Positions 1 through 64,000 of a stretch of DNA of 64,000 bases are shown here, one piece after another. Both the position numbers and the translations under genes were made by a program. Under the pieces are notes generated by a model. It saw nothing but the letters and a program-made list of their open reading frames with translations. It ran no database searches and was not told the DNA's origin. The DNA is from Apostichopus japonicus (lineage: Eukaryota > Echinodermata > Holothuroidea > Aspidochirotida > Stichopodidae), in NCBI RefSeq assembly GCF_037975245.1, contig NC_092564.1, positions 17,409,484-17,473,483 on the forward strand. The letters are read 5' to 3'. The stretch's first letter is position 1. Each line of letters begins with the position of its first letter.

Positions 1-1519
1 AACAACTGCAGCTCCTCCCCCCCCCCCCCCTCCATCCAAAATAAATCACTCTGTCTATAAACTTGCCAGTTTTGAGGAAGGGCTGACACTTAACAAACTC
101 ACTTGAGTTTTCTCTCAAGTTACTTCAAAGTCAGTAAGGGGAACTTTGCTAGGTATATTTCAAGCTGTCACACATACGATGAAATATTACCGATCGTGTC
201 ATTTTTGACAGAAACCTACCAAAATCCAGATGAAAAACACATTAGACTATTTTCCATCTTGAATTTCACCTTGAGCCCTTCCAAAAAAAATTGAAAAAAA
301 TAAATAAATAAATTCATACTTGACATTGACTTCTGAATGACTCGCACACATACACCCATACACACGGACACCTTTAAATTCAAAGACTGCTACAAGGCAA
401 TTGCCAGGATTGTAACAGCATATCAACCTAACTTACTTGTCTGGCTTCTTGAGTCTGAAGGAAGCATTGAGATTCTTCAGTCTGGAATCTTGCTGCAAAC
501 ACGAGAAATATCACCCCAAAGAGAAAAAAGAGGAGAGAAAAAAATAATTATTCAAGTGAGGTACGATGGTTGGAAATTTGATCCATATTGTAAATAAATA
601 TTGTTTCATCTATCTAAACACCAGAGGATATGCGCAATCTAATATATACTAGAAGGCTTATTGGGCTGTCTCGCCTCTGATGACGTCTGGCTGATTAACT
701 TTCACTGATGGAGAAAGTGTCTCAAAGAACAGAGCACATCAGTGACACTCCCAAGTGAGATGGATTCCTTTTATAAAGTTCAAAGAACTGACAGTACAAA
801 CCAAAAAGCTGCACATTTTTTACTAGTACTGTTACAAATCCCTCTGGTTTGCCATTTTGAGGTTTAGACACCCCCTTTTCCCAGTCCCACTCACCCCCCC
901 CCCCCCCCACACATTGTCTTATTCCATTGATCCCTCACTTTAAACCTGGACATTGCCTTGTTAATGTAAAGTCTCCCGCAATGCAAACGTGTGAGCAACG
1001 AAACATAATAAGTGTTTTTTTTATTCTTCCTTTTTTTGAAGTATGTAGTGGTTCACAGCATGTGTGTAAAAGTTTTAGAAAAGACTGTTACAAACTACGT
1101 TCTTTTGTTACATGAGCTGTCAAAACAACAACTGTTTAGTACTTCAGACAGTATTTCAGATATATATTAATTTGTTTTTAAACAAATAACATAAAACCTA
1201 GCCTTGCAACACTTTAACAGGGCTCCAATGGATCTGAAATTGGCCTTGACTACTTTACATATTCATGAAATCCCTCAGCTTAAGTTTACATCTTCACCAA
1301 ACGATTGGAATATCAGCGTAGCTAGCCAATTGAACCATTGTATATTAGATAAAAGTTCAAAATTTATACAATACTCTGGAAAGCCTCCTCCAGGTAAATT
1401 AGACACAACCCTTTGTCCTTCCTGGGCTCTATTATTTACATACGTGTGTGATGGGCAATTCTGTCTTTTAAAATACAGCCCTCACCTCGTTGTGCATAAC
1501 ACGACCGGACGCGGCTTAC
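1..1519 (-). other. SNX4 intron 4 (partial)
   Basis: AT-rich DNA downstream of the exon 4 donor, with no further SNX4 exon. It contains two C homopolymer runs (about 17-32 and 892-909) and no recognisable gene or repeat. Confidence 0.7.
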
Positions 1520-1720
1520 CTTAGACTGAAATCCTGTTCCCACTATCGTCTCCCTCCAATTTTCATCTTGGAGCATAAACGTATGAAAGAGATGGTCGCG
1601 ACCCATTTCTTCGTGGGAGGCCACCCTCTGAAGGAAAGTCTCCAACCCGACCCTCCGCCTCTCGATGAAGTCCGCATCAAAATGGTCGACAGTGGACATC
1701 TGTTGCCACATGATGGTCAT
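1520..1720 (-). CDS. SNX4: SNX4 coding exon 4
   Basis: 201 nt (67 codons) between acceptor GATATTAG and donor GTAAGC. It encodes the segment with DADFIERRRVGLETFLQRV and ends GTGFQSK. Both blocks line up with the region after PPLPEKR in vertebrate SNX4. The next exon is not visible down to position 1, so it lies outside the window. Confidence 0.93.
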
Positions 1721-4700
1721 CTAATATCAGAGAGAGAGACAGAGAGAGAGAATGATACACAGGGGTAGGATTTATAATTCAATCAACCACGTTCATCTTA
1801 TACAGGAAACGCAGAGACCTGACACCTCAAAAAAGTTTGGTAAAAGGTAAAGAGGGAAAGGAAAGGAAAGGAAAAAAGAAGTTTTGTGAAAGTACTTATT
1901 ACTGGATTTGCAAGACAAGACCGGGCCTGGAAATCGGATATAATTTTGGCTGAGGGCCATCTAAACTGATACCATTTCATATTTTTTTTCCAACTTCACA
2001 AGCTCACTTTGTAACATCATATACACTGAATTTCAAATTCCTAATAAAAATATGACTCTAAGAACATTTCAAAGAAAATGAGTTCTATGACATTTTGAAG
2101 CCTCCTGAAGTTTAACTACTGTACCCTAACCAATAGACCTACGGACAACCCCAGACGGGTCATATGATGAGAAAACAAAGTCTCACAGACTACTGTATAT
2201 TAGTAGAAGTAGTAGTTTGAGTCTCGTCTATCCGACATGCTCAGTGATTAACCTCCGCCACGTATCACGATCTTGCGCAAGGTTTATTGCTTCCTCAAAA
2301 TTGTTAATATTAACGTCCTTAATTTCCGACTTTATTTTTCCAAGCAGGGTAGTCACGGGCCTTCCTACTGGTTTAGCAGTATGTCTCAGTGCTTCTCGTA
2401 AAGCAACCTTTGCTGGAGCGTCCTCCTGGAGCCTTGCTACATGACCAAAAAATCCCAATCTTCTATGTGCGACTATGGATGACCAAGGTGTTTGGTTGGT
2501 TTCATTGTAGAGCTCATCGTTTGATAACCAATTGTTATTGGTCCATCTAATGTTGAGAATATTACACAGTAGTCTCCATTGAAATATATTCCATTATCAT
2601 ATAAACCATACCAGTATATTAAACCATGATAATTAAAGCCTAGACATCGTGTAAACATGGTTTCAAAAGTATTTATTTATTTTCTATTTATTTCTCTCAG
2701 TGACTGACACTTCATGCATACATCAAAGGCAAAAGAACTCTTCATCAAACTTTTGCAGTTTCTGTCTTTGAATTGGTTGTATTTTTTATATTAAATCTAC
2801 AATGAGTTAAATAAGAGACACTATTTGTATTACTGTACATATACACTGTAGTAGAAAATGTTACCAATTATCAGAAAGGTTAGAAAATATAGAAAAATAC
2901 AGAAAATATAGAAAAGTTACCAATTATCACATAAAGTCAGGGATTGTGACATAAAAAAAAAAGGCTGGATTTCCTTAAACTATTCTTTGGTGTCTATTTT
3001 CAGTTGTTTTTTATAATCAGTACAGGTATATAACAGATCAGTCCAACATGGTTTGAGCATGATTTATCCAAGAAAAGGGAAAGGTCATTATTCTTTAAAC
3101 AATAGAAAAGTTCTGTAGTACTGCAGTTGACAACCTATTCCATCAAGAGTAATTTAATTTAATTAATTTATAACACAAATTATGATAAAGAGATGTTATG
3201 TAGATAGTCATGTTGCATAAAAATCATTTGATGTTGTATGATACTGGCTCATACTAGCTACATAGATTATACCACACATATCCATGTACTTCTAACAATT
3301 TCAACCGATTCCTTAAAAAGTAAGTAAAAAAACAAAAAAACATTAAGACAAGTTTCCTTGTCAATAAAGAGCCATTTTTTCAAGATTGGAATTTGGAAAT
3401 TGGAAAAGCAAAATACGATGTAAATCTTTCTCACTCTTTTCTCGGGCAAGGGAGGCACAATGACATATGGGAACGTCACCACCAAGTAATTTCTGAGCAT
3501 CTCAAATTCACTGTACCTCCTCCAGAGCGATGAAGGATTTCCAGCCACCTGCCTCTTCCTGCCATTTTCTTCTCGAATTCTGAAAGTGAAAAAAATTATG
3601 ATGTGGTGAGCGAACTGTCGACAAAATCATCGTCAAGACGCGAGTGTCGATTGTCCCCCACATGAAAGGAAGAATGTATCTAAATTCACTTACTCTTAGC
3701 TCTAGAAGAAATCACAGAATTCTGTTTAAAGTCACAGGTGACAGATGTCTCCAATGCAGCTTATTACTGTACTGAACTGATGTTTGGAGCGTGCACCATT
3801 AGTCTTGGCATCCTGATAAATCCCATTCAGTCATGTTTTCAACAGTAATATTGAGATCTGTTGTGACATCTTCATAAAGCAACTCCTCCGAATATTTAAC
3901 CCCCCTGCCAATTTTCACCCAATTTTCTTCCCAACTTTACACCATCTTTAACATTCCCTGTGTATCCTGTAGTACATTTGAGTTAGTCAAGACAAATATC
4001 AGTTTTGTAAACATGTATAGTACCTTGAGATACTGTATACCGAGCTATACATAACAACAAAATGTGCAGTAAAAGTTTATCAAGCCTTGACGAGGTATTG
4101 CTCTTGCCACTAAAATGAATTTAGGGATGCATTTCTCAAATCTACAATGAGACGAACTCTCTGAATCACTGTGAGGGTGTGGAACGGATACCAGGTCCCT
4201 CTAGACATGCTAGAACAAGAGTGCAGAGGCTATGAGGAGACAGGTAAGTCAGGACGCAAAACAGATCAGACGGTGTTCTTCAGAACTGTTATTTTCAGGT
4301 CCTTTTTCAAGTGAAAATTTTCACCGTCCTGCAAAACTGAGGTCTTTTATACATTGTTAAGTCCTTAATGTACAGTAATTTTATATCTTGTCTGTACTTC
4401 CTACAATTCTTTCCAAGTCACAAAACCTTCATACATTCGCATTTTCATAACAAATAATTCAATTTTGTTATTTACTAAAAAAGACAAAAATACTATTTGT
4501 AAAAGTAGTACATGTTACCAAACATCAACTGATGTCACTAGACAATGTGTGTAATTATTTCTTATAAACACAATCTGTTCAAGACTTCTACAAACTCATG
4601 TGTATCTTCTTCTTCTGTGTAAATTAAATTCAGCTCGACACGTCTCAACTTCCCCAAAAAGTGCAAAGTAACAGTACGTCCAGTGCAGTAGCTCAAACAC

Positions 4701-7700
4701 TGGCTAATTATACAGTATAACGCTGTTTTTGTACAGTTATGTCACATTGGCTTGTCACATTGACTGTTCAATTAAAGATTTAAGCATCTGGTGACTCATG
4801 GAATACAAATTAGGCCTCTTATTTCTTTTTTATTATAACTTTTAAACAAAGATATTGTTTGAGAATCTTGAGTTCTCAGAGACATCAACTTTGACAGCTA
4901 AGTGTCTGAATTTATGTTCAAGTCAGACCCACCACCCACGATGATTAACAGTGGCATTAAGTTGTTCGAAATAGGCCTACAAGAAAAGCTTGTCTTCCTG
5001 TGACTACAGAGGAGCCTGGCTGTGTGATGGAATGAATGTGAGTAATTGAGTATGATCTATAGTACACAGTACGATGATGGTAATATGCATGTACGGTACA
5101 CTATGAATAGACTGATGACTGTACAGTACAGGTGTGTGATTCTATCAAGTGCACAAAATACTATACAGTATGATTGGAAAGGTGTGATTCTAATTGAAAA
5201 CACATGTTTATGTCAAAACACATGTTACAGTATGTGTCCAAACCCATGTTACATTTCAATGATAATGTTCCATTCGTTAAAGCAGGGGATAATATTCCAT
5301 TAGTTACACAGGGGATACCGTTCCATTAGTGAAGCAGGGTGTACTGTAGGATAGTAAGTTAAGGTAGACAAAACTGGTAATTACAGGCAAGTGTATACCT
5401 TCAGACTTCCAAAAACGTCCATGGTGCAACGCAAAAACCCCAACAGATTTCGAGCTGACAAAATACTGTATCCTAGATATTGTAGAAACCATGTTCAGTA
5501 GAAACCATTTCTGATCATTGTTAAATTCGGATGGGAAGAGGGCTCAGAGAGAGTGTCATTGTGAGTGCAGTGCCAGATACCAATTGTTATAGGCTAAGTA
5601 GAGCAGAGTGTTTATATAGTACAGTTTGTATGGGGAGACAGGTGAGAGAGAGAGCAATGAAGTAAACAGTTATTATTTCAACTCCCTCTCTGAATGAGGG
5701 ATAAAGGTACTGTACAGTACTGTACTGTTGTTCTGAACTAACTGTAAATAGTACTCATGATTACCGATAAAGTTGTTTGCCTGGAATCAGTTACACACGA
5801 AATCACTTCAATGTCCGTTTCAACATGCCGATAAAGACTTCACGATTGTAAAACTCTAATCGAAACAATATTTGGGGATATTTAAAGTAATAAAATAATG
5901 ACTGAATTAAGGAGATGTTTTCTCCCCTCCCCCCCTCCCTCCTCAAGTTTCAGTTGTTTAAAATTGTAATGTACAGTGTGGTTAATTCTTTTTTCTTTAC
6001 TTGTTTTAAGTTGTTGTAATCAACATGAAAGTAAATGTAAGGAATTTTATCATCCTTCACTGGAAGGTTATCATAAAATAAACAAAAAATGCTTTATTAT
6101 TGTTCATTAGTAAGCCATACTGCAGCGTTACTGTTTGTCTCTGACTGAGTGTTCTGTACCAAACACATGTATTCATACTGTATGGTACGGTAATGTATAC
6201 AGGCAAGAAATTCCAGGAGATTTCTAACAATACAGCCAATTCACATGCTAGTACACAATACTATTGTACTGAAATATTAAAAAAAAATTAACAATATAAT
6301 TCATAACATTGTACTACGTAATACTATATGCAAGCATTGTGGATGTTTTATATTATATTATTATTATTATACAATATTATTGTAAGATACTATGTGAAAT
6401 GGGTAATACTATATGCAACAATGTTATTGTGGATGTTCTATATTATATTATTATGATACAGTGTTATTATTATGATACTATGTGAAATGGGCGAACAATG
6501 AGTAGCAAGTTACCAAATTTTGTAAAATTGTTGAATGATTATGTACGAAACAGTTGTGACAGTACGTAACAGCTAACAGAAGGATGAAATGTATTCTAAG
6601 ACCTTACTGTACAGGAATAACAGACTTACTTAAATACATACTGTTTATACTTAGTAATATACTGACATGTACTGTACTCTTAACATACAGTCTCTAGCAT
6701 AAAAAATACTAGAATTTTTCACTTTGCCATTCTGCCAAATTTTCTTTAAATGTATGTGTCTCTCAGCGAGCATGATTCTTGAAGCAAGCTGTTAAATCAA
6801 ACCGTGATACTTGCTTTTAGGACGGCTCATTGAGATTCACAAAATTCAGCAAATGCTTCATAAATAGTGATGATCCATCAGTAGTAAATGTCAAGCAGTC
6901 ATGATTTTTTCCTTTTTAACATTACATGCTGGTCTGGGTATGATGTCTGTGTTTCCCCTCGTTGCCATTTCTACTATACCATGCCTGTGTCTAGCATACT
7001 GTACTTGTGCTTAGGATTTTCACCACCCCCCCAAAATATTTCCAAAAGCGTTGTGCAGTCATCGAGAACTGGGATTTCATGCAGCATTCTTTTGTAAGTC
7101 GCTGGTGCAGTGTGTCACAACTGCTCATACATGTATAATTATTCAACGACCTACAAAAGTTTCTAAATATCACTGACATTATACTGTGCAAACACAAAAA
7201 TTCAAATATTAGCTAATTCATGTAAATTCTTAAAATCTTGGATATATATGGATGACTCTGTTCTGTATTCATGAATTGACCCCAATGTTCAACAAAATTA
7301 ACACTTAGTACTGCACAACTTGCTCTTAAATCTATTTTTCTAAAAATTCGAACCCCCCCCCCAAAGAAGGAAATACTGGTTTGGGTATGTATGAATGTCG
7401 TTATTCACGTGTCTCCATTTGACGTGCATTCAAATCTACCTACGTAGATTAATGTACAAAAGCTGGGGGAAATTTAGCAGTGCATCCCCCCCCCCCCCAT
7501 TGATCTACTGCAGTGTCAAACACCCACCTCCTCCCAAATCTACTAAATTTCACAATCTACTTACAACCATAATTCTGTTGGTTTTAAAGTTTAACTAAAG
7601 TTTCTGATGTTAGGCTCCATTGGACACTGAAGATACCATCACCTGTATCCAGCACCGATAAATATCCTTTTAATAAAATTATGAACATTTTTTAACTTCA

Positions 7701-10700
7701 AGATTTTGAAGATAAACACAATCATCATAATAATAATAATAATTATAATGTTGCCCTGGGCATGATGTACAGTATACTTTACCACACTGGTTGATTACAG
7801 ACTTCAGTTAAGCCTTGATGATCACTGGGTTTAATGGAGCTGAATTTTTAATAAAATCTTCCATTATGATATATGATCCTGCCTATTTGAAATGGAAATT
7901 TTATTGGTGGTATTATTTGAAGTGTGTCACAACAAGCATTTATGCCAAAATTCATACAGCAGGGAATATCACTGCTGTGTGAGCATCTGACGGTAAAAAC
8001 TGTGCTGGGAAACTTCTATAATAAACGATAAATACAGACAAACAAACTCTGCCAAAGCTCAGGACAGTACGACAGTGTACAGTGAGGCAAAGTATGCCAA
8101 AGCTAAGGACAGTATGACGGTGTACAGTGAGGCAATGTATGCCAAAGCTGAGGACAGTACAACAGTGTACAGTGAGGCAATCTATCGCCAGCCATTTTGA
8201 TGGACTACGTAACTGGCCATGACACTGTAGATCTCAAAAAACAAAAATTGTACAGTACTGCTGTACTATATACAGTGGGTATACAGTAGTTACAAACACG
8301 TATATATATCTTTGGAAGCAACGCATATATCTTTGGAAACAACACATATATCTTTGGAAACAACACATTGGGAACAACACATACATCTTTGAAATCAACA
8401 CATGTCTTTGGGAACAACATATACGTCTTTGGACACAATGCAACAACTGTTCGATGAAGATTATTATGCAACTTACATAGTGGCAGTGTATAGTAAGTAA
8501 GTGTACTTCTTTCGATGTGGATACATTAATAACTACATATACTGTAGCTATTTGGTTGTTCACAATCATGGTCCTCTGAGTAAGGTACTAACTTAGTGAA
8601 TTGTCATCCAGGGGTTTCCCCCTGGTTACAAGCTCTGTACATTAACGTGTGCATGTATTTATATTACGAACAGACAGGAACTGTTAGACCACCTGTCTGG
8701 ACGAGGCTAAGCACAGGACATGAATGCACAATTAAACGTACAAGAATACTATCATTGTCATTTGTTTTATCGTAGTTTAATGTGGATCATTTAAAAAAAA
8801 ATTGTTTTGTAATGATGTTATTATTTTCGTTCAGGAAAAAGATAACATTTTTACCCTACAATATCCAAGGAAGTTATTTGTGTTTCAAAGGAAATTCCTC
8901 ATTTGTTTTATCGTAGTTTAATGTGGATCATTTAAAAAGAAATTGTTTTGTTATGTTGTTATTATTTTCCTTCAGGAGAAAGATAACATTTTTCGCTTAC
9001 AATATCCAAGGAAGTTCTTGTGCTTCAAAGGAAATTCCTAAACGGTACAAAAATTCAGTATTAAGATCTTGCGAGACGAACCACATATACGAACAATGGT
9101 TCGTGGGTTCAAACAAAGGCATGCAGCGACGATGACACGATTCCTCACCTAACTTCAATCAGATATGTAGTGAAGACATCTTTCATCCCCATTGAACCAG
9201 TTTCACTTCTCTTTTCATGTTCTGATACCAGGATCTCCACATGGTCAGACAACTTGTTATTCTGCAAGGAACAAAGTTTAAATATCAGTAAAACGTTCTT
9301 AAATATACATATTGTTTATTAGTTGTTGTTTTTTATCTTTGGGGGAGGGAAGGGGATTATCGTTATTGATCGTGGAGCAAACAACCAGGCACTCCTGATA
9401 TGTACAACTGGATTTACTTTATGATGAAAAAGAAATGTCAAAATACCAGCCTGTATCTTCAACTACAGATTGTTGGCACTGAGGTTGACTTTAAACATTA
9501 CATCCTATACATGGAGTACATACATTAGGATAATTTACATCACTACAAAGTCGTTACTGTCCTAAGCCTAGAGATGGTGGAGACTTTTATTTCCATTTTT
9601 TTGGGGGCAATTCCATACTTACTAATTTTCTTCTACACATGTCCATGAACTTAGTAGCTTCAATTAATGTCATGGTTTTCAGTCATCCCTATCACAATGA
9701 GTACAAACCTATTTCCCAGTATGGAAGGCAACTGACTGAGTATAAAATGATTGTTGACAACTCAGGAGGCTACAACTGGAAAGTTCTGAATTATTGCAGT
9801 ACTGTAGGCTTACGTACAAAGCTGTCCTAAACTTGTAAATTTGCAGTTGTGTCTGAAAAAAAAGGGGTTTAGAAATTCATTGGATGATTTCTGTGAGTTG
9901 TGTTGGCAGCTACGGTGAGCAGCAATATTTTGTTAACATTAGCTCAACATTTCGAAAAGGTCTCTATGGTTGTGGTTTTTTAATTGAAAACGATATATGG
10001 TTACAAATTTGATGGTTACTGTATCAATCATGGTCCTAATTTTTAATGAATACTACTCAACAGTAGATCAAGTAAGATTATGTTCTATGCAGATCCAGAT
10101 GTCTCCTCAGATCCACTGAGGTCATAGAATCTACTGTACCATTGTGTAGGCTACAATAAGTTAATGGCTGGTACACAATTTTAAGTTTGAGTTTATTCAA
10201 TGCAGAACCAGATGTCTCCTCAGGTCCAATGAGGTCATCGAACCTTGCTTTTTCTGGGCTATAATAAGTTTATGGATGGTACACAATTTTATGTTAGAGT
10301 ATGTTCTATGCAGATCCAGATGTCTCCTCAGATCCACTGAGGTCATAGAATCTTCCATTGTGTAGGCTATAATAAGTTAATGGCTGGCACACAAGTTTAA
10401 GTTACAGTATGTTCTATGGAGGTCCAGATGTCTCCTCACTCCTCAGGTCCAATGAGGTTATCGAACCTTTCTTTTTCAGGCTATAATAAGTTAATGGATG
10501 GTACACAATTTTAAGTTACAGTATGTTCTATGCAGGTCCAGATGTCTGCTACTGAGGAGTGACTGGTTACTCCAATCTTTTTGTACTTTATCAGTACAGA
10601 AAGCGGGTTCTCTCTGAGCACTACACAGCTGCTAAAATATGAAGCAAATTAAAAATTATGAAGAATAACTGTATGTATGAGGAACCTCTGGGTCATTGTT

Positions 10701-13092
10701 GATCGCAATATATATATTTACAGTACTGAACAACAACTTGATGTCTTCCAGAATCAACTTAAAAACAACCAGTTTAAATGATTACCGTCTTACCTGTTTA
10801 CTGCAAGCATGAATGCACTTCATTCCACTATAGATTATCCCACTATAGACTATTTTTCCAGAGCCATCTTACACATTTTTAACCAGTGCTTTGGGTTAGA
10901 TTATTGGTCTATGGGGACCAATTTACTGTAGGCACAGTTTTTTTTTGTTTCTTGCTGTGTTGTTTTTTGGTCCAATCTTTGTACTCAATGTAACGTAGTC
11001 TTATTCGAAGGTCAATCTGTGGCCCTACATGTCTGCTACTGCTTCTTCAGTGAGGTTTGCGATGGGTTGGGTTCTAATCTCCTTTTTTACTTTTAATTTG
11101 AGGTTAGGATTTGTGAAATTTGATACTACATGTGTTTGGTCTACAGGACTGTAGGTTTGTACTCTGTATGATATAAGCTTGAATTGTGCCCTATTGCGCT
11201 GTTTACATTTAAGAAGGGATCTGTATTCTATCTGCACTATTACCTTTCCTCCATGAAACTGGAAGTAGATTATATCCCAATTATTGACCAGACAGCTCAA
11301 GAACATTTTTTAATCACCAGTATGGACCATGCAGCTCTGGAGCTTGCATGGGTCTGGAAATTCTTGCTAGTACCACCATCAATCAGTGCATAGCTTAGGT
11401 CCAGGCAACCCAAAGGCCAACAAAAAGAACTCAAACAGAGGCAAAGGACAAGTGCTTACAGCCCAAAGCAACTACTACCAATGAGAGATTTCCCTTTGAC
11501 CAAGCCTCCTTTTGCAAAGTCTCTCCACGCACCGAGAAGATGAGAGACAGATTTATGCCAACCTATAAGATCAATGGTTCCAGCAGATATAGCAGACCTA
11601 CAGTAGAAGACCTCTCTGGTCTCGGAGATGGTTACCTCTCCTGCAGAAAGAGTATTCTCCAGATTTTGATGAGGTTTTCTGGGGGAGGGGGGAGTGGGGT
11701 ATCCAGTCAAAACGTCACTTTACCAAAACGTCCCCGCTTTTTTAAGACCAAAACGTCCCCGCTTTTTACCAAAACGTCCCCGCAGTCAAAACGACCCTGT
11801 GAGTCAAAACGTCCCGCTTTTACAATCAGTTGGAATGCAAGTATGGATGTTTTTAGTTCAAATCAAAGAGTAAGGATAAGTATAGTTTAGGTTGAAAACA
11901 CAGCTTTTAGGAGTGGGAAGTTCCGGTTATGAGAGCGGAAACATTTTGAGTATAATTTTCTGAGGTAAGATAATATAAATAGAAAAGGGAATGCAAGAGG
12001 GCTGTAGGGTAATAGGATTTTTCTAAACACGAGTTGGTTTCTGAATGAATATATAACATATTGAGGGAAGGAAATAAAAAAAGATTTTGTTGTTGTTTAC
12101 GTACAACAAGTTACTTTTGGAATATGCGAGACGTGCTGGATGAAAGTGATATATATTTTCCTACAGCACATACGATTAATTTTTTTCTAAAGACACTTTA
12201 TATTTTTTATTTTCGTGATTCTTTGCTTATTTTTCTACCCTCTATTTGAACGATATAGTCCTTCATGATTTATTTAGCGCCTGTAATCCAACTTGCATGC
12301 CGATAACGTAGCCAAATTATAACTTAAAATTAATGTATATTCAAAACTGTGAATGAATGTGATAGACGGGGACGTTTTGACTTACGGGGACATTTTGACC
12401 AACGGGGACGTTTTGACCAAAAGCGGGGACGTTTTCGTACGGGGACGTGTTGGTTAAGGGACGTTTTGACTGGTAAGCGGGAGTGGAGTGAAGAAGATGG
12501 CTGGTGAGGGAGAGAGGTTTATAGTCACAGTAGTCCAGTTTCAGTTGCTTCTACAACAAGTGTATTAGGTTTACTTATTTCCATTCTCTTTGGAGAATTC
12601 ATCATTGGAGAATAAAGTATAATATAAGATGTCCCCAATCCGGAGTTTCATTAAATATCACATCTCCACATTGCCTGAAAGTATATGGTAAGCTTAGTGT
12701 AGCATTTTATCAGTTTGATCAAACATGGCGTTTGAAGTTGTATCATTTCGTGAAGGTATTAACGGCTTTCATTTTTTCGACCATTACCGAGTAAAGGGTG
12801 TAGCCTAGCCAAACTTAGTAAGTTATTCCGAATGGCCTAACCTAACTTAGGCCTAGGCTATAACTAATGTTGAATAATGAATGTGACTTGTTAGTGTAAC
12901 TGAGTTCTGCAAGCAATGAAGACACAATTAGGGCGATTGTCCAGTAGAAGCATATAAAATTAAACGAAATACCTTCGAAATATCTCGTACAAAATTAAAA
13001 AGATTGCTAATTTTGGAATCGTCACCGCCGATGGAGATATCATCAGAATCGTAGCGCAGGCTGTCCGAATCGTCTGGACTACTCACGGCCAT
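1520..13092 (-). CDS. SNX4: Sorting nexin 4 (SNX4), 5' part of gene, four coding exons
   Basis: Coding exons on the minus strand are 13092-12973, 9261-9149, 3579-3435 and 1720-1520. All are bounded by AG/GT and join in frame (phases 0, 2, 0, 0) to give 193 residues. Residues about 1-40 are an acidic, Ser/Asp-rich N-terminus. The PX domain follows, with the PI3P-binding signature WRRYSEF at about residue 95, then PPLPEKR, and in exon 4 the ERRRVGLETFL segment typical of SNX4. From memory of the family, similarity to vertebrate SNX4 is continuous through GTGFQSK. Vertebrate SNX4 has about 450 residues, so the rest of PX and the BAR domain must lie left of position 1. SNX4 acts on early and recycling endosomes and in autophagy, usually as a heterodimer with SNX7/SNX30-type partners. 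The start is the first ATG of the open frame, and the N-terminus is shorter than in human. The symbol rests on sequence recognition; orthology was not tested. Confidence 0.93.
2228..2458 (-). pseudogene. LINE reverse-transcriptase C-terminal remnant
   Basis: A 76-codon open stretch on the minus strand in SNX4 intron 3. It reads GFFGHVARLQEDAPAKVALR, then a KPVGRPVTT segment and NLAQDRDTWRRLI. The order W/F-GHV-R, a basic GRP segment and A-DR-W-R-L is the usual C-terminal tail of RTE/CR1/Jockey-type LINE polymerases. No RT core is seen next to it, so this is a truncated insertion. The clade is not determined. Confidence 0.7.
3435..3579 (-). CDS. SNX4: SNX4 coding exon 3 (PX phosphoinositide-binding core)
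   Basis: 145 nt containing SSLWRRYSEFEMLRNYL and VPPLPEKR. The Arg-Arg-Tyr motif binds the PI3P phosphate in PX domains, and the Pro-rich loop follows it. The acceptor is CTTTCAG and the donor GTGAGA. Reading on past the donor gives intron translation, so the open frame extends artificially to about 3267. Confidence 0.95.
6321..6490. repeat. Two-copy tandem repeat, about 85 bp
   Basis: Two adjacent units share ACTATATGCAA, TTGTGGATGTT, TATTATATTATTAT and ACTATGTGAAATGGG in the same order. Confidence 0.7.
8051..8190. repeat. 45-bp tandem repeat, three units
   Basis: Units start at 8051, 8096 and 8141 with GCCAAAGCT, followed by GGACAGTA and GTGTACAGTGAGGCAA. Confidence 0.85.
8294..8445. repeat. 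About 21-bp minisatellite
   Basis: Six or seven degenerate units of the type ATATCTTTGGAAACAACAC. The open frames read across it are repeat translations, not a gene. Confidence 0.8.
8759..9037. repeat. Direct duplication of about 140 bp
   Basis: TTTGTTTTATCGTAGTTTAA occurs at about 8761 and 8902. Each copy is followed by GTGGATCATTTAAAA, AAAGATAACATTTTT and CAATATCCAAGGAAGTT in the same order. The second unit ends about 110 bp from SNX4 exon 2. Confidence 0.88.
9149..9261 (-). CDS. SNX4: SNX4 coding exon 2 (start of PX domain)
   Basis: 113 nt after a TTGCAG acceptor, ending with a GTGAGG donor. It encodes NNKLSDHVEILVSEHEKRSE and runs on to FTTYLIEV. This matches the first beta strands of the SNX4 PX domain (vertebrate pattern IEISVSEAEKR, then TAYLIET). 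It ends two bases into an Arg codon that is completed by exon 3. Confidence 0.9.
10085..10555. repeat. Tandem array, period about 107-115 bp, five units
   Basis: Units carry CCAGATGTCTCCTCAG(A/G)TCCA, GAGGTCAT and GGTACACAATTTTAAGTT. Starts are near 10,090, 10,202, 10,311, 10,418 and 10,533. The fourth unit has a short internal duplication of CTCCTCA. Confidence 0.88.
11698..12478. mobile_element. TIR element built from AAAACGTCCCC repeats
   Basis: The left arm begins near CCAGTCAAAACGTC and the right arm ends GACGTTTTGACTGG, exactly inverted. Both arms carry several tandem copies of an AAAACGTCCCC motif in opposite orientation. GGGAGTGG flanks both sides (11690-11697 and 12479-12486) and may be an 8-bp target duplication, but the local G-richness weakens that. 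The interior is AT-rich with no transposase frame, so it is non-autonomous. Superfamily not assigned. Confidence 0.75.
12973..13092 (-). CDS. SNX4: SNX4 coding exon 1
   Basis: Forty codons starting MAVSSPDDSD and ending RDISK, followed by a donor (GTATTT). The stretch is acidic and probably disordered, as in other SNX4 N-termini. The start codon lies only 31 bp from the target duplication of the MULE-like element upstream, so the transcription start probably lies in or beyond that element. Confidence 0.85.
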
Positions 13093-13338
13093 GTTGACAA
13101 TTTCTGTGTTCGTTTCTGTCAGCGACGCCTCAACCGGTGTGAAGTTAGATGCTTATTCCGCGTTCCTCGTTGGACATTCGCGAATAAGTAACTGTAGTAC
13201 ACATGCTACTTATTCGATAATGGATTCGATATACAACTATGGAAAGCCTTTTGCTTCCGTACGAGAGTATCAATGTTTTTCGTCGAAAAAGCACATTTTA
13301 GTGTATTTTAGTGTATTTTCCAAAGATATTGAGGTTTT

Positions 13339-14250
13339 ATCAATGGGTCATTTGAACTCTGAAGACAATGTAGAAAATTACCATAATGCGTCTTCCCCGG
13401 TCCAAACAGTGCTTGACCAATTCATATGACCAATACACCATCACTTATTAGATGGATGTAACGGGGCCACGAAAAACTTTGGGCCCTAAACAAAACCAGA
13501 ACGCCTTGGACCGCCTAACCAAAGGGTCATATGAACTCTTAAGAAATTGTAGACGAGTACCACAATGCGTCTTGCCCGGTCCAGAGAGTACTTGACCAAT
13601 TTAAATGACCACTAAATAATTACTTCTTTAATGAGTGTAACGGGACCACGTAAATGCTTTGGGCCCTAATCGATGCAGCACGCCTTGGACCACCCAACCA
13701 ATGGGTCATATGAATTCTTAATACATTGTAGAAGGGTACCATAATGCGTCATGCCCGGTCCAAAGAGTGCTTGACCAATTAAAATGACCACTAAATCATC
13801 ACCTCGTAAATGAATGTAACTGGTCCTGATATTTTTAGGCCCCAGTCAAGACCAGCACGCCTTGGACCACCCAACCCATGGGTCATATGAACCATAATGA
13901 CAATGTAGAAAAGTACCATAATGCGTCTTGCTCAGTCCAAAGAGTGCTTGACCAACTAAAATGACCAATAAATCATCACTTCGTTAATGACTGTAACTGG
14001 ACCTAAATAAAATCACTTTAGACCCTAATCAAGACTAGCACGCCTTGGACCACCTAACCAATGGGTAATATGAACTCTAATGACAATCTAAAAGAGTACC
14101 ATAATGTGTCGTACCCGGTCCAAAGAGTTCTTGACCACTTAAAATGACCACTACTTCATCATTTCTTAAATGAATGTAACGGGACCTAAAAAAAATCCCA
14201 TAAGGCCCTAATCAAAACCAGAACGCCTTTGACCACCCAACCATTGGTTA
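13339..14250. repeat. About 178-bp tandem array inside the MULE-like element
   Basis: Five units start near GGGTCATATGAACTCT at about 13,344, 13,525, 13,705, 13,879 and 14,060. Each carries CATAATGCGTCTTGCCCGGT, GTGCTTGACCAATT and GCACGCCTTGGACCACC. A partial unit recurs inverted at about 14,725-14,810. Confidence 0.88.
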
Positions 14251-14351
14251 GGTGGTTCAATGCGTGCAGGTTGTGCTTGGGGCCAAAATGTTTTTTTTTT
14301 TGTTTTTTTTTCATTTCCCGTTACATTCATTTAAAAAACTTATGATTTAGT

Positions 14352-14714
14352 CAAGGGCGTAGGAACCGGGGGGCTGGGGGCGCCAGCCCCCCAGTGAAAA
14401 ATGTGGAGGGGCGGAAGTATCATTCCGCCCCCCGCTTCGCAAGTCAGAAAACCCCTTTTTCATTTCCAAATGAGAAAAAAAATCTCATTTGGAGCACCAA
14501 ATTGCATCTAAGGCCTGGTGAAAATACAAAATTAAGTTTACAAAATGGAGTGGGTGTTGAAGTGTGCTATATTGCACCAAATTGCATCTGAGGCTACCTG
14601 GAAATGCAAAAAATTCCAAAGGGGAGGGGGACACCCCCTCCCCTTACACCCCTCCCCAAGGCCGGCCATCAGTCTTCAGCCCCCCCTACTCAAAAGTACC
14701 TTCCTACGCCACTG
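14352..14714. mobile_element. hAT-type MITE nested in the MULE-like element
   Basis: Perfect 8-bp target duplication GATTTAGT at 14344-14351 and 14715-14722. The ends are CAAGGGCGTAGGAACC and CCTACGCCACTG, an imperfect inverted pair. The 363-bp G/C-run-rich interior has no transposase. Confidence 0.93.
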
Positions 14715-14961
14715 GATTTAGTGGTCACTTTAATTGGTCAAGAACTCTTTGGACCGGGCAAGACGCATTATGGTACCCTTCTACATTGTCATCAGAGTTC
14801 ATATGACCCATTGATAAACCTCTTTCCACGACCAAATGTTGAACATCTTGTAGGAAAGCTTTTGTCTTGCCATAGGTGTTAACTGAATAGCTGTTACTCA
14901 TTCGCGAATGTCGAACGAGGAACGAGGAATAAGTATCTAACTTCACACCGGTCGACGCCTC

Positions 14962-16069
14962 CTCTCCTAGATTATTGTGTGACCAATATTAGGAAGAAGA
15001 AGTTGCTAAAGCATGAACATAGCACTTGACTAGAGTTCTTTTATAGAGAGTTCTCTATACACTGAGTTCTGTTTAAGGAACTCTAATGACATGACGCAGC
15101 ACGCAGCACACCATTTCCTTTCCTTTTCACATAACCCGTTGAATTCTGTATTTCCTTTTTTCCTACAAATTTCGACAACAGTTTTGAATTTTGCAGTGAA
15201 GATCAAAATTTCGATGAAACACTGGAATTTGTACAGTTTTATATGAAAATTTCGCCCTTAAAAGTCACAAGGCCAAAATTGAAAAAAACAATAACAAAAA
15301 ACGTGAAAGTATAACCGGTATAAGCCAGCCCAGATGTTCCATGTGAAATTTCTTAAATTTTTCAAGAAAAAAAATCCATTTAGTGAAATTAAGGTGAGCT
15401 AATAGAAACAAGTCGCTTGATGGTACCATCTTTCAGTATACTAACGTCAGTGTTTGGTAAGGTAAGTTATTTTAAGTGTACAAAAAAACCTAAATTGCAG
15501 TATAAGTTAAATGTGGCGCAACTTTGTGTCACCGTATAAAACCGCTCTAAAACCATCGCAAATGATCCAAGCTAACAATGCTTGCTAGGGAGTGAAATAA
15601 TGGTCACTCATTCTCAAACTTGAACAACTTGCATGTTGTATTTCACTGCCAAATTGTATTCTTATCAGCACTGTATATGAAAGCAGGTCGGTATAGGTGC
15701 AGAAAAGCAAAGTTTTTTAATTAAGTCTTTAACAGTTTTGGCTTTGCTAAATTTTGGGGTCAATATCAAAGACGGTTCTTGTTGAATGTAAAAATCTCTC
15801 CTTTTTATTGGGGGGGGGGGGGTACTATTCGGTAGTAAATAACCCACACAATCGCGACGATATTCCTTCTTTTTCCTATGAAAAGCAATGTAACCTACAC
15901 AGTGAACAATTTTCGCATGACTAAGTACAGTCATGGATTCAACTGCCAGTAGAGTAATAGTTATGGTACGTCCTATAGATGTGTCCATCGAACGACTCGC
16001 TCTGTTATGGTCACACAACGATATTCTGAGACAATAATGCACCACATTTTAGGCAATGCTTACCTCATT
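14962..16069. other. Intergenic, no gene recognised
   Basis: AT-rich single-copy-looking DNA with a G run at about 15,812-15,823. No splice-bounded exon or known repeat was seen. Confidence 0.6.
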
Positions 16070-16231
16070 TACTTTTTAAGAAAAGTCACCCAGGAAAGAA
16101 CCTGGGCACGAAAATCAAACTACCGAACGACTGATCCACTCTCAACCCCAGTCCCATTGCATCGAGACTGTGACTGTGTGATCATCGTCTGGTGTGTATC
16201 ACCATTCCACTCGAAAGGGAACAGATATACT

Positions 16232-17003
16232 CAAGGGCGGCGGAACCGGGGGGGGGGCACAGGGGGCACGTGCCCCCCCCACTTTTCCTCAGGTTAAAAA
16301 TGTGCCCTTTTTCTACATAAAAATTTCTAAATAAAAAAAGAGTTTACAAAGCGAAACCCACGTCGAATGAAATATTTCGGGAAGTTTTAAATGTTTACTA
16401 CCACAGGCGTAGGAGCCCAATTTGATTTGGGGGGGCTGTAACGACTTGCCCGAAAAATATTACAGAAATTTTTCGCGCGCTACGCGCGCGTTCAACATCT
16501 CAATGTGCATATCATATAGGCATGCGTTGGTTATTACATCGCATGCCAATAGCATGCAATCATTTGCCGTGTTATAACCCTTCCAAATTGGTTATAATTA
16601 TTCGGAAAGTCGTTACAATAATAATGATCATAATAATATCAGTTTAACCATTGAAAAACACATGGAAAATTTTTTTTCTTTCAGTATTTTGACATATTTC
16701 ATTTGCTCTCATGCATGTATCGATCGCGTGTGCAGGGACTTGGACTTTATAATGATTTCACCTCATTGTGTCTTTTTCCTTCTTTCCCAATTTGCACATT
16801 AGATATTGCAGTGCTAGTATGCATTGTTCCCTTGAGAGGGGGGGGGGGTGGCGTTGATGGAGTGATGTGTATACGCAAATAAGATAATACAATAAGAGTT
16901 ATAAAGGGTACTAAATATCAGGCTGCATCAATCCAATCGAATTTCTGCAAAGTGCCCTTCGACTTTGGTGCCCCCCAGATTAAAAGTGCTTCCGCCACCC
17001 TTG
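16232..17003. mobile_element. hAT-type element inside U2-SINE copy 1
   Basis: Ends CAAGGGCGGCGGAACC and TTCCGCCACCCTTG are inverted. The flanks GATATACT (16224-16231) and GATATGCT (17004-17011) are an 8-bp target duplication with one change. Removing the element rejoins the SINE. The interior carries a fragment of a second family (16,404-16,665) and is close to the element at 27541-28076. Confidence 0.92.
16404..16665. mobile_element. Fragment of the CATAGGCGTAGGAG hAT family
   Basis: CAGGCGTAGGAGCC followed by CTGTAACGACTTGCCCGAAA and a CGCGCGCTACGCGCGCG palindrome. This is an inverted copy of 36,395-36,645 inside the full element at 35613-36649. Only one terminus is evident here. Confidence 0.75.
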
Positions 17004-17292
17004 GATATGCTACACATGATCTTAACCAAATGGCCAAAATAGTATATTGCAGCTGTAGCTCACTGATACGTATCATTAACTGGGCTGGTAACACTTAACG
17101 AAGAATGCTTGTTGTTGCACCTTATAACCGCTGTTGATTTTTCGTTAGACCTTCATCTCTATATTGTATGCATGTCTTGCTAAGTTGTTGTTATAAACAT
17201 ATATATCTGACCACTGGCGGATCCAGGGCCTTTGTTTGGGAGGGGCCAAAGTGGAATTAGAGTGATATGGGGGAGGGGTCTAAGGGGAGGGG

Positions 17293-18368
17293 CAGGCGCG
17301 GCGGAACGGAAAAATTATTGGGGGGGCTAATGTGTGGACACTATCTAAGCGGAGCGCCACCATCGGTTGGCGCGGAGCGTACAAGAAAATTTTGGGTTTT
17401 TTCAAACCCCCAGATGGCCGGAAACGGCACTTCCCGAGTGTTTTATGCTTCGAATACCTACCCCTAGAATATGGGTCTCAAGCCTGTAATTTCTCAGATT
17501 GCACGAAAGTCTGTAAAAACATTGTCATTTGTATATTCGATGGTGTTTTAATAAGAGAGTAGCTATTACTCGAAGTGTACTCGCAAAGATGTTTTTTAGT
17601 GTAGTAAGGGCAGTGGCGGGGCTAGGGGTATTGGTCAGGGGGGGGCAAGAATAGTCTGTAGGGGCGCTTTCTACACTATCTAAGCGGAGCGCCACCACAG
17701 GTTGGCGCGGAGCGGTCAGAAAAATTTTGAGTAAAGACACTCCCTAGATTGCAGGAAATCACCCTTTCGGGCCTTACTAATTTGCAGATAAACGGAGAAT
17801 AAATAGGTGTCGTCGCCATTTTGTCGGAAAATTACACCAACAGAATATGACAAATGTCAATAGGTATATGAGAGCGCAATAAAAGTCAATAATCGCGAAT
17901 AAGTAAAAAAGTAGTGAAAAGCTGAAAAGGGCGCCAGCAGTCCATTTGAGTCCGTCAGGGGGGGGGGGATCCGCCCCTGACTGTATATATGGACGCTCCG
18001 CCACTAAGTAAGGGGATGTTGGAGAACTGGCTGAAATGAGGCAAGTCATTGGCCTAAGACGAAGTTGTGTTACGCTTACCGGTACTCACACTAACTTCTT
18101 CCACTTTTCACGGGGTGTGAAGACGCGGTTGGGGTGACAATGTGGTCTATAGCCAGGGGACGGGCCGAGGGTCCCCCAGCAATTACTAAAATTATTACAC
18201 CTATATAGTATACGTGTGCATCGGACAGATCGACAAGTATGCATTGAAAAATGGGCAGATGCACGTTTCGGAACCTTGGTAAATATTGGGGGGGCTTATC
18301 ATGCATTTGCCCCCTCAACTTTTCATTGGGGGGCTGAGCCCCCAAGCCCCCCGGTTCCGCCGCCACTG
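17293..18368. mobile_element. Middle hAT-type element of the nest
   Basis: Ends CAGGCGCGGCGGAACGG and CCGGTTCCGCCGCCACTG are inverted. The flanks GGGAGGGG and GGGAGGTG form an 8-bp duplication with one mismatch. A sister copy with a perfect, different target duplication is at 39887-40974. Confidence 0.88.
17611..18006. mobile_element. Inner hAT-type MITE of the nest
   Basis: Begins CAGTGGCGGGGCTAGG and ends GCTCCGCCACTA. Perfect 8-bp duplication AGTAAGGG at 17603-17610 and 18007-18014. The same insertion with the same duplication is present in the sister host at 40200-40596, so it jumped before its host was copied. Confidence 0.92.
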
Positions 18369-19359
18369 GGGAGGTGGAGCCCCCCTCCCCTTTGGAAAAT
18401 TTTCTATTGCTGAATGCCCTCAGATGCATTTGGTGCGACAAAAGTGTACAATGGTGATGTTAATTTACTTCTAATAAAAATGTTTCCCAGGTGTAATTTT
18501 CTAAAATATTTATGAAACAAAGTTGGGATCATCTTTCTCAAGAAATTTTATTTCTCATAGGTTATAAATTTCTTACAACCAGCCTGTAACTGCAAAATGG
18601 TGTTAAACTGTAAATCCTCATGCTCATACATTTACATAGCTCCCAACTCTTGAGAAGGCAAATGCTGGTCATGCCACGAATCGCTGTCCTGGGGGTGGGG
18701 TATTAGGGGAGGGGGGTGTCCCCCTCCCCTTTTGATTTTTTTTTGGGAATCCTGGTGATGCCTACATGTAAAATAGTGGCACTTAGAAAGGCTTTTGTCA
18801 CCCAAAATGTTCTGAGAAATATGCATTTTTCTGTGTGTAACATCAATAAATTGAATAGTAGGTGATAATTCATTCTTTCCCGTGGCATGAAAATGTTCGC
18901 TGCTCGCCCCATTGAAAAGAAATATAGGCTAATTTGAGGTTCAAATGATGCTGTAAAGGAGGTTTAATACTCTATTATGCTAAATGTTAAAGAAATGATG
19001 GTTGCTAAGTCAAAATTTGATGCAAATTTTTTTATGTATACTTGACAATTACAATGCGGTTTTTTCGGACGCTTGTGCGGGTCAGCGGGTTTGGGTGTTA
19101 GAATGCGGGTCTAATTCCCGCGAATTGCGGGTCAGTTGGGAGCTCTGCATTTAATTTTAAACCAGAAAACGAAAAGGTTTAGACTAGTCTACCACTGCTA
19201 TTCCTCTCGATTTTTTAAATTTCCAATCATATGATTTAGCGGATGTTCGGAAACACTTTTCGGCTCACCTTTGGGGGGGCCATGGCCCCCCTTGGTCCCC
19301 CCCTTGGATCCGCCAGTGTATCTGACTTGTAATTTGACTTGTAAATAAACTGAAGATAC

Positions 19360-19549
19360 TTTTTAAGAAAAAGTCGCCCAAGAAAGAACCTGTGCACGAA
19401 AACCAAACTACCAAACGACTGATCCGCTCTCAGCCCCACTCCCCTTGCATCGGGACTGTGACTGTGTGATCATCGTCGGGTGTGCATCACCATTCCCCTC
19501 GAAAGGGAACATATACTACACATGATCTTAGCCAAAAGGCCGATAAGCG
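19360..19549 (-). mobile_element. U2-headed SINE, copy 2
   Basis: Reading the minus strand, the 5' end is CGGCCTTTTGGCTAAGATCA then TGTGTAGTAT, the start of U2 snRNA. A body unlike U2 follows (ATGATCACACAGTCACAGTC) and the 3' end is near TTCTTGGGCGACTTTTTC. The flanks ACTGAAGATAC (19349-19359) and ACTGAAGAGAC (19550-19560) are a LINE-style target duplication with one mismatch. Confidence 0.9.
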
Positions 19550-19660
19550 ACTGAAGAGACTTGACTTGACTTGACTAGAATTGCAATAACATCAAGTACT
19601 TTGTGATTTGATTCACTCGACTTGAAGAAAATTGACTTGGAACTTGACTTCGTTACAGCA
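19550..19660. repeat. TTGACT/CAAGTCA-rich degenerate repeat
   Basis: Runs of GACTTGACTTGACTTGACT followed by scattered GACTTG motifs. The same motif appears at 47,320-47,420 and 47,895-47,955. Confidence 0.55.
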
Positions 19661-19904
19661 ATATGGTATTTTCTTTGAAACTGATATAGACAACATTATA
19701 TAGAAATTGGGGTAAAATAATTAGTTGGAATCCATTCAACATCCCCTTAAGAGTTTGTAACCGGTTTATTCAATACAGACTAAGGTTTTGTCCAACAAAA
19801 TTAGTTCATTGCTCCTGTTGCAATTTTACTAAAACAGCTGACATAATATGTCCGTATAGGCATACCTCATCTTTCTTGTAACAATCAGTGAATATAGACT
19901 ATAC

Positions 19905-20212
19905 CAGGCACGTAGCCAGGAATTTGCCAAGGGAGGGGCGAAACTGTAGGCAAATTATCAGAGCCGTATAGGATTCGGCATTGCAAACTATCTAAGCGTA
20001 GCGCTACCATGTTGGCGCGAAGCGTATAGGAAAATTTTGGCTGAAAATGCCTCCCAGATCGCTGGAAATGACCCTTCCCAGGCCTTGTAAGTTGCATCTT
20101 AGCATTTTCTCGTTTGAAATTACTAGCGATATCATAAAAAAATTTAAAAAAAAAATTAAATGCTCAAGGGGGGGCGGCTGCCCCTTCACCCCCCCCCTTG
20201 GCTACGCGCCTG
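19905..20212. mobile_element. hAT-type MITE, 308 bp
   Basis: Ends CAGGCACGTAGCCAGG and CCTTGGCTACGCGCCTG are inverted. GACTATAC is duplicated exactly at 19897-19904 and 20213-20220. The interior carries a version of the TATCTAAGCG/GGCGC palindromic module shared by the other hAT elements here. Confidence 0.93.
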
Positions 20213-20220
20213 GACTATAC

Positions 20221-21776
20221 CACTATATAAACCGTGATTTATTAAACACACAATGAAGATTTGAACTATATATCTTGTTGCGTCGAGGCTTGATCATCTT
20301 ACTGATGCTTTTCATTATCTATATATACTAAAATCCCAAAACCATGAAACCTTCGATTCACTTCAAATAATGAAGGAGAATTAAAATTTGATTTGATTTA
20401 AATTAAACAAGAACAAGAAAAAGTGTGTTATTCAAATGTGTTGTCGTTAAAAAATGTGTTTTATATTATGTGACGTGGCCGGGCAGCGATTTTTTTTCCC
20501 CCAAACTGAACTGACACTGAAATTATTTCCTCGATTCCATGCAGGAAAAAATTAGCGGCCGGGCAACGAACTTAGGCCTATATTGCGGATTGACTATAAG
20601 TAATTGATTAATCGCTTATATAGTTAACCATCGTTTTCTAAAAAAAATAAACAGGTCATGACAATTATTTTGGTCCATATCCCTGCCCCACCCACCCCTC
20701 GCCCCTTCAGTGTCGGTCGCCGAAGATTGTCCGGTCCCCCTCCAGGCATGCATCTCCCTTGCACAAAGATCATGCTTATCTCGCAGTGATTGGCATATCT
20801 GTAGGCCTACTACATTGAGTGCTGTAGTAGTGCAATGACAAGATCGATTTTTTATTGATCCATTTCTATGACGTCATGCAAAATCAATGCGTAGCGGAAA
20901 GGGAGTATACATCATTTATTAACGCTGTATGCATTTGCCGGGCTTGAGTTCGCAACATTGTGGTGGTATACGATGTATACAGAGTAGTTGAATGCGGAGA
21001 GATTCTATGTATACCCTGCTATCATTTTATCTGTTACACTATAGCATGGGGTCAGCGGAGAGCCAAGTCTGCAGGCCACTGAGACAAATATAGTAACTAG
21101 GCCTCCTTTCAAAGTCTTCCTTTTCCTTTAGTACGGCTGTGAAGGAATGAGAATGCATTATACCATATTTCCCCGGGCCCCAACCCAGAATCCCGGTTTG
21201 TATACCTACCCTTACCCATAACCCATACCCCTACCGCCTACCCCGCCCCTACCCCATACCATCTACCCCGGCCCCTTCTTCCCTGGCAGGCCGACACACC
21301 AAAATCCCACTTGGAACGCCGGTAAAACTACTCAAAAACTTCGATTTACTTCAAGTTGTGACATGAAATGTTCTGCATTGAACAGTTGGATTAAGAATCA
21401 TTAAACGGATCGTAATTTGGAAACAGAAGAGCGGTATGAACAAATGTAATGGTTAGATTTGGTATCTCATTAATGACGTTTAATCATTACATGCATGCCA
21501 TGGTCACAGTGATACAAACAATTTCAACTTCAATTACACAGAAATGTATCTTGAAGTCTCGTTACATATAGACATATTTACCTGTACAAAAAAAGAAACA
21601 AGTATATAGGCCTAACCAACATATAGCAGATCCAAGTTCAAAGACAGAGTTTTTTGACAATAATAACATTATTTTTCATTTCTCTCTCAGTTTTCTGAGC
21701 TTAACATCAAAATAAAGTTACTACATTTAGTCGCATAGAATCGAGATGATCGGGACATATATAGATTTGGTATATT
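20221..21776. other. Intergenic between hAT cluster and CTHRC1-like 1
   Basis: Contains CCTACCCCTACCCCATACC-like low-complexity DNA around 21,180-21,290. It also has two related GGCCGGGCARCGA stretches at about 20,478 and 20,556. No gene is visible. Confidence 0.55.
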
Positions 21777-21922
21777 TCAATATGTAGTTGCTGGCACTTC
21801 TCGAACGATTAGCCGAGATGCGCTATTCCATCCGGTCGAAGCATCATAGTTTCCAAAACCGGAACAGTCTCCAACGGCTAACCGAACGTGAATCTCGCCA
21901 GCTCCGACGTTATGGCAGTATC
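21777..21922 (-). CDS. CTHRC1-like 1 exon 4 (C-terminus)
   Basis: 146 nt ending in TGA at 21779-21777. It encodes the GAG-(8)-VGDC and GWNSASRLIV blocks that end CTHRC1 proteins. Confidence 0.92.
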
Positions 21923-24572
21923 CTATCAAGATAATAATAATAATAAGCAAAGAAATGTACGCGGTAGTTTATTAGATGTAATACTTTGTTTTTAAATTTG
22001 ACAGGCTAGATAAGTTGAAGCTGATGCGCATCTTCAAATACAGAGGACGTGTGATCCACTTCTACGAACAATGTTCGTGGAGTGATATAGTTACCGTACT
22101 CAGCGGCGAAAGTATCGTTAGTAGTATATTATGACGTCATCATATGTAGTATATGTTTCTTTTCGAAGGGATAGTTCACTTGAAATTGACGAAACATTGT
22201 CATGGTTTTACAGCATCTTGTTGGCGTTCCATAATGTATACATACTGTTCCAGTCGCGTCTTAAGGGGATTGTGGTTGAGAGTGGATCAACTTAAATTTG
22301 TTTGGTTTTCGTACCCAGGCTCTACTAGTATCTTGAGTGACTTTTCTTAAACGCAGACACATTAGTTTTCAGCGTTATCATTTTCATGACTCATGAATCA
22401 GGCACAGACAGGCATCATTTCGCAGTTTAGAAATACATTTTCACAAGCAAACGAATGCTATACTATTTCTACTATACTATTTCTCATCAGTTTGTAGAAT
22501 CTCTTACTTTTTGCCGAGAGGGTCGGGGGGCAGGGAGGTACAGTCATGGCAGTAATTGTTGGGGTCTTCAACATCACACAATTAATTTAGTGCCTATGTA
22601 TAGTCACTCTTTAAGGTTATAGGGTGAAACAGATACAGAATTGTGATTATTATTCCTTATAATTGCTTACCTTCGAAACTTCTATGTCTGTGTAGATTCA
22701 TTTCATTAGTGTTTTCCTGGTAGACTACCGCGTCTATCACTGTCGGAGAGCTACATTCGTTACCATTGAAGGTAATGTACCATCTCTTGCAACATCCACT
22801 ACATCCATAGACTCGTAGGTTACCACCATAGTAAACCCAAAGAGCGGTGTCACTGTACTGCTTAGTGAAGACGCAGTCCTTCGAGGCAAATCAAAGAGAA
22901 GACATGTATTTTATAGGCATAAATATACTTTCTGTTTCTATCCTCTTTGTTTGGTTTCAATGATCATATTACTGTCAATGATTTGGATAGGGCCTTAATT
23001 TCAACGTACTAGGGGTACTTGTCTATCCACGGCTCCAGTCAACTATGTGCCGCCCCCCCCCCGGCCCTGACCCCAAAAGGAACAACTATTGGAGCCCCTG
23101 GGCTTCTGGGATACATTTCAATAAATTTTCCAATCTAACATGTTTTTTGAGCTTGAAATCGCTATATTAAAGAATAAGAAATATCTGACAATGTTGCGGC
23201 TTTCCGCGGGTCTCCCTGGACACTAATCACGAGAAGCTCTTCTCTATACCTCAGTGCCATCTCAATCAGAGACAGAGCCCCCATCCCCAAAACGAATACC
23301 CTCTTGTGTCTCTGCTGATAAATTATCCCTCTGTTCAATGTCCCTTTGTACTAATCTGCACCCGCCACTCCCCCCCCCCCTCTCCGTGCCTCCCTCTCCT
23401 CCAACCAATTGTGAATTCTGGTTTTCAATATAAGTCAATTATGTAGGACTTACATATATGTTGGTATCGTAGTCGTTACCATTTCCAGAATACCAGGCGC
23501 ATTGTCTCCAGTTATTGTAGTCCAAGAATTCTCCCTGACCGGGGTCACCTGTCAGTCCAACATTTCCTTTATCTCCCTTTAGTCCAGCTTCACCTCTCGA
23601 ACAACCCTATTAAATTGGACATGATTTGTTTGTTTGTTGTTGTTTCTTTATCGAAATTTTGAAAGAAATCTGACATATTGAAACTTTTTTTGACATATTG
23701 AAACATTTTGAAACATTTCTGACATATTGAAACATTTTTTTGTCAGTTTTATTTTGCAGTATAGGTCACACTATACCATACAGGCTACTTTGAATCGTTG
23801 TGGTTGTTACAATTTTATGGAGATATGAAACTGTTGAAACCAAAATAAAGATGTTTTTTTTTTTTTTTTGGTGTTGCAAAAATTTAATTTCATATTTTAT
23901 TCTTAAAGCCAAATGCATATATATTCGTGATCGATTTAACACTTTTCTGACAATTGAATTGGTTTAACTGTCGTACTTTTACTTGTTTTGGGGCAAAAAA
24001 ATTTACTCAACGTTGGTTGGATATAAATACACCTATATATATATACATACCCAGTGTTGGGTAAAATAAGTTGCCCGACGTCTTTAAACACCAATGTCTT
24101 ATTCGTGTTACCTGGTTTATGTGTTGGGGAAGGGAGGAGGGGAGAGGGGTTCAATGCGGTATATAGGCTTTACTGTTGTTTTCTACTTCGCGATGGAAAT
24201 GGCTGATCGAAAATATGGCAGAGGGACGGGGTAGGTGAGGAAGAGGAGCGCTTATAGAATAGCGGTTTCACCTATTTGGAAATGAATCCATTTTAGAAGA
24301 TTGATTAAAGCGTACATGTAATTTTTCGGGTTTTACACTCGGATACTGCATTACGTGGACACTCCTCTATATAGGACATATAACAAGTGCAGACTGAAAG
24401 GTCTATGTATAGTTGTTCGAGTTTTTTTTCAGTTTTCAACGAACGTGTAAATTATTAAAATATAAGCAAGAATTAAGCCACTTACCGAATACGATGCACT
24501 TTCTATTAACTTGTCGATGATTAGAAGACTAAATAAAACTAAAGTCAACTTTATCCAGTAATATGAATACAT
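21777..24572 (-). CDS. CTHRC1-like secreted protein 1
   Basis: Four exons, 24572-24486, 23606-23454, 22878-22671 and 21922-21777, join in frame to 197 residues plus stop. Exon 1 is a hydrophobic signal peptide starting MYSYYWIKLTLVLFSLL. Exon 2 begins GCSRGEAGLKGDKGNVGLTG, about seven Gly-X-Y triplets, then NWRQCAW. Exon 3 has DCVFTK, GCCKRWYITFNGNECSSP and NLHRHRS. Exon 4 has VGDCSGFG, DASTGWNSASRLIVREVP. These blocks follow human CTHRC1 (collagen triple helix repeat containing 1, 243 residues) in order, with the Cys pattern kept and a shorter collagen stretch. CTHRC1 is a secreted matrix glycoprotein linked to Wnt/planar-polarity signalling and collagen deposition; its role in this organism is not known. 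It is clearly diverged from the two genes to its right, so it is an older paralogue. Confidence 0.93.
22251..22353 (+). mobile_element. U2-SINE copy 5, 5'-truncated
   Basis: Within intron 3 of CTHRC1-like 1. GGTTGAGAGTGGATCAACTT and a tail with TTGAGTGACTTTTCTTAAA match the 3' half of the other U2-headed SINEs. The U2 head is absent and the sequence is diverged. Confidence 0.65.
22671..22878 (-). CDS. CTHRC1-like 1 exon 3 (globular domain core)
   Basis: 208 nt with the family core CCKRWYITFNGNECS. It ends one base into a Gly codon completed by exon 4, the same phase as in genes 2 and 3. Confidence 0.92.
23454..23606 (-). CDS. CTHRC1-like 1 exon 2 (collagen stretch)
   Basis: 51 codons, phase 0 at both ends. 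A Cys precedes the Gly-X-Y run GEAGLKGDKGNVGLTGDPG, as in the family, where that Cys may help trimer formation. It ends with TNIY before donor GTAAGT. Confidence 0.9.
23607..24485 (-). other. Intron 1 of CTHRC1-like 1
   Basis: Contains a short cluster of TGACATATTGAAACATTT repeats at about 23,665-23,740 and a T run at 23,855. No other gene. Confidence 0.7.
24486..24572 (-). CDS. CTHRC1-like 1 exon 1 (signal peptide)
   Basis: 29 codons from ATG at 24572 to the GTAAGT donor. The hydrophobic core is LTLVLFSLLII, and cleavage is plausible after ESA. It shares little residue identity with the signal peptides of genes 2 and 3. Confidence 0.85.
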
Positions 24573-25378
24573 GATTGTTTTATACGACACTGCAATGTCC
24601 AGTCTTCACGATCTGAGTTGAGCCTCTGCTTTATATCTTTTCTCTTACTTATAGCCTTCCTGAACTTTGACGTGCATAACATCCAATCGTTGCACCGTAT
24701 ATATATATAGAGATATATATGACAACTTCTCCATAAAAGGGACTGGGCCATGTATTTCTATATAGCTACAGAAAGGTATGTACGTCGCTGCATTTCAAAA
24801 TCGACAGAGCGGTGCATTTTCGTGGATCGATCGCCATAAATAATTGAGGTGCATCTATCATGTATGACTGCGACCTTCATCCCGGGCCCGATTTGAAAAG
24901 CGACCTGGGCAAGGCCGAAAGTGGGTAATCAGATGGCAAAGAATAACAGCGGAATCACATGTGAATTTATTGATTTAGGCCTATATTGTCTTGTTAATTG
25001 GAAATGAGGATTACACACGATCACAGGCTATAGTTTAGTGATAGCATCTAATATGCTTTAAAAAAGTTGTCCCTTGAAAGGTTACACATGTTTGAACGTC
25101 AAGAACTACTTCAACTTTGCTGAAAACATTTCGAAATGGTCCTATGAACGTTAAAAGGCTAATAACTGAAATATATTGGATTGACTTCTTACAGTTTAGC
25201 ACACTCATTGTATAGAGCAAACAAGGAGAGGTTGGTGGTAGGGGGGGGGGGGGGTAGTTCGTTTCCTATATTGAGCATCGAATTTTCCAAGGATATATCC
25301 ACCAGTCTACTATGTTGCGCATGAATGGTGGTGGGCTTTGCAAAAAGTTTACAACAATCGTGTGATTTTCATATTTTG

Positions 25379-25424
<46 letters not shown>

Positions 25425-25525
25425 CCTATGTATATATATATATATATAACGATATATAACTATATAAATAACTATATATATATACCGTATATATATATAT
25501 ACTATTTATACCGTATATATATACC

Positions 25526-25572
<47 letters not shown>

Positions 25573-25619
25573 CATTAAAAAGCAAACGGTACCGTCTGAA
25601 TCGTTTGTAATTTCAGTTT
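24573..25619. other. Upstream region of CTHRC1-like 1
   Basis: 5' flank of gene 1, ending at the left boundary of the tandem duplication. It holds a G run at about 25,240-25,253 and a long TA microsatellite. No promoter motif could be assigned with confidence. Confidence 0.55.
25380..25570. repeat. TA dinucleotide microsatellite, interrupted
   Basis: About 190 bp of TA repeats with occasional TACCG and CTA interruptions. The Tyr/Ile frames read through it are not genes. Confidence 0.95.
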
Positions 25620-26205
25620 GTAAATGCCAATACTAACAAGCCCTATACCTCTAAATAAGTAATCATTAAAAATCAAACGTGAATTAAGACAAGTAGATAG
25701 AAAGTAATGAAACACTAACGCAACATATTTACTTGTGTTTTTATATTAGACTAATTATAAACAATAGCTTGTCTGGTCATTTTCACAAAACAAAAGTATG
25801 ATTCGGGTAGTTAACAAACACAAGGGATTCTATATAAACTTGCAACAACAAAAAACAACAAAAAATGAACGATAAACGAGAAAAGACACAAACACGAAAG
25901 TTTCGAATAGGTAGTCACCAAAAATCAACTTTCATAGAATGCTTATTGTTAATTAATTTGAATTAAGTCGATAATTAAGCATTTCGGAAATCCCCAGCTG
26001 ATATAGGCAACTCGTTTGGTTCTTCAGGCTGCATGGCTTCCACGTTCATAGTTTGATCCACACTGCATACCATGCATGTATATTTCGTCGTGCGTTGGTA
26101 TATAGATAAACCTGGATCATTAAAAACAGACCTATATTCTGGATTATCGAATTCGACTACATTTATTCTTAACTCATCCTGTGTGATCGTATAAGTTTGT
26201 CAAAC

Positions 26206-26600
26206 TATATGTTTATACATATCGGATTCACACTACTATGTGTTTACACATATAATTCATACTACCATATGTTAACACATATGATTAACGCTACTACATG
26301 TTTACACATAATGATTCACACTTCTATATTTTTACACATATGATTCACACTACTTTATGTTTACACATATGATTCACACTAATATATGTGTACACATATG
26401 ATACACTACTACTATATGTTTACACATATGATGCACACTTCTATATGTTTACACATATGATTCACATTACTATATGTGTACACATATGATTCTCACTACG
26501 ATATGTTTACACATATGATTCACACTATATGTTTACACATATGATGCACACTACTATATGTTTACACATATGATTCACATCACTATATGTTTACAAAAAT
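26206..26600. repeat. 29-bp minisatellite, unit A, about 14 units
   Basis: Unit close to CTATATGTTTACACATATGA plus TTCACACTA. The ATATGTGTAAACATAT core is nearly palindromic. It lies between genes 1 and 2 and is paralogous to the longer array at 32,550-33,295. Confidence 0.92.
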
Positions 26601-26604
26601 TTCA

Positions 26605-27415
26605 TAATTTATAGTGAACGTTTTAAGGAAAGTTGAAGATTGTATATTACAATGACACCATAACGTTTCCCGTCACATAAATATATAGTCTTAGGCCTAT
26701 AGTTCAATCACGCGTTGCGATCACGTTCCTCGCCGTCCTGCTCCCTACCATCAACCCCCCCCCCACACCCCACCCTCAGGCTTCGCCAATGTCTCGGACA
26801 GTCAGTTGAAATTCAAACTTCATACAACATGAGTCCGATTTCCGGTGGATATTCTCTGAAGTTGCAGGCCGAAAACTTAATCATATTGAAGGGGTAGGTT
26901 TCAGTCAATCGGCTAACCGTTTGGACTTATACACAAAATCTATAAATACGCCTCCCCCCCCCCTACCCAACCCCCATTTCGTTTTTGTTTTTGCTTTCTC
27001 GATTTTCTCTAGCTGATAGAAGGTCGAATATCCAGAAGGCAATGGTGGCTTTGTAACTGACTCGATAGATACCATTATCTGTTAATTGTCAGATAAATCA
27101 GCAAGCTCAATTTGAACTGTATACGATTGAACTGTTCGAACTATACAAGCAAGGCCTATATACAGACAATTATAAGCGTAAAAGACATATCAAGGGATTC
27201 TTTGAGCGGATGTTGTCTACCATAGACATGCCATATAAATATTATATATTGCAGTGATAAAACTGATGATTGAACTGACTTTGACACTATTTGTTATATT
27301 GGTTTTAAATCTTGTATTTAAAATTGACAAGAAATAAAAAAAATACAAAAAAGTAAATACAAAAATTGTCACATACCCGTTAAAGGGGGTCTCATTTGGT
27401 ATAGTGCTTACTAAT
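26605..27415. other. Intergenic part of unit A
   Basis: Shared with 33,300-34,055 in unit B and otherwise unremarkable. It contains C runs near 26,755 and 26,952; the corresponding unit B stretch lacks some of these. Confidence 0.6.
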
Positions 27416-27419
27416 TTAA

Positions 27420-28326
27420 AGGCATTGAAGACTCGCCCCAAACAGCGTGCCGCCAACTTTTAAAAGTTAACTTTCCGTTGCTTGCAAGTGAAGTTTTTCT
27501 CTTGTCGCTACAAAATGCAGACAGTAATGAAACGTGATACCAAGGGCGGCTGAACCGGGGGGGGGGGCACAGGGGGCACGTGCCCCCCCCACTTTTCCTC
27601 AGGTTAAAAATGTGCCCAGTTTCTACATAAAAATTGCGGTGTCTCAAGTTAGCAAGAGGCCAGGGAATCAGAATGAACCCTCGGGAAGGGCCGTTTCCGG
27701 CCATCTGAGGGGTTTGTAAAACCAAAAATTTTCGCCCCTGACTTTTAATGAATCTCTGTGGGTCAAACTCAAAGCTATTTCGAATGGAAAAAAATTGTTA
27801 AGATATTAACAAGAAATAATCTCTAATTCGGAAGATTCCTACATTAGCAACTAGCATGATTTCACCTCATTTTGTCTCAAAAGGAAACTTGTTCCTTGTT
27901 TCCCAATTTGCACATTGGATATTGCAGTGCTAGTATGCATATTTTTCTTGAGGGGGGGGGGGGGGGCGTTGATGGAGTGATGTGTATACGCAAATAAGAT
28001 AATACAATAAAGAGTTATAAAGGGTACTAAATATAAGCCTGCATCATTCCAATCGAATTTCTGCAAAGTGCCCTTGCGTGATACCTTGTTATCTTTAGCT
28101 GGACCTGAGATGTCCATCGCTGTATCGTTTGTACACTGTGTTGTGGGTATTGACCGCAGCTGTATATGTACTGACTGTACACTAGTGTCTAATTACCGTC
28201 AGTAGCAAGCTGTGTGTGTATTTTCTGGGATCGATGGTGGAGTCTAACACTTCTGTTACACCTCATTCGAAACTAGGTCAGATTACCGGCATTAGACGTT
28301 TCTTTTTGCGCAATTCTTCACACCCT
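27420..28326. mobile_element. TTAA-flanked TIR element, unit A only
   Basis: Bounded by TTAA at 27416-27419 and 28327-28330. The left end AGGCATTGAAGACTCGC and the inverted right end AGGGTGTGAAGAATTGC are imperfect TIRs, the style of piggyBac or Kolobok MITEs. A sister is at 43004-43572. The interior is split by a hAT insertion. The equivalent place in unit B (about 34,060-34,070) lacks it. Confidence 0.8.
27541..28076. mobile_element. hAT-type MITE inside the TTAA element
   Basis: Perfect target duplication CGTGATAC at 27533-27540 and 28077-28084. Begins CAAGGGCGGCTGAACC and ends GTGCCCTTG. The uninterrupted target is seen in the sister TTAA element around 43,113. Confidence 0.94.
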
Positions 28327-28500
28327 TTAAAGAAAATTGGCAAGGACTAAGCTGACCAAACTCAGAACCAACAAATTACCGTTGTTTTATTAGTTGACGT
28401 ACATGACGCTTGTTCGGTCGAACATTTAATAACCGCAATTGCTATGGCAGATATAAGGGGTAAATAATGAACTAATATTACACAAATGGCTGTTATTTAA

Positions 28501-31171
<2,671 letters not shown>

Positions 31172-31969
31172 ATTCTTGCACGTTAATGTGTATATACTAC
31201 CTAAGTGATCGCACTGATGTCATCAATAAGGGGTCTTCAAATATTTAAAAGGTGTCATCGATTAACTCTCCCATTTATTCCTCGTACCCCGCCTTTGTAA
31301 AGCCATCGATCAACCCATTCTATACACTATGTTATACCAGGTTACTGCTTTGGTTTGGAGGGCGCTTTCTCTTTCTATGACTCGGCGCCACTCTTCAGGT
31401 GCATAGCTCTGATACGGCTCAGCACCGTACATCTACATGAACGGCTCTGCTATATACCGGCTGCTATAAACGCTCTGTGTAAAACTTTGACAACAGTCAA
31501 AGCGTTAAAAACGATATCCTATACTTCAAACACATTTCCAGCGACTGACATATGTAACAGAAACAATGCATGTGTATAAGTGAACATGTCTTTCAATCAG
31601 ATCAGCCGATATGGTTTATACCCTTCGATATAAATTTGCTTGATAGATATCAGTTTCAAAATCCATAAAATGTGCCCTTATTCCGGTTATCTTCACCACA
31701 GAACCGTCACGACGACATGGGTGCACAAGGAATGTTACGTATTTGAGCGTTTTAACTTGAAAACAGGACATTTTTAACACGTCACAATTTCATTTAATTT
31801 TTCCAACAAAAGGGCACATAAAAATTAAACAAACCATTGAAAAGCAAGTTTTCAAAAAAAAAGAAGCCTTCTCATGGGAAGCGGGTACTGCAGAAAGTAA
31901 AAACAAAAGTGATGGCGGGGGTGGGGGGGGGGCAGGGCTCCCCAGGTTCCGCAGCCCAGTTTGCTAAAA
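31172..31969. other. 5' flank of CTHRC1-like 2 to the duplication junction
   Basis: Matches 37,695-38,770 in unit B except for a 265-bp segment present only there. It ends with a G run and GGTTCCGCAGCCC, resembling a hAT right end, just before unit B starts. Confidence 0.65.
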
Positions 31970-32549
31970 GTAAATGCCAATACTAACAAGCCCTATACCT
32001 CTAAATAAGTAATCATTAAAAATCAAACGTGAATTAAGACAAGTAGATAGAAAGTAATGAAACACTAACGCAACATATTTACTTGTGTTTTTATATTAGA
32101 TTAATAATAAACAATAGCTTGTCTGGTCATTTTCACAAAACAAAAGTATGATTCGGGAAGTTAACAAACACAAGGGATTCTATATAAACTTGCAACAACA
32201 AAAAACAACAAAAAATGAACGATAAACGAGAAATGACACAAACACGAAAGTTTCGAATAGGTAGTAACCAAATATCAATTTCATAGAATGCTTATTGTTA
32301 ATTAATTTGAATTAAGTCGATAATTAAGCATTTTGGAAATCCCCAGCTGATATAGGCAACTCGTTTGGTTCTTCAGGCTGCATGGCTTCCACGTTCATAT
32401 TTTGATCCACACTGTATACCATGCATATATCGTCGTGCGTTGGTAGATAAACCTGGATCATTAAAAACAGACCTATATTCTGGATTATCGAATTCGACTA
32501 CATTTATTCTTAACTCATCCTGTGTGATCGTATAAGTTTGTCAAACTAT

Positions 32550-33295
32550 ATGTTTATACATATGATTCACACTACTATGTGTTTACACATTTAATTCACA
32601 CTACCATATGTTTACACATTTGATTCACGCTACTACATGTTTACACATAATGATTCACAATTCTATATTTTTACACATATGATTCACACTACTTTATGTT
32701 TACACATATGATTCATACTACTATACATTTTTACACATATGATTCACACTACTATATGTGTACACATATGATATACTACTACTATATGTTTACACATTTG
32801 ATGCACACTACCATATGTTTACACATATGATTCACATTTCTACATGTTTACACATATGATTCACACTACTAAATGTTTACACATAATGATTCACTCTTCT
32901 ATATTTTTTACACATATGATTCACACTACTTTATATTTACACATATGATTCACGCTACTACAAGTTTACACATATGATTCACACTTCTATGTTTTTACAC
33001 ATATCATATCACACTACTATATGTTTATTTATCTCTACTCTTAATTGTTACCTTCTTTCTTTGTTTTTTTGTTATTTTTGGTCGCTAGCTCGATAAACTA
33101 CTATTGTTTTTCTAGTTTCCTGTTTATACTATACCACTTTGTTCTATTGTTCTTATGTATAGACGAAATAAATGAAATGAAATATGATAAACTACTACTA
33201 TATGTTTACACATATGATTCACATTACTATATGTGTACACATATGATCCACACTACTATATGTTTACACATATGATTCACATCACTATATGTTTA
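32550..33295. repeat. 29-bp minisatellite, unit B, expanded
   Basis: Same unit as at 26,206-26,600, with more repeats, interrupted at about 33,022-33,183 by an unrelated insert. Confidence 0.9.
33022..33183 (+). mobile_element. LINE 3'-end fragment inside the minisatellite
   Basis: Non-repetitive, T-rich sequence that ends AAATAAATGAAATGAAAT, a short simple-repeat tail typical of 5'-truncated non-LTR retrotransposons. Absent from the unit A array. Family not identified. Confidence 0.6.
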
Positions 33296-34125
33296 CAAAA
33301 ATTTCATAATTTTATAGTGAACGTTTTAAGGAAATTTGTAGATTGTATATTACAATGTCATCATGACGTTCCCGTCACATAAATATATAGTATTGGGCCT
33401 ATAGTTCAATCACGCGTTGCGATCACGTTCCTCGCCGTCCTGCTCCCTGCTCCCTGTCATCACACCCCACCCTCAGGCTTCGCCAATGTCTCGGACAGTC
33501 AGTTGAAATTCAAACTTCATACAACATGAGTCCGATTTCCGGTGGATATTCTCTGAAGTTGCAGGCCGAAAACTTAATCATACTGAAGAGGTAGGTTTCA
33601 GTCAATCGGCTAACCGTTTGGACTTATACACAAAATCTATAAAAAAAAAAATTGTTTTTGCTTTCTCGATTTTCTCTAGGTGATAGAAGGTCGAATATCC
33701 AGAAGGCAATGGTGGCTTTGTAACTGACTCGATAGATACCATTATCTGTTGTCAGATAAATCAGCAAGCACAATTTTAACTGTATATTGAACTGTTCGAA
33801 CTATACAAGCAAGGCCTATATATACAGACAGTTATAAGCGTAAAAGACATATCAAGGGATTCTTTGAGCGGATGTTGTCCACCATAGACATGCCATATAA
33901 ATATTATATATTGCAGTGATAAAACTGATGATTGAACTGACTTTGACACTATTTGTTAAATTGGTTTTAAACCTTAGTTGTATTTAAAATTGACAAGATA
34001 TAAAAAAAAAATAAATACAAAAATTGTCACATACCCGTTAAAGGTGACTCATTTGCTATAATGATTACTATGGGAGATATAAGGGGTAAATAATGAACTA
34101 ATATTACACAAATGGCTGTTATTAA

Positions 34126-34271
34126 TTAATAAGGAGAAGCCGGCCATTCCTCTATCAGTAATCTGGAGACGGCGTTCCAACCGGAGTGTCGATCATAAGA
34201 TCCGTACCCAGCACAGTTTCCCACGTTAATGGTCACATCGATAGAACCAGCTGATAGGCCATCACAAACTC
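34126..34271 (-). CDS. CTHRC1-like 3 exon 4 (C-terminus)
   Basis: 146 nt ending in TAA; predicted residues match exon 4 of gene 2. Confidence 0.94.
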
Positions 34272-35313
34272 CTACACAAAAAGTACAACAATAACAACGA
34301 AAAATTACATGCATGAATGTTAAAAATTCATGTTAGAAAGTGAATAAGGTCGGCGTAGTGTCCGCATCGCGTGGTAGTTCTAAAATAAAACCTAACAAGA
34401 AAAAAATAAACGTTAACACTTTATCAATATTACATCTTATTTTTGTGTAATATCTAAGAATGCTTCTTCACTTACCCCATGTATTACACATACGAGTGCA
34501 ATTGGTCAGGCAGTGGTATAATTATGTGTGCACTGCGCATATATCTTTATATATGAACAGTCATAGGTAAAAGAGATTGTGGTAACAAAAGGGCTATTGC
34601 AGGCCCGAAGCCAGGCTGGGACACGACCCCCCCCCCGAGTGCGTACTACTGTGCCCCCACCTCCATTCATTAGTGCCACTATTATGTAAACAAACAAAAT
34701 CACACGTTACAGGACACAAATATTGGGCCGTGTTCCTTCTTAGACTTGGGTTCCCACCCCCTCCCCACCCCTTAACATTTCGAGAATTCTGGCTACGGGC
34801 CTGTTGCAAGTTGCTTTATGTCGACAATCAATATTTACCCGATATTTTCCTGTACCGATGGAGATCGGCCCCGCTGTAATGGGCCATGTACACAGTACCA
34901 TCGATAACCTGGGGGTTGCTGCATTCAGCACCATTGAATGCAAAATACCATCTACCACAGCAACCATGACATCCGTACAGTCTGGTGGTGCCTCCGTATG
35001 CCACGAATAGGGAACTGGTGCTGGACTGCTTGGTGAAGCTGCACGTCTGCAGTTTAGAGAAGCGGGATGTATACAATGTAAAGAAGATAGGTCTTCCTCA
35101 TCAGACCCTCTCCCCCCCCCCCACCCCCAGACACACCCCAACCACTCACCCATATACTTAGCAGATACAAACCTGGATCGTATAGTCTAATACAGCGGTT
35201 CGCAAACGCAAGGCGCCCACGACTCAGGAGCTTCCATGAGGACTGAGCCACCACCACCAGACACACCCATCAGAATCTATGCCCAGAAGGCAGCTGGCTT
35301 GAACTGTGAACGC

Positions 35314-35393
<80 letters not shown>

Positions 35394-37694
35394 GAATAGG
35401 AAAATCCAGAACAGTGAAAAAACTTCCAGCCTCCACCGGGATTCGAACCCAGGCCTCCCGCTTTATATGCGGACACCCTAACCACTAGGCTATATATGGA
35501 CGCTGATTGTATGTCCAGAATTTCGAAACCGGTATAAGGAAAGTCGTAATTCCACTCTAGGCGCTTGTCACCTGTATCGAACAATACTAGTTCTGTTTTG
35601 GTGACATATAAGCATAGGCGTAGGAGGCGGGGGGCTGGGGGGCTGCAGCCCCCCCCCCAACCAATTATTTTTGTGAAAATTCGGGCAATATGCTGAGAAT
35701 TTTTCGGGCACCTACTGGAAGAATAATAATTTGCAGAGTGTTTTTCATTTTTTTTTTTGTGAAAATTCGGCAATATGCTGAGAATTTTTCGGGCATCTAC
35801 AGAAAGAGTAATAATTTGCAATGTGTTTTTCAATTTTTTGGTGAAAATTCGGGCAATATGCTGAGAATTTTTCGAGCACCTACTAAAAAAAAGAATAATT
35901 TGCAATGTGTTTTTCAAATTTTTTGGTGAAAATTTGGGCAATATGCTGAGAATTTTTCGGGCATCTACCAGTGGCGGAGCGTTCATACAGTCAGAGGGGG
36001 CGGATGCCCCCCTGTCGGACTCAAATGGACTGCTAGCGCCCTTTTCAGCTTTTTTACCACTTTCTACTTATTCGGGATTATTGACTTTTTATTGCGATCT
36101 CAAATACCTATTGACATTTGTCACATTTTGTCGGTGCAATTTTCTGACAAATGGCGATGACACCTATTTATTCTTCGTTTATCTGCAAATTAGCTAGGCC
36201 TGGAAAGGGTCATTTCCGGCGATCTAGGGAGTATCTTTACTCCAAAAAATTTTCTACGCTCCGCGCCAACCAGTGGTGGCGCTCCGCTTAGATAGTGTCA
36301 GAAAACGCCCCTACAGACCATTCTCTCCCCCTGACTAATACCCCTAGCTCCGCCACTGGCACCTACTGAAAGAAGAAGAATTTGAAATGTGCTTTTTTTT
36401 CAATAGTTAAACTTATATTATTATCATTATTGTTGTAACGACTTCCCCAATAATTAAAACCAAAATGGAAGGGTAATAACACGAACAATGATTTTATGTT
36501 ATTGGCATGTGATGTAATAAGCGATGAATGCCTATATGATATGCACATTAACATGTGGAACGCGCGCGGAGCGCGCGAAAAATGTTGGTTATATTTTTCG
36601 GGCAAGTCGTTACAGCCCCCCCAAATCAAATGAGGCTCCTACGCCTATGCATATAAGCCCTTCTCTAGAGATCAAACATGATGCTAACCAACTCGAAATC
36701 ATTTATGATTCCTTAAAAGCCGGATCTAGAAAGAGATATATAGTTACGTATAGAGTTCCGCTATCTGAGCCATCAGATGACTCCCACGTGCACTCTTTCC
36801 AGTTTCTTGAAGGCGACACGTCATACCAACTATCATCGGTCCCCGTTCCGATAGGTCCATCGTCTCCTTGGACTCCAGGGAGGCCACGGGGCCCAACACA
36901 TGACTGTGGTATATGAGGACATAAAGGAATGATTTCATAAAGAGGTGGAGTGTTTAATGCTACCATTTTCGGTTAAACAGTACTTATAAGAATGATGGAT
37001 GGGTGCGTGGATTTGAACCTCCCATTTAAACTTGAAAACTGAATAGGCATATATACTTCTTAAGTCCATTAAAAGGCTTATTAAAAAATCTAGTCACATA
37101 GAAGGAGGGGAAAAAGCGTGAATGGCTCGCCAATGAAAAAATAAAAAAACATTACATTTATGTAATATTGGCCTACATACATGTAGGCCAATATAACAAT
37201 TCTATACTATAGATTAAAATGGTAGAAATCCAACATATAGTCGTATAGAAGCTTGCTAAACGGTTGCTACCACTTACGTATTCATTTATTTGTAAATATT
37301 AATTAATGAAACGGCTTGGTAAGAATGGATGGTACCGTGACCCGGTTAACACCTCCGATTTACCCTTCCCAGTTCAAGATGTGATATTATATACCAAATG
37401 TCTGGTTGCAGAACATATATATATACTTTCTATGCAGCTCATCGATTCTCATGACTATCTTGCGTGAATTATATATATATACAATAACATGACCAAAGTA
37501 TTTCAAAGTCCATTTTAAAACGTTTCTCTTTGTCTCTTAGAAATATAAATTTGGTGAAATAGTAAAGTAACAGTCATTCAATTCTTCTAGGAACAATAAT
37601 TGATTATATTTACCTGTGATCCATTCCCTGACAATACCAGGAATGATAAAAACAGGAACACATTTAGAAACGATGTTATCATCATGTCGGCCAT
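34126..37694 (-). CDS. CTHRC1-like secreted protein 3 (unit B)
   Basis: Exons 37694-37614, 36903-36748, 35046-34839 and 34271-34126 join to 196 residues plus stop. Exon lengths (81, 156, 208, 146) and phases are identical to CTHRC1-like 2. The proteins differ at few places: signal peptide (SFLNVFLFLSFLVLSG), exon 2 WESSDGSD for WETSDGSD and exon 3 SGADLHR for SGANLHR. All Cys and Gly-X-Y positions are kept, which suggests purifying constraint or very recent duplication. Expected to be a secreted short-collagen/Cys-rich glycoprotein of the CTHRC1 family. Intron 2 is enlarged by a nested hAT insertion 36649-35613, which does not touch the splice sites. Both recent copies have intact frames and splice sites. 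Confidence 0.93.
34600..34803. mobile_element. hAT-like MITE in intron 3, unit B copy
   Basis: Orthologous position and ends to 28977-29169, with a small C-rich expansion near 34,757-34,768. Confidence 0.8.
34839..35046 (-). CDS. CTHRC1-like 3 exon 3 (globular core)
   Basis: 208 nt with [20 protein letters not shown], same phases as genes 1 and 2. Confidence 0.94.
35317..35388. repeat. TA microsatellite, unit B
   Basis: About 70 bp of TA repeats abutting the 3' end of the tRNA-derived SINE. Confidence 0.95.
35395..35570 (-). mobile_element. tRNA-derived SINE, unit B copy
   Basis: Same element as 29,930-30,115, with TAGCCTAGTGGTTAGGGTG and GGTTCGAATCCCGGTG in the paralogous place of intron 2. 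It therefore predates the duplication. Confidence 0.8.
35670..35968. repeat. About 84-bp tandem array, 3.5-4 units, inside the hAT element
   Basis: Each unit carries GGCAATATGCTGAGAATTTT and TTTGCA(A/G)(A/T)GTGTTTTTCA. The long open frames on both strands across it are repeat translations. Confidence 0.9.
35969..36358. mobile_element. hAT-type MITE, inverted relative of 17611-18006
   Basis: Begins CAGTGGCGGAGCGTTC and ends CTAGCTCCGCCACTG. The flanks GCATCTAC and GCACCTAC are an 8-bp duplication with one change. It lies within the tandem array of the host element. Confidence 0.9.
36748..36903 (-). CDS. CTHRC1-like 3 exon 2 (collagen stretch)
   Basis: 52 codons, acceptor CCACAG, donor GTAACT. 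Gly-X-Y run GPRGLPGVQGDDGPIG, then ECTWESSDG. Confidence 0.92.
37614..37694 (-). CDS. CTHRC1-like 3 exon 1 (signal peptide)
   Basis: 27 codons, donor GTAAAT. Contains most of the residue differences from gene 2, as expected for a loosely constrained signal peptide. Confidence 0.88.
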
Positions 37695-38045
37695 ATTCTT
37701 GCACGTTAATGTGTATATACTACACTAGTGATCGCACTGATGTCATCAACAAGGGGTCTTCAACAATTTAAAAGGTGCCATCGATTAACTCTCCCCCTTT
37801 ATTCTTCGTACCCCGCCTTTGTAAAGCCATCGATCAACCCATTCTATATACGCTACTTTACTGCCTTGAAATGTTATACCAGGTTACTGCTTTGGTTTAG
37901 AGGGCGCTTTCTTTTTCTATGACTCGGCGCCACTCTTCAGGTGTATAGCTCTGCTACGGCTCAGCACCGTACATCTATATGTCCGGCTCTGCTATATACC
38001 GGTTGCTATAAACGCTCTGTGTAAAACTTGGACAACAGTCAAAGC

Positions 38046-38310
38046 TGTATTTTTCTTTGGCATATAAGTGCATAATTCTGACAATTCTACCTTTGCATAT
38101 ACGGACAGGACTCCCGCCACAGGGGAGGGAGATGGCGGGGTTGTCCTGCATTAGTATTGTATTGATGTACACTGCAATGATGGGGGAGTGGTATAGGTTA
38201 TGCAGGTCGACAATTTCTGCACCACTGAAGATTGGTCTAACCTCTCCTACCCCCTCATCAATAAAACACCGTGTAAGTGTTCGCGTCTTTATTCTCCATG
38301 ATACAACATC
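38046..38310. other. 265-bp segment present only in unit B
   Basis: In unit A the flanks join directly as GTCAAAGC|GTTAAAAAC (about 31,502). No inverted ends, tail or target duplication are evident, so it could be an insertion in B or a deletion in A. Confidence 0.75.
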
Positions 38311-38772
38311 GTTAAAAACTATATCCTATACTTCAAACACATTTCCAGCGACTGACATATGTAACAGAAACAATGCATGTGTATAAGTGAACATGTCTTT
38401 CAATCAGATCAGCCGATATGGTTTTTATCCATCGATATAAATTTGCTTGATAGATATCAGTTTCAAAATCCATAAAATGTGCCCTGATTTCTTTTATCTT
38501 CACCACAGAACCGTCCCGACGACATGGGTGCACAAGGAATATTCCGTATTTGAGTGTTTTAACTTGAAAACAGGACACTTTTCATAAGTCACAATTTCAT
38601 TTAATTTTTCCAACAAAAGGGCAAGTAAAAATTAAACAAACTATTGAAAAGCAAGTTTTCAAAAACAAGGGAGCCTTCTTATGGGAAGCGGGTACTGCAG
38701 AAAGTAAAAACAAAAGGGTGGAGGGGGTGGGGGGGGGGGGAATTACAGGGCTCTCCAGGTTACGCCGCCCTT

Positions 38773-39886
38773 GTGTAAGGGTAACAAAGAACTCTGGATT
38801 ATTTTTCTCTTTGTATGCATTTGATAAGCACGTGCTTCTGTATGACATCTTATGACATTAAACAGATTGATATTTGTGTTCTTCTATCGATTTGATACGT
38901 GAGCTTGAGTGATTAATGAGAAATCGTGTGATATAATCGCAATTGGGCAAAGAACATTTATTTTCAAGAAATATCAATACGTATCAGTAAACCTAGATGT
39001 ACTAAATGCTTTAGATGGGGTTGGTCAGTGGGTGGTATCGGTAGAGTGCACTCATATATGCTGTTTGATGCTTGTCACTAAGCTATATAGGGTACAGCTG
39101 TATAGCCGTACAAAGCTTTTCTGTACACATCTCATTATATAATCAACATAAATGTCATAATCTTCATCATCATAGGAGGAAGGTGTGCATTCTACATGTT
39201 ATAAATTTTTGCCAATGAGATATATACGGTCACGTGCTAGATCCCCCACCCCCAATGTGATACACAGTCAGATAATGGTAAGTTGGTCACTCATGCTGCA
39301 GATTCCAACAAGCATTTAAATACCATGCACTCTTAAAGCAGTTATCAGCACTGAGACATTTAATAATATATTTGAATTCTCATGATCAATAAATTCACAT
39401 TTGGGGTATAGTATTTTAGCAAACCAGATATATATAGGCTAAGTTTTGTGAACTTTTGAAGCTGATCTTTATATCTCTAAATTTGTTTTATATAGGGTAC
39501 CTTATTTTGATCTGTAACATCTACAACAATTTAATGACACATTCATATATTTCAAATTAGTCGATAATTTGGAGAAAAAAAAGACTAAACAATTGCTGAG
39601 AACTTATATATAGTGTAACGTAGGACAGACTAATTGCGTTACTTTTAATGCAAATTTTAAGCTTCAATGTAAAAAAATTTCTGTTAAACCGATGCAATAT
39701 GCGACGAACTCACGCAGTCGGTCAACTGACAGCAAAATTAAGCTGGGATTCACTATAAGTTTGAATCCCAAACCAATTTTACCAATTTTACCTATTACTT
39801 AACAAATAACGGTAGAATTTAACCGAAAGTGCATCTGAACGATCCAAATCTATAAACATGGACATGCTTTTGGATATTGTTTGGGA
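38773..39886. other. Intergenic, no gene recognised
   Basis: AT-rich. A stretch near 39,290-39,330 resembles 52,142-52,180 (CTCATGCTSCAGATTC), hinting at an old dispersed repeat. Confidence 0.55.
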
Positions 39887-40974
39887 CAGGCGCGGCGGAA
39901 CGGAAAAATTATTGGGGGGCTAATGTGTGGAGACCATCTAAGCGGAGCGCCACCATCGGTTGACGCGGAGCGTACAAGAAAATTTTGGGTTTTTCAAACC
40001 CCCAGATGGCCGGAAACGGCACTTCCCGAGTGTTTTATGCTGCAAATACCTAGCCCTATAAAACATGGGTCTCAAGCCTGCAATTTCTCAGATTGCACGT
40101 AAAAGTCTGTGAAAACATTGTAATTTGTATATTCGATAATGTTTTAAGAGAGTAGCTATTACTCGTAGTGTACAAAGACGTTTTTGAGTGTAGTAAGGGC
40201 AGTGGCGGAGCTAGGGGTATTGGTCAGGGGGGGGGGCAAGAATGGTCTGTAGGGGCGCTTTCGACACTATCTAAGAGGAGCGCCACCACAGGTTGACGCG
40301 GAGCGTACAGAAATTTTTTGAGTAAAGATACTCCCTAGATTGCAGGAAATGACCCTTTCTGGGCCTTGCTAATTTTCAGATAAACAGTGAATAAATAGGT
40401 GTCGTCTCCATTTTGTCGGAAAATTACACCAACAGAATATGAAAAATGTCAATAGGTATATGAGAGCGCAATAAAATAGTCAATAATCGCGAATAAGTAA
40501 AAAGGAGTGCTGGAAAGGGCGCCAGCAGTCTATTTGAGTCCGTCAGGGGGGGGGGGCATCCGCCCCCTGACTGTATATATGGACGCTCCGTCACCAAGTA
40601 AGGGGATGTTTGAGAACTGGCTGAAATGAGGCAAGTCATTGGCCTAAGACGAAGTTGTGTTACGCTTACCGGTACTCACACTCACTGCTTCCACTTTTCA
40701 CGGGGCGTGAAGACGCGGTTGGGGTGACAATGTGGTCTATAGCCAGGGGACGGGCCGAGGGTCCCCCAGCATTTACTAAAATTATTACACCTATATAGTA
40801 TACGTGTGCATCGGACAGATCGACAAATATGCATTGAAAAATGGGCAGATGCACGTTTCGGAGCTTTGGTAAATATTGGGGGGGCTTAACACGCATTTGC
40901 CCCCTCAACTTTTTCATTGGGGGGGCTGAGCCCCCCCCCCCCCCCCCCAAGCCCCCCCGGTTCCGCCGCCACTG
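39887..40974. mobile_element. hAT-type element, sister of 17293-18368
   Basis: Ends CAGGCGCGGCGGAACGG and GGTTCCGCCGCCACTG; GTTTGGGA is duplicated exactly at 39879-39886 and 40975-40982. It contains the same inner MITE as its sister. Confidence 0.94.
40200..40596. mobile_element. Inner hAT MITE within 39887-40974
   Basis: Begins CAGTGGCGGAGCTAGG. Duplication AGTAAGGG at 40192-40199 and 40597-40604, identical to the duplication around 17611-18006, showing it was inherited with its host. Confidence 0.92.
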
Positions 40975-40982
40975 GTTTGGGA

Positions 40983-42998
40983 GTGAGGAGGCGGAGAGGC
41001 GAGGTCCGAACCGGCTTAAGGAACCCCTCCCTTATCCCCCCCCCCCACGTTACATGTCCGAGCATGTAAAATGAATTGTCAGAAAACACTTGATTATGTA
41101 GTAGGGCCTACATTGCGATATTAAGCCCATAGATAATGTGAGTGAGCCCCTCTCTGACCTCCTCTAATATCTGTTACCTCGCCCCCGCCCTTTCCCCTCC
41201 TCCGGTACTCCGAGCAACAATTTTCGAAGGTTGCAATTCGCCCCACTGTATATTTCCCAATCATGCACTGAAATATTGAATTTTCATGTACGAAATTATT
41301 TGAGAGAATGCTGTCGAGGGTTAAAAAAGAGTACGTTGAATATATTTGAGTTTCATCTCTCAATGTTTAGCAAACTTAAATGTCGGAGCCAAATAAATAC
41401 GATCAATATTATATTGAGTGGGCTGGTCTTACTCTAAATTGACAAGAACTTAGACAGCAATCACGTGAACACAATGGTTGGGCCATTTTTCAACGTACCG
41501 TAGTTTCAGTGCTATAACCCGCGGGAAAAAAATATATGAGAAATTACATGTAAAAGAGCTTAAAAGCCTTCCAATGTGTAATGCATGCGATTTAAACAGT
41601 TAATTAGGAAATTTGACAATAGATTTGTTGGCAATGTTTTCTTTATTGCAATTTCCAGAGACTCGTCCCCTGACTCTAGCCGCCTATAGCGGTATCATTA
41701 GCGAAGCTGACGGACAACTCCAGTTACTCCACTCATGTTGGGCCTACGTGCATAGACTAAGGTGAAACTGCCGCTGTTATCATCTCATATTTCATGAATG
41801 TGGGTTTACCTGCTTAGTTTCATCAACTCACGAAACAAAATATTTTCTTTGATTTGATTTCGTGGATAACCTTGCTAAAGGGCAGGAACTTGTATGGATG
41901 TCCGTGTGTCCTCTGGACTCAGAAAGTAATGTTTGGTGACGAGACTCGGTAAAGTGAGTTTGGAGTATCACTATCAGACCATGAAGACGAGACACCGGTG
42001 ATAGCCTAACGTTAGATAGACAGTGTTACTTATTCTGAAGTTCTGCTGCTGCCCCTCTAACTTTGTAGGACTGTGGACATTGGAAATAGGATCGGACTCT
42101 AGGACTGGCAGGAGGCCGCAACTCGAGCCACATCTTGTGGTCTAGCTATTCGGTATGTCATTGTCATAGATTTATGTAAACACGAGGAGTGGTAGTGTTG
42201 GGGATCCATTCTGTTAACTACTATTATTGTAACTTAAAGTGTTTCGCAATTAATTTGAAAAGTAAAGCCTAGCCTACCTATAAGATGTATAGCATTAATA
42301 AGTAGGCATAACTCTATAGAGGCTAACTTTAAAATAAGGTTTGTACAGACCCACAATACAGACAATACTAGAATAGGGTGAATCACATATTACTTTAAAA
42401 AAAAACAGTGTGAATTAATTTGGCATCTCATTTTCAAAAAGAATCTGATACGTTCAGATAAATTCAGGGAAAGAAATTGGGGTGTGGGGAGGGACAATGG
42501 GTGGGAGTTTGAAAGAGGTAATTGTGCATAGGCCTAGGTGAAATCATGATCAGTATGTACTACCCGAAAGTGTTCCACAGCTGGGTTCAGCACATACAGT
42601 ACAATTCCATGGTTTGTATTTTACCAAAAAGAAGTTCTATATCTTGTGTAATAATATCAATATTCCCTGAAAACGTTATCAAAGGAGCACAACAAAGAGT
42701 GAAATACCCTTATACCTTGTTAATAGGCTTCAGAAATCCAACTTTTCAAATTAATGCGCAAATTGATAGTCCTTAGGCGAAAAAATATGAGTTCCTCACT
42801 TATGTTGATAAATAAAGTTTGATCCTTGAGTATAATCAATACATGTACATTAATTGGGATTTTCCTATTGTTTGTTTGTTAATGTGCAGTAGTCCAATTT
42901 GTTTCATCATAGTAAACCAAAATCCAATTTAAAAGAAAATATTCCACTTAGACCTCACAATTCACAGTGTATTACTTGACCTAGTAACAGGTAGACCC
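40983..42998. other. Mostly single-copy intergenic DNA, possible 5' end of the plus-strand gene
   Basis: From about 41,660 to 42,150 the base mix is more even and repeat-free. CTAGCTATTCG|GTATGTCATT at about 42,142-42,161 could be the donor of an untranslated first exon for the gene with exons at 51.5 and 61.1 kb. No coding frame supports it, so this is only a guess. Confidence 0.25.
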
Positions 42999-43003
42999 TT
43001 TAA

Positions 43004-43572
43004 AGGCATGATGACTCGCCCCAAACCGCGTGCGGCCATCTGAAAAAGTTAACTTTCTGTTGCTTGCAAGTGACGTTTTGTTCGTGTCGCTACAAAATGC
43101 AGACAGTAATGAAGCGTGATACCTTGTTATCGTTAGGTGGACCTGAGATGTCCATCGCTTATCGTTTATTCAATTCAATTTTCAATTCTTTATTTCCAGT
43201 ATAAATCATTAAAAATTTATAAATAGGAAAATAAATAAAATTATGATAAAGATATAAAATAGTAAATACTAGACAAAACACTGAAAAACAAAATCACAAC
43301 AATGGTTCTAGAGCACCATGCTGTATGAACATGGACGCCCTATAAACAAAAGAATTCCTATAAAGTTCAATACACAGTTTATACACTGTGCTGTGGGTTT
43401 TGACCACAGCTGTATGTACTGACTGTACACTAGTGTCTAATTACCCACGGTAGCAAGCTGTCTGTGTATTTTCTGGGAACAATGGTGGTGTCTAACACTT
43501 CTGTTACACCTCATTCGAAACTAGGTCAGATTACCGGCATTAGACGTTTCTTTTGTGCGAGTTTCACACCCT
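43004..43572. mobile_element. TTAA-flanked TIR element, sister of 27420-28326
   Basis: TTAA at 43000-43003 and 43573-43576. Left end AGGCATGATGACTCGCC; inverted right end AGGGTGTGAAACTCGC. It lacks the hAT insert of its sister but carries a LINE tail fragment. Confidence 0.82.
43171..43378 (-). mobile_element. LINE 3'-end fragment inside the TTAA element
   Basis: Absent from the sister element at about 28,110-28,130. It begins TCAATTCAATTTTCAATTCT, which on the minus strand is an ATTGAATTGAA tail. TTTAT recurs at both junctions as a possible short target duplication. Truncated and non-coding. Confidence 0.7.
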
Positions 43573-43594
43573 TTAAAAAGCATTGTATGTAAGT

Positions 43595-43763
43595 CAGGGA
43601 ATAATTTAACAATTTGTGTAGCAGTTTTGAAGTCACAGAACTTGTCTCTTATGAAATGTTAAGGTTCCTGTGTGAAAAATTGCTATACATCTTTGGACTA
43701 TGATAGCAGTTTGATCATTTTGCATGACATTTTGCGATGCGATAAAGGATAAATTATTCCCTG
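43595..43763. mobile_element. Short TIR element, CAGGGAATAATTT family
   Basis: Ends CAGGGAATAATTT and AAATTATTCCCTG are exact inverted repeats. No clear target duplication. Diverged relatives are at about 58,670-58,820 and 59,442-59,637. Confidence 0.75.
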
Positions 43764-43950
43764 TATTGACTTCAGATTACAATATGCAATTCAACATAAC
43801 ATTACAGTATATGTGCAGTATATATACATGTATGTATGTACAGTATTATGAAAATAATTGGGGCCATTATAAACAAGGATAGACAATAGAAGTTTCGTAG
43901 TCATTAGTTTATTGCTATTCCAGCAAAATGAATTGAGTAAATCTGGTACT

Positions 43951-44142
43951 TTTTATAAGGAAAAGTAGCCCAGGAAAGAACCTGGGCACGAAAACCAAAC
44001 TACCGAACGACTGATCCGCTCTCAACCCCAGTCCCCTTGCATCGGGGCTGTGACTGTGTGATCATCGTCGCGTATGTATCACCATTCCCCTCAAAAGGGA
44101 ACATATATACTACACATGATCTTAGCCAAAAGGCCGAGAAGC
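43951..44142 (-). mobile_element. U2-headed SINE, copy 3 (best preserved)
   Basis: On the minus strand it begins GCTTCTCGGCCTTTTGGCTA and AGATCATGTGTAGTAT, matching U2 snRNA positions about 4-38. It then switches to the family body (GATCACACAGTCACAGCCCC) and ends GGGCTACTTTTCCTTATAAA. GAGTAAATCTGGTACT (43935-43950) and GAGTAAATCTGATACT (44143-44158) are a 16-bp target duplication with one mismatch, the mark of LINE-driven insertion. Confidence 0.93.
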
Positions 44143-44841
44143 GAGTAAATCTGATACTTCTCACCATAAGTCATCTTCTCATCCTAGCTGTAGTAATTTT
44201 TTTTCTTTTTTTTTGGCATTTGTCATTGGATCTGTCTCTCATAGTAAAAGACTTGTGGTTCCGGAAGATAATCTAGCATCAAAAGCAGCCAGTCAATCTG
44301 TGTTTTGTTGTGAAGAGAAGAAAAGATAAATTGCACAATGAAAACTGTGCACTGTTATTTGCTAGCCTGGGCTTTTTCATCACCTCCCCCAACCCCCCCT
44401 CTTAATTCCTATTTGGGGAACCAACCAGCTGGGACAAGTACCTATTCAATTGAATTGTGGATGATGACAATTAGATCTACTGTGAACTATTCAGGTGACA
44501 CAGATACAGCTCAATAAGAAAAGAGGATGGCTCATGTATTGCAATGCATTCTTGAGAGGCTTTAGCTGGAGAGAAAATCCTCTTAACTGTGGTTTGCTTA
44601 TAACACTTAGCTTTAGTTGGAACTGACTCATAGACAGTCCTGTGTTGAATGGATTTTTTGGTAATATATTTGTGTTGCTGGTACTGTTTATTGGGTGCTG
44701 CATGCATGACCATCTCCTTTAACATGATGATATATGGAAGAGGGGGGGGGAGAAAAAAAGAGGGAACAAGGGAAATGTCTTAAAGAAGCCAAGAACTGTA
44801 TGGAATCAATACCTCAAGACCTTGAGTACAATATATGTGTT

Positions 44842-45019
44842 GCTTCTCTGCCTTTTGGCGAAGATCATGTGTTCCTTTTGAGGGGAATGGTGATACACAC
44901 CTGACGATGATCACACAGTCACAGTCCCAATGGAAGGGGACTGGGATTGAGAGCGGATCGGTCGTTCGGTTGTTTGGTTTCGTGCCCAGGTTCTTTCTTG
45001 GGTGACTTTTCTTAAAAAG
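44842..45019 (+). mobile_element. U2-headed SINE, copy 4
   Basis: Plus strand. GCTTCTCTGCCTTTTGGCGA then AGATCATGTG, followed by the family body and TTCTTGGGTGACTTTTCTTA. TATGTGT flanks both ends (44834-44840 and 45020-45026). It lacks the GTAGTATATAT segment at the head-body join. Confidence 0.9.
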
Positions 45020-45026
45020 TATGTGT

Positions 45027-48000
45027 AATTGCTTAGATATTTTCATACAATAGCCTACAGTACTTGTACAGACCTGTCTCTAATTTGAATGTTGGAATTT
45101 GTGAAATGGGGATCGAGGTTGTTAAAAGTTATGAGATATTAATCCTCATTTAGGTCTTGTTCTATTGAGTGGGGATTATTTGGGGTGCTAAATTGTCGTG
45201 CATTTTGTCACAGTACAAAAGCTATGTTAACCAGTGCTAATGCTTTAGTAAAGCTGTCGTTTTTGTGTTTGTACGTTAAAGATGACGTTTCATGTTTGTC
45301 CGTTAAGCCGTCGTAAATGTGTTTGTACGTGTTTGGTCGTAATGTTCCGTAATTTTTTGTGTAATATCCCTACGTAACTGTAGATGGAATTATGGAGTAC
45401 TGCACTTTTAATTGCCAAGTTAACATTAGCACAATGCCAGTATATCTAGTAGTACTACTAAGTTGTACCACACAAATTTACTGAATTCTTTATAGTTTAA
45501 TGTGCCAAAAAATATTTTAGTTTCATTCCTTATTTAGTTTTTGAAAAAAAATTGACACATTTGCCTCTGGATAATACCATAACTTCAAATTAGCTTCTTT
45601 CCTTCGTTAGTACAGTACTGGGCCTGTACATATTGACTTAGAAGTTAGAACCTATAGATGTCATGTCACCCTCGGTCTCTCTCAGATGAGAAGGAGATAC
45701 CATAGGGAAGGTTGCCCAAGCTCAAAACATGAGTTAACATTGCCGGGTTGAAGATAATAATGTTTATGAGTGTTTTTTTATTGATTTACATAGTGTCTGT
45801 TGTAAGTCTTTCAGAAATTTTCTTCATGATAATGTTGCCTGTACTATTGTCACTCAGGATGTTATGTTATCATAAAAGTTTCTTGTTGCAAAATTGGTGA
45901 TACTTGTTTGCAATCATACTTTGTGGATGGGTTGGGGGGGGGGGGTTCTTTCTCTCCTTTATAAGTACTGTAGTTTACTTTCTAAAAACACACACATAAA
46001 CAAAAGACAAGTGATAGCAGAATATATGACTATACATCCCACAGTTAAGAGAGTTTATTTTCAGCCTTTCAGTAAAAATACATACTTGTGTGTGTGTGTG
46101 TGTGTGGGGGGGGGGCTGGGATTTGCAGCCCAAGTAGCAGAAGAAACAAACAACCCAGTTGTGCCAGTTGTTTATTATGGTTGACCTCAGTTGGTCAGTG
46201 ATTGGGAGAGGTCATGTTTTATGATCTTGATGGAGGCTGGACAGAATTAATTTCAGACCTTCCACTCTATACAGTAATTGATGGGCAATACAATATTCAG
46301 AATGAATTATCACTCAGAGATGAGAGGAGTGGCAACCAGCCTGAAGACATTAGTTCCGTTGACCTCAGGTTTAGGGTTCTATAGTACTATTAAGCAGACT
46401 GGTATGTAGTTGTAGGCCACTTAGGGAAGTAAAGACTTACACAGTAGGGCTAAGCTTCTAAATGAAAGATTGTTACAGTATGTGTGTACATCATACATGT
46501 AGTCCAAAGTTGCTGGTTTTGTGGTGGATTTGCAACATGTGGGGCGGGGGGGGGGGGGGGAGGATGGGGACATAATTTTTCCCGGTAGCAAATCCCCAAA
46601 ATGTTTTGTGAAAAGTAGCTCCTACAGTAACAGTTCACAGGCTGTTTGATGGAACCAAGAGCCACTTGAGTGCAACCAGGGACCATTTTACATTTTCATA
46701 AGATCTACGTAACACTTCAAGCCAAGAATTTGCTAAAATTGCATATTTGGATAAAACATCTACTGGCTAAAATCGAATTCCCAATTTTCCTTGAATTAGA
46801 TACAGAAAGCAACATAAATTTTTATACAAGTTTGTAGAAATAGTTGTTTCCCCCATAAATACTGGTTAATGCCCAAAATCCACAGGCATTTAGCCAGTAG
46901 ATATCCTGAAGTTTCAGGACCACTATAAATAATTCTTTGGGCCATGTACAGAACTATCATGCAACAATATAAGGATATAGATATGCCCATGATACATTCT
47001 TGCCGTTTGCCTTTGCTTGAAAAGCAAACTATTGGGAATGGTTCATAAACTTGGCACCCCAGAAGCTCATTTTATCAGAGATACAATATGGAGCTGTTTA
47101 ATAAATACTGTAATGGAATCCCTCATTCCACTCTTGGGTCATGCTTCTTTTCACCCTTAGCAAGGCTTGCATACATACATGTATGAACTTACTATGTACA
47201 GGTAGAACTTGCATGGAGTGAAAATTCATTGGTTTTGTTAGGTTGATGGGTACAGTCATCATATATATCAATACAGTTTGGTATGTACTGCACCTTCACT
47301 GTGGTAATGTTGTAACGGAACAAATCAAGTCAATTCACAAGTCAGAGCTTGTCATGCGACACACGTAAGTCAATGTTTCTCAAATCAAGTCACCAAGTCC
47401 AGTCATGTCGCAGTTCAAATATAAAAACAACTTTACAATGTGGGAGTTTCTTAATAATATTTTGACCAATGCTAGTATTGATTTAAATATTAATAAGGAA
47501 AGAAAGGGTATTATTTGGTTGTAGTCATGACAGTATGTTTAATTTGATTGTTAATCTAGTGAAATATTATACTTTTAATTGTAAACAGAAAACAAATTCC
47601 ATCTGTGTTGGGTTGCTTGACTTTTTGAAAGGTTGTTAACTTTAGCTTACAGAAATGCATATTTAGATCTAATATGAAGAATGATTGGGAATGATATTGG
47701 GAGCCTTGGGTAAACTTATTGGGGATTAACATTGAACATTACTAAAAGATATACTTTCCCAATGCATGGGATTATATGGATTTGGAATTTATTTTTGTGT
47801 TTACAAAGCAAGATGATACATGTTGATTGTCGTTTTTGTTTGTACTAAAATGAGAGTTTAATAAAAAAAAATTTAAAAAATAAAAATAAAAAAATTTACA
47901 AGTCAAGTGACATGTCAAATTGGATGTGACTTGAATGTGACTTCGAGTCCAATCCATTGTTGACTGTCCCTCGCTGCATTATAGTATTGAAAGTTTGCAA

Positions 48001-51000
48001 AGTGAAGTAAATACAGCTTTAAAAGACTAATCTTGCATTGATCATCCTGACTGTGTGCGTGTACGAACCTGATGTGTGTGCCCAGGAGAGGAAAACCCTC
48101 ATAGCAGCAGAGAATAGGAGGAACTCTTGTGGAGACATAGGTCAGAGTTCACATACCTTGCAAAGAACAACTTTTTGGTGGCTTTTAAAGTTTATAATAG
48201 AAATGTGTGTCTTGAAGATAAGCAAAACTAATAATAGTAAAAGCTGAAAAACTTGGCCTGTATAAAGTAACAACATCAGAAGATGGTTTTCTCAAAAGAC
48301 TGAATGAGTGAAATGTCAGTGGGTCATAAAAGGTAGTCTTGAACTCCCAAATACCTGTTCAGTGAGTATTGAGTTGGGCAGGAAGAAAAGTCTGTTTAGG
48401 AGGGAACAGTGAATGGGATGAGGTTTAGTTAGACAGCCAGGTATGTTCTTCATACCCCAGGTATGTTCTTCATGAAGTTGTGAATGTTCAGTAGAACAGT
48501 GACGGATCAAGTAGTCTACAGTCTTCCTCAATGGATGCCATACAGTAGGAGGTAAATCCTGAACTGAATTTATATAAGGATTACAAGTTTGTGGAAGTAT
48601 CAATTGATAAAGCGGAGATTCATGAGTGATATGGGAATACATGCAAATTATGATGTACTTGTGAATAGTATGTAGTTTTAAAGTAATGAATGATCTTGGT
48701 ATATTGGTACATTTATTATTATGTTTATTAAAGAAAATGGACATTTAGATTAAAGTGGATGAGTAGTCAGGGATAGGTATGAACATAACAGTACAGCAGG
48801 GGGGGGGGGGGTAGGTGGAGGAGGGGGTAGAGGGGTAGGGGATGGGAGTGCATCACAATGAGAGCAACATTCTGGGGCGAGACTGGTGGTTTGTGGTTTT
48901 CACCGCTTCGAATCAACAGTATTTTGGAGGTAGACGTACAGTACAGTAAATAAATTATAATTATGATCAAAATGTTGTGTATCATCTTGCCTGTGTCTGT
49001 TTGGATGTGGCACTAATTTCTATAGAGCAGGGGTACCAGGGAGGCACAGAACATTTTTTGGGGGAGCAAGTGCCCCCATGCCCTCCCCTCTTTTTTGTGG
49101 TAAAAGTAATGTAGCTCACTGTTAGTAAATTGAGAATTCTGTCAAAACTGAAGATGATTAGGATTTATGCAGTTCAATGAGACTTTTATCAGCTTACATT
49201 GCACATACTGTAGCATCCATGCACAGATGTATCAGTTTATGGTTAAAGACTATACACAGGTAGCCTTGATGTTTGATTAAATGTAATAGGTGTTGATTAC
49301 TCTAAAAGCTTCAGAAAAACCTGGTTCATTTTGTGGGAGAGATTTGACCTTCCCTCCGATATTTGATAGTGCCACCTGAGGGGTTGGTTTGCTTTTTAAA
49401 GGCACCGCTGTTTGTAGCATTGTTTGCCAGGGGACTGTGTGTAAGTCATATAACTTAACCACATTTAATACCGTTAGTACAATAAACTGTGAGTGTGATG
49501 AGTCAGTTGTCACCCATTTATCACATGGATTGTTGTGGCAGTCAATCTTCAAAAAGTGAAACTGTGACACTTTCTCTGGTAGCTAGCTCCCATGCATGTT
49601 GGTGAATACAGTAGCAACTGTTTGTAGTGTACAAGAACAGTATCACTGGACATATTTACCACTTACCATTGGAATTTGAAGGGTATCAGGTAAGCTCGTA
49701 GACAGGCAATCTTATAGTTGCCATGAATGTTTTCTTTTTGGAATGCACAAAGTAGAAGCAGATAGTTAATCAGTGGAATAGATATATAGTTAATTGAATT
49801 GTCTGTGTGTCTGATCTCCAATCCTCTAATATATCAGTTATTGCTGACACAGTTCCATCAATGTGTGTGTTGTTCTACTGTATTTGTACTTTTGTATTGG
49901 AGTGATACAGCAGACATTCTAGTATGTACAGTGTATAGTTTATTAATGTGGCTTGTGGGAACATAAAGAAATCCTGAGAGAACACTGTCTCTATTTATTT
50001 TATGTGGAGGACAGTTTAAGGGAGAACAAAATGATTACAGAGAGCAGTGCAAATATATAAACGGGTATAGTATAGTTTGTATTGTAATGTAAAGTACTTG
50101 TACTTCTTTGTCTGGTGTTGTATGTACACAAGCTTTTTTTTTAATTTACAGTACGGTGGTTATAAATTATAGAGGCCAGTATTTTGTGCCACTTGAAAAG
50201 ATAGGACAAGATGGCATTGGTGAGGTACATTACTTAACATATTATATATGTTGAATGAAGAATTCCACTTGGTATAGACTAGTCTGAGTACAACAAGCAC
50301 AAGGCTTAAAGCCTGGAGTACCAGTACTAAGTGTATGCTGGAGTACTTAAGAGCGAGTACTCCATGAGTACTCAAAAACTGTTGGAATATTTTGGACTGA
50401 AAGAATCAAATATTAATATCCTATAAAAAAGTACTTAAACTGTTTGGAACTGTCCTGTCAGAACCCTACTTGTATCCAGGTATTATTATAACATGTGGCG
50501 AGTTTGTTTTGCAAATTTCTCTTTCTTCAGGGAAGAATTGGAACAGGCAAGGAATGTTGTGAAGAAAACTGTGTATACCTTTTTTTTTTGTTATTACTTT
50601 TGACAAGTCTCTGACAAAATGTTTTGGGATAAATTTATATAACTTGGAATCTCAGGTTACAGTGCAGCAAGTCTGGAAGATAGATAAACTGGATTGGTCT
50701 TGTGCTGATGACTAATGTAGGAATTGAAGCCATGTGTTCAAGTAGTTTAGAGCTGTGTTCACGAATGATTTTGGTAATTAATTTATTAGTAAATAATTTG
50801 ACTAAAATCATGCTTGAATGTGTTAAATGTCATTGACATCAGGTATTAGTACGATGTTTTATTTACAGTAAGTTTGTTAGGGTAAAGGTATCACTGTTTT
50901 TTCAAGGTTAGCGGTGATGACAATTTTACTGATTTTCCTTAGTGGTTAGGTTTTAACCCTTCATCTATGTGATTTTGTTGATGGTGGCAGATTCTGCCAG

Positions 51001-51490
51001 AAATAGAAAGACTAAAACTGAATTTGTAAAGGTCGGAATGCTTGAAGAAATGAAGAAATATCCATAACTTTGCGGACATAGTTTATACATATGATTCTGC
51101 TACGTAAAGTTGGTGCATGGAATAATCCACGAAAGTGTCTCAAAATATAAAAGTTGGGGACCAAGCACAAACTTTGGGGACACACCAAGTTATTGTACAC
51201 CACCCTGCCTAACAGTATCACTCTATGATAGGCCTATTGACTTTTAAGCACATAATTTAATATACACATTTCCATTTACATAATCAATTTTGCACTCTAC
51301 TCCTCAGTAAAGAAACAATGTCACAATCCAGTCTACGATTCTTCGTACAGTAGATAATATGGCAACAACGTTCCAATGGAATAAATTGAAGTTTACAGAC
51401 TGAGTGACTATTAAAATACTCTAAATCACAAACAGAGTCTCAGTACATACATGTACTTTTACAAATAAAATGTTATCTTCTCTTCCACAG
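45027..51490. other. Long non-coding stretch left of the plus-strand exons
   Basis: AT-rich with many TACAGTA/TACTGTA heptamers and G runs (about 45,933, 46,106, 46,545 and 48,799). Probably intron or upstream DNA of the plus-strand gene. No convincing exon. Confidence 0.5.
47318..47960. mobile_element. Possible CAAGTCA-rich TIR element
   Basis: The left part has AATCAAGTCAATTCACAAGT and the right part has GTGACTTGAATGTGACTTCG, so the motif is roughly inverted between the ends. Neither exact termini nor a target duplication could be fixed. Confidence 0.35.
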
Positions 51491-51628
51491 AAGCGACTCG
51501 GCCTGCCATGTTAGGAGGATGTCCATGACTGCATCCTCGACAGATCATGTCTAGATTGTCGCCAAATGTCCGTCACGGGGAGGTTGAGAAGCCGGTCGCA
51601 ATGAAACCTCCTCATGCCAAGGCAAAAG
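51491..51628 (+). CDS. Plus-strand gene, exon with start codon
   Basis: The first 56 nt are 5' UTR containing two very short upstream ORFs (ATGs at 51509 and 51519/51525). Coding starts at 51547, with A at -3. It ends one base into a Glu codon. Confidence 0.7.
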
Positions 51629-54600
51629 GTAAGGAATGAAGTCCATGACATTCTTTAAATCATATAAGATCTGTAAACATTTCAGATGAAACAGTACAGC
51701 ATGCCGTTAACTCATGACTTGTGGGAATTGTTTAGATTTCACATTAACAACATTCATTGAGCGTGTATTTTGTTGCTGTTGTAAACATTACAGTGTGTGT
51801 TTGCTGCCCACAATAGCAGTTTGCCTTGACAAATGAAACCCAACATGCCATATTCAAAATTGGTATGTCCATGCTGCCCAAAATATGATTTTTGTTTGAG
51901 GGAGGGAGGGGGGGGGGTTGTTTTGTCACCATATATGCATGGTACAAAATATGAAGAAGTGGATCGATTGTGCATATTTTATCAGTCCTTAAAATTGTAT
52001 GAATTTTTGTTATGGTATGTTGCAAAGTTTTGAAATATATACGTTCATTCTGATTTAGTTTACTCGGTTGGTATTAACTTATAATATAAATGTTCATCAG
52101 TATGGGCTTTCCATATGCTTGAATGTTAGGTAGATTGTAACTCATGCTCCAGATTCAAGAAGCATTTTAATGAGTACCACCCTCAAAAGTACAACATCTA
52201 TTTGGCTTAACTGACGCATTTAATTACTGTATATTGATTTAAAATGTTCTCCTCAAAATTCCTCAATGTCAAGAAGTATTGTGGAGATCCTACAGAATTA
52301 CTACCACTGGTCACGAAAGTTCTTGGAAAACTGATAGCAAATTTTTAGCACATGTGCTAACATTTTTGGCCAATAGATGGTCTTTTATGAAGACCTACAA
52401 ATTGTTATGGCATATTTAGGGGGACAATAGGGGCAACTAAACTGGACAATAAGTTTTGACTCTTTCTGATATACTTTTAAGTGTTGTTTCAATCCGTTTA
52501 TGGTAATTTTGTGCAGAAAAAGATCCTATTAATCCACACTTGATTTTAATAATTTAAAACTTCACTAAAACACTTCACTAAAAAACTTCAGTTAAAACTT
52601 CACAGCTCATTGAACATAAAGCAAGGAAAAAACAGCTCAATAAAAGTAAACAGAACAAAAACAAAAGCAAGAGAAGTCAAAAAGAAAAGGAAAAAAAAGA
52701 ATAAAAAAGGAAAAAAAAACATTCTTCTGTAATGAATTTGTGGCTTACCCAACACAAACTATAATAAAGTCCTTAATTGTTCCACGTATTTAAAAGATTA
52801 ATAATCTACCTTCAACTTCAAGTAAAATGGCTTATGAAAGGTTTGATTATTCAAACAAACAAACTCCAAAGAGTATTTTATTGAGAAGGCCATGTGAGTT
52901 TGATGACCTGATTATCTCCAGAGACCCACACCCCCCCCCCCCCTTTCTCTCTCTGCCTGCTATTTGGTCTTCCTCTTATCATGGAGCTGCGACTCACTAT
53001 ATACTAAGTATATACACACATAAGACGGGGCATGTATACCCAGTATGCTAAAACTTGTAATGTAGTGGGGGTAATGAATATTGAATGGACTCTTGGGTCA
53101 GCCAGATAATTAGCTTTGAGACCTACTAGATCTCTATTGTTCCTTGTGTCTAAGGTTGGCAGGGTAATAGCCAGCCAGGCCTATCCTTCACTCACCAATA
53201 ACACTCACCATAGTCTTCTTCCTTGGGAGGTAAACATCAGAAGTGAACAAAATCATCAAGTCAGTTTGTTTGTCAGGGCGAAATTGATAAAAGGGTTCCC
53301 CCCCATTGAATGGTGGTCGGAATGTCGTTAAGTCCCACAAATTGTTTGCAAGGATCCACTTCACACCAGGCAAAGATGTTGTCTGAAGATGATTAGAGGT
53401 ACTGTAGGACAAGATTGGTTATTAAGCAGTTGAGGTGTATATGGGGTCTTCATAGGTGCATTTATCAACCTGTGCTTGCTCACTAAATTTGATATAACAG
53501 GAACCTATATATCAGTGTGCATTTAATATTAGAAAGTGGCAGTCCGCACTTTTCGTTGGACCGTAGCCCCCCTGGAAGGACTTACTTTCGTTCAGACAAT
53601 CGACATGTAGATACCTGTTATTATTCTGTGACCAGTTCCTCTCTTTTCCTAGATGTCGTCGATTCAAGCCGTTGCGTTATTAATTGCATTTTGTATCTCG
53701 GGTACGGAGTCTTCGTTCAGGAAGTCGCAGGGGTTAGAAAAAGTTGGATTAGCCAGTTGATTGGGATTTTGTATTTAAACTAACTTTCTCCGGATGTAGT
53801 GACTGTACATAGAATGTATTTTGTTAATACATCCAACTATATTCTTGGGTGAAATTTAACATTTCCATGGCAATCACTCATTACCGAAGAAGAAGATGGA
53901 AATAACTGAAGTTTTATAAAACCTCAGTTTTCTTGTTAAGGTATGATATTTACAGTAGTTTTTATGCTAATTTATTTTTTATTTTCACTTCAGTTAGTAA
54001 GTTGGAATTGATTCATAGCTCAGCTGATTTCAAGTATCAAATGCTATTATAAGCACAAAAAGTGTCCCGAGTTGTGAAGCAGTTGGCTTTCCTTGTAGTC
54101 TTGGTGTTATCATCCAGTCCTGAAGAAACTGTCAGTCAAATACATTGAACATATCTCGCAAAATGTTACTAACTGATATTGTATTAAAATTCACTGACTG
54201 ATATAAGCACTATATACTTCAAGGTCGTCTAATGTTTACGAATTCATTTGCGATCAAAACTTTGTTGCCGTTGACTTTAAAAGGGTCACAGTGTGGCAGT
54301 TAGATATTTTGGGCATTCTAGTTTGGAGAAAGTTGTCTCAAATAATAAATGTTTTGTGATGAGTTTTTGATGACCAACTTCTCTAAATTACATCTCCATC
54401 CATCACCCCCTAAAAAAAAAAAATTTAACTTACATGATTTATCCCTCTATGTAATTGTACCAAAATTTGTATGTAATCACATACTGCAGTGTAGATGGGT
54501 CCAGCTATCTAAAAAGAAAAAATAAATAAATAAATAAAAGGCTCCTATGTTGAATAGTTGCAATCATTTCCTTTCATTCTTTAAATAGGTCTACATCAGT

Positions 54601-57600
54601 TCATGATAAATCACTCACCCACAGCTGCTAGTAGTACAGTAGTAATCAAACTATGTTTTAATAAAGATCCACAAACTTAAGTAGGGCTTAAATAGTTAAA
54701 TTTAAACACCACACTAGAGTTGTAACCCAAATTAACGCAATGATAAACATTCCCATGGTAACAGGACATTACATCCCCCATTTGAAAACATTAGAGTAGC
54801 TTTGAACAACATTTTATATTTTCTTCTGAAATCCAAGAATGTGCAGGTGGTAGGTTTTAACATGAAGATTATCTACTGACAAAAAGACTTGTGACTTCAT
54901 CCCCTTGTACAGCATCTAATATACAGAGTATGGCCTAGGCTACATGTAGGTACACCAAAAGTCTGGTAGTTAGAGCTACTGGAAAGTGTGGCTGTCTGCC
55001 TCGAAAATGAATCTTTGAAGTGACATTTGTTTCAACTCAACTAGCCATTTAGTTGCACTGTGTATGATATTTGGTTGCACCTATCATATATGGTTGCACT
55101 ATAAAGTATATGGTTGCACAATATGATATATGGTTGCACCGTATAATATATGGTTGCACTATATAATATATGGTTGCACCATATTATATATGGTTGCTAT
55201 ATTCAAACAGTTGATATCTAAGGAGATAAGTTTAAGAGATGGAGAGCTATTAAGGAAATACCTATCTGCTATAAACAAAGCCCATGTAGATAATACAATT
55301 AAGTAAAAGTTAGAGGGCTTAATTGCCAGCTTTGATCATCCTGTAGCAAGATCTTCAGCTGTACAGATGGGAGATAAACTACTACATTGTAAACACCACC
55401 CTAAAGTCTGCCCTAAACACAAGCATTCCAGATCCTACTGAGGATAATCCCTATTGATTTCAAATAGCTGCTTACTGTCACTTCGCAAGTATCTGTGAAA
55501 GTAGTCCATCCTTGCAATGATTACTGCTGATACATTGTTTGGAGTCTTAATGTTATAGTTGTTGATAAGAACAGTTGGGACAGGAGGGGGGGGGGGGGGG
55601 GGGTGAGGTAGCACCATCATGGTTTGTGTGATAAAGTTAACTATCCAATAATGGCCATGCACAGGTATCAGCAGTAAGCTGGCTCATTACCACATGTGGC
55701 ATCTAGATGTCATTTGTGGTTAGTATTTTTTTTCTTTCTGTCAGATCTGTGTCTGGTTGTTCTTAAGAAATTTTGTGGTCATATTGTCTGTTGTTTGCAA
55801 CTCGGGTTGGTTAATTGGCATAAAACTACCAACTTTTTCACTGCCAGAATTGATGGGGTGAATATAATGCAATAACATTTAATGCTACTAAGTTGTCAGT
55901 AATGTATGTTATGGTGTGTGAATTTCTCTGTCAGCCATCAACTGTATTTGAACATCCTTAAAACGTCACGCTCCACATTGGACAATGATCAAAATTTTCT
56001 TCCAAATTAGATAATAATCAGATCTGATAATCTTATATAGATATTGTACTCTCAAGTTGCCACACTTCAGCTAACACTTGAGATCTGCTGCCCTCATATA
56101 TTTAAGAACAAATTTAAGCTGTTTAAGTCATCGATAATCTGTGTAAGTTCACACACACTACACACACACTGCGTCCACTCATTGGTTGTGTTCGTACATG
56201 TATACAGGTCTTTGTCTTTTCGTTTCATTTCATGTCAATTCTTGAGTGACTTTACAAAAGTTATTTTTTTTCCTTCCCCCTCCGCATGTTTCTCTGGTAT
56301 CCTAAAATTATTTTTAAATACTTGTATCCATGAGGACACTCTCTGGAAGTGAAACTTATTCCCAAGTAAATGAGGAAAACATTCCCTCTGCAAATCAGCA
56401 AAAAATGACCCGTATTTATACATGCAATTATTTACAAATATCTCTAGGGAGATTTTAAGCTTTTTCCCTCGGGGACTTACAAGGAACTGTCAGTAATACT
56501 ATTGTACCTCTGTCATCTCTAAGACCCAACAATTCCCATGGTTTCATCGTTCCCATATATATCCCTTAAATCATGGTATTACCATTACTATAACTTAATG
56601 TCCATGATGCATGTATAGGCACGCATCATAAATATGTATGACTCAGTAACTTATTTTATATATTACCATCAATAGTTTTTTATGTTTCTTAAATCAACTT
56701 TCCACTTGGGTATTTTTTTTTTTATTTCTCTCTCTCTCTCTTTCTGTCTGATCAAATTGCCTACCTGTGATTGGTTTGTTGTCTGAGCATACCAGAGGTT
56801 ATGACTCCTGCAAATTTTCAAACACAGGGCCTCATCTGTCTTTGAAGAGGGTGACTGTATCCAAAAAGCCTTCTGTCTTTCTTTTTCTCCCTCCCTCTCT
56901 CTCTCTCTTAGATAATATGTCATCTTGGGTGGTCCAGATGAATTTTAACTGTCTGTGTGTGTGAGTGTGTCACTGGTCTGGAATCAATACATATATACTT
57001 CCATTGCATTTGGCATAGTAGCACCAGTTAGAGGTGGTACTGCAGTAATAGTACTAGTATTGTACCTCAACATTCATTCGATTGAAGATACAGACTGTAT
57101 CAAACTTCATTTTCTTTCAAATTCAATTTCTTGGATTTTATCTCGGATTTTATCTCGGATTTTATCTCGGATTTATCACGGATTTGTTACCAACTATGTG
57201 ACGTTTATTTTTTACTTTTGTTGGCTAAATAAAGGGATAACTGCCAACTTTAGATCAATATTTGAAAGTCTTGGAATTTTGTGTTCTAACATTTATTAAG
57301 CAGACAGTTGGGGAATTTATTTGGAATAAATCACCTTAATTCCTTGTTTGTTTGTGTTTGGGAACTGGTACTGTACAGTTTTTATCTCAGTGTGCAATGG
57401 ATGGAAAACTTAAATTATTCAAGTGGATCATACTGTATGAGGTAAAATATAAAAAATAAGAAAAACTTGGCAAAATTTGGATTTCAGAATAAATATTGTT
57501 AGAACTCTTGATATTGTTGAATGAATTGTTGGATGTTGCTATGTTATTAATTAGTAAGTAGGTCGTTATCTCTCTGTGTAATTGATTTTTTGATATCTGT

Positions 57601-60600
57601 CGTCACCAGAAAATTCTTGGATCTGTATAATTTGTTATTCATAAGTTTTCAAGGTTTGTAGCTCTGATGTTGATGTTGATCATCTGCATATTAATTGCTA
57701 ATCCACACTCACTGGGTAGGTCGTGAACAAAGCCCAGGAACTTGAAATTAAATAGTTATGATATGTGTCATCTTTGACATTGTAAACAGAGCCTACACAG
57801 GACAGGGGTAACTGTCAATGTTAAAACATTTTACCTAAATATTTATCAATTGCCAAAGTGAATAATGTATTTTTGTTTACATGTTTTTCTAGGCACAAAT
57901 GGTACAAAAGTTCCTCCCTATTTTGTTTTCTCTCCAATTTTAACTTATTTTTGTTATGCATTGATGCCATATATGTCAGTTAATCAAAGTTGCCTGTTTT
58001 TGTACACAATACATTCATTATGTATTAATCAGTGCGCTAAGAAAATTTTGACAGATCCGCTAGTTCATTTCTGAACGTTCAAGGCAGTTGCCGTAGGTCT
58101 CTTAGTTAAATTGCCAAATGATGAGGAAGGTTTAAATTTGAGAATTAGATGGTCCCAGTAAGTGGAAATGTTGTGAGAGTGATTATAATATCAATTGGTG
58201 GTGACCAGTTGTGATCCCTCTTAATATGTTTTTATGGAAATACTGATGACTTTTAAAGCTAGTGGTCATCAAATATTGAGGCCCACAACCTAAGAACAGC
58301 TGTGAGATACCCCCCCCCTCCCGCACCCCTCAGAATGGATAAAAAGCTATCTTGTTCCATGGACTTGGTGTTAAAACAAAAATTTTTTAAATCAATCACC
58401 ATCGGCAAGCTCCTAAAATTTTCGAAATTTCCGTCTGGCCAAAATCCCATGACCCACACTGATAAGTTTGTGTGACTCACTTTTGGCACATTCTTTTGTC
58501 TCCATAGTTTGCAGCCTGTCATTCTAGACTTCATTCCAAGTATCTCTGCAAAGTCCAGTAGCTTATTTTCATACTTACGAGATGTATATATACCTTGTTC
58601 TCCTCCTCTGTTCGTATACACATATGTGCATTTACAATGTATACGATAAAGCTGTACAGTAGGTAGCTTCAGCGAATAATTTTAATGTTCAAATTTTGTG
58701 TAGCAGTTTTGAAAGCTCTTAAAACTACCACACGTTCGAAAACTGCTATATATTTGCATTTGTTCATTTTGCTATTCATTTTGCAAATTTGATTTTGGAC
58801 AAATTCTTTGAGACAAAAATGCCATGATGTTATATCACAGTGCGGAGGTTGCTTCACAACGAGAATTGAGCAAGCCTACCTACAGTATGATGTAAAATCT
58901 TGAAAGTTTCTGGGTTTTGGTTATTTATTGCAATGTTTGTTTCCTTTAACAAGGATGGGTTTTGCATATATATATTTGCTGAACTAAAATGCTGTTCAGT
59001 TCCTAGTCTTAACTATTAATACTAAGTTGACAAGTTTCATGTTGACATTCTACTTACTTGGTAATTTCTCACAACACGTTGACTAAATGGGCAACCCTCC
59101 TGACACAGGGCTGAATGGAAGTCCCCCCTTCCCCCTGCCCCTGGAATACAGCTTTTAAACTTTGAGGGCTCTTCTGGAAAGCAGTGCTTCTGCACTGAGC
59201 AGGGCTACCCTCATTAATAAAGATGACAATAATAAAAAAAATAACAAAAAAATACCCTGACAAAGGTCTCCTAAACATGTGTTAAGATATTCATGAGTAT
59301 TTTGGGCAAGTTGTTTGACATCTCTATCACATTGATGGATGATGGTGTTTGGGTTCACTTAAAATTCCTTCAACCAGGGAGCTGCTATGTACATAGCTCT
59401 CTGTGTTTCAACCAAGGAGCAACAGTACAGTATACCCAACACAGGGCTTAATTTTTTTGTGTTCAGAATTTGTTTACATAGTTTTGAGGAATCTAAACTT
59501 TGTCTCATTTTATAAAATACAATGGTTACAATGTAAAACTAATCTGCTATGTACATCTTTAGACTTGTTTAGCGGTTTGACCATTTTGCAATTGCATTTT
59601 GCGATTCAATATTTAATACTGGATAGGATATTCCCAGTAATTGTGTTCAATGCCATTACCATTGGTCAATCCCCGAAATAGCTACTTAAGTTGGAAATCT
59701 GCAGCGCCGGTGTGAATTTTAGGTAGCAATATCTCTCTCTCCTTGTGTACAGTTAGTCCTGATGTTTCCTCAAGCAGGGAGCTAGCCCTGTTCTCAACTT
59801 CTGAAGTACCATCTCCTTGGTGCATGGAGGTTTACCTCCATGCTTGGTGTACACACTCGTAACACAGATATTGTACAACTCTTGTTTCCTAAGTCCTGTG
59901 ATGCTCCAAGGCTACTACAACAGAGAAGCCTTGAATTAGAAATCTTCATCATTTTATCCCAGGAGCTGCTACTGAACTGTTTATCCTCCTCCTCCTCCTC
60001 CCAAGGATGGACATTATAGATAAACATTATAATATTTGTACTTGTCTGGGGTGTTAAGGAGAGAGGCCTTGATATCATTGCCCAAACCATGCTGTGGTGA
60101 GTTAATATTTGTAGAGAAGCTCTGTCAACACTCCCTGAAGTGTGTCCAAACACTGGGAGTGATCCTACACTGTGTAGTGTTAGTCCGGCTGTGCTGGGAG
60201 CTGGACAGAGATAAAATAAATTGGAAGATTAGATTACTAACTGTAAGAGAGTTTAATGAGGGGGGAAAACAGCAAGATTTCGTAATAACAATAATAATTG
60301 TAATAATAACCATAATAATAATAACAATAATTAACAGACTTCTCCCTCCTTTTCCCCCTATCCCACATTCATTACTGTACATATGTCTGGTAGATTACCA
60401 TATATATCAAAATGCTACTGACACTGCCTTGGAGTTTACTAGACTGACAAACATGCAGAAAATGGTACATGGTCTAGCATACATGCATTTTGTATTTATT
60501 GCCAAACTCAACCCACATTAAGTCGTACTGTAGGGACAAATTAAATTCAGTAATTGTCCTTCAAGATGACCGTTTTGATTGATTTTTATGCTAAATTTTT

Positions 60601-61318
60601 ATCTTAAAGTCTGTGAAACATTTTATAATCATGGCTTTCAGCCAGAACCATCTATAGTCATGATAAGTCATAGTCCAAGAAAATAGAAAATACTTGTAAG
60701 TGTTCTTATACATGTATGCAATAATAATGTTTCTATAGTTGTTTTTGTGTTCTGTAGATATTCAAATGCATTAAAATGTTGAGTTTCCAGTACATGCCCC
60801 TTAAAGGCCAAGGGAACTGACTCACCTATTGGTCTGTGTGTGTGTGTTAGATTAAATAGTGGTACTACGCTATTTGATTTATGGACCTCAGATGTTTGAA
60901 GGGTCATTTCTCAAAAATAAAAAAGTGGGTATAAACAAACAATCTGGACTGACAGCAGTTTTTTTTTTATTTGGGGGGAGGGGAGTGTTTTTATAAGGGG
61001 GAGGGAAAGATATCTGAAATTAATTTTGTGTACTTTATAGTCATCCTTTGAATTATTGTTATTTGTGTAATTCTTCTTTTGTTTCCCCAGAGAGGGATAA
61101 AAATGACCTTTCTCCCACATTGCAACACTACCACTCTACTCCTTCAGTAGAACCAGGGTCAACCACAGATGAACGAAGCAGGGGTCAGGACCCTCGTTCT
61201 GCTCCTCCTCCTCCGCCTCCTCATCTCGTGGGCAGTCACCCAGTATCAGTGCATCACCCGCATCCGTCCATCCCGCACATCCCATACTTGTGGGATCCTC
61301 GACTAGACCCAAGGTTTG
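51491..61318 (+). CDS. Unrecognised gene, first two visible coding exons (Pro/His-rich N-terminus)
   Basis: Exon 51491-51628 (acceptor TTCTTCTTCCACAG-like, donor GTAAGG) and exon 61091-61318 (acceptor GTTTCCCCAG, donor GTAAGT) join in phase 1. The likely start is ATG 51547, because an in-frame TGA lies at 51526 and two short upstream ORFs precede it. The joined frame gives 103 codons: MSRLSPNVRHGEVEKPVAMK, then a charged KAKERDK segment, a Ser/Thr/Asp stretch, six Pro in a row (APPPPPPHL), a His/Pro cluster (VHHPHPSIPHIPY) and LWDPRLDPRF. Codon periodicity and clean splice phases support a real gene. The low-complexity Pro/His composition is common in N-termini of large nuclear regulators, but no family is recognised and the main domains must lie right of the window. 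Confidence 0.72.
55066..55200. repeat. ATATGGTTGCAC minisatellite
   Basis: Five to six units of TATATGGTTGCACTATA type with 22-30 bp spacing. Confidence 0.85.
57127..57182. repeat. 16-bp tandem repeat
   Basis: Three and a half units of GGATTTTATCTC. Confidence 0.85.
58670..58820. mobile_element. Diverged CAGGGAATAATTT-family element
   Basis: Begins CAGCGAATAATTTTAATG and shares TTTGTGTAGCAGTTTTGAA with 43595-43763. The right end is degraded. Confidence 0.5.
59442..59637. mobile_element. Diverged CAGGGAATAATTT-family element
   Basis: Begins CAGGGCTTAATTTTTTTGTG and ends ATATTCCCAG. Shares TACATCTTT, GCGGTTTGACCATTTTGCA and ATTTTGCGAT with 43595-43763. Confidence 0.55.
61091..61318 (+). CDS. 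Plus-strand gene, Pro/His-rich exon
   Basis: 228 nt with a T-rich tract before the acceptor and a consensus GTAAGT donor. The joined frame has no stop, and it ends one base into a Gly codon. Confidence 0.78.
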
Positions 61319-63620
61319 GTAAGTGGTCGTTCATTAATTCATGAATTAATTAATTAATAATAAAAGTTAATAATAATAGTAATATAATAATAGTTAATAA
61401 AAGTAATAAATAAAAGTTAGAAAATAGCCAGGTAATGTCTTCTGTTCAGTTGTCACCCAACCAGATCAAGATTGAGAAAGAGAGCGGAAGGGTGAGGCAA
61501 GGGGGGCGGGGGGGAGTTGGCATTTTCCCTCTAAATTCCATAGTTATGACATATTATTAAAAACATGCAAATTCATAAAAATATTCACTGGAATATTACT
61601 GGATCCTACACCGGACTACTTTAAATCAACTGCAGTACATATGAAGTATACAGTACTTAATGTGCAGTAGGCCTACTGTACACTTTATGAGATCACTGCA
61701 TTTGCATTAATGATTGAGGTACTTGTAAAATTGTGATGACGCAGATGTCATAACTTCATGATGCCACGTCATGTGTCAATGAATAATTAACCTAGGTAGA
61801 TAATAATAGTCCACTAGAATATTTTTATAGTTTTAACATGTTTTAATACTCCCTTCTCCCCCCTCCCACCCCCCCAATTATATACCACTATGAATATGAG
61901 AAGGCTATAGGGCTTTCAGCCAGGAATCCTGTCCCACAGGAGTGAGTGTTTGGTTCATCCTACTTCACAGCTTTTTACAATTTACTCACAAGTGCGGTTT
62001 ACTCTTAAACCTTGCTGTAGCAAAAGCTGAGATGATTTAGCGGATCCCTCCGTTCACGGTTTGAACCATGCATGTATACAATGTCGCTCGCTCTGAGATA
62101 AGACCACCTATTCTTAGAAAGGTGATTTCAATCTTCAAGTGAACAAAAAAAATCCAATGGAACTGTGGAATGTAGGCTCTGTCTACATTGATAGGGTATA
62201 CAGTAATTCATCAATGGACGGTTTGGGTCTGTTTAGACTGATGACTGCATAGATCAGTAGGACAATATGGAGTAATGCATAAAGACCATCAGTAGGACAA
62301 TATGGAGCTAGACAAGGAGGTGAACAGAGAGTCCAAAATATGAAAATTTTGTAAGTAAATATGACCGGCAGAGTATCAATGGATTTGCTACCTCATTGTT
62401 CACATAAATTTGCATAAAGTTGCTTGTTGTAGCTTTCTGTATATTGTTGTATTTTTCCTTGTAATTGGTTGGGCTGATTGTAGACTTTCATAACATTAAT
62501 TAAACCAAATAATGTTGGTTCTGTTTTCTTCCTAAAGTTACAATTTTTTTTTTTCAATATTTTTTTGGTCTCTTTTACTTTCTATTCCTTCAAGGACATA
62601 AAACTGAAGGAAATGAAAATTGGTTCTGATGGGATCACAGTATGGAAAACTTACAGTGTCTGGAGCAGAAATCTACTCTAGAACAAACTGTATGGATACA
62701 AATGAAAATTATTAACGTCAGTGCTTTAAGATACAGTATATTTCTACTGTCATGAATAGGAAACTGATACACAATCAAGGTTTCAAAACTTTGAATTCTT
62801 ACAAATAGACAATAGGCAATAATAGTTCAAGCTTAGTTGATGTTGCTTTTAGACCTTTTACAGTACCTCTGTGTTACAAGCTCTCAGTCAATAGTAAACA
62901 ACAGTCACCTGTCAAATTACAATAGTTATTACATTTTCAGATTTTTTGTTGGTTTCAAATCGATTTGATCATGTTCTAAGTTTTGTTTGGTCGCTCGAGA
63001 GACAGCAACAACATGATTTTTCCCATCTATGTAGAGAGGGGTGTTGTGTACTACTACTACTGTATGTTGTAGCTCACAACTCTCTTCAGTGTTCTGAGTT
63101 ACAACATACAGTACTGGACAAAGTACAGTAAGTATAGACTGTACTCAAACAGTGTCTCCCGCCATCAAAGTGCAAAAGAAAAACGATTTTTACAAAGTAA
63201 ATTCCTGTCAGTGTCAGTAAGCATCATCTTTGAATCACAGTGGAAGACTTGGAAGTCTCTCATTGAAAGGTACGGTTAATTCACCGCCGCCTCGGGGAGG
63301 CAGATAGAAGCTGCATAGAGAGAGAGAGAGAGACATGTGTGTTCTATTAGATCTTCCCTGCCAGTTGCGCTACTGTTGCACTGCTGTGATTGTGCTAGTA
63401 TTAACCATAGACATTTAGGTCAGTCAGCCAGTCAGGCCTGAAAGTCCCCTATCATTCGAAATGGAATGTTTGATAAACTGAAAGTTAGTGTTGCATTCCT
63501 GGGGCTTGATGAGGTCACTGTGACACTATTATACATATATAAGTAGTGATTATATTACTACAAGGGATGAAAGAAACCATGTCAGCAGGGCCGGCTGTCA
63601 AGCCAAGCAGACAGAGCAGC
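61319..63620 (+). other. Next intron of the plus-strand gene
   Basis: AT-rich, with no further exon recognised. It contains a short hairpin at 63,058-63,113 and a GA run at about 63,318-63,332. Confidence 0.55.
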
Positions 63621-63624
63621 AGTG

Positions 63625-64000
63625 CTCGGCACACATGGGTGGGAATGGGGTGTACAATGGGATGTACAATGGGATGATGATGGGGACATATATACAGTAT
63701 GATGAACTGGGCAGCTACTTGGCCTTGTGAAGTAAGTTATTTGCTCAGCACACACGGGTGGGAATGGGGTGTACAGTGGGATGATGATGGGGACATGATA
63801 TGATGAACTGGGCAGCTACTTGTCCTTGTGAAGTATGTAATTTGCTCAGCACACACGGGTGGGAATGGGGGGTACAATGGGATGATAATGGGAACATATA
63901 TGATGAACTGGGCAGCTAATTGTCCTTGTAAAGTATGTAATTTGCTCAGCACACACGGGTGGGAATGGGGGGTACAATGGGATGATGATGGGAACATATA
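63625..64000. repeat. About 100-bp tandem repeat running off the window edge
   Basis: TTGCTCAGCACACACGGGTG recurs at 63,741, 63,842 and 63,942, after a diverged first unit at about 63,625. Units also carry GGGATGATGATGGG and ATGATGAACTGGGCAGCTA. Confidence 0.92.

What the first reader, a model, noticed from the sequence alone, without database searches (positions are those of the whole stretch)
43951..44142. SINE family whose head is the 5' end of U2 snRNA
Five related copies (16,070-17,045; 19,360-19,549; 22,251-22,353; 43,951-44,142; 44,842-45,019) share a non-tRNA body and tail. The four complete ones start with about 35-40 nt of U2 snRNA, including the GGCCTTTTGGCTAAGATCA block. Target duplications of 7-16 bp prove retrotransposition. 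All use the same head-to-body junction, so this is one family and not independent U2 chimeras. SINEs with snRNA heads have been described as a class but are rare. Because U2 genes use an external promoter, how this family was transcribed is an open question.
Basis: partly seen in the sequence, partly recalled or inferred. Interest (0 to 1): 0.8.

Follow-up and report, generated by a model that had tools for sequence, protein, structure and literature searches.

The report
SINE family seated in U2 genes
A short mobile DNA family, probably in the sea cucumber Apostichopus japonicus, carries the first 45 letters of a splicing RNA (U2), and copies of it also sit inside the U2 genes themselves, which would explain how a jumping sequence with no promoter of its own gets copied.

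Summary
The window has five copies of one SINE family whose head is the host's own U2 snRNA nt 1-45; the copy called headless keeps traces. In the genome (671.6 Mb, very probably Apostichopus japonicus) an exact body 30-mer occurs 706 times. All 30 loci read show U2 head sequence; 16 of 30 have clear target duplications.

The key finding lies outside the window. U2 genes form a 645-bp tandem array on contig C16. Six of 83 U2 3' parts there follow the SINE body at one site; three such genes were read: U2 1-45, body, AAAAAGTA, U2 39 onward. This is the Keno/Utopia target site, and at least two LINEs occupy it here. Upstream of one chimera 391 of 391 bases equal those of an intact gene, so the U2 promoter is probably intact. 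21 dispersed matches are 100% identical to the resident body. No Pol III promoter is recognisable.

Best reading: chimeric U2 genes are the masters and dispersed copies are off-target offspring. Transcription was not measured, the dispersing LINE is unproven (the LINE tested, K2, has no full match outside the array), and the SINEU paper could not be read. New variant of the SINEU kind.

The parts
43951..44098 (-). copy D: body and tail (..CTTATAAAAAGTA)
44099..44144 (-). copy D: head, U2 nt 1-45 (with an extra AT)
   Evidence: Rfam U2 41.5 bits; host U2 match 69.8 bits
43935..43951 (-). copy D: target duplication on the tail side (17 bp, 1 mismatch to 44143-44159)
44143..44159 (-). copy D: target duplication on the head side
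44840..44874 (+). copy E: U2 head with a short internal deletion
   Evidence: 25.3 bits Rfam; 48.2 bits to host U2
44875..45019 (+). copy E: body and tail
19507..19550 (-). copy B: U2 head (nt 2-45)
   Evidence: 71.6 bits to host U2
19358..19506 (-). copy B: body and tail
19349..19361 (-). copy B: target duplication on the tail side (13 bp, 1 mismatch to 19550-19562)
17005..17038 (-). copy A: U2 head part, 5' of a nested insert
   Evidence: 40.1 bits to host U2
16072..16230 (-). copy A: rest of head, body and tail
22139..22173 (+). copy C (degraded): trace of U2 head and start of body
   Evidence: nhmmer E=0.0047; 26.5 bits to host U2
22241..22351 (+). copy C (degraded): body and tail
   Evidence: nhmmer E=7e-12

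Best explanation
The family is a non-autonomous retrotransposon whose transcribed master copies are U2 snRNA genes with the roughly 146-nt body inserted after U2 nt 45, at the Keno/Utopia target site. SHOWN: such chimeric genes exist in the U2 array, with TCTGTTC (U2 39-45) on both sides of the body; the dispersed copies read have the same U2 1-45/body junction, begin at or near U2 +1, end at AAAAAGT(A), and some match the U2-resident body at 100%. INFERRED: the U2 promoter (Pol II) makes a chimeric RNA; a U2-directed LINE machinery reverse-transcribes it from the AAAAAGTA end; in U2 genes the head can act as upstream homology that gives a clean 5' junction; insertions elsewhere leave promoterless, mostly dead SINE copies such as those in the window. 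UNRESOLVED: which LINE does the dispersal, where the body came from, and whether the first event was insertion into U2 or addition of U2 to an older SINE.
For: Resident bodies read in L053, L055, L056. The exact 3' chimera junction occurs 7 times in the genome, 6 in the U2 array, reversed control 0; a body+U2 query finds the same 6 array loci. Upstream of L055, L053 and L056, 391 of 391, 148 of 148 and 128 of 128 bases equal those before an intact gene. The 49-mer CGTT + U2 1-45 occurs 67 times, all in the array, and none of the 5' flanks of the 30 loci shows CGTT there. Of 47 matches, 21 dispersed ones (20 loci) are 100% to the resident body over at least 147 nt. The loop variants of resident bodies occur 148 times, 3 in the array. 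One array gene has two bodies in tandem joined by TCTGTTC (coordinates), like the dispersed dimer of L047 inside one 17-bp duplication (read). The site is that of Utopia/Keno and at least two LINEs occupy it here. In dispersed targets the 5' copy has A before the junction in 14 of 16 and TA in 8 of 16 (background 0.305, 0.082), like AGTA|T of U2. B-box match no better than shuffles; TTTT at nt 15 of the head, CTTTTGG kept in 26 of 30 loci.
Against: No RNA data. K2, the U2-inserted LINE whose two ends were read, shares only the terminal AAAAGTA with the SINE, and its 7 full 3'-end matches all lie in the U2 array; outside it only two short ones (32 and 39 nt) were found, also on C16, so K2 shows no sign of the off-target insertion the model needs. 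K2's duplication looks 12 bp (U2 39-50), the bodies' 7 bp. Dispersed copies stop at AAAAAGTA and do not run on into U2 39-191; only C20 shows body plus U2 39-157, at 86%. The loop of the 30-locus consensus (CCCTTTCGAGGGG) was not seen in the three resident bodies read, so these need not be the masters of every subfamily. Target letters may be biased by microhomology with the element's own end, and 17 of 33 loci gave no usable junction. Exact head 30-mers (483, at least 67 of them U2 genes) are fewer than exact body 30-mers (706), so headless or head-diverged copies exist.
Confidence: 0.72

Rival explanations
1. U2 was added once to an older body by template switching or RNA ligation during reverse transcription, as supposed for other snRNA-headed repeats; the U2-resident bodies are later, secondary insertions, and dispersed copies were transcribed by read-through from neighbouring promoters.
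For: Window copy C is old and already has head traces; the main loop variant was not seen in a resident body; such chimeras are known (PMC13174262, passages).
Against: The junction falls a few bases past the Keno/Utopia cut (nt 38|39), and resident genes carry exactly this junction; 21 dispersed matches are identical to resident bodies.
Confidence: 0.2
2. The SINE is transcribed by Pol III from a cryptic internal promoter, and its presence in U2 genes plays no part in its spread.
For: Most SINEs work that way (established knowledge); an A-box-like 10 of 11 match exists.
Against: About 76% of shuffles reach the same A-box score and all reach the B-box score; TTTT at nt 15.
Confidence: 0.05
3. 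[quoted passage not shown]
For: Head and U2 share 45 nt that could pair; array units are homogenised (exact 645-bp spacing).
Against: The 3' junction has no long shared sequence yet is exact at six loci, and LINE K2 shows a similar arrangement at the same site.
Confidence: 0.04

Closest known systems
SINEU (Kojima 2015, crocodilian SINEs with U1/U2 heads)
   Same: Non-autonomous retroposon whose head is the 5' part of a U snRNA; dispersed with target duplications.
   Different: Probably an echinoderm, with its own body; here the body also sits inside U2 genes at a defined site, giving a promoter source. The SINEU paper is not held; I know it from recall and from short mentions in PMC8143547, PMC8010984 and PMC7245038 (passages), so whether it reports anything like this is not known to me.
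Keno and Utopia (U2-gene-specific LINEs)
   Same: Same insertion point in U2: downstream U2 starts at nt 39 (PMC4640811, parts 1-2 of 5 and passages).
   Different: The SINE body is about 146 nt, codes for nothing recognisable and is dispersed in large numbers; K2 here has full matches only in the array.
R2 and R2/R1 SIDEs in Drosophila rRNA genes
   Same: Short non-autonomous elements at a site-specific LINE's target, relying on the host gene's transcript (PMC3414825, passages).
   Different: SIDEs keep the LINE's 5' ribozyme and 3' end and, as I recall, stay in rDNA; here nothing beyond 7 terminal nt of similarity to K2 was found, the host-gene 5' end stays in the mobile sequence, and copies are dispersed.
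U6/L1 and similar snRNA-LINE chimeras
   Same: snRNA at the 5' side of a retrotransposed sequence (PMC13174262, passages).
   Different: Those arise repeatedly from separate events; this is one family with one junction.

Membership tests
SINEU class | 5' head derived from U1 or U2 snRNA | tested here: met
   Consensus head equals host U2 1-45; head sequence seen in 30 of 30 loci read
SINEU class | Dispersed retrocopies with target site duplications | tested here: met
   16 of 30 loci above the 99th percentile of 300 mismatched pairs
SINEU class | Sequence relationship to the crocodilian SINEU families | not testable with these tools
   No Repbase/Dfam on hand; SINEU paper not held
Pol III SINE (SINE1/2/3) | Internal A and B boxes, no early TTTT | tested here: not met
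   (box motifs recalled, not from a call)
Pol III SINE (SINE1/2/3) | Head from 7SL, tRNA or 5S RNA | tested here: not met
   Rfam at E<=5 on 43700-45300 gave U2 twice and two weak snoRNA matches that lie outside the copies
Keno/Utopia-site elements | Insertion with downstream U2 starting at nt 39 | tested here: met
   6 array loci, 3 of them read
Keno/Utopia-site elements | Encodes reverse transcriptase and endonuclease | tested here: not met
   Body is 146 nt
SIDE (internally deleted LINE) | Ends derived from an autonomous element at the same site | tested here: inconclusive
   Only AAAAGTA shared with the K2 3' end; no convincing match to the K2 5' end or K1 3' end read; other inserts in the array not read

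The most novel reading that the evidence does not exclude
A SINE whose life cycle runs through a spliceosomal RNA gene: it inserts site-specifically into U2 genes, hijacks their Pol II promoter, uses the retained U2 5' end both as transcript start and as homology arm for the next U2 insertion, and sheds many promoterless off-target copies. This would be a general route by which snRNA-headed SINEs arise and are transcribed.
Probability: 0.55. Interest if true: 0.85.

Novelty: new variant of a known kind. Interest (0 to 1): 0.76.

Why it matters
SINEs with snRNA heads pose a puzzle: U2 genes use an external promoter, so copies should be silent. Finding the body inside U2 genes, behind an unchanged upstream stretch and at the site used by U2-specific LINEs, gives that puzzle a testable answer and links three things usually treated apart: site-specific LINEs, short elements that share their site, and dispersed SINEs. 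It also shows how heavily an essential gene array can be loaded: 28 of 83 U2 3' parts in the C16 array are not joined to an exact U2 5' end.

Tried and rejected
Pol III promoter: not supported. A U1-like resemblance in the body seen by eye: Rfam at E<=5 listed no U1; not pursued. Body as an internally deleted K2 or K1: no support beyond the terminal AAAAGTA. K2 as the disperser: full 3'-end matches only in the array, so not claimed. Family outside this genome: viral contigs 0, genome contigs 0 with one exact pattern each (viral and prokaryote DNA). Host gene content: of 10 ORFs scanned one PX domain above cut-off and one match below cut-off. Share of headless copies: exact 30-mers gave 706 body and 483 head matches, the latter including at least the 67 array U2 genes; on C1, 2 of 17 exact bodies have an exact head at the right distance. 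Exact matching of diverged copies cannot tell a missing head from a mutated one, so I give no fraction. Not obtained because the genome search stayed busy: the count of body-TCTGTTC-body dimers and the spread of the K1 LINE (last tries; 2 of 12 searches unused). Literature: the listings showed no paper on a U2-headed SINE in echinoderms or a SINE inside U2 genes; the key SINEU paper could not be read and most subscription papers are not held, so priority is not established.

Full report
Observation. The five copies exist. Rfam recognises the head as U2 in the two copies of 43700-45300, the stretch searched at the relaxed threshold, and blastn to the host's own U2 nt 1-45 finds it in all five window copies, weakly in the degraded one at 22139-22157. 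U2 46-192 gives nothing better than E=1.0 in the window. The junction to the body is after nt 45.

Host. The window is G000:C4:17409484-17473483 in an assembly of 671,581,487 bases and 35 contigs. A published Apostichopus japonicus assembly has 671.60 Mb, 34 scaffolds and 23 chromosomes of 18.21-46.02 Mb (PMC10344927, passages); here C23 is 18.20 Mb and C16 46.04 Mb. The identity is inferred from these sizes, not given by a tool. That paper assigns 0.02% of the genome to SINEs; the passages I saw name no such family.

Family. Forty of 2,369 first-look candidates were scored and 30 cut out; all 30 show U2 head sequence (the first bases are altered in some, such as L023). They are the best matches to a headed query, so this does not measure how many copies lack heads. 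Their consensus head equals the host U2: the host gene has T at nt 30, so the head is U2 1-45 unchanged. The 29 aligned copies lie 1.0-6.2% from the consensus; window copy C is far more diverged. An exact body 30-mer occurs 706 times, reversed control 0.

Retrotransposition. 16 of 30 loci have a target duplication scoring above the 99th percentile of 300 mismatched flank pairs. The 3' end is an A run followed mostly by GT(A). Of 33 loci examined (30 plus window copies B and E and the L047 dimer), 16 had a usable duplication and GTA end, 3 had no GTA end and 14 were unclear. In those 16 the target copy lying 5' of the element has A before the junction in 14 and TA in 8, against 0.305 and 0.082 expected. 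The commonest letters around the junction, AGTA|T, are those of the U2 site. Microhomology with the element's own AGTA end could contribute.

U2 genes. The Rfam U2 search scored 46 of 40,968 candidates: 42 lie on C16, mostly 645 bp apart, and 4 on C15. Exact patterns give 67 U2 5' ends and 83 U2 3' parts in the C16 array; 55 pairs are contiguous and 28 3' parts are not joined to an exact 5' end (one of these, L053, has a head with one changed base, and one is the last of the array). In the three such genes that were read, L053, L055 and L056, the order is U2 1-45, a 146-nt body, U2 39 onward. Six array loci have this 3' junction exactly, and the same six head the list of a body+U2 query; two of them lack more of the body's 5' part (matches from 23 and 75), and one has a second body directly upstream, joined by TCTGTTC. 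These last three are known from coordinates and were not read. The 391 bases upstream of the L055 chimera equal those before the intact gene at the end of L051, as do 148 and 128 bases for L053 and L056.

Link between resident and dispersed copies. In one search, 21 of 47 matches are dispersed and 100% identical to the resident body over at least 147 nt (20 loci; two are units of one dimer). The loop variants seen in resident bodies (CCCTTAGGG, CCCCTCGGG) and two intermediates allowed by the pattern occur 148 times genome-wide, 3 of them in the array. The 49-mer CGTT + U2 1-45 occurs only in the array (67 of 67), and none of the 30 loci shows CGTT before its head; this fits an RNA that starts at U2 +1. 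Dispersed dimers repeat the body-TCTGTTC-body join of the tandem array gene: L047, read, enclosed by one duplication, and, from match coordinates only, C6:8389703-8390004 and C16:11765710-11766011.

The site and its LINEs. Utopia and Keno insert so that downstream U2 starts at nt 39 (PMC4640811, parts 1-2 of 5 read). Here a LINE I call K2 (5305-5307 bp by coordinates at six loci; U2 upstream to nt 45, apparently to nt 50; 3' end GAAAAGTA|TCTG) and another, K1 (3' end TTAAAAGAAA|TCTG; units without a U2 5' end), occupy the site. K1's C-terminal ORF resembles zf-RVT only below Pfam's cut-off; neither LINE was classified, and the names are mine. Of 10 matches to the K2 3' end, 7 are full and in the array, 1 short one lies in the array beside a truncated body, and 2 short ones (39 and 32 nt) lie on C16 at 30.885 and 30.972 Mb; no full match lies elsewhere.

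Transcription. A- and B-box matches do not exceed chance, and TTTT at nt 15 would hinder Pol III (motifs and the TTTT rule from recall). With the body inside U2 genes behind an unchanged upstream stretch, transcription from the U2 promoter is the simplest source. This is inference; no RNA data were available and the promoter elements themselves were not mapped.

Mechanism. U2-chimera RNA (U2 1-45 plus body) is reverse-transcribed from AAAAAGTA. At a U2 gene the head is homologous to the DNA upstream of the cut and can give the seamless 5' junction observed; elsewhere it becomes the SINE head. The weak points are the missing partner LINE for dispersal, the missing RNA evidence, the stop at AAAAAGTA instead of U2 39-191, and the main loop variant not seen in the three resident bodies read.

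Comparison. It works like SINEU and like R2 SIDEs combined. It meets the head and duplication criteria of SINEU, fails those of Pol III SINEs, and its descent from a LINE at the site is not shown. The SINEU paper itself was not readable.

Noticed in passing
G000 C16:30.998-31.170 Mb (outside the window; L051-L058): U2 array on a 645-bp unit; besides the SINE body there are inserts of 5305-5307, about 5620-5682, 529, 659 and 4878 bp by coordinates, and a further LINE-like stretch at L054 that is not joined to a U2 junction.
   Followed up: partly
window 29977-30048 and 35428-35499 (-): Two tRNA-like sequences (Rfam 38.2 and 42.3 bits) lying beside long TA repeats, with similar surroundings; possibly heads of a second, tRNA-derived repeat family.
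   Followed up: no
window about 16231-17004: Nested insert in copy A with imperfect inverted ends and G-runs; looks like a non-autonomous DNA transposon.
   Followed up: no
L048:6056-6561: About five tandem 106-bp units of the SINE body without U2 head, next to an element with inverted 42-bp repeats.
   Followed up: partly
G000 C20:14906346-14906595: Dispersed 86% match carrying body plus U2 39-157: a relic chimeric gene or a retrocopy of a full chimeric RNA.
   Followed up: partly
G000 C5:22560208-22560907: Run of four closely spaced bodies, one followed by U2 39-50 (match to query 158), by coordinates only.
   Followed up: no
window 3267-3626 (-): PX-domain exon (Pfam E=1.5e-9).
   Followed up: no
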